Assembly (NCBI GenBank): GCA_025617745.1
Contig: CM046870.1
Coordinates: 28,663,927-28,727,926 of the forward strand
Origin: Heliocidaris erythrogramma
Lineage: Eukaryota > Echinodermata > Echinoidea > Camarodonta > Echinometridae
Direction of reading: 5' to 3'
Length of the DNA: 64,000 nucleotides
Of the stretch, positions 1 through 64,000 are shown in pieces. The stretch's first letter is position 1; every line of letters starts with the position of its first letter. Both the position numbers and the translations under genes were made by a program. A model generated the notes under the pieces. It searched no databases. It saw nothing but the letters and a program-made list of their open reading frames with translations, and was not told where the DNA came from.

Positions 1-210
1 AGCCAATTTGAAGAGTGTCACAAACAATATCTGAAATAAAAAGACGAATATCAATATAAAAGTCATAAACTCCTGTGGAAAAAAGCACAAAAAACACAAA
101 GGGTAGGTTTATAATTATTAATGTAAAAATTATTTATCACATTATCGCATCAATGTGCGGCGATTTCTTGTCACGACAAGGGGGGGGGGCGCGACTAGCC
201 TTTACCATTC

Positions 211-433
211 ACTGTAAAAAAATGCTGTAGGAATTTACAGTAAATTACTGGCAACCCGCTGCACAGTAAATTACTGTATTTTTCACGGTATTGTACTGTT
301 TATTCTACAGTTAAACTGTAAAAAGCAGTATATACCTGTAAAAAAATTATTTAACTGTAAATGATACAGTATTTTACTGTGCAGCCGGGTTGCCAGTAAT
401 TTACTGTACTTCCTACAGTAATTTTTTTACAGT
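211..433. mobile_element. Palindromic MITE rich in ACTGTA/TACAGT
   Basis: The left end ACTGTAAAAAAATGCTGTAG and the right end ending TTTTTTTACAGT are inverted copies over about 80 bases, both containing ATTACTGGCAACCCG or its complement. It sits inside the left arm of the larger foldback element. No coding capacity. Confidence 0.65.
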
Positions 434-557
434 GTTGGTTACTGTAAAATCTTTAAAATTTTCGGGGTGCGCGTCCCCAAGCCCCCAGCCCCCGGTATCG
501 CCGCCCATGATCAATCTCACTTAAAAATGGACTAAAATTGCACTTTCTTTTTCATAT

Positions 558-942
558 TAAAAAAGGGATAATTTGGAATCGGTCCGCTAGCGCTCACAGA
601 AAATACCGAAAGAAGCGACGAGGTGGAGGTTAAAGAGCAAGGTCTAATCTATCGAAAAAAATATTTCATTGAAAGTTATATGTCTTTCCTAATTTTTTTC
701 TGAGCTGTATAGCAGAATGATCAACCCCCCCCCCCCCCCCTCCTTCAGTCCCATATTATATTATACGTCGAGTATGGAAAATGTGGGCTGCAAAAAGACC
801 AGTCCGCTATGGTCAAAGCCATAAAACTTTTAATGAAATTTCATTTTTTTCGATAGAGTAGACCGTGCTCTTTAACGTCCGCCTTGTCGCTCTTTTCGGT
901 ATTTTTTGTGAGCGCTACCGGATCAATTAAAAATTACCCCTT
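558..942. mobile_element. Palindromic MITE inside the foldback element
   Basis: The left arm (about 558-685) and right arm (about 823-942) are diverged inverted copies sharing TAGCGCTCACA, AAATACCGAAA and CTATCGAAAAAAAT. A poly(C) run (about 723-740) lies between the arms. No ORF. Confidence 0.55.
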
Positions 943-971
943 TATATATATATATATATATATATAAATTT

Positions 972-1072
972 AAGTGTAAGGAAATAACATATACAACAGC
1001 TTTGACAAATCTCGTGGAAATAAATACAAATGTGAAAGAAATTGCGAGAATAACGTTGCGTAGCTCAGTCAA
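972..1072 (+). repeat. 101-bp direct repeat, copy 1
   Basis: Near-identical to 1373-1473; the only difference I see is TTTGACAAA here against TTTGGCAAA there. The two copies flank the tRNA-like gene at a 401-bp offset. Confidence 0.85.
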
Positions 1073-1125
1073 AGTTCCCCAGAGCTGTCCTCCCTTTTTG
1101 AAATTTTTGCAAAGGCTGAAAAAAT

Positions 1126-1196
1126 GTCTCCGCCGGGAATCGAACCCGGGTCGTTGGCTTAGAACGCCAATGCCTTAACCACTAGACCACGGAGAC
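1126..1196 (-). tRNA. tRNA-Arg(UCU)-like gene
   Basis: Read on the minus strand, this 71-base segment folds as a full cloverleaf. The 7-bp acceptor GTCTCCG pairs with CGGAGAC, the D arm has GTCT/AGGC, the 5-bp anticodon stem is TTGGC/GCCAA with loop GTTCTAA, and the T arm is CCGGG-TTCGATT-CCCGG. Positions 34-36 of the loop read TCT, i.e. Arg (AGA codon), with the expected U33. G at position 32 is unusual. A- and B-box internal promoters are intact (TGGTCTAGTGG and GGTTCGATTCC). It could be a working gene or a tRNA copy carried by the surrounding repeat; no CCA is encoded. Confidence 0.8.
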
Positions 1197-1372
1197 GGGT
1201 TAGTGGTTTCGGCGACACCAGATTCAATTGACCGACAGATTGACAAATCCTCAACCTCATTAATTAATTCCTTTATCGGGGCAGGTGAGTTTTGAACAAA
1301 GACAAGCCGCGTGCCTCAGCTGGATCCAAGCAAATGCTTTGAATACATGTATACATTAGAATAATTATTAAC

Positions 1373-1473
1373 AAGTGTAAGGAAATAACATATACAACAG
1401 CTTTGGCAAATCTCGTGGAAATAAATACAAATGTGAAAGAAATTGCGAGAATAACGTTGCGTAGCTCAGTCAA
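1373..1473 (+). repeat. 101-bp direct repeat, copy 2
   Basis: Second copy of 972-1072, in the same orientation, downstream of the tRNA-like gene. The sharp edges and near identity suggest a recent duplication. Confidence 0.85.
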
Positions 1474-1876
1474 TATATATATTGTTTGAAAAATGAAGTT
1501 TGCAAGGCTACCCCGTTTTCAAGAGAGATTCGATCATGGGCGGCGATTTCGGGGACCCTTCCCCCGCCTCCCGCCAGAATTTGTTTTTAAATTGTACAGT
1601 ATCCAATTGCAAAGGCTAGTCACGTATCCCCCCCCCCCCCGGCCGTGACAAGAAATCGCCGCACATGGATGCAATAATATGATAAATAATGTTTATACAT
1701 GAATAATTGTAAACCTATACCCTTTGTGATTTTTTCCAGGTGAGTTTATGATACATTTTTTTTTATCTTTTAATTTCCGATTATAAAATAGTTTGTGACA
1801 CTCCTCAAATTGGCTTTCCGGCTAGAATCCGGCCAAGTTCCATCCAGTGAATGAGATAGACCGCTTAGGTACTTAA

Positions 1877-2098
1877 AATAAATTCACGATAAAATGTGCG
1901 ACTCGTCGTGAATTTTGTCGTGAATATCTTCGCCAATATTTGCGACTCGTGAATTTCGTCGTGAATACTTTCGGACTTCGCCAATATTCAAGACGAAATT
2001 CATGACCAGTCGTGAATATTGGCGCAGATATTCGCGACTAAATGTGCGATATCTCACAGTTAGTCGTGAATATTGGCGATGATATTCACGATTTACGA
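1877..2098. repeat. Palindromic short-motif repeat (GTCGTGAATATTGGCG)
   Basis: About 220 bases made of variants of TCGTGAATATTGGCG and its complement, giving a hairpin-prone block. The outer arms read TTCACGATAAA on the left and ATATTCACGATT on the right. Resembles a MITE built from internal subrepeats. No ORF. Confidence 0.55.
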
Positions 2099-4419
2099 TG
2101 TCCCTTCAGGGCCGCCATACAAAACAAGTAATGATTTTCTCACTTTAAATAAACTTTATTTTTTTCAAAACGATGCACACCTTTTAATGAAAAAAATGAA
2201 ACCTTAAATCTGGTTTAATAGTTTAACAGAAAGAATATTATGGCCCATGTTACCTGATGGCTCTCCCTTTCTGACAGTGTTAACCCCTTGACTCCCGAAT
2301 TCTATCTATTACTATTATATTATTATTTTTGTCTTAATTTTTATCACGGAACTTACATTAGTCAGAGGCGTACAGAAAGGCCGTGTAATAAAAGCATCAA
2401 CAATATTACACGAGATTAAAAAAAGAATTTACAAAGATAAATTCATATCAAATCATATTAATTGACAACAAAACATTATTCTATAAACCCACTCAAAATG
2501 AAAATAACAAAAGTTATACAACTTCAAATTTACACATAAGATTGTAAGATTAGAATATAAAATGGCGGCAATAAAGTAAGTCATGTCTACCATTGAAAGC
2601 AGAACTGACCCTACACCCCCCCCCCCCCCCCCCCCCATTTTTTGCATCTGTTTCGTATAATGTATAAGGCTGATAAGTCGCACATCAGTGTATAGGGTGT
2701 AATGATATTTCAACAAATTTGTTTTTGTCTAATTCCAAATTATATAATGCTCATCTTCTAAAATACAATTCATCCTTTTTTTAGAGAGAGTTTCAATCCT
2801 TTCAATTTTCACAGAAAAGGTTTGGGGTATTGAAAGTGCCACACAGTCCCCTTCTTTAACGAGCACAATTACGAATATTTTTGTAATTTCAAAATACATT
2901 CAACTCTATTTGAAAATCTATTTGAAAAATTGCAACTAAAAGTGGATAAAACTTACCAAACCACCATGTATCAAAATGAGTGCTATACGCCCTTCATAAA
3001 ATACACAATCGCCTGTTTACCTCAGTTCACCGTTTCGAAATCCAGAAATACGTCAGTGCATTTGCACAACAACACTGTCACGATTTTTCACATACAGGAC
3101 CCCACCTGTCTCTCCGCGTTCTCGATTGGACAGAAGCGATGCCACGTTTATGGCGCCCATTGTTTTTGAGCGATCACGTGATCGCTTCCGAGGCCGAATC
3201 CGCCAAACCGGCTGTCGCGAACTTGTCACTTACGCCTTTGTCTTAGCTGAAAGTTGGATCGATAGCGTTAGGTGGGGTAGCGGAAACGCTTTTGATTTTG
3301 ACACTCCGCTGTTCCAAAAATAATGAGGTTGCCCGGTACACAACAAGTAGAGAGATTATGTGAAATAGTTGTTTGTTGAAATCCTATAGAACATGTGGTG
3401 TCTCGATAAAGGGAACGTCCTTATACTCATTTTTTTCTTCATAGTTATTGAGTCTTCTATAATTGCAAGGAGCTTGTAAACTTTTAAACCAAATTTGTTA
3501 TTGATGTTTCACCAATAAAAATTACTTTCTGAGCAGATTACCTGCTCTCTGTTGGTTTTTAATGTTTTGAACTATTCCCAAATAGTACAAAACGCAGAAA
3601 CAGTACCCTTTTTCAAATTAAAGGGTTCTTTGACGACGTCAAGACTTTGAAAGTTGACCTCGTTAATCGAAATCATTTACATTTTTCTTAAAATGAATTA
3701 AAATTATGATTTTTGGTTCAAGGTGAAAAAAAAACCTGTGAGCTTTTTCATACTACGTTCGGACAGATCTCTGACGCCACATGACTGTGTAGACCCATAT
3801 ACCAATATGGCCAGTGCTTTGCACTTTGTGTGCTTTTCAGCAAGATTATTCAATTTGTTATGATTTTGATGATTCTTAAAAAGCTCATAATATACTGTTT
3901 TTCACATTAACAGATTGAATTCATTATCATCCTTTCAAAATAACAATTTTTGTGATAATGAATTTGCATGATGAACAGGGGGGCGGCGTGAAAGTAATTG
4001 CCAGTGGTCAAAGGTCAAACAAAATGTGTCAAGCAGATTAAAAGAAACACAAAACCAAGAACACAAACAGACAGGTTCTCACATATTTTTGAAGCGTTAC
4101 ATGTCTCTAAATCTTTGGCAGGCATTTTTTAGCCATACTTAGCCCCTGATGACCAATTTTCAATGTTATTCTTAAGGGGTTTGAAATCCCTATATTACTG
4201 GGCTTAGAAATCGACACGGAATGTGCAGAATAAGGCAATATTTGTATAGTCACCTAAACTCTCCTTTCCCAATTTTTACGAGGCGTATAGGAGACTACAG
4301 CCAAAGAGACAGACAATGTCTCAAAATCTTTCCCAATGATTTTGTTTTCTTTTACCCCCTTTTCTTCTATCTTTCATAAATGTTTTCTTTGTATATCTCT
4401 TTCTATGATATTTTCTTTC
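2099..4419. other. Gene-free stretch
   Basis: No exon-like ORF with splice signals was recognised on either strand. It contains a poly(C) run of about 20 bases near 2617-2636 and AT-rich unique-looking sequence. The 2930-3323 segment is somewhat richer in CpG with three short overlapping ORFs, which do not look like a protein family I know. Confidence 0.5.
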
Positions 4420-4421
4420 TA

Positions 4422-4908
4422 AAGTGCGTCCCAGGTAAAAGTTAATAGTCAGAAAAAGTCTCCCCAAATAAATATTATTTCAAAATAACTGTAGCAAAAT
4501 GACACACCGGTGGACAGCGTAGGGTCTCTTCTATTAAATGACACTTAAAAAATGGTCGATATTTTGTGCTCAAGGGAGCAAAGGCCACTTTTGTGAAAAG
4601 GTGCAAAATCCAAAATTGAGAAGAATTGGTATTTGCTCTGGCTGGTAGCAGCAAAGTTGAGAGCCTGAAAGGCCTAGGAATACCATCATTTTGATAAATA
4701 ATAGACAATTAATTTTAAAAAATAGTTTGGTGGTTGTTGGGTTTTTTAATCCTTTCACAAAAGTGGCCTTTGTGCACTCTCACGTAATATATCACCAGAT
4801 TTCTTGGTGTCATTTGATAGAAGAGAGCCTAAGCTATGAATATTTCGTACAAATATTTATTTGGGGAGAATTTTTCTGAGTGTTAACTTATTTGGGGGGA
4901 CGCACTGT
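4422..4908. mobile_element. Tc1/mariner-type MITE with AGTGCGTCCC ends
   Basis: The terminal inverted repeats read AAGTGCGTCCC on the left and GGGACGCACT on the right, and the subterminal block TCTCCCCAAATAAATATT is on both arms. Both ends abut TA dinucleotides, as expected for TA target duplication. The halves are inverted over about 200 bases, including GTGGCCTTTG motifs. Nonautonomous. Confidence 0.7.
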
Positions 4909-5220
4909 ATATCCTTCATGTATTTCTATGTTATACCCTCCCTTCATGTTCTCTTTCTATATTTTCTTTGTATCTATTTGTTTTCCTCTTCTATCCTCTT
5001 TCTGTCATATTATCTTTATATTTTCTGTTAGTATTTCTGCTTGTTTGTAGTTTATAGTTTCACATCCATTCATTTGTTTTTTTCTTCTCCCAATTTCTTT
5101 GTCATCAAGACATTAAGTCGATTTCAATAACAACACGGTAAATGAGAGAAAAGTGTTAGTAAAAGTTTGAAGAGAAAAAAATGAAATTAAAGAATATAAT
5201 AGTTACGGATTCTTTAAATT

Positions 5221-5834
5221 TTGAAGATTACCACGCATATTGACCAACTACAAACCTCTGCGAGCTATTGTTCATGTAGTTTGCATCAAATTTTAATAGA
5301 TAATATGCAAGTACAGAAGGTGATTGAAACAAAATGTGTAAGCACTATAATAGATAAACTTTCTGGGAAGCATCATATTGATTATGTATGTAAATTAATA
5401 TCCAGAAACATTGCCATGATTAACAAACTCAAATGGTCTTTTCCGCCAAACATTCTTTTATCACTTTACTCCACACATATCTAGAGTATAGAATATTAGC
5501 CTCAGGAAACAGTGCGGCATGCCTGGTTAGACAGAGTTTCTTTTATTACAGAAAAGGGCTATGCGAATTATACATGTCAGTAATGTTAATTATCGCCACC
5601 ATGCATACTGATGGTCTGTTTCACTCTAATGATGTACTGAATCTTGCTGTACTTATGTTTCAGTATCATAATCATGAATTGCCCACAGTCTTTAATGATA
5701 TATTTACAATAAATAATGGAATCCATTATCCCACTAGAAAAATTAATCTGTATCACTTGCCAAGAACTCGTACCGCGTTAACCCAGAATACTTTTACATT
5801 TATTGCTTCTAAATTTTGGAAATCCCTCTCTTAA
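5221..5834 (+). pseudogene. CR1/L2-like LINE reverse transcriptase C-terminal remnant
   Basis: The conceptual frames carry the typical end of a non-LTR retrotransposon reverse transcriptase. They show a shape of DKLSGKHHIDYVCKLISRNI, then INKLKWSFPP, then a LEYRILASGNSA-like segment. After that comes a run including YHNHELPTVFNDIF, and it finishes FIASKFWKSLS before a stop. The frame shifts at least twice (around 5430-5480 and 5540), so it is dead. The thumb/linker region is kept; the catalytic FADD box and endonuclease are not seen. Sequence after 5834 is probably its degraded 3' UTR. The clade call is by feel of the motif order. Confidence 0.75.
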
Positions 5835-6007
5835 ATATACGATACAGTATATGTATGAGTACACTCAAACGTAAATTGAAAAATTCGCTAATTGGTTTTT
5901 ATGGACATTGATCTCTCGCTGGTGATTTGTGTTTAAATATGTAGTAAAATCTATAGACTAAATAAAACCTCCCAGATCCTGCCCCTTGCCCATCCTCCCC
6001 TGTCCCT

Positions 6008-6515
6008 GGCTTGCTACGAACCATCGCGTGATCACGTTCACGTCACGTCTTCAAGTAATACACGACCTTTCGTGTATACTAAGCCCTAAATTCACGAAGG
6101 GTATAGGGTGTAACGTTTGTGAAATACCCCCTCTTATTGACAAAGTGTCGGGTTTATTTAAAGACGTGAGTATTCGTAGATTTGAAATACTTTTCTTATA
6201 AAGTGTCGTGTAAACTGGACCCGACACTTCGCCAATAAGAGGGGGTAGTTCGCAAATGTTACACCCTACCCAGGGCCGTATATAGAGAGTCTGGCCAACT
6301 CGGTTTTAGTTGGGTAGCAACATGGCGTATATTCCTTTGTTATGTAAGCTTGCAACAAAGGAATATGCCTCATGTTGTTACCCAACTGGAGCCGAGTTGG
6401 CCAGACTCTATCTATATACGGCACTGACCCTACCCTTCGTGAGATTAGAGCTAGTATTCACATGTAACGTGACGACCTGACGTGAACGTGATCACACGAT
6501 GGTTTGTAGCAAGCC
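6008..6515. mobile_element. Long palindromic MITE (outer)
   Basis: The ends GGCTTGCTACGAACCATCGC and the complement of GATGGTTTGTAGCAAGCC form inverted arms. These continue through ATCACGTTCACGTCA and GGGTGTAACGTTTGTG, with an internal CGACACTT / AATAAGAGGGGGTA palindrome. A second MITE (6275-6422) lies inside the right half, so insertion order is outer first. No ORF. Confidence 0.75.
6275..6422. mobile_element. Nested hairpin MITE, GCCGTATATAGA ends
   Basis: A near-perfect hairpin. GCCGTATATAGAGAGTCTGG and CCAGACTCTATCTATATACG are the ends, with arms through CCAACTCGGTT, GTTGGGTA, AACATG and ATTCCTTTGTT. A second, more diverged copy is at 8996-9155. Confidence 0.8.
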
Positions 6516-6644
6516 CTTCCTAACCCCCACCTGTCACATTGTCCTTCTTGTTCCGTCTTTTGTAAAGTTTACTCCTTTAAATCGATCCTGTTTCCAGCTT
6601 TTTGTGTTTACAATATTTTTTCAACGCTTTCTCTTCGATAGAAA

Positions 6645-6955
6645 GTGTGTTATGACTATGATTTGTTTGCTTTCCGTGGCCATGTATCTGTCTTCTTATT
6701 TTTTCCTTTTTTTTTTTTTTTTTTTTTTTTGGGGGGGGGGGCGTTTTGGGTTTGTGTTTTTTGTTTTGTTTGTTGTTGTTGTTGTTGTTGTTTCTTTTTT
6801 TTTTTGGGGGGGGGGGGTTGTTTGTTTTGTTTTATGGGGGCATGCTATGCATGATTGCCCAGTCAGTGTTTTGGTGTATTGTATCTGTTTCATTCTCATT
6901 TTCCTATGAAGTCTTCATTGTTGTTATTGTTTTCTTACAACTCAAACATTTGAAC
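6645..6955 (+). repeat. Dispersed repeat, copy 1 (partner at 17352-17650)
   Basis: It shares with 17352-17650 the blocks TTGGCCATGT or TGGCCATGT, GGCATGCTATGCATGATTGC, TCATTCTCATTTTC and CTTACAACTCAAAC in the same order. Poly(T) and two poly(G) tracts have expanded in this copy. Possibly a LINE 3' end; no ORF of interest. Confidence 0.55.
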
Positions 6956-6959
6956 TGAT

Positions 6960-7086
6960 CAGGGGAGCGCTTCATCAAGCGTTTTGTCAATGATTTTTAC
7001 TGACAAATTTGCTCTCAGCCAATCAGATGCAAGGATTTTAGTACCTTAAAAATCACTGACAAAACGCTTGATGAAACCCACCCCTG
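6960..7086. mobile_element. MITE family A, copy 1 (CAGGGGAGCGTTTCAT type)
   Basis: Inverted arms CAGGGGAGCGCTTCATCAAG and CGCTTGATGAAACCCACCCC, with TTTTGTCA-TGATTTTTACTGAC inside and the family signature GCTCTCAGCCAATCAGATGC (minus-strand sense). Confidence 0.8.
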
Positions 7087-7126
7087 TTTCTCTGATTTGT
7101 CTGGGCATATTAAAAAGCGGACATTC

Positions 7127-7252
7127 CAGGGGAGCGTTTCATCTTTTGTCAGTGATTTTTACCGACAACTGTTATAAGCTAAACTGAAATCTCATTGCAT
7201 CGATTGGCTGAGAGCAAATTGTCAGTAAAAATCACTGACAAAACGAGACCCG
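7127..7252. mobile_element. MITE family A, copy 2
   Basis: Starts CAGGGGAGCGTTTCATCTTT, holds AACTGTTATAAGCTA and GATTGGCTGAGAGCAAATT, and ends GTAAAAATCACTGACAAAAC. The right terminus is eroded (ACGAGACCC). Confidence 0.75.
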
Positions 7253-7290
7253 ACATAGGCTACCCTCTGTCTACTTTTCTGAGGGTTCAC

Positions 7291-7432
7291 CAGGGGAGCG
7301 TTTCATGTAAGGAAGTTGTCGGATATTTTATCCCAAAACTGTTATAAGCTAGTGAAATCATTGCATCTGATCGACTGAGAGCAAATTTGTCGAATAAAAT
7401 ATCTGACAAGTCCTTTCATGAAACGCCCCCAG
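7291..7432. mobile_element. MITE family A, copy 3 (GGATATTTTATC subtype)
   Basis: Same ends (CAGGGGAGCGTTTCATGTAA and CATGAAACGCCCCCAG) and central AACTGTTATAAGCTA. The arm is AGTTGTCGGATATTTTATCC instead of the ACCGACAA arm, which defines a second subtype also present at 44848-44990. Confidence 0.8.
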
Positions 7433-7511
7433 ACCGACATTGTCGGTCTCATTTGCTGTAGCCATTCAAAGCGACCTAAGCAGGTTCATGTAAGTGCTAA
7501 GTTTGTTGCAT

Positions 7512-7665
7512 TTTATTAGGGATTCGGTAACTTTGTGGAGGCTTGATTTAATAAATTGTTGAATTTTGATATCCGTCTTGTATAATGATGTTCAGAAGGA
7601 TAAATAAATAGCCAGGCATAGAAAGGTTTTCAAATATACAATGATATTATTAAGATATCTATGAC
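7512..7665. repeat. Diverged MITE copy related to 60199-60367
   Basis: GATTCGGTAACTTTGTGGAG, TTGATTTAATAAATTGTTGAA, AATGATGTTCAGAAGGATAA and ATAGCCAGGCAT are shared in order with 60199-60367. The right inverted end, present in the other copy, is lost here. Confidence 0.65.
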
Positions 7666-7681
7666 TGAATAATCCCATTTA

Positions 7682-8995
7682 AGAAAGCGTATGGCCATAT
7701 GCTTTAGTCACTTGCATATGTTTACTTTTGTGAAGCATATGATGATTTTGAAAGTGCTTTCTCCCCCTGGGCTTCATTTTTACACCATATTGCATATACT
7801 GATAGCATGTAAGGCCAGGCAGCTCAGATTAAAGCCTCTTTTAAGTTACCAAATCACTACGAAATTACAATTAATGGGGGAAGGAAGAAACTAAACTTTC
7901 TCTGCCACGCAACCCGTTCGTGGTTTTGTTTGGATGAGGCATATAGCTGATCCAGCTGATCACAGATATTGATTTTAACACTCATTTAGTTGCGAAATTA
8001 TGCTTTTGTCTGTCCAATGACGCGGTGTCTCTTGTAAATTGCAGAGCATAAAAACAAAATATTCTCCCAATACCTTACTCTACGTCACTGGAACAAGTGG
8101 TATTGATCCCTTGTTGGTATCTCGTACATCGGCCAACCCAACTATGTGCAACGTGAATTATATTACAAACAGATTGTAACTGTTTGCATATAAGTCCTAC
8201 TTTATTGAATCTTGCATTATTATTTTTTTTTTATATTTTTTTTTGAAATCCAAATCAGTTTCTCTCAAGAACGTGAGAGCTTTCACACCCCCTCTTTCTC
8301 TCTTTCTCTCCCTGCAACCACCCCTGTTACCTACAAGGCAGTATGGCGTCCAAATAATTGAAACCTCCTTGGTCGAACTTGGTCGAACTTTCCGCCTAAA
8401 CAAAAGATGTTACGAGCCGTCATATTTCTCTCAAATTTGCTCATCACCAATTTCGCAGGTTTCGCGTGCTCATAACCATCCCTATAATGAAATCATTGCT
8501 ACGCGGTTGGATCTTTCACGTCTGCCCCCCCCCCCCCCCCAACTACCAAACATTTCTATCTTTCCTTACGATTTATTTTCATTTTTATTGTATCCTTCTG
8601 TCATCTCCTCTTCCAAAATTTTATGTTGTCTTGCTGTGATTTTCCTTTCTTTTCTTTTTTTTCCCGATTATGTTTTTCCTTGTTTTGTAGTTTTCGGGGG
8701 TTGTTGGTGTCTTGATTTGTTGGTCTCGAAACCTTTGGGTCATTCGTTGGGTCTAAATAACGGGGGTGTTCTGGCAGTTCGAAGAAGTTGACTGAGAGTT
8801 TTTACCGGGAGTTTTTATTTCTGTAGATTCTTTCTGGCGGTCCATGCAGCTAGGTCTGTCTCTCAGCCCACAGTATTCCCTTTAATGTAGCCTGCTGTGT
8901 GTGATCGAATCCCCCCCCCCCCCCACCATATGTTTAATTTCGACGTTTGCCCCAGCTATAATATGTCCCTGGCCGTGACACTAGCCATGTTCAGC
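7682..8995. other. Gene-free stretch
   Basis: Contains a pyrimidine-rich patch (8285-8330), a duplicated GGTCGAACTT (8370-8390) and poly(C) runs near 8526-8541 and 8911-8924. No exon structure or protein family is recognisable; the longest ORF is driven by low-complexity T/C runs. Confidence 0.5.
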
Positions 8996-9155
8996 GCCGT
9001 ATATAGAGAGAGAGTCTGGCCAACTCGGTTTCAGATGGTTACAACATGGCGTCTATTCCTTTGTTACGTGCTTGCCGAACAAAGCATCATGCAGACATAT
9101 TGTTGTTACCCACTGGATGAGAGTTGGCAGACTTTCTCTCTCTCTCTGCTGGCCG
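8996..9155. mobile_element. Diverged copy of the GCCGTATATAGA hairpin MITE
   Basis: The left arm CGCCGTATATAGAGAGAGAG-TCTGGCCAACTCGG closely follows 6275-6422. The right arm (TTGTTGTTACCCACTGGATG...GAGTTGGCAGACTTTCTC) is more degraded and its end has become CT-rich. Confidence 0.65.
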
Positions 9156-9245
9156 TGAACTAGCGCCACCTAGCTGCTGAAATTTGTAAGATTCTCCCTC
9201 CTCTCCTCCCCCTTTTTCCCCATGTTTTAAATAGATGTTGGGCAT

Positions 9246-9288
9246 CTCTCTCTCTCTCTCTTTCTCTTTATATATCTCTCTTTCTCTT

Positions 9289-9363
<75 letters not shown>

Positions 9364-9370
9364 ATATATC
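9246..9370. repeat. (TC)n and (TA)n microsatellites
   Basis: A CT-rich run with TTTATATATC units leads into about 80 bases of almost pure TA dinucleotides. Confidence 0.9.
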
Positions 9371-10392
9371 TCCCTCTGATCAACTTCCATAGAAGTTGAA
9401 AACAGCTCTTTTTATATGAAAATAATGGCCATTTTGTAAGTCTTTACAACTTCCCATCTTTTAAAAAAAATTTTCGTCTTTCGAGAACAACGTGGGTTTT
9501 GTCTACATCCTAAAGATGTTTAGAATTACACTATGTTAATAACAATGGCGGTTGCATAATGTTTAACTTAATAATCTCCGTATCGCCCATGCATACTATG
9601 TCCTCGTCAGAATAATTTCATTTTAATTCGAATAACGTAGACTCTTCAAAAAAAAAAAAAAAAAAAAAAAAAAATAGCACATACGAAGGGGTGTCACTAG
9701 AGGGGATGGGGATACCCTGTACAAAACTTTCTGTAGGTAAATTGCGATTTTTTTTAAAAAGATTTATTGTCAAATTGCAAAAATTCCTCACCCTTTATCA
9801 TGCCTTCTCTTCTTTTTTCTTGTGCTTTCTTGTAAATTTTCGGCTTTCCTTTTCTCGACAACCCCCACCCCCCTCCTCCCCTTCCTGATGGAGGCAGAGA
9901 CACCCCTTCATATTGTATAGATTTGGAGAGGATGAATGAAAGCAATTACGCTCAAGAAACTTTGTGGCTTTTGTGTCAGGTCAAACATGTGTGTAACAAA
10001 AAAACACTGGCTTTTACCCTGGTCTAGCGCCCCCAGTCACTTCTTCTGGTAAATGGTTCCACCTCCCTTATGGCTGAACATTGAAAAGTTTATATCAAGC
10101 AAGTTTCGTATCATGTCTGAACACTGATAACACCATCTCCTTTGTCTCTTTCATACTCTCTCTCAAAGATTCCCTTCTCTCTCCCATCTCTTAATTCCGT
10201 TCCCTTTCCTTCCCACTCTCTCTCTCTCTCTCTCATTTTCCAAGTCTCTTTCAATCATTCCAGAGCCCTTCATCATTGTTGAAATATGAACACTGACACA
10301 ATAAAGACTATAAGCTCCCAATGTAAAATACATATTTTAGGTTTCTTGAATATTGATAAAGCTCGGCACATAGATGATACGATAATGAGTGT
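9371..10392. other. Gene-free stretch
   Basis: AT-rich sequence with a poly(A) tract of about 24 bases (9650-9674) that could be the tail of a retroposed copy, and a CT microsatellite near 10217-10236. No coding feature seen. Confidence 0.5.
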
Positions 10393-10398
10393 GTGTGT

Positions 10399-10500
10399 GT
10401 AATTGGGTTTTTACATTACAGACGTGTATCAATCAGATATGATTATTTCGTCTGGGACCGACCTTTAACGTCACCATCCGAAAGACGTGACTCAGTCTCG
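10399..10500 (+). repeat. Dispersed repeat, copy 1 (partner at 22717-22811)
   Basis: GTGTAATTGGGTTTTTACA, GACGTGTATCAATCAGATAT, CGTCTGGGACCGACCTTTAA and CGTCACCATCCGAAAGACGT are shared with 22717-22811. The two copies diverge sharply after AAGACGT. The core pairs CGTCTTTCGGATGGTGACG with earlier ACGTCTGGG only weakly, so it is not a clear hairpin. Confidence 0.7.
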
Positions 10501-10787
10501 AACCTGGGTCCGCTGAATCAGTTTATAACTTCCACTGGTAGCTGGATTACAGGCGCACGCCACAACGCCCAGTTATGAGTTTATATCGGGGAGAGGTAGT
10601 TTGTCTCCGCAGGTTCGTGTGATGTTGATAGTTGCTATACGATGATATGCATGTATACGACGTTTCTTTATACGACTTTCGTATAATTTTCCTGTAGTCT
10701 AAACAAGCTATTATTCCGCAGTCACGTGGTACTTGCCATTCGTCCGATTCCTGTTCGTACATTATTCAAAATGGTATACGAATCGCC

Positions 10788-10845
10788 AATTTGAGATGGT
10801 CACTTTTTTGACCTATTAGGTCAAAACAGTGACCATCTCAAATTG
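10788..10845. repeat. Hairpin AATTTGAGATGGTCAC
   Basis: GCCAATTTGAGATGGTCAC and GTGACCATCTCAAATTGC form a long stem with an inner TTGACCTATTAGGTCAA palindrome. Probably a tiny palindromic repeat; no coding content. Confidence 0.75.
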
Positions 10846-12099
10846 CAGTCGGATCAATCACGATCACAATTACTCTTTATTACGATAGTTCGGGCTTTTC
10901 TTTTATCTTGTCTCTTTGACGACTAAATATTATGACAACAAGATACATTCGAGATACAGGACTAATTTGCCAATTTCAGTTGCTGTTGCTGTTTTTAAAT
11001 TTAAATGTTTTAAATGTAATTCACAAACGACAATATCTTTAGGTTTAGGATGGTTTGAATCATTTTACGATGTAGCAAGAAGAAAAAAGAAGCGACTACA
11101 CCTCATCACATAGAAAAGGGAAAAGGCTAGGGAGCAGGGAGGTGGAAAAGAGACTCTTCCACCTCCCTGTATGGAGTATAGTAAAGGTGGAAGGGGAGCA
11201 GAGAGAGGGAGGTGGAGAGAGGGAAAGAGAGACAGAGAGAGAGTGAGAGAAAAGGGGTGGGCGAGAAATGCGAGAAATGGAGAGAGGATCGATGGATATT
11301 CTCGTCGAAAATTCTGCGCAATTCGACACCGTTTTGGAAGCAAACCAAGTGAATCTCTCCCAGAAATAAGACAAAACAGGAAAAACATTAGAATACGAAG
11401 ATGGTAGAAAAGGAAAAAGAAACCATAGGCTAAAAAAGTAAATCCATGTAATTGGAAAAACATGTGCGATTTGTGTCATTTGCAAATTGGCCTTGGTCGC
11501 ATGATAAGGATCTAGGCTAAGGGGGGGGGGGGGGGGGAAGGGAGCTTTAATTGGCGGCAGCCTTAACTCTTCGCAGGTCACCGGGGTTCAATCTTCATCC
11601 ACACACGGCTCGCAAGGTCAGACTACGTCACAGGATTTTATTACGGTTACCCTTGGTGATGGCATTGATAACGGATGTAAACGAAAAATGATTTCCCTGA
11701 TGGCGGCCGAGGGGAGCAAAGAGTCGAAATAGGTCAAGATTGTAAAAAAAACCTAGAACATAATCGGAAACAATTTCTTGTATTACTCTAGGTTTTGGTT
11801 TTATTAGCAATATTCCAAAACGGTAAATCACATTACGGGGGGGGGGATGAATCCATGTCTGAAAGTAGTAACATGTCTCCAAGTAGAATACTTAGAAAAC
11901 TTTGTTCACATTATTCCTGTAAGTATTTGTCAATATTATCAAAGCATACGATGTGTCGAGATATAGATATAAATATACAGGATATTCCCAGGGACTCCCT
12001 GGCATCACACAAGCAGAGAAGCCACCACTCATATACTGGCAATGAGATCATGTAAAATCAAACAGTATCTACAATACTAAAGAATTTAATTTCATTTAT
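10846..12099. other. Gene-free stretch with polypurine block
   Basis: 11105-11290 is strongly purine-rich (GGGAGGTGGA / GAGAGAGA units) and gives long spurious ORFs on the complementary pyrimidine strand. A poly(G) run of 18 is at 11521-11538 and a smaller one near 11838. No exon recognised. Confidence 0.55.
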
Positions 12100-12340
12100 T
12101 TCTTTTTAAGGAGAAAAACATAGGAATGTTTTACCCACAATGTGTTATGTAAATTCTTTCCAGTGGTTCGATCTGAGGGGGGACTCATTTTTCATTTTCA
12201 GTGCTTACTGATTATTATTTTGTACCCTATATTGCATGTTATGTACGTTTATGTTCATATATTTCATTGTTTTGTTATCGAAAATTGTAAATGAGAATGA
12301 AAATGAATCAATAAATCAAATCAAATCAAATCAAAATATC
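12100..12340 (+). repeat. Probable LINE 3' end with CAAAT tail
   Basis: AT-rich sequence ending AATAAATCAAATCAAATCAA is the type of short-unit tail seen at the 3' end of CR1/L2-like LINEs. The preceding bases have no reverse transcriptase left. Confidence 0.5.
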
Positions 12341-13151
12341 ATGCATAGTATTTGTTTTACTTGGTTGATGAAATGCGAATTAACAGGGCAAACGAATATT
12401 AGCGGGAAGTGGGGCTCTATCATCGTTTATAATCCATGTTCCTGGTTTTATTTTTTTTTTTTTTTTTAGTGGGCCATTCCGACATTGGCACGTGCCCCCG
12501 TAGCTACTCGGTCCACTGGTTCGGGGGGGGGGGGTTGACACCGTTTGGGATTCATTTTTGTACACAAATCATGAATTGCCAATCAAAGACTCCTTCTTAA
12601 CTTGCCTTTGTCCGATTGCTTCAATAATCCCTTTCACTCATTTTGCTATTTCCACTCATATCAGGCCAACTTAAAAAACGAACAATATCTTAATATCGCA
12701 TTGCCTAATTTGACTCTGCGTTTTTATTTCTGTACTATCGAGGAATTCGAATTTCTAAGAAAACTTATAGGGCCTATATATCCCTCTCAGGAGAATCGGT
12801 TTCAAGAAGAAAATGAAGATGAGATATAATGGGATACAAAACATGACACCGTGCATTTCCATTATCATTATGGATTTGAGAGGTCAACGTACCGAGTTTA
12901 TTAGGGATTAGTTATTCTAGGGGGATATCGCTTGCCAACTCGTCAAAAGTAACCGCAGCTAACGTGAACAAGAAAGTTAAGAAGAAAACAATCTGTTGTT
13001 TTCTCCCAATGACAGTAATGTATTTCACGTGATTGCCTTTATGCTGTTGTGAGTAGAGAGTTCATGGCTAAAATGTGATATACCGCCCATGGGAAAGAGG
13101 TCATTTCTTTCAGTGTCTTTTAATCAACCAAATGTTTCCTCTCTAGAATAT
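12341..13151. other. Gene-free stretch
   Basis: Holds a T run (12450-12468), a CGTGCCCCCGTAGCTAC-type fragment also found near 38165 and 48095, and a poly(G) run near 12525. No coding exon is supported. Confidence 0.5.
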
Positions 13152-13500
13152 TAAAGGGATAGCCCACCCTGATATTAAGTGGATTTGAATAAAACAAGAA
13201 AAATTAAACAGATTAGTGAAAGTTTGAGCAAAATCCGATAAGAAATAAGAAAGTTATGAATTTTTGAAGTTGTAATCAATCAAACATAAATTGGCAACTC
13301 CGTGACGTATATTGCGAGCTCCTCTCCAATTTGCTCAGTACAGAAAATCTCACAAATTTTCATTTTCTTAGTATTTTATGAAGTAATAGATTTGTTTCAT
13401 AAGGTTTTGTCTAAAAACATATAAGCAATGTTATATGTAAGGTGCATAAATGATTGAATATATTCTTTAGAGAAAATGGAAATTAATGCCTTTTTGGGTA
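13152..13500. mobile_element. MITE family B, copy 1 (AGCAAAATCCGATAAGAAAT type)
   Basis: Carries AAAGGGATAGCCCACCCTGA, GTTTGAGCAAAATCCGATAA, AAGTTATGAATTTTTGAAGT and TTGGCAACTCCGTGACGTAT in the same order as the copies at 46384-46812 and, in part, 26049-26430. The right terminal repeat is not clear here, so this copy is eroded or truncated. Confidence 0.65.
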
Positions 13501-13989
13501 GGCGTACACATGGTACATGGCAAATGGGAGAGGAGCTCTAACTCCGGCTGTGTCTAACTCTGATAATATTTCTTTGAATAAGATTTGACCACAAATAATT
13601 CGAGCAAAAACTCAGATGAACATCAAAAATGTCCAAATTCGTTATCCAAAATGAGTATTGATAAAATCTGTCAAAATATTTTTTTTCGGATTTTCCTTAC
13701 GATTTATCATTTTCGTTTACTTGGGGATCTTCGTATCATGATAATGAATACAAGGGGTCCCTAGCTGTAGGAACGCCCTTCGTTTTTAAGACCTAATCTC
13801 ACACAAATCACGTGCAAAGTTTTGGGAGCCGAGTCGGACGCCCCCTCCATTGTGATTTTTTTTTTTTTTTTTTGCTCCACCATAGATTTTGTTAGATGCA
13901 AGTTCCCGTATCCACTTCAAATCCTGCTGATAGTCATGAAGACTGAACTGAAACCAGCATGAATACGTGAAAAAACGATATACCGTATT

Positions 13990-14455
13990 CTATGAACTTT
14001 GTCATGATAGATCTAGTTTTTATCGGAAACTTCCTATTTCCATTTCCCAATGCAATAATCACTTTTCGAATCATTTTCATTGAGTTGAGTTTCTGATTCT
14101 TCAGTTTTGAAAACAGACAAACTACTTTCAACCACATGACCTCGTAATTTGGGCTTTGTAGGAAATTGGAATCGACATGCAACGATATAATAATTCCTCG
14201 AAATGATTGTCGGTATCATTGGCGACCGCGGCGTACCGGGGAGGTCTCTGGTCTTAGTATGTACAAGGAGGATAGAATGCAATGCATTCGAAATATGACA
14301 AGAAACACGGCTGAAATGTTCGGGCCGAACGTGTGTATGTAGTTCTATATACATATTTCTGTGTGCAGTGCATGTGACTCTCGGCAGGATTGAGTCAAGT
14401 TCTTCTCGTTTTGGTGATTCCAAAACCTTACAACATACACCAATTCTTATGTACT
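13990..14455. mobile_element. MITE-like family C, copy 1
   Basis: Shares TTCGAAATATGA, AATGTTCGGGCCGAAC, CTGTGTGCAGTGCATGTG, GATTCCAAAACCTTACAACA and CCAATTCTTATGTA with 53869-54245, and in reverse orientation with 36245-36640 and 40872-41590. The left boundary is uncertain. Confidence 0.55.
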
Positions 14456-16235
14456 ATATAATCAAGTTTCTCCCCTCACTCTCTCTCTCTTAATTGCTGT
14501 TAATTTTCTAATGGGGTACTGCCCCCTGTAGCTACGGCTACGCCACTGGTATAGGTCACGTATCACAAACAAGATTGATGGATGTCAAATGGTTCTCCAC
14601 AAACCTCAAATGTCGTTCATGACATGACAAAAACAAAAAACGCCCACACTATTTTTTCCAGACTGTTCAAATTTGGTCTGGGTTGGTTTCGACTCCAAAT
14701 ACGTGCCATAAGTTGAATGAATTCGATTTTTAAAGGTTTTGCAGTGATTGGAACAGTTAACTGACTAAAGAATAATTAAATGCACATAGTGCTATAGCCT
14801 AAACTTGTGACAGGAAAAGAAAAACAAGTAAACAGCCACAGATAAGAGGATTGCAAACGTGCGCTCAACAACTATAATTATCCGGGTCTTTATTTTTATA
14901 GTGTCGCCATGCCTTCTTCAAATTATACCCATGGGTGAACTATATACCTAGACGTGATTATCAAAAAAAGTATAGAGGACTATGGATTAGTGACAATAGA
15001 TGATTTGGAAGAGACTAAAGTTTTAATGTTTTTTTTTTCAAAAAAGGAGCTTGACTTTCCGCGAATGATGAGGTGGTGGCGGTATGACGTCATTGATGTC
15101 GTCCTTGACTTATAGTTTCGGTGGCTTGTAGCGACAGAAGCAGAAACAGTTTTTCATCGAAAATGATAATTGTAGAAAAAGGTATTATTTTAATTTGTTT
15201 TGCTTTAGCTGTTATTCTAGTTAAAGAAGTGGGTCTTATGTCAACTCATGACGGAGAATCTCTTGGGGTTTTTTTTCAAGGACTTGCAAGAAATCATTGA
15301 CCTCGAACCCGTTTTGTTACTAAATACTATAGGCAAAGGATGCGAACCCGAACCGGTTTGAAATAAAAATCAACGCATCCCCCATCTCAGTCGCAATATT
15401 CCGATCGAGTTCAACCATCTGGTATGGGCGGATCGATCACTATTTATTGGGAATATTTATTTTAGATATTTATTCTAGCTGTTTTATCAATAGGTAAAAA
15501 CATTTTGCCACGGTTCGTCTCGTGAATGTTCGTTGGTGATTGTGGTTTACATATCTTCATCAAAGTAAAACCCTTTATCTTTAGAGTGAATTAAAAGGCG
15601 ATACAATATAATTATTGCATCTTGGCATACATCTTTCCCATGGTTTTTGTGAGTTGCCCAAAGATGTTTTAACCATTCTTACTCGTATCATCCTGCCAAT
15701 CCACTACCAGTCTTCTTTCCGGCTGTTCCAAGCAACAATTTGAGCTCGATGGTTCCACGGCAAGAGCCCATTCGCAGTTTGATTGACGTTCAAAGTAGGA
15801 TCGAAGAACAAAAGGTTACGACACAAAAACGACTGGCGCAGACGGGCAGCTTGATTTTAGAGGAGAAGAAAAATAGTACGCGCTCTACAACATCACCGGT
15901 TTTGTTCGGCATAAAGGGATAGGAATAGAACATTTACACCCATCGTTTTCTTGGTAGTTCCTAACTCTTCAAGGGCGTTTGAAGAGGTAAATGGGGTATA
16001 TTTTGTGTTTTGTGGACTTATTACGGTGACTGTACGATTACGTAAATAGGCGGGACTTTGAGTGAGTGAAACCAACGTTTGCGAGCGTCATCGAAAATCA
16101 TCTTCATCATCTCTTCGTCAAAAAGTACGAAGACAGGAGGAAACACGGCATCGTTGTCTGTCGGCATAATTTCATGATTTTCGACTAATTTTCTTTGAAG
16201 GTGTGGGTCGAACGACTACTCTCTGCACCACCGGC
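14456..16235. other. Region upstream of the CUB gene
   Basis: No gene is recognised. The last ~250 bases before the ATG at 16236 are the likely promoter and 5' UTR. I see no convincing TATA box (GTATATTTT lies at about 15987, AATAGGCGGGACT at about 16046), so the start of transcription is unknown. A 60-codon ORF (15740-15922) has no family I recognise and no evident splice partner. An upstream non-coding exon cannot be excluded. Confidence 0.45.
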
Positions 16236-16331
16236 ATGCTGGGCTTGCGGGTGTTAAGCGCTGTTTGGTTGTTTATATTAGTTTGTTTGTTCCACTTGAC
16301 CGGGGCTCGACCACATGCAGATGGAGAAGAG
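16236..16331 (+). CDS. Exon 1: signal peptide
   Basis: 32 codons beginning MLGLRVLSAVWLFILVCLFH, a basic start then a hydrophobic core, then LTGA|RPHADGEE. It ends GAG with donor GTAAGA, phase 0. This ATG is chosen because it gives a complete signal peptide that joins in frame to exon 2. It is too short to stand out as an ORF. Confidence 0.85.
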
Positions 16332-19300
16332 GTAAGAAGATGAATTCATCATCGTGCGAGGGTTTGTTTGAGCATGGCATGTTGATATCTGTTGATATTA
16401 TTAGATCTTCACTTTTGATATGCATGTGATCCCTTTGTCTGGCAATGTTGATTATTTAGCCCCTCCCATCCCACGTATGCACTCTCTCTCTCGCTTTCAT
16501 CATTTTATGGAACCCCCCCCCCCCCCCCCCCCCCGTCCTACCACCCATACTCCTATTCCTACAATCTTAGTGTTAATGATTTTATATTTCATATATAGAC
16601 GAGTACTTACAATCATGCATATCTTATACAGAATGGCATAAAAGCTAAGGAAGTTGCATGATGATTTTTGTTGTTGTTGATGATGTCTATCATGTCTATT
16701 GATGCTGGAATTCACTTCATCTCCGGTTGACACCATGTACTCTATTTTGCATTGTTTTGTTTTGGAGGTTTGAGGTGAAAACTCTCAAATCTCTCACTCT
16801 CAGCCTTAACCTTCCGTCAATTATCTAACGAAATCCCGACAGGTTCCTATATAAATTGTTCTTGTAGATTGGGTAGACATCCAATTTCCTTTTCCTTCTT
16901 TTTGATCACATGTTGCGGATCGCTCAGGGAGCCTGTTCTAATCATGTCGACCTTGGAAGACGAACCCGTAGAGTCAGCCCTTTTTTATGATCAGGAATTA
17001 ATAACATGTGTGCTGGATCATTCCTTTATTATCGTTCCTAAAATCTTCCTAATGATTGAATTCAATTCCCCGTGGAATATCTGGAGGTTTGAGCTACTTA
17101 CAAAACATAGTTTTCAGTTTTAAATTGCAGTATTTTTTCAAGATCCTGTCCGATTAATGTCGCTACGTTCTTGAAACATTCTTTAGAATTATGTTCGGCT
17201 ATTTTTATCAGGATTGAGAAACGAAACCTGAATGAACCAGGAAACAATTCTCCGAATAACAAAGGAACAGATGAGAAATGTTCCTACAAGTACACTGTGA
17301 AAGGAACAGTCTAGAAGCAGAAGTTGTTTTTGTGAACGAAACAGTGTAGAAGTTCTTGGCCATGTGTCTGCCTCCTTTTTTCTCCACCTTTTATTTCCTC
17401 ATTCTCTATTTCTTTCCCCTTCTTTTATTCTTCTTTCTTTTCCCTTGTTTGGCATGCTATGCATGATTGCCCAGTTTTTTTATGTTGTATTTGTAATTTA
17501 CCTTTTGCCAGGAACCAGCGCTTCTACAAAATACAAGCTCTGCTTCTTTGCTGGTGTTTGTTTTCATTCTCATTTTCATATGATAAATCTAATGACGTCT
17601 TCAATATTGTTATATTTTCCCTTACAACTCAAACGTTAATGCTCCTTATTTTGCTTGTAATAATCGATTTCTGCACTTAGTTTTGTTGTCAATTATTTTG
17701 TATATTGTAAATTGCACAATAGTTATTGTTGTGTATTTTGAAAAATGAAAAATGAAATGAAAGAAAATCTAAATTTGATATCTCAAATTAGTTTACTATG
17801 TATATACTAACCGTTTTGGAACCATCAAAAAAGATTTTCTTTTAACTGACAAAATATTCCTGAAAACAATTTGGATCTAAAAAGCACTGAACTACGTCAG
17901 CATGCGCAAATACTATATGATCAGAATTTCACCTTAAGTTGTAAACTATTTTATGTTTCATAAGATAAGGTCAACTTAGATTCTCTTCATGAAACATTGT
18001 TAGTAAATATTCCTGAACATGCAAGGAATTGTGCACAAATACAAGAAGCCCCGAATGTATAAGGCCAAATAAAATGAATTCCTAGTTTCTCGCCCCCTCC
18101 TCTTTCTTCTTTTCGGGCCGTCTCAACATTTTTGTTATTTGTTTGGGGTTTTTTTTGTTCTGAATTGAAATAAATAAGTATATGTGGACATCTAGACAAT
18201 GATGTAACAAAGACCATTCCCTTGTTTGGTGTCTTTGAGATGCATGTACAAGTGAAATTAATTTTTTGTAAAATGTGTTGAAAATTACCCGATATCATTT
18301 TTAGGTATCGGAAAACATCAAATATTAAATAACATGGAACCCCCTCCTCCTCATTTCCGAAAAATCCGGACAAGAAACTAGGAATCAATTTGACATGGCC
18401 TAATACGTTTTTTCGTGAAGTTTTGCCAATGCCCGACTTTCCGTTACGCAATCGCCTATAAACACCTGTTTGCGAGGACTTTAATTTGGGCGTCGCATGT
18501 ATACGTGCCGGGTCAAGATAAGGTTGCTCCTCCTACCGTTTGCAGAATTGCTTGTCAAAATGTGAAGAAAAATATGATTTGATTGTTTAGTATACTTGAT
18601 CTCATAAAGTATGACGTTGCTTTCGAAGAATTAATGCTGTGATGTTTTCATTCGCCAGGCATGTGCGTGGTAATTCTCGTAGTCGTAATTTTTTTTTCTA
18701 CGAAATTTACTCTCGCTATTCCATTCCTTCTTTCATGCTTTCGCGCTCACACATAAACGCTAGTCTGCAACCATAGACCCTAATTTGACACTTTATCAGA
18801 AAATCATTGTGTCTTGAGAGAAGCCTAATTCAGCTACCTTCTGGTCGTCAATGTGTCAGGAGCAGCTACAGTACATGGTAGTCTTACAGCGCAGACTCTC
18901 TTTTACGACTGACTAGGGTTTGTGCCTGCAAACTACACAAACGCCCACTCCGCAACCACCACCCCTCCCTAGTCTGCAAGCACAGACCCAAATTTGACAT
19001 TCTATTTTGAAAATCGTTGTATCTTGAGAGAATCCTAAACACAGACAGGTTCCTCCTGTCAGGAGCTGCAGCTATTAAATACAGGGGCTATGCTTGTAGT
19101 CTTACAGTTCAGGCATTCTGTTACGCGTTTCGACTGACAAGGGAAGGGTATGTCCCTGCAAACTTACCCCTCCCCCCCCCCCCCCATCTCTCTCCCTCAC
19201 TCACGCTCTAGGCCTTTTTCATCATCTTTCCCCCTCTCGAACCACCCCTCGGCTCTACGTTACTTTTTTTTCCCAGTGTGACCTACCTACGTTTGCTGTT

Positions 19301-22300
19301 GCAAAGTTGAAAGAAACTTCCAGCAAATCGGAAAGGGCATTCCAGATGTTACAGTCTTGCAAGTCGCCAGAGCGAGTTCAGCTCTAGATTACTAGGTTAA
19401 TTTAATTTGCAAGTCAAATAGAGGAACAATGTAGAGGTCACGTGCAAGTGGTGACAGCTAGTTACAAGAAGAGAAAAAGTATTATAGATATTAGAAGATT
19501 ATGGGGGCCATTTTATAATTCAAGAGAAGGCTATAGCCTACAGCCCACGAGACCGACAATTTTGATCTCGCGGGCCACTTGACATTTCTTTGCTAGGGTT
19601 CATGAGACTGACCGCCCACAAGACCGAAAATGTCGACCTTTCGGACATTCTGACAAGTTTTCAAGGATTCGCTCTACCGCCGCCGGCCCACGAGATCGTA
19701 AGCCCATTAGACTGACAGCCGGTCCCACAAGACCGAAGCCCCACCCAGCCCCATAACCCAAGACAGACGGTTTTCTTCCTCGTTTCTTTCTTTGTTTTGT
19801 AGCTCTTCCGTGGTAGATCGGGAAAATTTTGAGAATTATCGCACAGCAATGGTATATAGTAAAGAAGTTCTTTTCAACAGAAATAGTGTTTGATCACGTG
19901 AAGTATTCTTAACCAATCCAAGTACAGTGAATTATATCTACGAAGGATATAAAACTTGACTATTCTGGAATTTAATGGACATTAGTATTACAATAACTAA
20001 TTTGCTATTTTAGGATTGTGTGCTCTCATTCTTCTCTTTTCAGGGTGAAGTTAAAGACGTAGGGGGGAGACAAAAGAGACAGTCCGACATCAGTTATGGA
20101 TGGAAACACACACAGTACCTCATAGCACATCTCAGACAACGACTTAATAACAACGACTTATATTGTAAGTATTCTCCTCCTTCCCTAGTTCAGTCGCTGC
20201 TATTCTGTAACTCACAGAGTTAATGTTATGTAAATATTTGATTTTGAGATCTGTGAGATTATAGGGTGTTTTTTAGGGAGTCCTTATAAAAAATGCGGGA
20301 AAAGAGAAAAAGATCGAAAAGGAAAGGGAGAAGGGGAAGAGAACGAGAAAAGAAGACGATATGACCCCTTCCCGTACTCCCCCTAATCAGTGGTCTCGTA
20401 AATTCACATTGAATTTTCCGAGTAAGGCCGGTGCCCCTCCCCAATGATGCCAATGCCCCTTAATGGCTAGGCCAGGGTTTTTACTCTTTGCTTATTATAC
20501 CGGGTGTCCCCAAAAAAGCGGAACGGCGGGTTTTCAGTACTTTGCCTTCAAAAAGTATACAAATATTTTACATCAATGGGCAAAACATCCTCTACCAAAG
20601 AGAATGATATCAAGATCATTTACTTTTGATTCTATTCCCGTTTCTTAAACTACGGTAATTTTCACATTTCTCATATTTTTTGGTGATAGATGAGAGTAGA
20701 ATTGTGGCGAGAATGGCCTTCCATATGGCATGTACGTGTCACATACGCCTTTTTTCTTCTTCTTTTTTTTTGTGTGTGTGTTTCTATTGGTCTTTTGTTG
20801 ACACGCATCAACGGGCTTCCCCGAACATCGTACATACCGTATGGAAGGCCATTCTCGACACAATTCTACTCTCATCGGTCGCAAAAAACATGCAAAATTT
20901 GAAAATGGCTGTATTTTAAGAAACGGGCATAGAATCAAAATTACTTAACTAAATTAAATGATATTCATTTCATTTACTTTGGTAGAAGATGCTTTACCCC
21001 ATATCGCAACAAAATTATGTACTATTCGAAGGTAAAGTACTGAAAAACGGCCTTTCGCTTATTGTTGGACACCCGGTATAAATTGCATTGCAGTCCATGC
21101 AACATTCTACCCAAGGGAATTTGTTAATTAAATTATTTTTATTAAAAATTTGAAAATGGCTGTATTTTAAGAAACGGGCATAGAATCAATTTTTTTGTGT
21201 TTGTTTCTATTGGTCTTTTGTTGACACGCATCAACGGGCTTCCCCCAAACATCGTACATACCGTATGGAAGGCCATTCTCGACACAATTCTACTCTCATC
21301 GGTCGCAAAAAACATGCAAAATTTGAAAATGGCTGTATTTTAAGAAACGGGCATAGAATCAAAATTACTTAACTAAATTCAATGATCTTCATTTCATTTA
21401 CTTTGGTAGAAGATGCTTTACCCCCATATCGCAACAAAATTATGTACTATTCGAAGGTAAAGTACTGAAAAACGGCCTTTCGCTTATTGTTGGACACCCG
21501 GTATAAATTGCATTGCAGTCCATGCAACATTCTACCCAAGGGAATTTGTTAATTAAATTATTTTTATTAAAGATTTAAAAAACTGTATTTCTGCAAACTA
21601 CGTCGAGGGTGCAAAGGACTGTTATTGTTTTAGCGTTGAGGGTGCATTATGGGTCAATATATCGGATCGCGTGATATGGAAACCGTCCAGCCAGTAGACT
21701 ATACTTTTTACGAATTGGTTCTGTTCTTTAAAATTTCATCTTATTCAATTTCAGAATCAAGTAGAAAGGATTATCATTAAACTTTGTTTTTTGTTTTAAT
21801 ACAAGCACTTTACACATGAAATCAGTTCAAATGTACAGTTTCCCCATGCTTCTTTTGTTTAATAACTAAAAGACATTGTTAATATTTTGGCTGACATTGG
21901 GTCACAAAAGGCCACGTGACTTCATATTGATTGGACGGTACGTACTATTCCACTATGTAGTACGCCAAAAAGTGTCAAATGATGCGCAAGAATAAAGACA
22001 GAAAGTGGCGGTTTCAGACAGCAGAAAATAAAGTAGTATAATGTTATACGTTCACTTGATTAAACCTTTACAATAATGAAATGTATCCTCTGTTTACTTG
22101 CACTTCCACGATCAATGTCAACTTATTTTATTTATGTTACACCAGTCTGTAATGGAGACCCTTTCCAAGGAGTCGCGTGTCCAGAGGAACAGCTTTGCGT
22201 TGATTGGCATGAAATATGCGATGGCACCCAGGTATTTATTGTGGTTATAACAGTATGGATAATGACATGATGATAATGTTGATGATTATGTTGAAAGTAA

Positions 22301-24346
22301 TCATGAGGATGACGATAGTGATAATAATGATAACGATATTAAGGCCAAGTAAAATTGATTCCTGGTTTCTCGTTCGGATTTTTAGAGAATGTCGAGGAGG
22401 AGGGGGTTCATGTTAATTTATTTTTTTTTCTGCTACGTGGAAATGCTACTGGCCCAATTTTACCCCACGTCTTTAAAAATTAAATTTCATTTCATATTCA
22501 CACTAAAGGCTCAAGACAAGGAGAAATTGCGTTATAGCAATGTTTTTTTTGTGTGTATTCATTGCCTACATGTCCTCATATTAGTCATATCAGAATAAAA
22601 ATAACGATTAACAACAAAAAAATGATGCGGCCTGAAGAAGGCAGGAGGAGGGGACGAGAAAATACCTGTAATTTTTTGGCCTAAAGTTATCAAGACTTAA
22701 TTTGCTGGGGTGTGTGTTTGTGTGTAATTGGGTTTTTACAGACGTGTATCAATCAGATATGATTATTTACGTCTGGGACCGACCTTTAACGTCACCATCC
22801 GAAAGACGTAGAGGTGGTATTCTGAGATTTATTTTATTTTGCTTTTAGTGGAATAATTTTAATTGTCATAACAAAATGTACGCTTGTGGCGCATCATTGG
22901 TTAATGACTGCGCAAAAGAGGCTGCGTACGTGGAATTCATCTGCGCAAACACCAATGAAATGTTGCAGTTTAAAATCTGTTATGAACAATTAAAATCTTT
23001 TCACTAAAATCAAGATAAATTAAATCTCAGAATACCACCCCTGATCTCCTTTATTTCTTTTCATTCTCCTTTTCTTGCTGGATGTAAATAGCTGAGAAAG
23101 TTTATTGGGAATTGGCCCTACGTGTGTATGGGCAAGTCCAAATTATTTGGTCCTGTACTTTACCTATACTACAACAAAGATTTTAGTATTTCTAATATTA
23201 TCCATTTGGCAGCCCTTCTCTAGTTTGGATCAGATGAATTATCAAGGATAAGGTGCCCCCGGAAATGTTAACACATTGTAGAGCAACTAATGTTATAGGC
23301 TAGACGCCCACCCCCCTCCCCCAGCCGTGCCAAGACAAGTTACAATAATTGTTATAAGCTACTGCAATCATTAAATCTCATTGACTGTGAGCAGAAATGG
23401 GGCATTTATTAATAACAAAGAAGCACAACATTCCTTGGACTTGTCCATAAGGGAAAACTAATTTAGTGGCGGATCCAGGGGGATATGCATTGTGCCCCCC
23501 CCCCCTTTGGATTTTTTTTTTTTTTTTTTTTGCTGGTCAGAGAATTATGGAGGAAAACATTGCTATGCATGGATATGCATTGTGCCCCCCCCCTCCCCCC
23601 CACTGTGCGAGTTTTAGAGGTTTTAGAGTTTTAGAGACCAACAAAATACGGGTCAACCTTTTCCAAAAGTTGACAAACCTGCATTTGTGTGCCCCCCCCC
23701 TCCCCTTATACAAAATCCTGGATCCGCCCCTGCCTAATTCATGCAGGTTATTAAATGATATTTCCATATATTCCCGTTTATTGGCAGACGTGCGGGTTAG
23801 AAGTTAGAGAAGACTGCATTAACAGTACCATCGATTCGTATGGTAGGACAGACGACAGATTCTGCGTCGGTGACGAAGATCCCAAATGGTGTGAGTGGAA
23901 ACGATCGGCACCACATCGTAAGTCTTGTCCCCTGGTACATCTCGTTAGAGGAAAAATATTGGAGCGGCAGCCCATTAGACCGACGGCTTACCAGACTGTC
24001 AAAATCGGTCTTGTGAATTTTAAGAAAAGTTTTCAGGAGGCCCGCAAGGCCGACATATCTATGTCGTGGGCTATCGCCTATCGGCGTCATGGGCTTTCGA
24101 TCCATTGAGCTGTCGGTGACGTGGGCCATCAGCCTTGGGGACTCTCAAATGCCATTTCAGAAGGCACACGAGACCGAGACTGTCGGTCTGTGGGCTGTCG
24201 GTCTCAGCCCTTGACCAGTCTCATAAATGAGGCGTCAAGTCCATTGCTCCAGTCCGGGTCATTGATACCGACTGACACGAGGCGTCAAGCGGCTGCGCCA
24301 TTCGGTTCATTCAATTTGAAAGAAATCACGTGAGGGGAACTTCCGA

Positions 24347-24377
<31 letters not shown>

Positions 24378-27300
24378 TCGGACAAAATTTGCCTCGTATT
24401 TTCGTATTTCAAACAGCTACATTTCAAGTCGTAGCCGGGATTTTTCCATGGGGGGGGGCAGACGTGAATGATCCAACCGCATAGCCAGGATTTCATTTTA
24501 GGGGGCGGTTGTGAGCACGCGAAGAGTGCGAAATTGGTGATGAGCACCAAAGCGGAATTTATGTAATACGGACGGCACGTCAGCCCTTAAGAAGTGCCTC
24601 CCACCACTCTAAGAACCATTCCCCGCCCGTGGGTACCAAAAGGTGGGGACCGTAAAGGGCCAGGGGAGGCGTCTATTTGAACCATAAAAAGGCCCCAAAT
24701 CCTTAGCGTAATATATATGTAGATATTCTGTTCAGTTTTGTTTGGATTTCTTTTTTATTTTGATGAAACATCCATGTAATCCTATTATGTCCGGATTCTA
24801 TTTCATTAAATTTGAATTTGAAGTTGAATTTGGATTTGTTATTATAAAGGGAGCCCTTAATACAAATTTTGTGAAAATAAAATACTACTTGTGTTATACA
24901 TTTGAATATTCAGGGGATCATGTAGGCCTATACACAAGTATGATTTTTTTAACGGTCTGGTGTTCTCACGGTGCTACCAATTTTCCACTTGCCATGTAAA
25001 GCAACATGGTCTCAAAACGCTTTTCCCAGCGTAATTTTCACTTGCCGGAATATCAAAGAAACAATACATTTTCCACATAACACGATAAGAACTACTTTCG
25101 AGAAATAAACGCAAGGGCAATTTCAAAGGCCTATTGTACTGCCCATAGAAATCAGGTTCGGATTATGTAATACACCATTGTAATGTTCGCCCATTTCTAA
25201 AGGTGATAGACAGGGCTATTTTTCGAAAGTAGTTTTTATCGTGTTCATTTTTTTTTAGTATGATGTGGCTATAAAAATGTCTTTTTGTCCAATGTATATT
25301 TGTATTGCTTTGTCCGTATGAAATTATTTGCTGCCTTTGGCTAAAGTGCCAATTGGTTTCTATGTGGCATGTCATTTTTTCACATTTCAGTGGTATACAA
25401 ATTATGCTTCTTCTCTCCCTTCCATATACAGGATGCGGAGAGGATTTTGTTTTCGACCTGTCGCGGAAACGTAGGCAATACCGAATCCGCCACCCGGGCT
25501 TCCCCAGCGGTTACTTGAATGACCGGTACTGTTTCTGGACAGTCAGTACTGACCCTGGCCATACCCTTTACATCGAGTTCAAGAAGTTCAGGACCGAGAA
25601 GAACTACGACTATCTGTCCCTTGGACAGGGGCTTCGCCGCGATGATGACAGGAAGACGCTGATCTACCAGTACAGTGGGACCTTGAAACCTGCAATCTTC
25701 AAGACCAATCCAAGACTGGGGAACGCCCATCAAGTATGGGTGAGCTTCAGATCCGATGATTGGGACACTGATGAAGGATTCATCATCGAAATCAGCGATA
25801 GTTCGAGGATAATGGATAGAGGTAAATTCTCCTCTCCCTCTCTTTCCCCTCCGTAGTCATTGTGTATTTGATTCCGATATCCACAATATACACATATGCC
25901 TGGTTTTAAGATAAAAATAAGTATGAAGTCTATGAGAATAGTTTGGCTATAGACAACCCTTCCCAGAAATATCAAAATACTGGAGTCACCTTTAATCCTT
26001 ACTGTACTGTGATATTTCAAGCTTTTCTCTGACTGGGGGGGGGGGGCTTGGAGATCGGTGAATGTTTGAGCAAAATCCGATAAGAAATAAGAATTTCCCT
26101 TTTCTCTATTTAAAAAAATACGTTATCATACATGCACCATAGATAATCATTTCACTTATGCTTTTACACAAAACCTGTATGATTCAAATCTGTTGCCTCC
26201 TCAAAAGCAAAGAAAATAAAAATTTATGAATTTTTGTGTATGGAGCGAAAGGGAGAGGATATCGCAAGATACGTCATGGAGTTGCGTTTGTGTTTGGTTG
26301 ATTACAATTTCAAAAAATCATAACTTTCTTATTTCTTATCGGATTTTGCTCAAACATTCACTGATCTGTTCATTTAATTTTGCTGCTGCTTTTGAATTTT
26401 TGTGTTGATCTCAGGGTTGATTTACACTTTAAACGAAATTAAGACAAAACCACGATTGTGTTCATTGTAGAACACATGCCGCTGTGAACGGGCATTTGGC
26501 CGAAATTACAAACGAACAGTTGCTCAAGAAAAACTCACATTGAGAGAGAAATTCATGTAGTTATCATTCATCACTGCAATGTGGGGAACGTAAACAAGGG
26601 TATATTCTTCTAGGTATCTAATATTTCAACGAGAAATTTAGACTGTTAATGATCCTACAATAGCGGCTGATCTTTTCTGATGAATAAAAGTTCAGTCACA
26701 GCCAAGGCTCATTGAAGCAAATGTTTTATGATTAGGCAAACTTTGTCAATTGCTATATGTAGAGGTGTTGTGGATCAGTGGATAAGTCCCCGGACTATGA
26801 ACCACGAGGTCCAGGGTTCGTATCCCACCGCACCACTAGCGTCCTTTGGCAAGACATTAATCTACATTTGCTACTCTCCACCCAGGAGTTAAATGGGTAC
26901 CCGGTAGGATGCGAAAGTTAATGTCGTTTGTTTAGCAATTTGAGCGCCACTGTGCTGCTCTTGCTGCAATACTCCCCAGGGAGCGGATAAAGTGCACACA
27001 TTGTGTGCGGGCATGTCAGAATCCGATGACCGGGGTAATAATAGTATCGTAATATGTAAAGCACTTTGATATTAGTTTACTTCTGAAAAGCGCTATATAA
27101 ATAGACGTTATTATTATTATTATTATTATTCAAGCAAGTACTTGCTATTCACGGAGGAGCATTCGCTTCCTAAAAAGAAAAACAACGTGTTTTGTTTCCA
27201 ATTGCTTTATTTTACAAGTTTTACTGTCAGTTTTTTCATAATGCGCTATGAAAAACCAATCTTTACATCAATGATATTAATGTCATCTATTATCCATTTC

Positions 27301-30300
27301 CTTCTGCAGAAGTTAAATTAATGGGCAATAATCCGCTTCTAACAAGACCAAAAAATGGTGAGTAGTGGCCGAACTGGTCTTTCCTTTGGTGTTCATACCC
27401 TTGTGTTTTATAGCCCAGACAGCCAAATGGTATTTGTAATGATTTAAACTGGGGACTTCCATCTAACTTGAGGCGTTTTCGATGTATTCATCGGGGGGGG
27501 GGGGGGGACCAACCTATCCCCCCCTGAATCAATTTCCTGCATACATGTATTTCTGCCAATGGTCATTACCTTCATTAATCAAGCCCCTGAAGGTAATTAG
27601 TGCATGCGTCAGACATTGATAACAATATTTGCACTGTTCAATTTGCATTTACTGTTTGTGTGCCATCACTCATAGATAGCCCTCCAAATGCCTAGTTTGC
27701 AGGCACGAACCCTGGTCAGCCGTAAAAGAGTGCACTGTAAGACTACCATATGCCCTGTACTGTAGCTGCTCCTGACACGACCAGTAGGTAGCTGGTTTAG
27801 GCTTTTCTCAAGACAATGTTTTTTTGATAAAGTGTCAAATTGAGGTCTGTGCTTGCAGACTCCCAACGACCGGTTACTCTCCGACGCAGCCGTACGTCAG
27901 GCATAACATAATCCTCAAAATTTAATGCAAAAGGCATACTGCCCTTAGCACATGAGGCGCCAGTTCGACATGGAACTCTTGTCAAGGCAATTTCACAGAG
28001 GCCAGTTTGAGAGTGGCATAGCACTCAAAGTGTATTGCATCAGTAATTACATAATTATGTAATAAGGCAATCGAAATAACGCAAGGTGTTTTTTTTGTAT
28101 CCATTATAATGTCAACCAATCAAATAAATTCAAATACTTCCCAAAGTAATGCTCTTCCATCATCTATTCACATTCGGGCAGAAACATTCCGATCAGTCAT
28201 TCCTGTTGGCGGCCAAAAAATCTTGACGTCACCTGGCTATCCTGAATTCTACGAAGACAACAAAACGGTGAATTACATAGTATCGGCAAGGAGGGGGCGC
28301 CGAATAGAAATACGGTAAGTGTACGAAATGATACAAAATTATCAGAGTCACGGGCTCACGGCTTTTACCGATTATCATCATCATATATACTGGAAGTACC
28401 GAAATGGAAAGAAAAACACGAAAAACACGAAATCAGGTACAAATACATTATGAAAACAGAACGACAAATCGACTGATACAGGCAATACTAGACATAAAAT
28501 GTAATCTAGGCCTCCTGCCAATCTCTTCCCATGTACGTCTATTACCTTACACCTGTATTGCCTATTCCATCAGTTTACACATTAACACGTACGAGTTGCA
28601 AACAGAGTCACTTTTGTGCAATAGATTGGAAATTCACTATAACAAGGACATTGGGACCAGCAAAATTATCAGGGTAAAAAAAACAAAGAAACATAAAGAC
28701 TTGGGACCAGAGAAATTACCCTGTTATATCAGGAATCTCGTTATATCAGAGCTCTTTATGTACCAAATTTACACTGTATGAATCATTTTTCATATTCTCT
28801 TATATTTAGGAGGTTTAATTATTTAACCTTACTGCAATTGGCACTAGCACACTTGCTGAGGGGTAAGGGGGTATGATAAACCGAATTTTCAGTCAAACGA
28901 CTTATTATAACAAAGTATATAATCATTAAATTGTTCTTAAAACCTCGTAAATTATGTGTACATAAATATTCTGGCTGCACTGGTATTCTTCCGTACAGTA
29001 GAAGAAAAAGAATAAGGAGACTCACCTGGGGAGCGTTTCATCAAGCGTTTTGTCAGTGATTTTTACCGACAACTGTTATAAGCTACTGAAATCCATGCAT
29101 CTGATTGGCCGAGAGCAAATTTGTCGGTAAAAATCACTGACAAAATGCTTGATGAAACGCTCCCCAGAACTCCGCTTTCGATCTTACTCTCAGGTTCACT
29201 GTCTTTGACTTGGAAGAAAATGTAGATTACCTCAGTCTCGGTAATGGACCCCTAATACGCAGATACCCGATATTTTACCGGAAAACCGGTCTTATTCGGG
29301 ACTACAACAGCCTACGTCACGTTTCGACCGCCTCCGACGTATGGCTGGTGTTCGAGTCCAGTGTGGCCATTGCCCGCCAGGGTTTCGTGGCCAAGCTCAG
29401 GGAAGTTCCTATCACAGGTATGACAAAGAAGCGTGCGAAGAATGGTGTTTCTGAATCGGTCATGTGGCAATTCTAAGTTATATTTGTGACAAAAAACACC
29501 CTATAGGAAATTGGTAGTTTAAACATCATATTCCAATATTCATTCTATAGTAAGTCTCCTATTTTGGGATTTTCTTAATGATAATGTTGCCCTCAACAAA
29601 TAGAGTGTGTCTTTTTTTATTTAGAGTTATCATTTTCATTCAGAGGTCAAACTAGGTCGGTGTAGCAGGAAAGGGGTCTTGCTTTTGTTGAATTTTTGTA
29701 CCTTATTTTCTAGTATATCCCTAGGACTACAGCTTACTGAAGGATGGGCTTGCCCCCTATGAGTTCGAATTCAATATTTTACGAATGAATAAATTTTCTT
29801 TTGTTTCAGAGGTCAAAATTAGGCTGGTCATGTGTGTGTGTGTGTGAGACCACTCGGAAAAGAGGCCTTTTAAAGATGTCTTTGCGAAAGCTGTCTGGTT
29901 GAGAAATTGTACAAATTCTTTTTCACAGCAACGTCAGATCAAATTAATTGGTACGGCAATTACATTGAAATTCTTGATATGTAATATATTATCGCCATTA
30001 AGAATAATTGCTGTACCTGATCATGTATGTGACGTTGGTTTCACCAAGGACCTACTACGAAGGTTTCACTTACAGAAATGCCCATCCAGCTGTTATTGTT
30101 TTGAAAGTTTGTAAAATTGTGTCCGGAGTATTAATTCGGAATAATCCCTTCGAAACTTCGACCCCCCCCCCCCAAAAAAAAAAAAAAAAAAAAAAAGAGG
30201 GAGGGAAAGAATATAATATAATATAAGTTACAAACAACCAAATGTTTTTATTTTTCATCTTGAGTCTTGCGGATGGGATTGCCGGCTTTTTTTAAGCCTG

Positions 30301-33300
30301 CAAAAAAGCTTGTTTTCAATTTTTTTATCATTTGAGGACAGCGGCAACCCCCTCCCCCTCCCCTTTGATTCACCTATGGTTTGTAATATTTTTTTTTTTT
30401 TTTTTTTGCTCTTTCTCTCTCTCTCTCTCCCTCTCTCTCGTCCTAGAATGCGGTGGAACCTTCTTAGTGCCGGACAATGGGTCGATTGCCGTGGCGAGCA
30501 AGAACTACCCCGACCTGGCCTACTCTAGCAACATGGACTGCACGTGGTCGATCAAGAACGAAGAGGGCCGTCGAATGTGGATCAGCTTCCACGATTTCTC
30601 TACCGAGTGGCGGAAAGACTTCCTCAGCATGGGCAACGGGGCCCCGGAAGATCGCAACCGCACCACCGCAATTATTAGCATGCACAGCGGAACGCACTTG
30701 CCGGATCCGTACGAATTCACGAGTTCGGGAGATGAGGTTATTATCGCTCTCGTGGAGGTTATTGTTTTTACACGTCCGTTTGAGTGCTTTTGTTTTGTCG
30801 TTTGTTTGTTGTTGTTTCTTCTTTTAGTTGTTTTTGTTTTGGGGGCGATCTCACATTAGTGCGCGCATCATAAATGTGCACTCTTTGACACTCTTTATCC
30901 GCGCATGCGCATGTGGTAATTACGAACTGGCTTATTTTCCGTCCGTCCGTAGGTCACGCTTTCTCGTTAATGGATGTCTCATGAACAATTTGAGGTATGA
31001 ACGGTGCTAGCGTGCATCACCATGAGAAGACGATCAGATTAGATTTTGGGGTACGCAGGTCAAAGGTCAAAAGTCACAGAGGTCAATTACTGAAATTTCA
31101 GGTGTTACCCTCATTAACGCGATATCTCAAGCACCATTTCTGGTAATTCAAACTTGGTACTATTATTTTTCATCATAGTAAGACGATGTGCTTAGATTTT
31201 GAGGAATTTAGGTCAAGATCGAAGGTCACAGAGGTCATTTACGCATGAAATTGCAGGTTTTTAGCTTCCTTATTGCAATATCTTTTGAACAATTTTAGCC
31301 ATTAACTTCAAACTTGGTATCACCATATTGAGACTTTGTCATACTGATTAGATTTTGGTTTATGTAGGTCAAAGGTCATAGAGGTCATTAAAGATTTGTT
31401 AGTTTTTTTTATCACCATATCTCACCTATTTTCTATGACTAGGAGGCAATAAAGTGATCAAATTTTTGGCTTGTTAGGTCAAAGAGGTCAATGAGCATTG
31501 TGTTTGTAGGATTCTTGTTCTGGTTATCACGATATTTCAAGAAGAGTTTGAGTGATGAAGTTAACTGAAAAGAAGGCGGATGCATTTAGGAGACGCAGTC
31601 GCATTCATCTTGTTATGAAAATGATCTCTGCTAGAAGTACGACTTTTTCATTTCGCAAGAGAGCAGTACTGCATGTATATTGTTTGTGTTGTTTGTCGTT
31701 ACTGTCTGTAGCTAACTGTTTTGTTGTAACCTCGTCTTCTCTTTTGGGTTATGCATACATGTTTAGCCCTGTTTTTAAATAAAGCTTATTTCCCCACCAT
31801 CTTTGAGGATAATTACTAATTATTTTCAATCATGATTTTGGAAGAAGAACATCAGCGAATAATAATCCTCTGCTGAATTTTCATAATAAAATAGGTTACA
31901 TGTCGTTTTCCGAAGGTTCATAATTCCGAAAATAAAATGGAACCCTAAATATGCTTAAGTTTTTGAAATTACGAGCATTCGGAATAAACAGATAAAGAAC
32001 ATATTTAGAGTAACACATCAGATGTTCGGAATAAGGAAGAAGAAAAAAAATCGTTTTCGGAGTAATCAACCAGCTGGTATTTGAAGTTTGTGTGTATGTA
32101 ACTAAGAACCTTCCGTTAAAAACGAACCTTCGGAAGCATGAGTCATTCCCATATATAGCATAGCCAAGAGTACTTATATTTGATATTTCTATTTGTTTGA
32201 TTCTTTACCACTTTGTTTTCTTATTCGTTTGTTTGCCTGCTTCGTCTTCATCATCAATGTTTTATTACCTTTCATTTACGCATGAAGGTATGGTTGACTT
32301 TTACAACAAGCCGCTACAACCATCATCGGGGTTTCTTGGTGGATATCTTTGACGAATTGCTGCACCCGTAAGTACAAGATTATATTCTACCCAAGATAAA
32401 ATCAACAACATGGAATTAGTACAGTACTAATGATGAGATTGCCTTTAAAAAACCGTCTAGAATGTTTATGGAAAGGTAGGTAATATAGATTAAATGTAAG
32501 ATATTGTGGATTTTTCTTGATGTACGCTTTTGGAATCATTAAATGATTTTTGAAAATAGACCTAGTATTGCCGAAAATTACATGCATGCAGTTGAAAGTA
32601 AAATAATACAGACATGAGTAACTGGGACTACAAACACGTAGCATCGGAATTTCCTCCAGGGATGTCAACAATTAAAAAAGAATCGAAAATACATATGGAG
32701 CAAATATTAAAATGATGTTCAGAATCTCTAAGGACCTGTTAGTATTGAATCTCTTCATAGCATCAGGGAAGCGTTTCATCAAGCGTTTTGTCAGTGATAT
32801 TTACTGACAGATTTGCTCTCAGCCAATCAGATGCAAGGACGTCAGTAGCTTATAACAGTTGTTGGTAAAAATCACAAAACGCTTGATGAAACGCTCCCCT
32901 GGTTGCAATTGACCAGTTCGCAAAAAATGTATTCAGTTTCTGTGACAGTGCATAATTTCCAGCCATCCCTCGTTAGAAGCTTTACCGACATATAGTAACA
33001 ACTAATGTATGCAACTTAAATTCTGGCTGTGGAACGTAATACGGTTCATCGTAACAGCTGAATGCAATGCTTCATCACTAGAGGGTCATGGGGTACAAAC
33101 GTCTTTAACTTTATGTACATATGACAACTTGACTATTTGCCACCCCTGTCGTATTGTTAGAAGTTCATGATTGTTCTGTGTTGTTCATTGTTCTGTGTTT
33201 TCACATACAGACCACCGGTCACCACTGCCCCTCCAACTACACAACCGCCACCTACCACCGAGCCTCGCCGGACCAAACCGACCAGGCGTCCGAAGCCGAC

Positions 33301-33748
33301 ACGTCGTCCTAAACCACGCCCACGCCCTGTGGTCTTACCCGGCTTCGAGCCGGCGCCTACAAACGACTATGTTCCCTTGACATGGCCACGGCAAACTACA
33401 ACTACAAGACGACCTACGACGCGAAGAACAACTAGACGTACCACCACGACGAAGAGACCGACGACTACCCGACGGACTACGACTACTAGACGACCAACCA
33501 CTACGCGTCGCCCTACTACCACTACACGTCGGCCAACTACCACTCGGCGTACTACCACAACCCGTCGCACCACTACCACCAAGCGACCCACCACCACTAC
33601 CACAACCAGGGCACCCACGACCAGGAAAACGACAACCACCACAAGCAGACCTATCATCAACCCTTGGGAGATCCCAAGCGATTCCTCCTCCTCCTCGTCT
33701 ATCTCATTCTTCTCCAGCCTTGACTCCACAGAAAGCCAGTTTGTGTGA
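16236..33748 (+). CDS. Secreted LDLa-like / triple-CUB / Thr-Arg-rich tail protein (11 coding exons)
   Basis: Joined exons: 16236-16331, 20044-20164, 22146-22231, 23788-23917, 25432-25821, 27310-27357, 28182-28314, 29194-29417, 30447-30736, 32288-32367, 33211-33748. The total is 2136 nt, 711 residues plus stop; every junction is GT-AG with matching phase. Layout: signal peptide 1-24 (cleavage likely GA|RP), RQKR at 41-44, LDLa-like six-Cys module 74-111, CUB1 about 146-266, linker, CUB2 about 291-405, CUB3 about 411-527, Thr/Arg/Pro tail about 533-680, Ser-rich acidic end. No membrane segment follows the signal peptide, so it should be secreted. CUB domains usually bind proteins or glycans, often with calcium; the cationic Thr-rich tail suggests O-glycosylation or binding to acidic matrix (inference). 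N-glycosylation sequons include NST, NKT and NRT. I do not recognise a named orthologue. Confidence 0.85.
17352..17650 (+). repeat. Dispersed repeat, copy 2 (partner at 6645-6955)
   Basis: Begins TGGCCATGTGTCTGCCTCC, includes GGCATGCTATGCATGATTGC and ends CTTACAACTCAAACG. It has an extra internal segment absent from the other copy. It continues into an AT-rich tail ending AAAAATGAAATGAAAG, which is LINE-tail-like. Confidence 0.55.
18060..18402. mobile_element. MITE family E, copy 1 (AGGCCAAATAAAATGAATTC)
   Basis: Inverted ends AGGCCAAATAAAATGAATTC-CTAGTTTCTCG and the complement of GAAACTAGGAATCAATTTGA-CATGGCCT. Subterminal CCCCTCCTC blocks on both arms match the copy at 22340-22683. Confidence 0.75.
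18761..18936. mobile_element. MITE family D, copy 1 (TAGTCTGCA ends)
   Basis: Left end TAGTCTGCAACCATAGACCC, right end GGGTTTGTGCCTGCAAACTA. The inside has ATCATTGTGTCTTGAGAGAA and TAGTCTTACAG. Related copies are at 18970-19164 (same orientation) and 27692-27860 (opposite). Confidence 0.75.
18970..19164. mobile_element. MITE family D, copy 2
   Basis: CTAGTCTGCAAGCACAGACC at the left, GTATGTCCCTGCAAACT at the right, with TCGTTGTATCTTGAGAGAAT and GTAGTCTTACAG inside. Only about 35 bases separate it from copy 1. Confidence 0.75.
19540..19740. repeat. Degenerate AGACCGACA-type repeat
   Basis: Several units of CCCACGAGACCGACA or CACAAGACCGAA and their complements occur here. A comparable patch is at 23960-24215. 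It forms partial hairpins and looks like a decayed palindromic repeat. Confidence 0.5.
20044..20164 (+). CDS. Exon 2: propeptide/linker with RQKR
   Basis: Follows a good acceptor (CTTCTCTTTTCAG). Residues 33-72 begin GEVKDVGGRQKRQSDISYGW and end in LNNNDLY; one base is carried over (phase 1) before donor GTAAGT. RQKR fits the furin consensus RX(K/R)R, so the mature chain may start at Gln45 (inference). Confidence 0.85.
20498..21078. mobile_element. TA-flanked MITE with TACCGGGTGTCC ends
   Basis: The left end TACCGGGTGTCCCCAAAAAA and the right end TTGTTGGACACCCGGTA are inverted, followed by shared TTTTCAGTACTTTGCC and its complement GGTAAAGTACTGAAAA. Inner arms share GAGAATGGCCTTCCATA and its complement. 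Flanked by TA on both sides. Tc1/mariner-like and nonautonomous. Confidence 0.8.
20767..21571 (+). repeat. Tandem duplication of about 424 bp
   Basis: The right half of the MITE plus about 90 bases of flank occurs twice in tandem, with the second copy starting near 21190. Landmarks TTTCTATTGGTCTTTTGTTG, ACCGTATGGAAGGCCATTCT, GGACACCCGGTATAAATTGC and GTTAATTAAATTATTTTTAT recur at offsets of 423-425. Few substitutions separate the copies. Confidence 0.85.
22146..22231 (+). CDS. Exon 3: first part of LDLa-like module
   Basis: The split codon gives Phe73, followed by CNGDPFQGVACPEEQLCVDW and HEICDGTQ. Ends phase 0 at CAG with donor GTATTT, a weaker donor. It carries the first four of six LDLa cysteines and the CDG turn. 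Confidence 0.8.
22340..22683. mobile_element. MITE family E, copy 2
   Basis: TAAGGCCAAGTAAAATTGAT-TCCTGGTTTCTCG on the left, and GACGAGAAAATACCTGTAAT-TTTTTGGCCTA on the right in inverted sense. GAGGAGGAGG-like blocks sit inside both ends, as in 18060-18402. Confidence 0.75.
22717..22811 (+). repeat. Dispersed repeat, copy 2 (partner at 10399-10500)
   Basis: GTGTGTAATTGGGTTTTTAC, GACGTGTATCAATCAGATAT and CGTCACCATCCGAAAGACGT, as at 10399-10500. It abuts the next MITE directly. Confidence 0.7.
22813..23041. mobile_element. Palindromic MITE, GGTGGTATTCTGAGATTTA ends
   Basis: GGTGGTATTCTGAGATTTAT at the left and TTAAATCTCAGAATACCACC at the right, continuing through inverted TTTTAGTG.. / ..CACTAAAA and TTAATTGT / ACAATTAA. 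Confidence 0.85.
23326..23400. mobile_element. MITE family A fragment
   Basis: CAAGACAAGTTACAATAATT-GTTATAAGCTACTGCAATC and a degraded GAGCAGAAAT follow the copy at 53684-53811. The terminal repeats are lost. Confidence 0.6.
23465..23732. mobile_element. hAT-like MITE, GTGGCGGATCCAGG ends
   Basis: Left AGTGGCGGATCCAGGGGGAT, right ATCCTGGATCCGCCCCTG. The flanks CTAATTTA and CCTAATTC look like a decayed 8-bp duplication. The inside is C-rich with a T run and a duplicated GGATATGCATTGTGCCCCCC. Confidence 0.7.
23788..23917 (+). CDS. Exon 4: end of LDLa-like module and Cys linker
   Basis: Starts TCGLEVREDCINSTIDSYGR and runs to DEDPKWCEWKRSAPH, phase 1 at donor GTAAGT. It supplies LDLa cysteines 5 and 6 (residues 103 and 111). 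The usual SDE acidic box is replaced by LEVRED. Two further cysteines (CVGDEDPKWC) follow before CUB1. One N-glycosylation sequon, NST. Confidence 0.85.
23918..25431 (+). other. Intron 4
   Basis: Begins with an AGACCGACA/TGTCGGTCT hairpin-rich patch (23960-24215) like the one at 19540, then a direct GACACGAGGCGTCAAG-type repeat (24225-24300). It has a poly(C) run of about 27 bases (24350-24376). The rest is AT-rich without recognised features. Confidence 0.65.
25432..25821 (+). CDS. Exon 5: CUB domain 1
   Basis: A whole CUB domain in one exon, phase 1 at both ends. CGEDFVFDL opens it, then HPGFPSGYLNDRYCFWTVST (the CUB signature, second Cys at residue 178), IEFKKFRTEKNYDYLSLG, and VWVSFRSDDWDTDEGFIIEI. 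Glu in FRTE, Asp in YDYL and Asp in RSDD sit where calcium-binding CUBs keep their acidic triad. Only the first disulfide pair (146-178) is present; Cys3 and Cys4 are missing. Confidence 0.92.
26049..26430. mobile_element. MITE family B, copy 2
   Basis: GTTTGAGCAAAATCCGATAA-GAAATAAGAA near the left and its complement TTCTTATTTCTTATCGGATT-TTGCTCAAAC near the right form long inverted arms. ACGTCATGGAGTTGCG matches the complement of CAACTCCGTGACGT in the other copies. Confidence 0.75.
26760..27131 (+). mobile_element. tRNA-derived SINE with (ATT)n tail
   Basis: The 5' end has Pol III boxes, GTGGATCAGTGG (A box) and GGTTCGTATCC (B box), in a tRNA-like head. The body has CCTTTGGCAAGACATTAATC and AGGAGTTAAATGGGTACCCG. 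It ends AAGCGCTATATAAATAGACG followed by (TTA)n. This is the form of sea urchin-type tRNA SINEs that borrow a LINE 3' tail (family knowledge). Looks fairly complete. Confidence 0.8.
27310..27357 (+). CDS. Exon 6: short linker between CUB1 and CUB2
   Basis: 48 nt, phase 1 at both ends, encoding residues 275-290, EVKLMGNNPLLTRPKN. Acceptor CTTCTGCAG, donor GTGAGT. Because it is symmetric, skipping it would keep frame. Supported by phase and splice signals only. Confidence 0.7.
27358..28181 (+). other. Intron 6
   Basis: Contains a poly(G) run (27493-27507) and an inverted copy of MITE family D. No exon-like content beyond that. Confidence 0.7.
27692..27860. mobile_element. MITE family D, copy 3 (inverted)
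   Basis: CTAGTTTGCAGGCACGAACC at the left, GGTCTGTGCTTGCAGACT at the right, with CTGTAAGACTACCAT and TCTCAAGACAATG inside: the reverse complement of copies at 18761 and 18970. Confidence 0.75.
28182..28314 (+). CDS. Exon 7: CUB domain 2, first half
   Basis: Residues 291-334 begin ETFRSVIPVGGQKILTSPGY and continue PEFYEDNKTVNYIVSARRGR to RIEI, phase 2 with donor GTAAGT. The SPGYPEFY stretch is the CUB opening strand. Both cysteines that normally flank it are absent; tyrosine or valine occupies the C-x-W position (VNYIV). NKT is a potential glycosylation site. Confidence 0.85.
28315..29193 (+). other. Intron 7
   Basis: Mostly unrecognised AT-rich sequence with a duplicated TTGGGACCAG (28650, 28700), ending in a family A MITE that leaves only 26 bases before exon 8. 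Confidence 0.7.
29036..29167. mobile_element. MITE family A, copy 4
   Basis: Complete: CTGGGGAGCGTTTCATCAAG to CTTGATGAAACGCTCCCCAG, with central AACTGTTATAAGCTACTGAA and GATTGGCCGAGAGCAAATTT. The arms are nearly perfect, suggesting a younger copy. Confidence 0.85.
29194..29417 (+). CDS. Exon 8: CUB domain 2, second half
   Basis: Residues 335-409: FTVFDLEENVDYLSLGNGPL, then YRKTGLIRDYNSLRHVST and VWLVFESSVAIARQGFVAKL, ending EVPIT with phase 1 and donor GTATGA. Glu and Asp of the calcium site are kept (DLEE, VDYL), but the third acidic residue is lost (FESS instead of RSD). No cysteine. Confidence 0.9.
29418..30446 (+). other. Intron 8
   Basis: Contains a GTGTGTGTGTG run (about 29831), CCCCCC/AAAAAA homopolymers (30163-30196), a T run and a CT microsatellite that serves as polypyrimidine tract before exon 9. 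Diverged AGAGGTCAAA blocks recur at 29640 and 29810. Confidence 0.65.
30447..30736 (+). CDS. Exon 9: CUB domain 3, main part
   Basis: Residues 410-506: ECGGTFLVPDNGSIAVASKN, YPDLAYSSNMDCTWSIKNEE, FHDFSTEWRKDFLSMGNG, then to TSSGDE. Cys411 and Cys441 form the single expected disulfide. NRT is a glycosylation sequon. GC content is visibly higher than the introns. The donor is GTTATT after GAG; an identical donor context occurs 21 bases further on (30757), which would add VIIALVE in frame. Confidence 0.88.
30737..32287 (+). other. Intron 9
   Basis: Starts with non-consensus GTTATT. Holds a diverged tandem repeat (30950-31530) and AT-rich sequence with a TTCGGAATAA/TTCCGAAAAT patch near 31910-32120. 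Acceptor CATGAAG before GTATGG is ordinary to weak. Confidence 0.65.
30950..31530 (+). repeat. Diverged minisatellite of ~155 bp with AGGTCA clusters
   Basis: Three and a half units, each with AGATTTTGG, a cluster of AGGTCA motifs (31057-31085, 31210-31237, 31366-31387, 31476-31490), CAATATCT-like and TTCAAACTTGGTA segments. Spacing between clusters is about 153, 156 and 110 bases. Confidence 0.7.
32288..32367 (+). CDS. Exon 10: end of CUB domain 3
   Basis: Residues 507-532: VWLTFTTSRYNHHRGFLVDI then FDELLH; two bases carry over (phase 2), donor GTAAGT. The RGFLVDI strand closes the CUB fold; the SD of the calcium site is replaced by TS. Confidence 0.85.
32368..33210 (+). other. Intron 10
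   Basis: Contains a family A MITE; the rest is AT-rich with no recognised features. Confidence 0.7.
32764..32901. mobile_element. MITE family A, copy 5
   Basis: CAGGGAAGCGTTTCATCAAG to CTTGATGAAACGCTCCCCTG, with GCTCTCAGCCAATCAGATGC and AGCTTATAACAGTTG inside: the opposite orientation to copy 4. Confidence 0.85.
33211..33748 (+). CDS. Exon 11: Pro/Thr/Arg-rich tail and stop
   Basis: Residues 533-711. It opens PPPVTTAPPTTQPPPTTEPR, passes a basic KPTRRPKP repeat and a short non-repeat insert (VVLPGFEPAPTNDYVPLTW), then many TTTRRPTTTRR variants. It ends WEIPSDSSSSSSISFFSSLD and STESQFV before TGA. The Thr/Pro content suggests dense O-glycosylation and the Arg gives strong positive charge (inference). 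Encoded by a short-unit coding minisatellite, so length is likely variable between alleles. Confidence 0.92.
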
Positions 33749-34705
33749 GCGGTTTGAGCTGGTTTTGACCAGATTCTGCCAGATTCAGGCGGCTCATACA
33801 TCTATTCATTGTTTTCAAATCAATTATAAATCAAAGAAAGGAGGTGCCCTTTGTCCGCGTTATTCCTTTTTTCAAATACATGTAGCAACGTTTTTATCTA
33901 GGAACATTATTAAAGGCTACGTTTTTGTAGACCAAATTATGTATTCATTTACAATCTTCTGTGCCTTACATTATTACCATTTTATCGCAAATCGAGTCTG
34001 AAAAATGTCTCTTCTAACCTTCTTTCTGTAAATAGTGTTTCCTGCTTCATAAATTTTTATATCAATGTTCTAGATTAGCCTTCGATATACTCCATATTTT
34101 TCTCTCATACTTGCAGAATTTCATCTTTTCACCATTCATTGTCAGTTGCATGAGGAGAAGAGTTTGTTGGCTTTTGATCGGCACACATCTCGTGTACATG
34201 TGCCCTTTGCAAAAGAAAGAAATAACATATTTTACACATACACATAATCTAATCAAATATAAGTGCAAATCCATTACCTAATTGAAATTGTATCATGGTA
34301 ATTGGCCAGTGATAGCTCAGTCGAGCTGAATAAAGTTACATCAATAAGAAACGAAATCATCTCATAAAGAATATACTCAGGAATAATGCAAACTGTTACG
34401 CATTCGTTCAATAATAAGTGTAACAAGTTTATATTATTCAAGAAACAGTACAAAATTTACATCATTAATTGGCAAGTCAATTATGCATGTAATTATTAGA
34501 GTATTGTATTTGCTTCATCAAGTTATTATTCAATATGTTGTAATAATCACATTCATGAGAAAAATCGATAAATGTAACAGCTTTCATATTCTTTGTAATT
34601 CTTCTACACTGTTCATCTTTTGGTAAATAAAGGCCACTCGATAGATTAAACAAAGACGCGAGTTCCAGATTGTTTCTATAAAGTTTCATTGCGCCAGTTC
34701 GCTTT
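33749..34705 (+). other. 3' UTR and flank of the CUB gene
   Basis: Follows the TGA. AT-rich, no repeat family recognised. Candidate poly(A) signals are ATTAAA at 33909-33914 and AATAAA at 34329-34334; the transcript end cannot be fixed without RNA data. Confidence 0.5.
34329..34334 (+). terminator. Candidate polyadenylation signal AATAAA
   Basis: First canonical AATAAA after the stop codon at 33748, about 580 bases downstream. A variant ATTAAA at 33909 is an alternative. Confidence 0.4.
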
Positions 34706-35187
34706 CTACGGAAGCGTTCAAGTGCCATTCGACTTGTCGACATGGCGAAATATTTTATCCTATCAAGTCGACTTAATATCCATACTTTGTTGACATGTAA
34801 AGAAATTTAGCCATGTCGACTCATTAACTTTTTGTCGACTTATTAACTTTTATAAGTTGACATGGCGACATAAATTATCAAGTTGACGTAACAAAAAAAA
34901 TATGTCGTCATGGTGACATGAATTTCTTGTCAAGTCGACTTCCCCCAAAATTATGTCGTCATCGCCACATGAATTATCTTACCAAGTCGACTTCTAAAAA
35001 TACATGTCGTCATGGCGACATATATTATCTTGCCAAGTTGTCTTGGCAAGATAAATTATTTCGCCATGTTGACTTATAAAAGTTAATGAGTCGACATGGT
35101 TAGATAAATATCTTTACATGTCGACCAAATATGGATAAAATATCTCGACAAGTCGTCAAGTCGAATGGCACTTTAATGCTTCCGTAG
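34706..35187. mobile_element. Palindromic MITE of GTCGACATGGCGACAT units
   Basis: Ends CTACGGAAGCGTTCAAGTGC and GCACTTTAATGCTTCCGTAG in inverted sense, then CATTCGACTTG. The interior is made of alternating AAGTCGACTT, CATGGCGACATA and their complements. The whole 480-base unit could fold into a long imperfect hairpin. Confidence 0.75.
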
Positions 35188-35342
35188 CTTTCAGTGTTAT
35201 TGAGGAAGGATATAAAAATTAAACGAAGAAGCTTGACTGGGGAGGAATTTTTAATTTGTAAACAAATTTTTAGGCATTTTACTCCCAGTGTTAAAGATCG
35301 TATGCTCGATCTGTAATGAAAAACACAAGTCAGAAAAAAATG

Positions 35343-35414
35343 GAACCAGTGGGATTCGAACCTGTCATCTACTGCTTGCCGGGCAGCGACTTAACCACCA
35401 GGCTATTCTGGTTC
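35343..35414 (-). tRNA. tRNA-like sequence 1 (pseudo-tRNA or SINE head)
   Basis: On the minus strand the acceptor GAACCAG pairs with CTGGTTC, the A box is TAGCCTGGTGG and the B box GGTTCGAATCC. The anticodon stem GCTGC/GCAGT encloses loop CCGGCAA (nominal GGC, Ala), but U33 is replaced by C and the T stem is poor (CAGG/CCCA). More likely a tRNA-derived repeat than a working tRNA. Confidence 0.55.
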
Positions 35415-35632
35415 ACGGCTAAGTCACGATGAACTAGAATCAAATACCCAAGATCCTCTTCTTTCTGACTCATTAATATTCAAACGGTCCGCCGTAGACA
35501 ATGGTTAATAAACGAAGAAGCTTGACTGGGGAGGAATTTTTAATTTGTAAACAAATCTTTAGGCATTTTAACTCCCAGTGTTAAAGATTGTATGCTCGAT
35601 CTGTAATGAAAAACACAAGTCAGAAAAAATTG

Positions 35633-35704
35633 GAACCAGTGGGATTCGAACCTGTCATCTACTGCTTGCCGGGCAGCGACTTAACCACCAGGCTATTCTG
35701 GTTC
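35633..35704 (-). tRNA. tRNA-like sequence 2
   Basis: Appears identical in core sequence to the copy at 35343, in the next tandem unit, with the same defects (C33, weak T stem). Confidence 0.55.
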
Positions 35705-35870
35705 ACGGCCAAGTCACGATGAACTAGAATCAATTACCCAAGATCCTCTTCTTTCTGACTCATTAATATTCAAACGGTCCGCCGTAGACAATGGTTAATA
35801 GACGAAGAAGCTTGAGTGGGGAGGAATTTTTAATTTGTAAACAAATCTTTAGGCATTTTACTCCCAGTGT

Positions 35871-35942
35871 TAACCAGAATAGCCTGGTGGTTAAGTCGCT
35901 GCCCGGCAAGCAGTAGATGACAGGTTCGAACCCCACTGGTTC
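35871..35942 (+). tRNA. tRNA-like sequence 3 (inverted)
   Basis: Same element on the plus strand, with the first acceptor base changed (TAACCAG) and GGTTCGAACCC in the B box. It is in an inverted segment of the cluster. Confidence 0.5.
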
Positions 35943-36015
35943 CAATTTTTTCTGACTTGTGTTTTTCATTACAGATCGAGCATACGATCTTTAACACTGG
36001 GAGTAAAATGCCTAA

Positions 36016-38540
36016 AGATATAAAAATTGTTTTGTAAAAGAGGTTTTTGGGGGGAGGGATTTGAGAAATATCCTTATCAATGTCATTAATTCACTGATTA
36101 TCTTCTCTGTTTTATTTTTGGGCGATAACAGAGTAAAGCTGTTCGATTAAAACCATTCCATCTAAATTTGCTTTCAAATGGCTTCAAGGTTGCTGCAGTG
36201 TGTTGCATGAGAGTCTGCATGTTTCTAAAACTAGTTGTAGCCTTCCATGAATTTGTAATCTTGTCAAAACTTAAATATAAATTTGCGTTCTGGTCATGAG
36301 ATTGAATTGTGAAAGAAACTGTCTCAAGGCAATTGGGAAAGGTTGATTATATGGCACACAGGAATTGGTGTATGCTGTAAGGTTTTGGAATCATCAAAAT
36401 GATATGAAATATACACACATCAATGGATGTATAGGACTGTACACACATATGTGATAAATGTTCGGCCCTAACACCTCATCTTTTCTGGTCATATTTCGAA
36501 TATGAGGGCATTCGAAAAGCAATCCTTTTCAGGGGAAATTTGTACTGTGATGTTCTTCCAATCTGGCATAAAAAGAATGAGAAAGATCACAAATAATTTT
36601 TCAACTTTTTCAGAACTCAAGCTTCCCTTGAAAGTAATATTTACTTGAGCTACTCCTAGCTGCTTCGACGAAAAGGGAAAATACAATAATTTATAAAATA
36701 ACATTTAATATTTTTTTCCTTTTCTTCCCCTTATACGATTGCGTATCACGGGGGGAAACTGATGGTGATGAAGGCAACCATACCAGCGGTAGCAGATGAT
36801 GATGATATGAAGCTATAATATTAATAGTGACGACAACGAGGACGATGATGTTGATGATGATATTGATGCTGATGATGAAGAAAATAAAAGAGGTTTTGAT
36901 GATGATGATGATAATATAATAATGATGATTCATAGCACAGGATATCCAAATTGAAGGAAAATTATACACATCTAAGACATTAAAAGCTCGATGTAAACAC
37001 ACTGACACAGGACTCAAGTATTTTTCGACATGACGAAAAGATGCAATACATAATTTTTACAAGAGAATCTATCTATTATATTATAGGCCTAAATATGCTG
37101 GACTTTACAATTGATATTATTTCAAATGCTAAATCTAATGATACAAATCAATAGGTATATACATTATAAATGTAGGGCTGGTAAAGATAGAGACGATCGC
37201 AGAGCAAGTACTAGTACTGGTATCCTCCTCCTCCTCTTCTTCTTCCTCCTCCTCCTCCTCCTCCTTCCCTCCCCCACCTCCCCCTCCTCCCCACCTCCCC
37301 TCCTCCTCCTCAGTCCTCCTCCTCACCAGAGTTCTCAGTCCTCCTCTCTCCCCTTCTCCTTCCTGAAAATGACCGCCCTTGTCCTGTAAATTCTTTCTTC
37401 GGAATTTGCTTTTTCTGTAGTTCACCACAATCCACTGAGACACAAAAGTCATCAATCAAATTACGATTAAATGTATTCACCATATGTGAGAGGTCACAGG
37501 TCATGCACATCCTCAATTGAATTAGGTCCATGCAACATGACGGGGTCATAGGTCACAGATGTAAACAGATAGGTTTCTCACCCAGTCGTCTTACCACTTT
37601 CTTTTTTCTTTCATGAAACGCATAGCTAAATCAAAGGTGGTGATTGATTGAAAATTTCCCCATGTGAGATATTTAAAAACGGATAGGTCGACTTGGAAAT
37701 ATCCCCAGGTGGTCGCTATTATTGATTAATAAAGAAGAAATACCACATGTGCAATGCCATACAGCGCTTTTTCTTACAAAAAATACCATAAAAACATACA
37801 AAGCAATAATAGAAAGATGATCAGTATTCGTGAAATAGTTAAATTAGAATCGAAAGTAGACGAATCTATACCAATTCTATCAATTCGTAATCAAATTGAT
37901 GCTCATGGAACAGACACCAGCATTTTTTAATGACACTTCTACTCTGATTTCAGAGAAAAGAAACATGCATGGGTTCATTTTAACTTCCTCCTTTTCAGTG
38001 GCGTAACGTGGATCCAGTCACTTATGAGGGGCGGGGTGACGGTTAGGGGATGGTGTGGGGTCTGATTTTTTTATCGGACGTTCCCAGTTTTCCTCTCCCT
38101 CTTCTCCTTTCTCTTCTCCTCTTAGTTTCATTATTGTTATGACATTTGATTGGGGTGCACGCGCCCCGTGCCCCCGTAGGTACTCCACTGCCGCCCTTTC
38201 TACAATTACATGACAGCATGAGAAAATAGTTCCGTCTGAATACTTGCGTTTTGATGACATATATATGTGAACAGCTGTCCAATGATTTATTGCTATCATG
38301 TGATCATTTATTTTTGGCATCTGAGAATACAGATGAAAAGGTGTTGAATAGATTTGATAAAACAAACAGAATATTTGTCACTGTCAACAGGTCAATAATA
38401 GGGACATTAATTTGATATCAAGCTGCATGGCTCCGAGCCAGAAAAAAAATAATGTTCCGTAATAAAATCCACTTTCCCGTGCTAAACTAAACCCATTATT
38501 AGCTGGCCCTTCATCGGGCTATTTCAGAGACATAGCATCC
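36016..38540. other. Gene-free stretch
   Basis: Besides the family C copy listed separately, it has GAT-rich simple repeats (36760-36930), a CCTCCT pyrimidine block (37215-37350) that yields spurious poly-Glu/Ser ORFs, and a fragment near 38140-38190 (CGCCCCGTGCCCCCGTAGGT) similar to 48095. No exon recognised. Confidence 0.5.
36245..36640. mobile_element. MITE-like family C, copy 2
   Basis: GCGTTCTGGTCATGAGATTG, GTTTTGGAATCATCAAAATG and CATATTTCGAATATGAGGGC are shared with 40872-41590, and their complements with 13990-14455 and 53869-54245. Ends near TCAGAACTCAAGCTTCCC, complementary to the start. Confidence 0.6.
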
Positions 38541-39160
38541 TTAAGAGATAGGGAAATCCCACCTTAATAGCAAGTTGCTTTGAAAGAAAGAGGAAAATCA
38601 GAGAAGCAGATTGGTGAAAGTATGAACGAAATCGGACAAGCAATAAGAATTTTTGAAAGTTGTAATCACTATACATATGGGAAGTTCAAATTGGCCGAAT
38701 AGGTAATGTCACTGTGATGTAGCTGTGGACAACTCCCCAATTCGCTCCTACACACAAAATGACTAAAATGTAAATTTTTTTCAAAATGTATTACTCAGTA
38801 GGATCTTGTTTTTCATGAGGACCTACAACAATATGCTATCTCCAATATATTTTGAGTATTGCCCCGAGGGTAAAAGCGCCTCGATGAAAACCGCAAATTA
38901 ATGATATTTTTGTGTACGACAAACGGGAGAGTTGTCCACAAAAATGTCACAATCGACTCACAAAATTGCCAATTTGAGATTAGCATTGATGTAGTGATCT
39001 CATTTATCAAACATCCATAACTTTCTTAGTCCTTGTCTGATTTCTTTCAAACTTTCTTAGTCCTTGTCTGATTTCTTTCAAACTTTCACCATCCTGTTTT
39101 TCTTACTTTTCCCGCTTTCACACAAATCATCTTATTACCAAGGTTGGATTGCCCTTTAAA
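38541..39160. mobile_element. MITE family B, copy 3 (diverged, longer)
   Basis: Left AATCCCACCTTAATAGCAAG and right CTTATTACCAAGGTTGGATT are inverted in loose form. GAACGAAATCGGACAAGCAA on the left is matched by TTGTCTGATTTCTTTCAAAC on the right. A 37-base segment (CTTTCTTAGTCCTTGTCTGA...) is tandemly duplicated at 39022-39090. Confidence 0.65.
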
Positions 39161-39490
39161 CAAATTGTGGAAATATTTGGCAGGGTGTTATTGATGTCTT
39201 TTGTCGACAAATTCGAAAATCTGGGTCTTTTTTCTCCTTGTTGGAAAAACTTGGTCCGACATCCCCACCCCCGCCCCTTCATAGTCCAGCGACATCACCA
39301 ATTAGAATAATATCACCTATATTATGTCCCCTGAATTACTGAATTAGAGGATGATAAAGAAAGAACCATCTGCTCATGACAAGCTCATTAAATAAGAAAT
39401 AATGATTTAATAATACATGTATAACAAATAAAAAAATTATAAATATCATAATTGATAGGATTGAAGTAAATTGAATATATTATAATGTAA

Positions 39491-39524
39491 TCCAGGGTCC
39501 CGGGTTCGAATCCCGGTCGGGGCA
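39491..39524 (+). pseudogene. tRNA 3'-half fragment
   Basis: A perfect T arm CCGGG-TTCGAAT-CCCGG followed by TCGGGGCA, i.e. the 3' acceptor strand. The bases upstream do not form the 5' half, so it is a fragment, possibly from reverse transcription priming. Confidence 0.6.
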
Positions 39525-39982
39525 TTGTAATTTTCTCACAATTACTTTCTTTATGATGATATATTAAATAAAAAAAATTAAAAATATTTCACTTAGAAGT
39601 TGAAATTATTTGCGCAAATTATTTTTTTTTCTATTTCCTTTAACTACATTCCAATTTAAAGTTTGCAGGTGGTATGGGCTTAATCAAAATCGAGATCACT
39701 AAGCCTACCCAGAATTTATTTCTATTAAAAATTATTATTATTATGAAAAAAGATATCTGTGTGTAATGATCAATTAGTTGGATCTAAAGCTTTGGAAATG
39801 CACGTTGTGCCCTAATCTCGCATGGTGAAAATTTTCTGTGTATATATTTTTGAGAGTTTCATGGTTGAAATCGATATTTGTTGCGAAATTCCTTCACACC
39901 CTGGTTGCTTTTGTCTGGATCCATATTTTCTGACGTCATTGACACATTCAATACAAAACAAGAAAAAGGATGGGGCGGTGAG

Positions 39983-39995
<13 letters not shown>

Positions 39996-40026
<31 letters not shown>

Positions 40027-40053
40027 TTAATGAGAGAGAGAGAGAGAGAGAGA
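39996..40053. repeat. (GA)n microsatellite
   Basis: Two GA arrays separated by GATGGTTAAT. Confidence 0.9.
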
Positions 40054-40871
40054 ATATTCCTATTGCCTCAATTGTTTTATATTCACATTTTTAAATGTTA
40101 TATAGAATTATGTAAATGCCTTATTGGTATTTTGTATTACACAGCTTTCGCTTTATCCTTCTTGAAATGTTAACATTTTTACTCTGTGGACCGCTTATCT
40201 TCCTCTTCTCCAGGTCTGTAGAATCCACTGAAAAAAAATAGTAATGAGCATTTGAACATATTTTTTTTTCAAATCAGTCTCTAGTGACGACTTTTTTTGA
40301 TATGTAGAAGTCCAACACGAAAGAAGAATTACCCTGAAAAAATATTTTTAATAAGAATTCGAATCGTTTTCAAATCATTCTCCAATAACGATTTTTCTTG
40401 ATCGATTTGACCAAGTCTTACACATAAAAGAAATAATTCTATTTGAAAAAAACACGTCTTTCAATGTTTGACTTTTAAAAAAATAACTAACCAGTGGATG
40501 TACAGAACTCATGGTGTAACTATGTGAAGTTAAAGATTCATAGAAGGTCCATGGTTAAAAAGTTACTACCAAAAAGTAAGGAGAGATATGACTTCCCTCT
40601 CCGGGAAGCTGAATTTGTTTTGGTTCTCGTCCAAGAAAAGAAAAGAAAAAACATCTGAACCTCGTTTGCCCAAATCTGCTTCAAATTTGTTCAAATTCTC
40701 TCAAAATGGTGGGAGGTCGCCGAAATTAAACCGTTTACGGCAGTATTGAGTTCAGATCAAAGACAATTTTCGGATCATTCACCGCGGGTTTCTACATTAG
40801 ACGCAGTCATCATGTATGTTTATTCAATTTCCCGCAGTCTGCCTTCGAAAATGGGAAGATACGTGCAGAAA

Positions 40872-41590
40872 CTCCTCTTTAAAGATAAAGTTGAGTTCTG
40901 GTCATGAGTATACAAAGTGAAAGATACTGTCCGGAAGCCATTTGGAAAGATTGATTATGGATAGTGGGCCCTATATAAGAATTGGTGTTCATTGTGAGCA
41001 TCAGGAATTATCAAAGTGATGGCAAATTGACTCAACCTTGCTAAAAGTAATATCACTGTTCACAGAAACATCATGGGACTGTACTACACAGGCACAAACA
41101 CACACCCACACGATCACACGCACTTTTTTAAAAAGTGCTTTTGTTTATTCCTCCACACACACACCCCCACCCAGACCCACACACAAAACACACAACACAC
41201 ACACACACGTGTACATGGCTTTACTTCGGTTCCGAGGACAACTATTGTTCCTCTATTGTTACTCGTCCTCGGACAGTCGACGGAATAAGGCATAAATTCA
41301 TTGTTCGACGTTCGAGGACTATTGTCCGGCTTCCGAGGACCATTGTTGTCATGATTTTTTTTTTTGTTCTCTGTCCGAAAATGTCCTCGGACATAATGCT
41401 AAACAAACGCACGCTCACACACACATATTTTGCTTGAAAGTTTAGTCCAGACTATTCTCTTATTTCTTGTCATATTTCGAATATGAGGGTATCTGCAAAG
41501 CAGTTCTTTTAAGAGGACATTACTTCCATGTATTCTTTCAAACTTACATCAAAAGAATTTCACCAGAACTCAACTTCTCTTTAATACCAA
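40872..41590. mobile_element. MITE-like family C, copy 3, with CA-rich and CCTCGGAC inserts
   Basis: Starts TTTAAAGATAAAGTTGAGTT and ends AGAACTCAACTTCTCTTTAA, a clear inverted terminal pair. The inside shows the family blocks ATTATCAAAGTGATG and CATATTTCGAATATGAGGGT. It is expanded by a (CA)n block (41095-41215) and a palindromic CCGAGGAC/GTCCTCGG patch (41228-41395). Confidence 0.65.
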
Positions 41591-41768
41591 GTATCTCAGT
41601 TTTACATAAACCTTGACCCATTGAAGGAAGACTTGCCCTTTGTAAGCTTCTCTTAGCAAGTTTCAGTGAGTCAGTTTACTATTTATACATATGTTTATAT
41701 GTATGTTTATATATTTATATGTTTAAATGATATTATATTCATCGTTGATGCTTTTATCAAACTCAATA

Positions 41769-42160
41769 GAGTACCGAAGTGATGACGTCACAAAAAGCTA
41801 TTTTTTCATTTTGACATTTTTTATACCATATCTCAAAGGAACATGGTGAAAAACATCCAGAGCCCAAATTTTATGGCAATTGGCTCATTGGGCCCCGAGA
41901 TATGGCCGCATGAATACCTCCTTAGCCCCATTGAAGTCAGTGTTAAATTGGCCTGGTTCTAAACTGTTAAGAACCAGGCCAATTTACACTGACTTCAATG
42001 GGGCTAATTAGATATTCATATAGCCATAACTTGGGCCACCATGAACTGATTCATGTCAAATCTGATGTGTGAACGTTTTCCATCATGCTCTACCTAAATA
42101 TGGTCATAAAAATACTGAAATACAAAAATCAAAATTTGATGACGTCACACTTCGGTACTC
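41769..42160. mobile_element. TA-flanked palindromic MITE, GAGTACCGAAGTGATGACGT ends
   Basis: Left GAGTACCGAAGTGATGACGT and right ATGACGTCACACTTCGGTAC-TC, bounded by TA. The centre is a near-perfect hairpin: TTAGCCCCATTGAAGTCAGT, then AATTGGCCTGGTTCT, and their complements. Tc1/mariner-like, no ORF. Confidence 0.85.
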
Positions 42161-42162
42161 TA

Positions 42163-44303
42163 TAATCCCAAATTAAAATGCTTAATATGAGTTGGTAAAC
42201 ATAGGGGAAAATTTGAAAATAAAATAGAGAATTGGACAAAGAGAAGTAAAAGAACAGATATTATGAAGCCGGGTACATTTTTGCATCCTATAAGGAACAT
42301 TTTGGTCCTTTTTCTATATTCTTGTTTATCAGACCATGGACCTACTAGCGACAATGCCCTAGTCATACGGCTATATTGTATCAGTTTAAAGAACTTTGTT
42401 GGTCTGCATAATTATTTTCTTAGTGGGCATGCCTTATGTCTATATCCCAAGAGAGACAGTAAACCCACCATGTCCCCTTTTATGGAAGAAAATACTGGTT
42501 ATGAGATTGAGTTCACCCGGTCGTGCAAACTATAACAGGGCTCTACAAGCTGGCGCTCTTTCACTCAGTGTAGTTTTAAAAGTGAGGACAGTATGTTTCT
42601 GTGATCTAAACATTAACCCCCCCCCCCCCCAGTTCTGAAATACAAATGTACTAACTATCGTATTGAAATGAAAAATAAAAGCTTTATCGACCCCACTTGT
42701 ATCTTCATAGTAAACGTTTATGGTATTATGCCGCGTTTGAATTTTTACTGCTTTTAGTCAGATTTTCCTGCGCAATGCTGTTTGAAAACTAATTTCCTTT
42801 TCAGTCTTGTTGTTGAAAATACCAAAAGAGCTATTTTGCATCATTTAAGGAACATTATATAGACAATTAATGTAAAAGTAGTGGATATGAACGATAGATA
42901 GAAATAGAAATAATTCGCATTTTAAAAAATGGAAATAAGGAAGAACTGGACAAGGAAACTAAATGAAAAGAGACAAATGAGAGATAGATAAATTTGCGCT
43001 ATAGGATTACAGTTTTCGAGAGTCGTATAATGTCCCCGTAAACAAGAGATGGCGCACTGCAGATACGTTAGTCTCGGGATAAAATAGGAAAAGGATTAAG
43101 AACATGATAAAAGTTTCCCCTGACTCGGAGATGGGAAGAAGATGAGGTGTTTCATTACCGAAAATACGTGTTTTCTAGTCATACCGTTTTGTTCAAAATG
43201 TCGTTTTAAAACAGGGAAACACTTTTGTTTTTTGTCAGACGTTCTACAATCACCCAAATTCCCAACTTGTACTAGCAGACTGAAAAAGGATATCATTAAT
43301 GATTACAATTACTTTATCCAACAGAAACAGATTTAGAAGATCTATATTTTATCTTCATATTGTCCAGGAACGAGGTCATAATTTACTTTGAACAAAACTG
43401 TTGCTTTGACACGGGTGTGTGAATATTTTGCTTTTAAAAATCATTCATCACGGTTTTAGAGAAATTAAGATTTATTAACTAAGAGAGGTGTAAATAGAGC
43501 AGGATTAGAAGAAAATAAATCATCTGGGAGAGATATTGATGCATTGGTATTTTCTGTGAAAAGGTCTAACTATCACATGATCACATAACTATCTCCCTTT
43601 CCGATTAAGTTGAGAGATCTACTGGGTACTAGTTTTCACTTGAATTCTCTTGTCCCCCCCCCCCCCCCACCAAAAAAAATGATATTGTTAATAAAAAAAA
43701 TAGTAACAATGACAATAAAAATTGTAATTGCATACGTCTGAACTTCTTGAACTGTCATGTAGCGTGCTCACAATATTCGCTCAAAATAAATGATAAATTG
43801 TCAGGTGAGATCAGACAGGAAAACGGAGGTCAAACACATGACCCATGTAATGGGACAAAAGCTATGTCGAAGTTACGCCTTCCTGCTTTGTCTTCGGGGA
43901 GGAAAAAAGCGATGTCGAATTTACGGCGGGTTGGGCAGGGGGCACCCCTTCCCCCTTCGCACAGTGGAAGGACGAAACCTAAAAAAAAAACAGCGAGAGA
44001 AAAAAAAAGAGAAAAGGAAAGAGAGAGGGAAAAGCCTGTATGTTTGGGAAGCGAGTGCTATGTTAGAGGGATGGGATCTACGGCTTTAAATATTATCAGA
44101 TGGACTGGCCAGGGTATTTAATACTTTGGCCGAGGAACTAGAGTACGCCGACTGTGTTTCGAACCTGAGTCCTTCCAGGTTCAAGACTGACCACTGTTCT
44201 ATTTTCTATAAGGTGTTTTTCCACCTAGCGACGGCGGCGCCTCATCATAATTGCTCATAAATTCGCCTTAAATCCTCCCCCCCCCCAAAAAAAAAAAAAA
44301 AAA

Positions 44304-44356
<53 letters not shown>

Positions 44357-44847
44357 AATAAATAAAAAATAAATAAATAAATAAATAAATAATAAAAAAA
44401 TAATAATAAGCAAGGTGTTGTGGTCTCCTTGAATATCATGTCAGCACTGTCATTTCTATTTAAATTTTCCCATCATTACTGCTATTATGACTTCCTTAAA
44501 TGCTTAAACATCGAACGAAGCTTACTGGCACAATTGTCGCCCAGATCCTAAATTTTGTGAGTGAGCGTAGCGAAATAATACTGACACTCTTTAAGCATGT
44601 TTAGTGAAATGAATATGCCAATATTGTCTGATAATTTAATCTGCCCGAGTATGCATGTGGTGACGGTTTGCTCGAATATCGCTGGGGGGGGGGGCTGTAC
44701 CCCCCGCCCCCAGCCCACCATGCCTTTTAAAACAAGCCTATGACTGTAAGAGTACGAGTTTAAGAAAAGAATTCAACCCTTGTCTTCAGGAATTATAATG
44801 TTTCTTTATTTACGTCTGGCTTCTCCAAATGTGTGAATGTTACCCAT
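42163..44847. other. Gene-free stretch
   Basis: Contains poly(C) runs (about 42617-42630, 43654-43668), a purine-rich patch (43980-44035) and an (AAAT)n/(AATAA)n block (44290-44405). No exon recognised. Confidence 0.5.
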
Positions 44848-44990
44848 CATGTGAGCGTTTCATGAAAGGAAATTGTCAGATATTTTATCCGACAACTGTT
44901 ATAAGCTACTGAAATCCTTGCATCTGATTGGCTGAGAACAAATTTGTCGGATAAAATATCTGACAAGTCCTTTCATGAAATGCCCCCCAT
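44848..44990. mobile_element. MITE family A, copy 6 (GATATTTTATC subtype)
   Basis: ATGTGAGCGTTTCATGAAAG, TTGTCAGATATTTTATCCGA, AACTGTTATAAGCTACTGAA, GATTGGCTGAGAACAAATTT and CCTTTCATGAAATGCCCCCC: same subtype as 7291-7432. Confidence 0.85.
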
Positions 44991-46383
44991 GTCAGCCTGG
45001 ATGTTTATAATGTATACAACCGTTCTAACTATGTTTACCAGCGATCATAATCAGTTGGGGTTGGAGCTTTTCAGGGGGACCTATTAGAGAAGGGGGCGCG
45101 GGGATCAGGTATTCCTATTCATTATTTTTAGCCCCTTGTGGGAGAAAAAAATAATAATTTTACATCTTAAGAAGTGTAAAGTGGTCAGGAAGTCGAGGAA
45201 TCATTGGAGATGAAAAAAAAAGTTAAAGCCCACGGGACCATTACATCACAAATATCTCTCGCTGAAGGTAGACGATATGGCAGAGAGACTACACTTCCAC
45301 TGATGTTGTTATGTTGACCTCCGTGACCTCTAATGACGTAATGATGATCCAGCTGATCGGCATGTCATGTCAAGAGTCAAAACCATTTTAGGCTGACACA
45401 GGAGCGAGAATGGGATCCTCACCTCTGGGAAAGTCGTCGGAAAGCCCCTGTTTTATCATTCAACATGAAGAAGAGAAAGTACTATTATTGTTGTCAGGGT
45501 TTTGAAGTCATTGTCAGCCTCCTAGAACAGACTTTTAAATTATCATCTTTTCGTTATGTCTGGCTCTGCATGGATAGTTTTGACCGCCACCGGCAGGGGC
45601 CGGTATAGTGTGCCCACCCCTTCCCCCAATGAATAAATTATATATAAATTATTATTATTATTATTATAGAAATGGAAAAAAACACCAACCTAAGAACATG
45701 TGGAAATAAGCAAAAAATCTGACTTTAAAAATAAATAAAAAGAACATAGTCAATTAAATTTGCTAGACATGGCTCACCTACTGAGGGCGCCTATCAGGAT
45801 GTCAGAAAGCGAGTCCGTTAAAAAGAAATTATGAAATTTAATACAAAATAATCATTTAATTATTTTTTCGTTTTTGCTTTTCTTTTTTATTCGTATTGTT
45901 TTGCTGAATGTATGTAATTTGTGTAGTTCCTTGTAACATATAGGCCTATATTTGTTACGGGGAGCAGATGGTAGGTGCACAAGGCCAATGGAGACCAATT
46001 TTTTTTTTTTTAAGTTTTTTTTTAAATTCATATAACCATGGAGACCAGTTGCTATTTTTCTTCGTTAGACCATGGCATGATGTTTGTAATCATCAAAAAT
46101 GTCAAATATTTCTCATTGATTGTCTGATTTTCAGCCCTTTTTTGAGAGCATCAATCATCGAAAAACAAACAAACAAACAAAAGATGTAGGAATCTAAATC
46201 ACGTGTAAAGTTTAATAGCACTACATATGGAACGAGGCAATGATGTTTCAGGGTTATATACAAATTGTGTTGCCAGACACTTTAGCCATGTGATCAGTGG
46301 TGTAAAGTGATGGATCAGTCAGGCGCCGAGTTAGATTCATTTCTTTTAAAAGATGGATGGATGATTAAAGTGCGCCATGTTCT
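44991..46383. other. Gene-free stretch
   Basis: AT-rich sequence with a short (TTA)n run near 45648 and T runs near 46000. Nothing coding recognised. Confidence 0.5.
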
Positions 46384-46812
46384 TAAAGGGGAGGTCCACC
46401 CTGATATAAAGTTGGTTTTTAAAGAAGTTGGCAATCAAAGAAACAGATGAACAAAAGTTTGAGCAAAATCCGATATAGAAAGGAGGAAAGTTATGAATTT
46501 TTAAAGTTGTAATCAAGCAAACACAAATTGGCAACTCCGTGACGTATCTTGCGACTCCTCTCCCATTTGCCCTGCACTAAAAAAAAATCATAAATTTCCA
46601 TTTTCTCTAAAGAAAATTAGTAATCATACATGCACCCTATAGATATAATTATTGCTCATTACACAATTGCTTCATTAACAATTAAGAAAATGAAAATTCA
46701 TGAAAATTTCTTATTTCTTATCGGATTTTGCTCAAACTTTCACCAATCTGTTTCTCTCGTTTTCTGCTTTTATTCAAATCAACTTAATGCAAGGGTGGAC
46801 TTCCACTTTATA
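46384..46812. mobile_element. MITE family B, copy 4 (most complete)
   Basis: Left TTAAAGGGGAGGTCCACCCT and right AGGGTGGACTTCCACTTTA are inverted ends. TTTGAGCAAAATCCGATA on the left matches ATCGGATTTTGCTCAAAC on the right. TTGGCAACTCCGTGACGTAT is on one arm only. Confidence 0.85.
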
Positions 46813-47568
46813 ACATCGTGAAGTAATTAATAAGTTAATTGGCGTCAATCCTTTTGTCAAAATATTCGTATGCTCTTGCTCCTTGAAACCCCTCTTGAGA
46901 TGGCCCTGTACCTCTCCTTCTTTTTTTTATATGAAGGAATTCAAATTGGAGTGTAGTTTTTAAATGAAATTTTGTGAGAATTCACTGATGCACTAAATAC
47001 GCTTTCCTTTCAGCATCTCCAAACAACAGTAGTTGATAAATTATTAGCTCACAGTCATTAATTATTCATTAGAATATCATAGCCAGGTGAAATTTTATAA
47101 GGGGGGGGGGAATTTCAATAAAGGTGAAATATGTGAGGTTAGATGCGCATCAGCGTGGGCGCCCCCCCCCCCCCCCCTCCCCGCCTATGGAATTTTAAAA
47201 AAATAAAAAAATGACATACCTGATCAGAAGTTGTTTTCCTACCAGGAGAGGTGTATACACTCTCCCACAGCATCACTTGTGCTCCCTTAAAATATTCTGG
47301 ACCGCCCCTTGTCTTACACAATCAGAAAATGTCCTAAATAAAATGTTTCTCTTTTTTAGCAGCCCTGACCAGAACCTACATCATTTTATAAAACGTTCTC
47401 TTCTTCGAAATAATGTTTACTTGGTACCTTCTTTTTAAAAAAATATCACAAAATGAAGATAACAATAATTAACAGGCAAATCTTTAACTTTAGTTTTTGA
47501 TGATGATGGTGATAATGAAGGTGATGAAGATGATAATTCACAAACAATTTCTTGGTACTACAAAATTT
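46813..47568. other. Gene-free stretch
   Basis: Contains poly(G) (47101-47110) and poly(C) (about 47161-47177) patches and GAT-rich repeats near 47500. No gene seen. Confidence 0.5.
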
Positions 47569-47795
47569 CAATATGGCACGAAAAAGAAACATGATAATGA
47601 AGCTTTTCGACCTGCACTCATCAGGTTATCACACAGGTATGTAACAAATTACTCGAAATCAACTATATTATACTCGTCCGGGTTCATCGAGTATAAAATA
47701 GTTGATTTCGAGTAATTTGTTACATACCTGCGTGATAACCTGATGAGTGCAGGTCGAAAAGCTTCGTTATCATGTCTCTTTTTCGTGCCATATTG
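47569..47795. repeat. Long near-perfect hairpin
   Basis: The left arm starts CAATATGGCACGAAAAAGAA and the right arm is its complement ending CGTGCCATATTG. The arms run about 95 bases with very few mismatches, including CGACCTGCACTCATCAGGTT and AATTACTCGAAATCAACTA. The loop of about 30 bases has its own short TATACTCG/CGAGTATA stem. Confidence 0.85.
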
Positions 47796-48838
47796 AAAAG
47801 ATGATAATTATAAATTCTAACCGATGTTTGTTTTGTTCAGTTTGTCTGTTTTGGAAATATTAATGAAATATCCCCCCCCCCCTTTCCGTATCAAAACTGT
47901 CTCAATAATTTTCGGCACTGGCGTCGCATGGGTCTTCCTCATTCATGTCGATGAATGAAATGCGAATTAACAAGGCCAGGGAGGGAGAGGAAGGCTTTAC
48001 AATCCTCTTTTCACGTTCTCCCCCTCCTTTTTCTCTCTCCTTCTATTTTTCTTTGCTTTTTCTGCCTTATTTTGGCTATTCGATTGGACGACACGTACCC
48101 CGTGCTCCCCCTTGCTACTCCCCTGATGTAGGCTGCCGTTTTGTTATGTTTTCAATTTACAAAATTGTGCCCACTTATATGCTTTTATTAGATATACCTG
48201 TCGCTCGCTTTCCCAACATTACAAACTTCGTGCCAAGTTTTCTATGATTGAATAATAAAATGTATGTGCATTGAGCATTTTCAAGATTATGAAAACACAG
48301 CCATGCACCTGTCGTTAAAAAAACAAAAGGGAAAAACCATGTCAAGGGCACAGTGATGACAGGCAAAAAGGCACAACGTCCAAAGATATCACCCACAGTA
48401 CCGAGGACTAGTTGAAACTAAGGAGTTCTGTGATAACTCCTTGTTGAAACCAAATAAAAAACAACATTGATCACGCTCATACAAGCTTTCTCTTTCCGTT
48501 TTCAACCATCACTTTTATTGTTATTGTTGTTGTTGTTTTTTGTTATGGTTGTTATTGTTGTCGGTTCAACATCGCTTTATTGATAATCACGTATTATCAA
48601 CAAAGAAAGAAACGAAAAGGTTACAAAGGAGACGCCCACTTTAGTGATAATAGGCTTTTTTCATTTTTACACTTGCAAAATGTTGTTTAGTCCCGTACTA
48701 TCGATGGGGCTAGACGAGGATTTAGCCCCATCAAAAGTACGGGACAAAGCTTAGCCCACTTTCTGTTCACATTTTTACGAAAGTAGGCTAAAAAAAAAGT
48801 CAAGTGTAAGAAGAGAAAACAAAACCTTTCTCTCTCCC

Positions 48839-48876
<38 letters not shown>

Positions 48877-49843
48877 CCTCCATCTCTCCCTATCCCGCTA
48901 CCCCCATCCTGATGGGGGCATTGCCCCTGACATGTGGTCATGTTGCTTGTGTAAATGGTAACCAACCCGGAAAAATAACATTATGTGTCAAAATCTACAA
49001 TCATGCTAACTATCTTTAATTTTACGCATGGGACATAACATCACAAGCTAGGTATGTTTACAACTACAGAAAAGGAAAATATCAAAATAATCAGGAAAAC
49101 ACGGTCTGTTCCTGTTCTTCTGTGGGATAACAAAATCTTCGCTGAAAGAATATATTTGGAATCTACTTTAGGATGATTTTACAGAAATTACAAAAAACAG
49201 AAACAGAAGCTAATACACGACCATGAGGTGTTGAAGATAATGTTCTGTTACTGCATTGTTTTGCTGTTGTATTTTTTTAAAGATCACAGCTGTTTATGTA
49301 ATTGTGCATGCGTTTCTACTGATTTGATGGAGGGGGGGGGGGGGGGTGGAGGGGGGTTGCAATATACATCTATGTCAGATCGATGACGTAATAGTCTTCT
49401 AAATGATAGAGCATACTATTATCTTTGAAAGTTTCACCATCTACAAATTCGCCCCTGAATGGCGTTGACATACATTCAGTTTCTTATTGGGAGGGGGTAA
49501 TGAATACATGGAAATATACTATACTATGTGTGTCTATGTCATTGCTTGACCTAGGCAGATTGTGAGTTTACTTGCACTTGTATTCTGGCCCAAAGCCGCC
49601 CCCTTAATACTCCATTGGTGAGGACATCTCGTCTGGAGCATTTTATTTTTGTTTTGTTCTGTTTTAATTGCATTTAGTATTCAAGAGGAGATTCCTTATT
49701 ATTCAATAGCCAATTGAGAGGGCGGTTTAAACTACATTAAATTCTTTTCATGTTTGCATTATGAGAGGGTTAGCTCAAGAGGAAAACATCTAACGGCTTA
49801 TTTCAAGACTAGCTTGAGTAAAATTAACGACGAAGCATCATTT
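47796..49843. other. Gene-free stretch
   Basis: Holds a short hairpin (48690-48745, GTCCCGTACTATCGATGGGG and its complement), a CT microsatellite (48825-48885), a poly(G) run (about 49332-49347) and AT-rich sequence. 47945-48120 shows partial likeness to 38030-38190. No exon recognised. Confidence 0.5.
48690..48745. repeat. Short hairpin
   Basis: AGTCCCGTACTATCGATGGG-GCTA and TAGCCCCATCAAAAGTACGG-GAC pair over about 22 bases. Confidence 0.75.
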
Positions 49844-50530
49844 TCAGTGACTAGTAGATGAACGAGGGTTTTCCAGGCATAGACGCGTTACCACATCACC
49901 AACAACCTGAGTATCCCGCTGGTGTTGCCAACTTGCTCGTTGGTTCCACATTCCGGCGGACGGAGCTGAAAAATCCTCCACCCTGCAGTGGTGTCCAAAA
50001 CCTCCTAGTTTTGTACCCCACCAAATTAGGGCACATGCCACCATTCCTGACCTCTTTCTTACTCCATAAATCAGGGAAAAGGTGTTGGCGTGAGTCCCGA
50101 GGACGAGTGGTTGGTGGTAGAACTGTGTCTCTTCCGCAAAAGAAGAAAAGATTATAGCCGCCATCGCACTCCGTCGTCTGCCTCTTTCTCGACTTCGCTG
50201 AAGCTCGGAGCGAACGAAGATTTTCTTTTTTCCTCTGAGCTAATAGACATTCGGCGGAGGAAGCGTGGTGTTTTGATCCCCCTGTGGGTTTGCACCGGGG
50301 AAACAAACGTTCGGCCGAGTGTTCTGTGGTTGACACGTCGGCAAGCGATCGACTGTTCCATCACCTCGCCACGCATCGGCGCGCTACCAGCAACACCGAT
50401 CGATCGGATATCAATCAATAATTGATCACACCTAATCGATAATTTTCGGTTGTCGGCTGTCAGGCGAGGAGATTGGAACCGGTGTCCTCTTAGGGGTTTG
50501 ATTTGAGAGGAGAAGAACGAAGGAGCCACG
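49844..50530. other. GC-rich, multi-frame open region upstream of the second gene
   Basis: Richer in G+C and CpG than its surroundings. It carries overlapping ORFs of 99-146 codons on both strands, including a minus-strand ORF (49844-50164) whose ATG sits in CGATGGCGG. I do not recognise any of the predicted proteins. Its place just before the start at 50531 suggests promoter and 5' UTR; a short separate gene on the minus strand is an alternative. Confidence 0.4.
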
Positions 50531-50632
50531 ATGAGGACTTTATGGGTGTGTTGTTTATTGATGATCGGGTTGGGATTGGCAGCCGCTAAACCCAGACCTG
50601 AATTGATGGACGAGTTAATGGGAGATGATAAG
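50531..50632 (+). CDS. First coding exon of a second secreted protein gene
   Basis: 34 codons starting MRTLWVCCLLMIGLGLAAA, a typical signal peptide, then KPRPELMDELMGDDK, ending at donor GTGAGT in phase 0. The upstream CCACG before ATG is acceptable context. The layout mirrors exon 1 of the CUB gene (signal peptide, Ala|basic-Pro cleavage context, phase 0 intron), but sequence likeness is slight. I could not identify exon 2 in the remaining 13 kb, so the gene is incomplete here and its function unknown. Confidence 0.6.
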
Positions 50633-53116
50633 GTGAGTAAAACAAACATAACAGCTTATTAATATTTGAGCATGCATGCATGATTATGAATGATGGGTAC
50701 GCATTGTCGTCTTGGAAAGGTGAACCAAGTTCAACACAGTTTAGAGCGTGTAGGAATTTTATTGGAGATACGAGTATTGTGCAGGGCGGGAAAAAAGTGA
50801 TGACGGGGAACAAAATTTATCAGGAGACAGGGAGAGCGGACGTTATATAAGTTTCCGTGTTAATCACAGGAAATTACTGCAGAAACACTTGTTTTGTTGC
50901 TTTTATACCTTGTAAAAATGTCAAAATGCAAGTTTTACTGTTTTAGATAACATCTAAGCAGCTTATTCGGTATTTATGGCTAACATGCAAATGCGCTCCC
51001 TAACCATGCTAACTGAGGTTCGGGTACAAGGATTCGCATTTAGGCGGTAACGTCTTTATAATTATCATCATGTTTGTCAGGAAGAATTATAAATAATACA
51101 TGACATATAGAACACTGCTGCCCTAATATTATAATTATGATATGAAATTAAGGCTCAGTCTGCTAGCCCATCATACCCAAACTTTATGTTGTGCGTGGTA
51201 CATTTCAAAAATTTACTACATAATTAACGGCATGACATGCATGATATTCTCACTGTCTGCATGATATTTCTGCATGTTAATCGGTTTTAAATCCTTTGTT
51301 TTATACAATAAAAAGTGCAGGATTGGAAAATTGTAGTGCCTGTATTTATTTTTTTTATTTTTTATTTTAAAAGTTCATGATTGTTGTTCGATGATACTGA
51401 AATCTGATTCACCGTATATTTTGGCTCGAAGCCGAAGCACTTTAATGTGAGGGTAATCTTGTGGGATTAGCATAATTAGGAAAATGGATACCAAATGTTG
51501 AGCACCAATCGACAGGTCCTCCAGTGCCACAGGTCGAATGTGGATGTAGCTCGTGCATGGATTGACATCTGACCCCTTTTGCACGGGAGGGGATTTGGAA
51601 CGGTTCAGGACGAAATGTGGCATAGCGACAGAACATCTGTTTTGCAAATCCGACCTAATAAAGGGCGATATCTGAACTGATCTCCATCACCTAGCCAACG
51701 TACCCTGAGGATGCGACCCCTTCCTTAATAGAAGGCCCGTTATTTTTACCCCTCATCCTCCCCTTTCTCTCCCCCTTTATTTCTCGTTGTCAATTTCTAC
51801 CCCTCTATATACCCTCTTTATGCTCATTTGTAATGATATATGTACTAATTTTTCATCAATTGTAATCAATTTAACAACCAGTTTTGAATATCCTATATGA
51901 TTTTTTTTTAAACTATGCAAAGCTTTAACTGTTGACTCAATGGAATTAGCACTGCTAACAGTGCTATTCAAATTGTGCACATTTTATGATTGGCCTAGCA
52001 ATTATTTACTCTCCATTTTTATAATAAATGTTACTTAATTTTTATGTATTTTGTATTTTCATGAAGAATGATTTGCAGGGCTCCTTTGGAAAACAGTTTT
52101 GCATAACTAAACAGGCCATCCTGCCAAAAAAGAAGACCAAAAAAAAATTATTCTTTACACAGGCTGTAGTGAGAGGGCGGACACGCCCCTCCCATCCTCA
52201 AAGCCGTTGTGACCGGATCGAAGTCGATGAAATTTTTAAGTTCAGCTAGCCACCCTAATTGTTTCTTTTGTGTATGATTGCTCATACTGGCATTACTGGT
52301 AATTCTCACGAAATTCTGGATTTCCACGGTTCTGAATCTCTCGTTAAAACTGGGTCGTCGGTATCCCTCCCTGGGGAGCAAAAGGCCACCGATAAATTAA
52401 ATTTGGGGATGTAAGTTATTGCGGTTCTTCGGTTCGCTGTGAGGTGACTAGCCCGTACGGCACGGGAAGGCTTAGGCATACCATACACTCTCAAAAGCGC
52501 TTAGTCGACAAGTCTCCCCCGCTCATCTAATGTGGTTACACTTCATGATCGTATCCTTGTCGGTTAAAGGGCCGCTTTTGCCTTTAATATTGCCATTTAA
52601 ACGGCGCAATGCGCGTGAGGTCATTCTTGTACATTTTTAATCGATATCTGAATTAACATATGCTGGAGTAGAATTCTTCAAGGGTGTACACATTTTCCTC
52701 CATCAAGTTTGATTTATAATTTTTCATTTATGCACCCAAAAATCCCTTACACTTATTTATGGGCCCAAACAGCTGAAAGTGTTAGCATAGGCCTACAAGA
52801 ATAAAACCACCTGGTGCGGTGCATAATTTCTCTCACACCCCCCCCCCCCCCCCCTCGTAAATTATTACGATCATGAACTTGACTTTCAAAGTCATGTACA
52901 CAGTATACAGTACACCTTGTTTCCTCGAATCTATCCGGAGGTAAATACATGTAAAAATAGGCGAATGTTTCTTTTAAAAAAACTAAACAATAATGTTGTA
53001 CTAAAAAACGTGTAGCCCTTGAATTAAGCTCATTATTTTAACATCGAACCTTATGACTGCTTTTGCTGAGACAAAAAAAGTCAGTTAGATCATTGATGGG
53101 AAGCCGACCTGAAAGG
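50633..53116 (+). other. Probable intron 1 of the second gene, part
   Basis: AT-rich sequence, a small CpG-richer patch around 52170-52330 that gives short ORFs on both strands, and a poly(C) run (52838-52855). No exon with matching phase and splice signals was recognised. Confidence 0.45.
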
Positions 53117-53387
53117 CAGTGGCGTATCCAGGATTTCCCAATAGGGGCGGGGCGCCAGGAATTATTGATCGCCGTCATGGGGAGGGGTCTTTGGAAAATT
53201 TTTGCTTCTGAAGAAGGGCTGAGATGCAAAATAGTGCTATATGTGACCAATTTTGAAGCCTATTTAATGAACAATATTTTCAATTGGTATGAGGATTTTT
53301 TTTTTTTTTTTGCTATTTTTTTTTTTACGACGGCCAATAGGGGGGGGGGCGCGCGCCTGTTGCGCCCCCCCCCTGGATACGCCCCTG
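53117..53387. mobile_element. hAT-type MITE with perfect 8-bp target duplication
   Basis: Ends CAGTGGCGTATCCAGG and CCTGGATACGCCCCTG are inverted. CTGAAAGG directly precedes (53109-53116) and follows (53388-53395) the element. The 8-bp duplication and CAGTGGCG terminus are hAT superfamily hallmarks. Internal T and G runs; no transposase. Confidence 0.88.
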
Positions 53388-53683
53388 CTGAAAGGTCGCT
53401 TGTACGTCGGACGTTCGATCTGAGTATGAAGTACGTGATAAAATCTTGTGGGGAAAAATGTATAAATAAAGTAAAGGAAGGTATAAGCTGGTAAGAACTA
53501 TAAGTATAACGTATAATTCAGGCGAAGGAAAAGTAGGATACCCAAAGGCAATAGTTTTGCCCATCGACATGGAGTCCATTCCAAATGAACAAATATTTAA
53601 TGCGCTCGACTCTAGAACCCCCCCCCCCCCCCCCCTCCACCTCACCCCACACCTTCCACTCCCCTGTGATAATTCCTTGGTCT

Positions 53684-53811
53684 GGGCCCGTTTCCTAAAA
53701 CTTGATAACTATGACAAGTTACAATAACAGTTATAAGCTACTGAAATACTTGCATCTGATTGGCTGAGAGCAAATTTGTCGTAGATAATAAGTTTCATGA
53801 AACGGGTCCCT
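53684..53811. mobile_element. MITE family A, copy 7 (GGGCCCGTTTC subtype)
   Basis: GGGCCCGTTTCCTAAAACTT, TATGACAAGTTACAATAACA, GTTATAAGCTACTGAAATAC, GATTGGCTGAGAGCAAATTT and TTTCATGAAACGGGTCCC. The centre is that of family A but the arms are replaced. Confidence 0.8.
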
Positions 53812-53868
53812 GGTGAGGGATGTGGCAAGGGAAGGTGGTATCACTGTCTTCCTGAGCATCTTTGGCTT

Positions 53869-54245
53869 TAAAGGGAGGGTCGAGTTCTGGGAGAGGTGAA
53901 AAATAATATGCGAGGTTTCTTATTCCCTTTTTTCAAGTCAGTTTGGAAGAAAATCATAGTAGATATGTCCCTTGTAAAGAACTGCTCGTCAAACGCCCTC
54001 ATCTTCGAAATATGATGAGAAATAGCTGAAGTGTTCGGGTCGAACATTTACATGCCACATGTGTGTGCAGTCCCATATACCCATTACTGTGTGCACTGCC
54101 TTTGCTTTTCAGCGAGATTGGGTCAGTATTTATTATCATAATGTTGATGATTCCAAAATCTCACAACATCCCCAAATCTTATGTAAACATGATCTTTTCC
54201 GAATTTCTGTCACAATGCTCGCTTGACCATAATTCAACTTTATTT
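53869..54245. mobile_element. MITE-like family C, copy 4
   Basis: Left GGCTTTAAAGGGAGGGTCGA-GTTCTGG, right CCATAATTCAACTTTATTTT. Inside are CTTCGAAATATGATGAGAAA, GAAGTGTTCGGGTCGAACAT and GATGATTCCAAAATCTCACA, as in 13990-14455. Confidence 0.65.
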
Positions 54246-54977
54246 TGAAACCTACGTTTTGTCGTGCAAAATATCCCCCAGTTTTGAAATTCTCTAAGCC
54301 GATATTAGTAATGCAAAGAATAGCTCAGGAGATCCGGTCTTGACGAGTGGTGTTCATGATCTGGATTGTGGATTCGGCTTTGTGGGGGCAGCTTTATTTC
54401 AATATTTGTATGCAAGTCCTTAATAATGTATATGAAATATATTTCTTCCCTCAACTGGCCAGCTTGAAAAGGAGACGTCCTTGCGTCCTTCGTCTGACAG
54501 AGACGTAATTCAAATTGGACTAGACATGAGTGAATTAGTTTTGAGACCGTCTCAGCAGGGGCACTGAGATGGACCGAAACTTTTTCAAGTCCTTCCATCC
54601 TTCCACTCAAATAGCACTTATAAAGTTATCAAAATGGCTTTGTAAAGATGCAATATGCATTGCTAGTTATTGTTTTCTGCACAGGAATCAAATGTAATTT
54701 CGTTATTGATAGAACGAGACCAGATTTCATCATGCTGTTTTACTAAATTCTTTCATTTAAATTTATTAATTTCCTCAACTTATGAAGTTGAAAAATGCAA
54801 ACTCATCATTTCCATGTCGGCTGTGTAGGTTTAATTCAATATTAGTTTCCATATGGTTTCTCCATTAAAATACAATCCCCTTTCATATTAGGATACCCAA
54901 TTAATGTATAAAAGCTATGAACTTGTCTGCACGCAAAGTCACTTTGTGTCCTTGTGTATTATGTCAGTCTCTCTCTC

Positions 54978-55014
<37 letters not shown>

Positions 55015-55589
55015 CTTTCTGCATGACTTGCTGTATGGCCCTAAAAGATGGATATACAGTGTATTTTCATTTTTCTTTTAACACATATTATCTCCTCTGT
55101 CAGAAGACGTTTATTTGAAGGTTTCTGTTAAAAGGGATATTAAAATCATTGTCGCAGTTGACTTCTCTTGCAGTTGACTTTTGATTTCATTTGTTTCCAC
55201 GTTCAGTTTACATGGTGGATGTACAATAAGAAGCAAAATAGAAACATATAAATCAAATGACATAATACAAAGAGTAATACATAACATCAGCTCAGTATAG
55301 TAAATATTTTCTGGGTTGGCGGATTTAAATCATGTTGATTTAAATCGTGATTTAAATCAACATGATTAATAAAAAAATCATTGATTTAAATCTCTTCTAT
55401 TATAACATGTACAAATAATTGACGAAAGGTTTGTTGTTGGCAGTTTTAATCCTTCAAATCAACTACTTCTATCAGAAACATATAACAAGTTGTCCCAAAC
55501 ACTTCAAAGTCTAGTTTTATATAGATCTACAGTGTACTTTGACTATATAATGAAAGTTCAATTACAGATAACTTATTAAGCAATCTAAG
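54246..55589. other. Gene-free stretch
   Basis: AT-rich, with a CT microsatellite (54967-55014) and a short palindrome of GATTTAAATC units (55318-55392: AATCATGTTGATTTAAATC and its complement). No exon recognised. Confidence 0.5.
54967..55014. repeat. (TC)n microsatellite
   Basis: TCTC array with one TATC interruption. Confidence 0.9.
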
Positions 55590-56229
55590 TAGGTCTATAA
55601 GAATGAATAATGTAATCATAAAAGGTGTGCAATCTACAATTTTTTAGGAATTATTGTAGATCAACATTTATCATGAACATATACTAGCTATATCAAACAA
55701 AATATCAAGGAATATTGCTGTCATCAGCAAACTGCGCCACTTCTTGCCAGAACATATTTTCATTTTACTGTACAACTCAATGATTTTACCTTATCCAATG
55801 TATTGCAATGTTGTCTGGGCCAACACATATCTTTCTAGGCTCCCTCGATTGTTGAAATCGCAAAAAAAGATTCGTAAAAATATGTTCAATGTCTGGCTAG
55901 CCTATATAGGCCTACTTCTCCTTCACAACCACTTTTTTTTAGAAAACTTAAATTCCTCACTATCTATCAATTGAATCAATACTGTATTGAATTAATGGTA
56001 TTTAAACATAAACCCAACAAATTACCATCTTGCCACAATGGTTACATGTAAAACAGTAATGTATGATAACATTAGAAATCCTGAAAATGATTGTATTGAA
56101 GAATGTAAAAGCACAGCATCTTCTTTTTCTTTTAAATACAAAGGACCTTTTCTTTGGAACTCTCTTCCTCATTATATCAGAAATGTTTCATTTTTAAATT
56201 CTTTTAAATCAAAACTTAAGGAATTCTAA
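55590..56229 (+). pseudogene. CR1/L2-like LINE reverse transcriptase C-terminal remnant
   Basis: Broken frames show the same order as the remnant at 5221: an ILLYNSMILPYPMYCNVVWA segment, then RLPRLLKSQKKIRKNM. After a frameshift comes a KHKPNKLP-like stretch, then SSFSFKYKGPFLWNSLPHYI and RNVSFLNSFKSKLKEF before a stop at 56227. The final WNSLP block is a hallmark of these elements. Frameshifts near 55600, 55900 and 55990 kill it. The following AT-rich region to about 56870, ending AACACGAACTCAAACTCAAA, is a likely 3' UTR. Confidence 0.8.
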
Positions 56230-57584
56230 ATCACTTTACTATGCTACATAATTAATTCATCCAACCCCTTTTATCATTATGTTTTTATAATTTTTATCAG
56301 TACAAACTTAATTATTTTGTTAGAGACTGCCTCGACAGAACCTTTATTTGGTTCTTTTGCAGTTTCACATTTCATGTCAAAAATCAGATGCACCTGTGAC
56401 CGTAAAATTTAATAGGAAATCGCATATTACTTAGATGAAGATTCGCTGAAAGTTTGGTGAACTGAAATGGAACCATTCAAACGTTAGAGCACTAACAAAC
56501 AAACAAACAAACAAGCAAACAAGCAAACAAACATCAGGACAGAATCGACTGAAATTAGTACCGTCCTTGCTTCTTGCCAAAAGAATGAACGAGGCTCGAC
56601 TAGCATTTGTGCTAACTTCGAGTTCCAATTAACAACTCACCTTAGTATAAATAGTGCATCTGTATGTCATTCACTTAAGTGTAATCATGTACTCGATTAT
56701 TTATTGATCTACAAACGTGACTGATGACTATATATTATTGTGAATACATATTCATTTCATGTAGATAAGTACTTATATGTATATATATTCATGTAACATT
56801 ATTACTAATTATATTGATGATTATTATTTTCATTTGTGTGATGTGTTTTTAATAAACACGAACTCAAACTCAAACTTGGCTTCATCGAAAACCACAAATC
56901 GAGATTGGAATTACAGGGTTAATTCTTCGTTACCCCGCTTCGTCCTAACAAAATCCCGAGGCCAGGCCTAGTTAACCTCTCCCACTATGCTCCCATCCAC
57001 CTACCATAAGTCGCAATCACTTCTAACAAGAAGAGAATCAGAATTGACCTTGCGCTCTGCCATTCTTCAAGCAGCTATAGCTAGGTCCATTAGTCCCACC
57101 TGTGCCATTCTGTGGTGATGTGAAATCCATCTGGTCCTGATCTCGACTTGTTAGCTATCATTAGGGTGCTTTCGAGAGGGGAATGTAGAGCGGCGGACAG
57201 GATGCTGAGATATAAATCGATCGTGACGGTCCTCGGACACATGCTCTGCGTCTTCGACTGTAAACTTTTCGATTTATGGGGAAGGCAATGCGAAGGAAGT
57301 CATGTGGCCTTTCCCCTTCTTTTTAAAAACTTTGATCCTCCTTCTCTTTTTATCTTTTTGATCATCTTCTATTTCTATCTTTCCTCATGTTATTCTGTGT
57401 TTTCTCCTTCTATAATCTTCTCTTTATAATCTTCTCCCTTTGTCTTCTTCTCTTTCCATCTTTTCTTATGTATTTCTTTATCTTCTTTTATATTTCAAAA
57501 TGTGTCATTTCTAATTACACAGTCAATAATTAACAAAGCCCTTTTTACCCACCTTTTATTTTACCAATTCAGGTTTGATATTTC
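56230..57584. other. Probable LINE 3' UTR, then gene-free stretch
   Basis: 56230-56880 is AT-rich with an (AAAC)n patch near 56493-56531 and ends in CTCAAACTCAAACTTGG, a LINE-like tail. From 56900 there is unremarkable sequence with a TCTTCT-rich patch (57310-57480). Confidence 0.45.
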
Positions 57585-57895
57585 TTTTAAGCCAATCTTG
57601 CAATTTCCCAAAAATTACAACTGATAAGGTAATAAATGCTATGTGGTTGGGCAACTCAAGGAGGTACTAGGCAAGCTTGCCTAGCACCTCCTTGGGCAAA
57701 TTCAGTTGCCCAACTCTTTCACTTTCCCCCTAAGCTGCATAGGCAAAACAATATAAGATATTTCTTTTATAACCCAATCTTGCAATTTCCCAAAATTTAC
57801 AACTGACAAGGTAATAAATGCTATGTGGTTGCGCAAATTCAGTTGCCCAACTCTTTCACTTCCACCCTGTATAGGCAAAACAATATAACTTATTT
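57585..57895 (+). repeat. Tandem duplication with a small hairpin insert
   Basis: The block AATCTTGCAATTTCCCAAAA ... GGTAATAAATGCTATGTGGT ... AGTTGCCCAACTCTTTCACT ... ATAGGCAAAACAATATAA occurs twice, near 57593 and 57774. The first copy alone has an insert AAGGAGGTACTAGGCAAGCT-TGCCTAGCACCTCCTT, a perfect hairpin (57657-57694). Confidence 0.8.
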
Positions 57896-57923
57896 ATAAG
57901 ATACAGTTGTCTCTTTCATATTT

Positions 57924-58251
57924 GGCGATAGAAGCTTGTTGAGTTCTGCGTCATTGCGCACGGCAAGTTGAAGGTGGCGAGAGGTATGATAGCCTCTATA
58001 CACTATGAACATGACGAACAAAGAAGCGGACAATTTATGCTGCTCCTCATTGTACCCTTCACAATTGCACTGGTTAACAAAAGAACATCCATTCATTGCT
58101 ATCCTGTAAAAATATGTAGAACAGCTGTCACATAATAGCAGTGAAGGGATGTCCTTTTGTCTACTAGAGCTATTGTGGAGGGTACAATGAGGAGCTGCAT
58201 AAATTGTCCGCTCTCTTTGTCACCGTGTTCATAGTGATAGCTTCTATCGAT
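57924..58251. mobile_element. Palindromic MITE, GCGATAGAAGCT ends
   Basis: GCGATAGAAGCTTG on the left and AGCTTCTATCGA on the right. Inside, GCGGACAATTTATGCTGCTC-CTCATTGTACCC is matched by GGGTACAATGAGGAGCTGCA-TAAATTGTCCGC. The central region is unpaired. Confidence 0.8.
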
Positions 58252-58479
58252 TAGGATTTCACTGGATTAGGGTTTCACTTCCCCCCCCCCCCCCCCCCCC
58301 CCTGTATAGGAAAAACAATGTAAGATACAGTCGATCGGTCACACCAACAAGACCGACAAAAGACCGACAAAAGACCGAACAAAAAATTACATTGCCACCA
58401 ATGGCCAATAATCGATTGGTTTGGAGTCGGTGTGGGGTCGGTTTGGCGGTGTGACTGTGGTACACCATAGGTGGCCCAG

Positions 58480-59760
58480 TAAGACACACACAACGCACCA
58501 CAGGTTCGGATCACTTTTATTGTGTTGATCATCACATGTTTTCACTTATGTGACCCAGTGTGATAAAGTGTGATAAACTGTTGTAACAGATACATACGCA
58601 CCGCGATATGACTATAGAGAGGATATGGGCCACTTTTACAGTTTGACTGTAGTAATACTGCGTGTACAGGGTTTTAAGGTTGTGAGACCCTTATGTCACA
58701 CACCGTGACACGCCAGAGCGTGGCCACAGAGCTACAAGTGTAGCCAAATATTTTCTTTTTTACTTGTGTGTCCCTGCATGAGGAAGTGTGACAAATTGTG
58801 ATAACAGAGAGATGGAAAAGTGTACTCACCACATGGTGAATACAGAGTGGATTTGTATCACTTTCACAATAATATGACTGTAAGAACATTCTGTTCACAC
58901 GGTATTAATGTTTTGTTGTCACATGTGACGCATTGTGACATACCGTGGCGTGGTTCTGCTGTCCCAGAGAGAATCTTACTGTGTACTCATGACAGTGTGG
59001 CTAAAATTAATTCGGATCACTTCAGTGGTGTTTAAAATGACTGCAAGAATACTATGTTCACATGTTGTGTGACCCAGTGTGACAAAGTCTGACAAACGGT
59101 GATAAATGAGATACTGAATCACACTACCGTCGAGGTGATTATTGTCACTTGTGTGACTTAGTGTGATAACCCTGCCGGAAAGAACACAGTGACACACAGT
59201 GTGTTCACAGTGTGAAATCATATCTGCACTGTGAAATCGAACATCACTATGTGAACACTCACTGGTAAACCAGGTGTACACAGTGTGAAATCATCTTACT
59301 GTTAAATTCGAACGCTTTAACATTGTGACTCACATCTTCACATAGTCGACAATGTGAACACACTGTGGGACACTGTGTTCTTTCCGGCAGGGAAAGTCTG
59401 ATAAACTGTGGTAAAAGAGATAATCAGAGAGAATCACACAGTGTAGGCACTAGGCAGCATTGTGTGGCTATAAAATGATCAATTTCATTGCGTCGATCGC
59501 TGTTTTCACTTGTGTGACCAGGGGACTTGCGTTTGATTTTTAGGAGTTGCCATTAAATGCAAGTTTTGTGCAACTGGCCCCTAGTGTGATAAGTGTGACA
59601 AGCTGTGGTAACAGAGAGGTATCACTGAATACACCCTTCTTGGTGTATCACAGAGTTGATTTGGATCCCTTACACACTGACGATACTGTGTTTACAAGCT
59701 TTTCATGTCGTGTGACTTGGTACGAGGCACATACGACACATTTGCCGGTACAGTATCGAT
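58480..59760 (+). repeat. Degenerate GTGTGAC minisatellite
   Basis: Many variant units of the form CACTTGTGTGACCCAGTGTG-ATAAAGTGTGATAAACTGTG-GTAACAGAGAG recur at irregular spacing from about 58500 to 59760, and again at about 61681-61760. Short ORFs here are by-products. Confidence 0.75.
59170..59392. mobile_element. Palindromic MITE, CCCTGCCGGAAAGAACACAG ends
   Basis: CCCTGCCGGAAAGAACACAG-TG and CACTGTGTTCTTTCCGGCAG-GG are perfectly inverted ends. The inside alternates CACAGTGTGAAATCA and ATGTGAACAC, so it may have arisen from the GTG repeat it lies in. Confidence 0.85.
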
Positions 59761-60198
59761 GAAACCTAGCAAATGCTTCTTCTAACCTTTTGCTTGCAGC
59801 TTCTAAAAATTCAATGTAGAAGTAATGTGCTGGATAAAAACGAGCATTTACTTAGGTTACAAGTAAAAGGTTATCAAATAAATGGCATAGCTAGGACAAT
59901 GTCAGGCATGTGAGTTTGCAGCTGGTGTTGTTTGAGAGTTTACAATAGGGTACACCTCATCGAGATGTACGCCGAAGCATGCTCAGATGCATCAGAGCAC
60001 TTTGCAGGTGCACAAGCAATGACAAAAGCACTGAAGAACTAATGTTACACAATGCTAAAAAAAACAACCTTTTATATACATAACAAATTTATTTCTATGT
60101 CGGGCAAAGCCAGCATGTCCCCATTTCCTTGGTCTGTGTTGCAATGTTTAGAAAATGTTTTCAAAAAGGCACAAATAAGAAGAGAATGGCATGAACAT

Positions 60199-60367
60199 TA
60201 AAGGCATTCGGTAGCTTTGTGGAGACTTGATTTAATAAATTGTTGAATCTTGATATCTCTCTTGTATAATGATGTTCAGAAGGATAAATAAATAGCCAGG
60301 CATTCAAATATATAATGATATTATTAAGATATCCACAAGCCTCCACAAAGTTACCTAATCACTTTAA
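60199..60367. mobile_element. MITE related to 7512-7665, with both ends
   Basis: TTAAAGGCATTCGGTAGCTT-TGTGGAGACTTG and CAAGCCTCCACAAAGTTACC-TAATCACTTTAA are inverted. The body matches 7512-7665. Confidence 0.8.
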
Positions 60368-60885
60368 GAAGGGACACTCTGGAAGCAATTTATACGCTGA
60401 GTTTAATTTTGATCGTGACGGTTCAAATTATAGTTATCAAGTTATAGCTGCTCCTGAAAATATTACAGAGGAGCTTGGTTCCTCCAAGGATAACTCCTTG
60501 GTTCCTCTAATGAGCTCCATCTAATTATGTTTTTAACCTCCTCGATGAAGGATCATGAGGTTCTGATGTAGTCAACTGCCCAGTGTTAAAGAAAAACTGG
60601 TAAAAAACAATCGATACTATTTTAGCATGTACGAATAAAATATGAATAAAAAAATAAAATATACGAATAAAAATGCACAAAATAAAAAGCAAATATATTT
60701 GAAATTACCTGACACTTTCAAAATTTGATTCTTATTTGTCTTTCCCAAGTGCTTAGTTCCATAAGAAATAATGTACTCATCCAATGTACGGTAACTCATA
60801 CAAATTTCCTCTATTGTATTCTGAGACACTTTCAAAATATTGTGCAGAGAGTGATCTTGATAATACCATTATTTAAAGGGATACG

Positions 60886-61215
60886 CCACCAGGCGGCCGT
60901 GGGGAAAGTCAGGACTGCGTAAGCCCCATTCACTCGTACACAAAGTGTGTGCGTCGAACGCGTCCGTCGGACTACTGGGATTACATTTTGGACTGCACGA
61001 AGCCGACCGAATCTCGCACGAGAGCTCGAGCTCAGACGGAGCATACATGTTGCGCGGCGACAAGTCTGTCCGAAATTAGCGGCAACGGCATGATCAGGTA
61101 ACGCTCTGAGGTAGGCTGGGTAACGATCACGGTGCCCTCTCGCGGCATAAAAACGTCCACAATCTGCTATTACACGGGTTTTACTTAATTTTAAAACTGG
61201 AGTAACTTGCAAAAG
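60886..61215. other. CpG-rich block of unknown nature
   Basis: Distinctly more G+C- and CpG-rich than its surroundings, starting at GGGATACGCCACCAGGCGG and ending near ACTTGCAAAAGAGTGTCGGC. A 126-codon minus-strand ORF (60832-61212) crosses it but is Arg-rich and matches no family I know. It may be part of a repeat rather than a gene. Confidence 0.4.
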
Positions 61216-61679
61216 AGTGTCGGCTACCTAGTCTCAACAACTAAATTATGAAAGCAGTGGAAGATGCAAAGAAAATGGCTAATCTTTTTCGATAAGTAAA
61301 AGCGTTAGCTACCCTTGGAGGAGCTTGACAAAGTCAAGTTAATGCTTGATGACGAGAGCACATTTTAATTTCAAGCTAGCATCTGCTTGCCCGGCAAAGA
61401 CGTTGTTCTCTTAAAGTAAGCCTTTGCTTTTTCTTACAAACTAAGGCGTGTTCTTGTTAGCAAATACTTACTTTTCTGAATAGAAGAGAAAGTTAAAGCT
61501 TGTTTTCCAGGATGATATTTCTAAGCAAAGGCGTGTCTTCAGCATTTGCTTTCCACATGCAAGTAGAATCTTTTTTCTTGAATCGGAAACCCTTTACTTG
61601 CTAGTATTTGCTTATTTTGAACAAGTACGGATGCAAGCGAAAGGTTAGAAAAAGCATTTGCTAGGTTTTATCGATACTG

Positions 61680-64000
61680 GCCATGTGTCACACCATGGCT
61701 GGGCCACAGAGAGCATAACACCGTCTACACACACTGTCACGGAGAACACTTTGACATAGACGTAAGAGTAGTTACGTAATTTGGCTCAGAATGTAATTGA
61801 AAGATAACATAAGTTTATCTGAAAGTTATAAGAAAAATTAATAGAATAAAAAATGTCTTGTTCATTTTCAACAAGAATGATAAGAATTCAGTTGTTGCCG
61901 CGATACAAATAACCTTAAAATCAAAGGTATTATCTGAACTATACTAGTACATCAGTAAGTCGAAGAAAATCCATATCTTTGTCGCCACCAATACAATCTA
62001 ATCCTGCTTAAATTCTCTTCACTGTTTATTGTTATGGTATCTCAAGATGTATTTCAAGAATCGTAACTTTAACGGACATAATTATTAGGTTTAAAGTTTC
62101 ACGACACGACAATGAAACAACATATCACTAAAGTCGGAGTGACTTTTTATTATCTTTTTACGAATTAGATGTATCTTCTGCGAAGGACGATTTCTCAGAA
62201 TCTCTGCGGCGTCGGGAACTTAAAAGTCTTACACTTTGAATACCACGAACAGATTTTACAGAAGATTTACAATAATTTTGTTTCACCTTGAGTGAGGAAT
62301 CCACCCTGAACCATCGCGACTTTATTATTTAACCGTTGACCTCAATATGTGACACGCAGGGAGTTCTTGGCATGCTTGGTTTTAAGCCAAGTCACTTGTT
62401 GGAAATTTCTCGCTGATCTTCAGTCGGCTGCTTCTTTCATGGAGCAAAACTTTTCATGGCTTTGTTTCCATAGCAAACTTTCTAAATGGGCTATGTTCTC
62501 CAGTACTTGTGGGTGTGTATCGCTACATACTCTGTCCAAGGAGTTAACTCCTTGGTTATAATTTGGGTATTGTAAAACGTTGTATGGTACATGCTGCGGC
62601 GGCATTTGTTCCTAGGTCAATATTCTACACTAACTAGATTTCTCATTTCTATACTGGACTACGCCCTAACCCTAACCCTAAAGGTTACTGCAACCCAAAC
62701 ACTAACCATGTATCTTTGACCATGGACCTACGAGAGAGTAGGTCCATGGTCTGAGCACCTGGCTTGAAAAGAGGAGGCTTGGTTATCTTCTTGGCAGTGG
62801 TCACAGGCCTACCCTAACACATGGTTGGAACAGGTGGTCGTCTAGGAATATATTTATCTTCAAATCATCGCTGTGTTTACATTGATGTCTCCATCCGCTG
62901 CCAACAGGTACCCTGTCGGCATTTCTTTGCCGAGGCAATGTCGAGTAAGAAAAATAAATAGAGAGAAACGAACCAAGGAGAACTTGGATCGCATTCGTGC
63001 TAAAATGCCTTTTTTCGTTATGGTATCTATATGTTTTTAGAAAACACAGCACAAGAGTCGGTGGTGATAAATTAGGCCTATATCTCAGTTTTGTCAAAGG
63101 AAATAGAAATGAAGGGGAGGCAGTTCAAGATACAGGACAAATTGAAAAGCTCAGATGATCGAATGGCCAAAAAAAGATGGAGAAAAACGGATATTATAAC
63201 AGGGAAAGGGAGAAAGGGTTCGAAAAAGGAGATGGTAGCATCCTCTCTCCCTAATGGGTGGTCTTGTTAAGTTTCATATCATTCTTGAAAGTGAGACCGG
63301 TGCCCCCCCCCCCCCCCCCCTTAACACAGGTGCCTTCTCAATCCTGGAACCACGCTACTGGGGACGGGGGATATGAGACATTCGGGGAAATATGAGACCG
63401 GAGACGAATGTTGGAAATTCATTGAGTACCATGTTAAATAGTAATGAATAAGAGCTGGCAGACAGGCAGGAAATAGAGAGTGAGAGGGTGAGGAAAAAAT
63501 CCGAAAGTTTGAAGGGGAAAAAAAGGATTATGTCATCTTATTGTCTTGTGGCATTAGGGGTCAAAATATTGCAAGTGTTTTCCCGGTTTTCCGGGATGCT
63601 GATCATTGTGGGAAGTAATCGAATCATAGAAACAATTTGTTTATTCGGGAAATAATAGAGAGAATCGCGAAGGCTACCTCAAAACAGTTCAGACCTAATG
63701 ATTTGCGACCTTATAAAGACTGTAGAAATATTCTCCTTTTTTTAAATTCTGTGATTGTTAATGATAAATGAAGCCCAGCTGTTAATTCTTGAAGTAATAT
63801 AAACACAGCGTTCCTACACTTATTTACTAACTTTTCTGTGAAAATGAGATTGATCCATTGAGTCATGCATGAGTGAGCAAACATTAAAGGCAAAATTGTC
63901 ACTTTTCAAAAGTCACAAGGGTCATTTTGGTTATTTTGTGACAGGACATTTTAGCGAATTGGGTTTCTGGTGCATATTTATGTGTTGATGTTTATTATCC
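61680..64000. other. Gene-free stretch at the right edge
   Basis: Residual GTGTGAC sequence to about 61760. Short ORFs on both strands around 62160-62600 without clear splice partners. A hairpin GACCATGGACCTAC...GTAGGTCCATGGTC (62707-62742). A segment (63170-63330) resembling 20290-20450, and a poly(C) run (63303-63320). Confidence 0.45.

Follow-up and report, generated by a model that had tools for sequence, protein, structure and literature searches.

Genes A and B of the sea urchin Heliocidaris erythrogramma are tandem paralogues that encode secreted multi-CUB proteins with the same order of parts and with tails of opposite charge. Gene A lies inside the window, by which we mean the whole 64,000-nucleotide stretch of DNA that was analyzed, and gene B follows on the same strand and extends approximately 21 kb beyond the window end. 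Gene B, which shares its front end with A but carries an acidic tail, is new here and was absent from the earlier description of this DNA; the convertase cleavage motif RQKR|QS of gene A is a further addition. In the reading that we prefer, and to which we give about an even chance, A and B form a two-gene family of convertase-matured secreted extracellular scaffolds, whose charged tails and CUB pockets of the calcium type would take hold of charged partners, possibly including each other, and so cross-link a coat or matrix.

Rebuilding the exon joins from the sequence gave gene A 11 exons at window positions 16236–33748 on the forward strand (2136 nt, 711 codons plus one stop). All ten introns have AG/GT borders and the exons join in phase, which bears out the eleven exons, consistent phases, 711 codons, and single stop of the original prediction, an ambiguity at the exon 9 donor aside. 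An identical GAG|gttatt occurs after 30736 and after 30757, giving 711 or 718 codons. We prefer the 711-codon version because, in an alignment that included this version, its spacing matches by eye that of the other seven CUBs in the two genes; the donor at 30757 was rejected on this CUB spacing by eye only. Exons 3 and 4 jointly match a single exon of gene B (search E values of 1.3e-16 and 7.0e-13). The one support for exon 2 is a short alignment with the matching gene B exon, and no search paired the two.

Exon 6 has no homologue. We scored it with a splice-site matrix that drew on both genes (19 acceptors and 18 donors, exon 6 excluded). Pseudo-exons scoring at least as well (open, phase 1-1, 24–240 nt) numbered zero in 30 kb of forward sequence, zero in 40 kb of reverse sequence, zero in the ten introns of A, and one in the nine introns of B then known. 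Because the control sequence holds no equally good phase 1-1 pseudo-exon, exon 6 is likely a genuine exon, and perhaps a cassette. The single match in the B introns, at 82766–82813 on the window scale, is also 48 nt long and phase 1-1, and it lies between CUB3 and CUB4 of B. Between CUBs, each gene therefore has a linker exon, or a candidate for one, of 48 nt and phase 1-1; the positions of the two differ and they show no clear sequence likeness.

Gene B encodes 858 residues followed by a stop; the DNA adjoining the window contains its CUB exons as well as another copy of the front module (E = 1.3e-16). Hydropathy and donor score decided the choice of its first exon among 7 candidates; a more stringent search had given none in 60000–68900. 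The gene probably starts at 50531, and its first intron would then span about 18 kb. This is the least certain exon of gene B, followed by the 48-nt exon at 82766.

Table 1. Coordinates of gene A and gene B features, on the scale of the window
Feature	Position	Strand	Content
Gene A exon 1	16236..16331	+	Signal peptide (approximately residues 1–24, end placed by eye) and propeptide start; hydropathy maximum 2.37 over residues 1–19
Gene A exon 2	20044..20164	+	Remaining propeptide, convertase motif RQKR|QS (residues 41–46), short helix-like stretch
Gene A exon 3	22146..22231	+	Eight-cysteine module, first half; LDLa-like cysteine spacing
Gene A exon 4	23788..23917	+	Eight-cysteine module, second half
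Gene A exon 5	25432..25821	+	CUB1; calcium-site set Tyr/Glu/Asp/Asp complete
Gene A exon 6	27310..27357	+	48-nt phase 1-1 linker exon, candidate cassette
Gene A exon 7	28182..28314	+	CUB2, first part; zero cysteines
Gene A exon 8	29194..29417	+	CUB2, second part
Gene A exon 9	30447..30736	+	CUB3, first part; second donor at 30757 would add 7 codons
Gene A exon 10	32288..32367	+	CUB3, end
Gene A exon 11	33211..33748	+	Basic Thr/Arg/Pro tail, short acidic/Ser end, stop codon
Gene A polyadenylation-like signal AATAAA	34329..34334	+	581 nt 3' of the stop
Gene B likely exon 1	50531..50632	+	Signal peptide and propeptide start; sole B exon inside the window
Gene B exon 2	68928..69057	+	First B exon beyond the window
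Gene B exon 3	70753..70971	+	
Gene B exon 4	71602..71799	+	
Gene B exon 5	72345..72524	+	
Gene B exon 6	74838..75004	+	
Gene B exon 7	81425..81614	+	
Gene B exon 8	82063..82431	+	
Gene B exon 9	82766..82813	+	
Gene B exon 10	83077..83427	+	
Gene B exon 11	83997..84362	+	
Gene B exon 12	84838..85094	+	

Other elements were seen in the window. At about 20495–21510, in intron 2 of gene A, lies an element whose ends, TATACCGGGTGTCC ... GGACACCCGGTATA, are inverted and whose interior is partly duplicated, an arrangement that resembles a non-autonomous DNA transposon. Another, shorter element with inverted repeats, GAGCGTTTCATCAAG ... CTTGATGAAACGCTC, is present in two copies, at 29031–29162 and around 32762–32896. 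In the second copy the left end is different, and the first copy stops approximately 30 bases short of the acceptor of exon 8 in gene A. A tRNA-Arg (TCT) at 1125–1196 on the minus strand is the sole Rfam match at the gathering threshold within the window.

The gene A protein has a hydrophobic start (2.37 in the signal peptide), and its best 19-mer after residue 40 reaches 0.96. No membrane span is seen in A because there is no second hydrophobic segment, and a membrane receptor was rejected on this ground. Together with the three CUB domains found by Pfam, these values support the secreted multi-CUB protein proposed earlier. Where A has the convertase motif RQKR|QS, B has RTRR|QS; the elements R-x-[KR]-R-Q-S, K-x-T, and LR-x-R are common to both proteins in a short alignment, which is not a search match. 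R-X-R-R motifs also occur in A at residues 156 (exon 5, CUB1) and 328 (exon 7, CUB2), where cutting, if it took place, would split the CUB row.

Between the helix-like stretch and the CUB row, A and B have in common a module of 72 residues with eight cysteines. Over 105 aligned residues, covering the module and the helix-like stretch, the two proteins are 42% identical and keep all eight cysteines. The spacing is C-x9/10-C-x5-C-x6-C-x5-C-x7-C, with two more common cysteines before the first CUB. LDLa domains have a six-cysteine spacing with a C-x6-C-x5-C core. The "LDLa-like" label of the original prediction held for the six-cysteine spacing, which in gene A is the only feature that fits, and failed for the Pfam match. 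PF00057 (cut-off 24.1 bits) was not listed for gene A in a search at E ≤ 10, in which the HMMER filters remove most matches above about 0.1, and it gave 10.5 bits (E = 0.73) with the gene B module. True LDLa membership was therefore rejected, and the module would be at best a diverged LDLa relative.

When the front parts of the two proteins were searched against the PDB, profiles gave no match at E ≤ 10 and single sequences gave properdin only, at a best E of 0.86. Two other Pfam families resembled the module below cut-off, zf-RING-like at E = 0.097 and 0.03 and SUEL lectin at E = 0.18, and both were taken as chance. The module of A, searched against the 1.06-Gb genome at E ≤ 10, found three places, namely the two exons of A and the one of B. 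The module of B found A, B, and four places at E values of 0.7–2.5, which we took as noise. These searches gave A and B as the only clear carriers of this module in the genome. A possible third family member at C5:45928928, the best CUB match outside contig C18 when the A core was the probe (38% identity), was rejected, as the surrounding 30 kb showed a single clear CUB without a clear copy of the module.

The three CUB domains expected in gene A were borne out by Pfam: PF00431 matched CUB1, CUB2, and CUB3 with E values of 4.1e-13, 3.2e-10, and 1.2e-14 (50.0, 40.8, and 55.0 bits), all above its cut-off of 21.4 bits. All five CUBs of gene B exceed the same cut-off, at 39.2 to 70.9 bits. CUB1 of A is nearest to CUB1 of B (42% identity), and the other pairs show 20 to 38%. 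Among the cysteines of the A CUBs, CUB1 and CUB3 keep only the first pair and CUB2 has none. No protease, EGF, or NTR family was listed for gene A in the Pfam search at E ≤ 10, subject to the same HMMER filtering, and a CUB protease identity (tolloid, MASP, ovochymase) was rejected because no protease family is listed. Structure predictions of exon 5 alone and of the B module were of low confidence (pLDDT 44.9 and 48.8) and uninformative on fold.

CUB matches are numerous in this genome, at least 150 in all (150 of the 150 scored, from 772 candidates). Those at C17:19596855 and 19871830 and at C10:15.9 Mb have equal or near-equal scores, which suggests recent duplicates. The echinoderm origin of the genome finds support in contig C24, which is mitochondrial: over the first 250 COX1 codons compared with a probe, TGA falls at Trp in 6 of 6 cases, ATA at Ile in 5 of 6, AGA at Ser in 2 of 2, and AAA at Asn in 2 of 4 (the probe having Gln and Gly at the remaining two), in keeping with the echinoderm code. 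Contigs C1, C5, C18, and C21 measure 78.6, 52.2, 41.9, and 48.9 Mb, and C22 to C26 do not exceed 172537 bases; together with the genome total, these lengths suggest about 21 contigs of chromosome size, a number that suits a sea urchin.

Calcium-site residues were assigned by aligning CUB1 of A with chains of cubilin, PCPE-1, and neuropilin-2 and by aligning the eight CUBs of A and B with one another. The calcium-site tyrosine of C1s is Tyr17. In CUB1 of that protein, PMC4222235 reports that a ligand lysine touches Glu45, Asp98, and Ser100 and that Asp53 is essential for the calcium site; PMC6954182 describes ligand binding by the calcium sites of further CUBs. In the alignment of eight, the Tyr, Glu, Asp, Asp set is complete in five (A1, B1, B2, B3, and B4), and Ser takes the place of the last Asp in A2, A3, and B5, so that A2 and A3 hold three of the four residues. 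A has one complete calcium-type pocket only, because its CUB2 and CUB3 lack this last Asp. CUB1 of A and CUB1–4 of B are candidate members of the calcium-binding CUB subtype.

The tail of A was analyzed as the 179 residues 533–711. Its first 148 residues contain 61 Thr, 29 Pro, and 38 Lys/Arg against 3 Asp/Glu, and the last 31 contain four acidic residues and no basic ones. The 87-residue tail of B has 19 acidic residues against 2 basic ones, and its pI is 4.05. Opposite tail charges in a gene pair can come about by chance, and A and B may be partners. The cationic Thr/Arg tail described for A finds support in its charge balance and in its being kept as protein, for which the DNA gives the following evidence.

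Among the five alternative frames of the A tail, one forward and two reverse ones also stay open over 122 to 126 codons, so open-frame length is no evidence for the tail. These frames would suit a chance open frame in low-complexity DNA, with the real protein stopping after CUB3, an explanation that we consider highly improbable. In the 85-codon Thr/Arg core, the entropies at codon positions 1, 2, and 3 are 0.95, 1.09, and 1.99 bits; Thr is written as 18 ACC, 15 ACT, 9 ACG, and 8 ACA; and none of 10000 within-codon shuffles reaches the entropy gap. The longest exact DNA repeat is 12 nt, and the acceptor and phase of exon 11 fit the gene. The 59 codons preceding the core show a weaker contrast (1.76, 1.68, and 1.99 bits). 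The amino-acid pattern is kept while synonymous sites drift, and hence the tail is not a DNA repeat. A tandem repeat in the DNA was rejected as its source on the entropy gap and the 12-nt repeat, though TRF lists three weak arrays (scores 45 to 75). R-X-[KR]-R is absent from the tail, and RXXR occurs there once. With R-X-[KR]-R absent, there is no clear release of a cationic peptide, and a precursor of such peptides was rejected.

A and B belong among the secreted multi-CUB proteins, and we compared A with known members of the CUB class. Cubilin has a convertase-cleaved propeptide, then a helical oligomerizing stretch, 8 EGF domains, and 27 CUB domains. Its structure (PDB 3kq4) is the best solved match both of the A CUB row (E = 7e-25) and of CUB1 alone (E = 5.9e-20). 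A departs from the cubilin layout: it has three CUBs and no EGF domain in Pfam, and it carries a charged tail and the eight-cysteine module. Procollagen C-endopeptidase enhancer 1, which ends in an NTR domain, is likewise secreted with a short CUB row (PDB 6fzv, E = 4.2e-08), whereas A shows no NTR in Pfam and has a basic tail and a front module. NETO proteins are arranged as CUB-CUB-LDLa-membrane span. NETO2 (Neuropilin and tolloid-like protein 2, PDB 7f56) matches the A CUBs at E = 1.3e-05, but in A the module precedes the CUBs and there is no membrane span, so that the NETO layout does not apply. Several CUBs also resemble the C. elegans M02D8.5-like CUB families PF23061 and PF23062 (best 29 bits, E = 1e-06, whole A), with every listed match under the curated cut-off. 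The portions of the open-licence literature searched contain no recognizable naming of this layout of module, CUB row, and charged tail.

Building on the computed gene models, motifs, paralogy, and charges, we propose a scaffold mechanism in which the cleavage, helix, disorder, calcium binding, tissue, and all ligands are predicted. A and B would be cleaved after the dibasic convertase site, RQKR|QS in A and RTRR|QS in B. Each mature chain would then consist of a short helix, the eight-cysteine module, the CUB row, and a charged, disordered tail. Binding by the CUB row would depend on calcium and be directed at basic side chains on proteins of the matrix or coat, and the tail of A, through its 38 Lys/Arg, may hold polyanions, either sulfated polysaccharides or the acidic tail and CUB pockets of B. 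A would thereby cross-link an extracellular coat or matrix. A basic tail near pockets for basic side chains, together with the acidic tail of B, suggests the hypothesis that A and B bind each other. Sulfated polysaccharides are abundant in echinoderm matrix, and on a more cautious hypothesis the tail of A would hold these while its CUB1 held a basic partner. The pair, encoded side by side, could also be self-assembling: the polybasic tail of A would dock into the calcium-type CUB pockets and acidic tail of B, and complex coacervation of the two secreted proteins would yield a coat, matrix, or glue that depends on calcium. The oppositely charged tandem paralogues would then divide the labor between them, but we regard this reading as rather unlikely.

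Other roles can be weighed against the same features. A and B might be skeletal matrix proteins (spicule, test, or spine) whose charged tails act on mineral or on occluded proteins. Calcium binding would be in keeping with the acidity of the B tail, but the tail of A is basic, and basic tails are unusual for mineral binding. The sea-star skeletal proteome of PMC5460417 (its Tables 1 and 2) includes Cub domain proteins and, in Table 2, an echinoderm protein with the same two domain names, PMI_027828 of Patiria miniata ("Cub/Ldlr domains"; urchin match XP_001180573.3). That protein is likened to A by label alone and may be unrelated: Table 2 shows no layout, and by its definition the urchin match of PMI_027828 is a different protein from that found in urchin skeletal proteomes. 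Neither PMI_027828 nor XP_001180573.3 is mentioned elsewhere in the open-licence literature searched. On balance, we judge a skeletal role unlikely, and to the same degree an immune or antimicrobial one, in which the cationic tail would bind or harm microbes and the CUB row would serve as the recognition arm. The excess of basic over acidic residues in the A tail and the large genomic CUB repertoire fit such a defense, but the missing R-X-[KR]-R site, with one RXXR, leaves no clear peptide release, and the tail of B is acidic.

Less probable still is a mucus-like surface or footprint adhesive, in which an O-glycosylated Thr tail and a CUB cross-linker would come from gland cells. The 61 Thr and 29 Pro among 148 tail residues favor it, but arginines lie between the threonines in the A tail, an arrangement atypical of mucin repeats. 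Sea-star footprints, as described in PMC9382459, contain the Thr-rich and predicted highly O-glycosylated Sfp12 and a CUB-bearing astacin.

Returning to the convertase-matured scaffold family, the eight-cysteine module provides a tag for finding its members in other species. If A and B are co-expressed, the pair would be a simple and testable case of tandem paralogues split into basic and acidic partners, with CUB pockets of the calcium type suited to a basic ligand. These genes could also account for one of the many uncharacterized CUB proteins in echinoderm coats, skeletons, and secretions.
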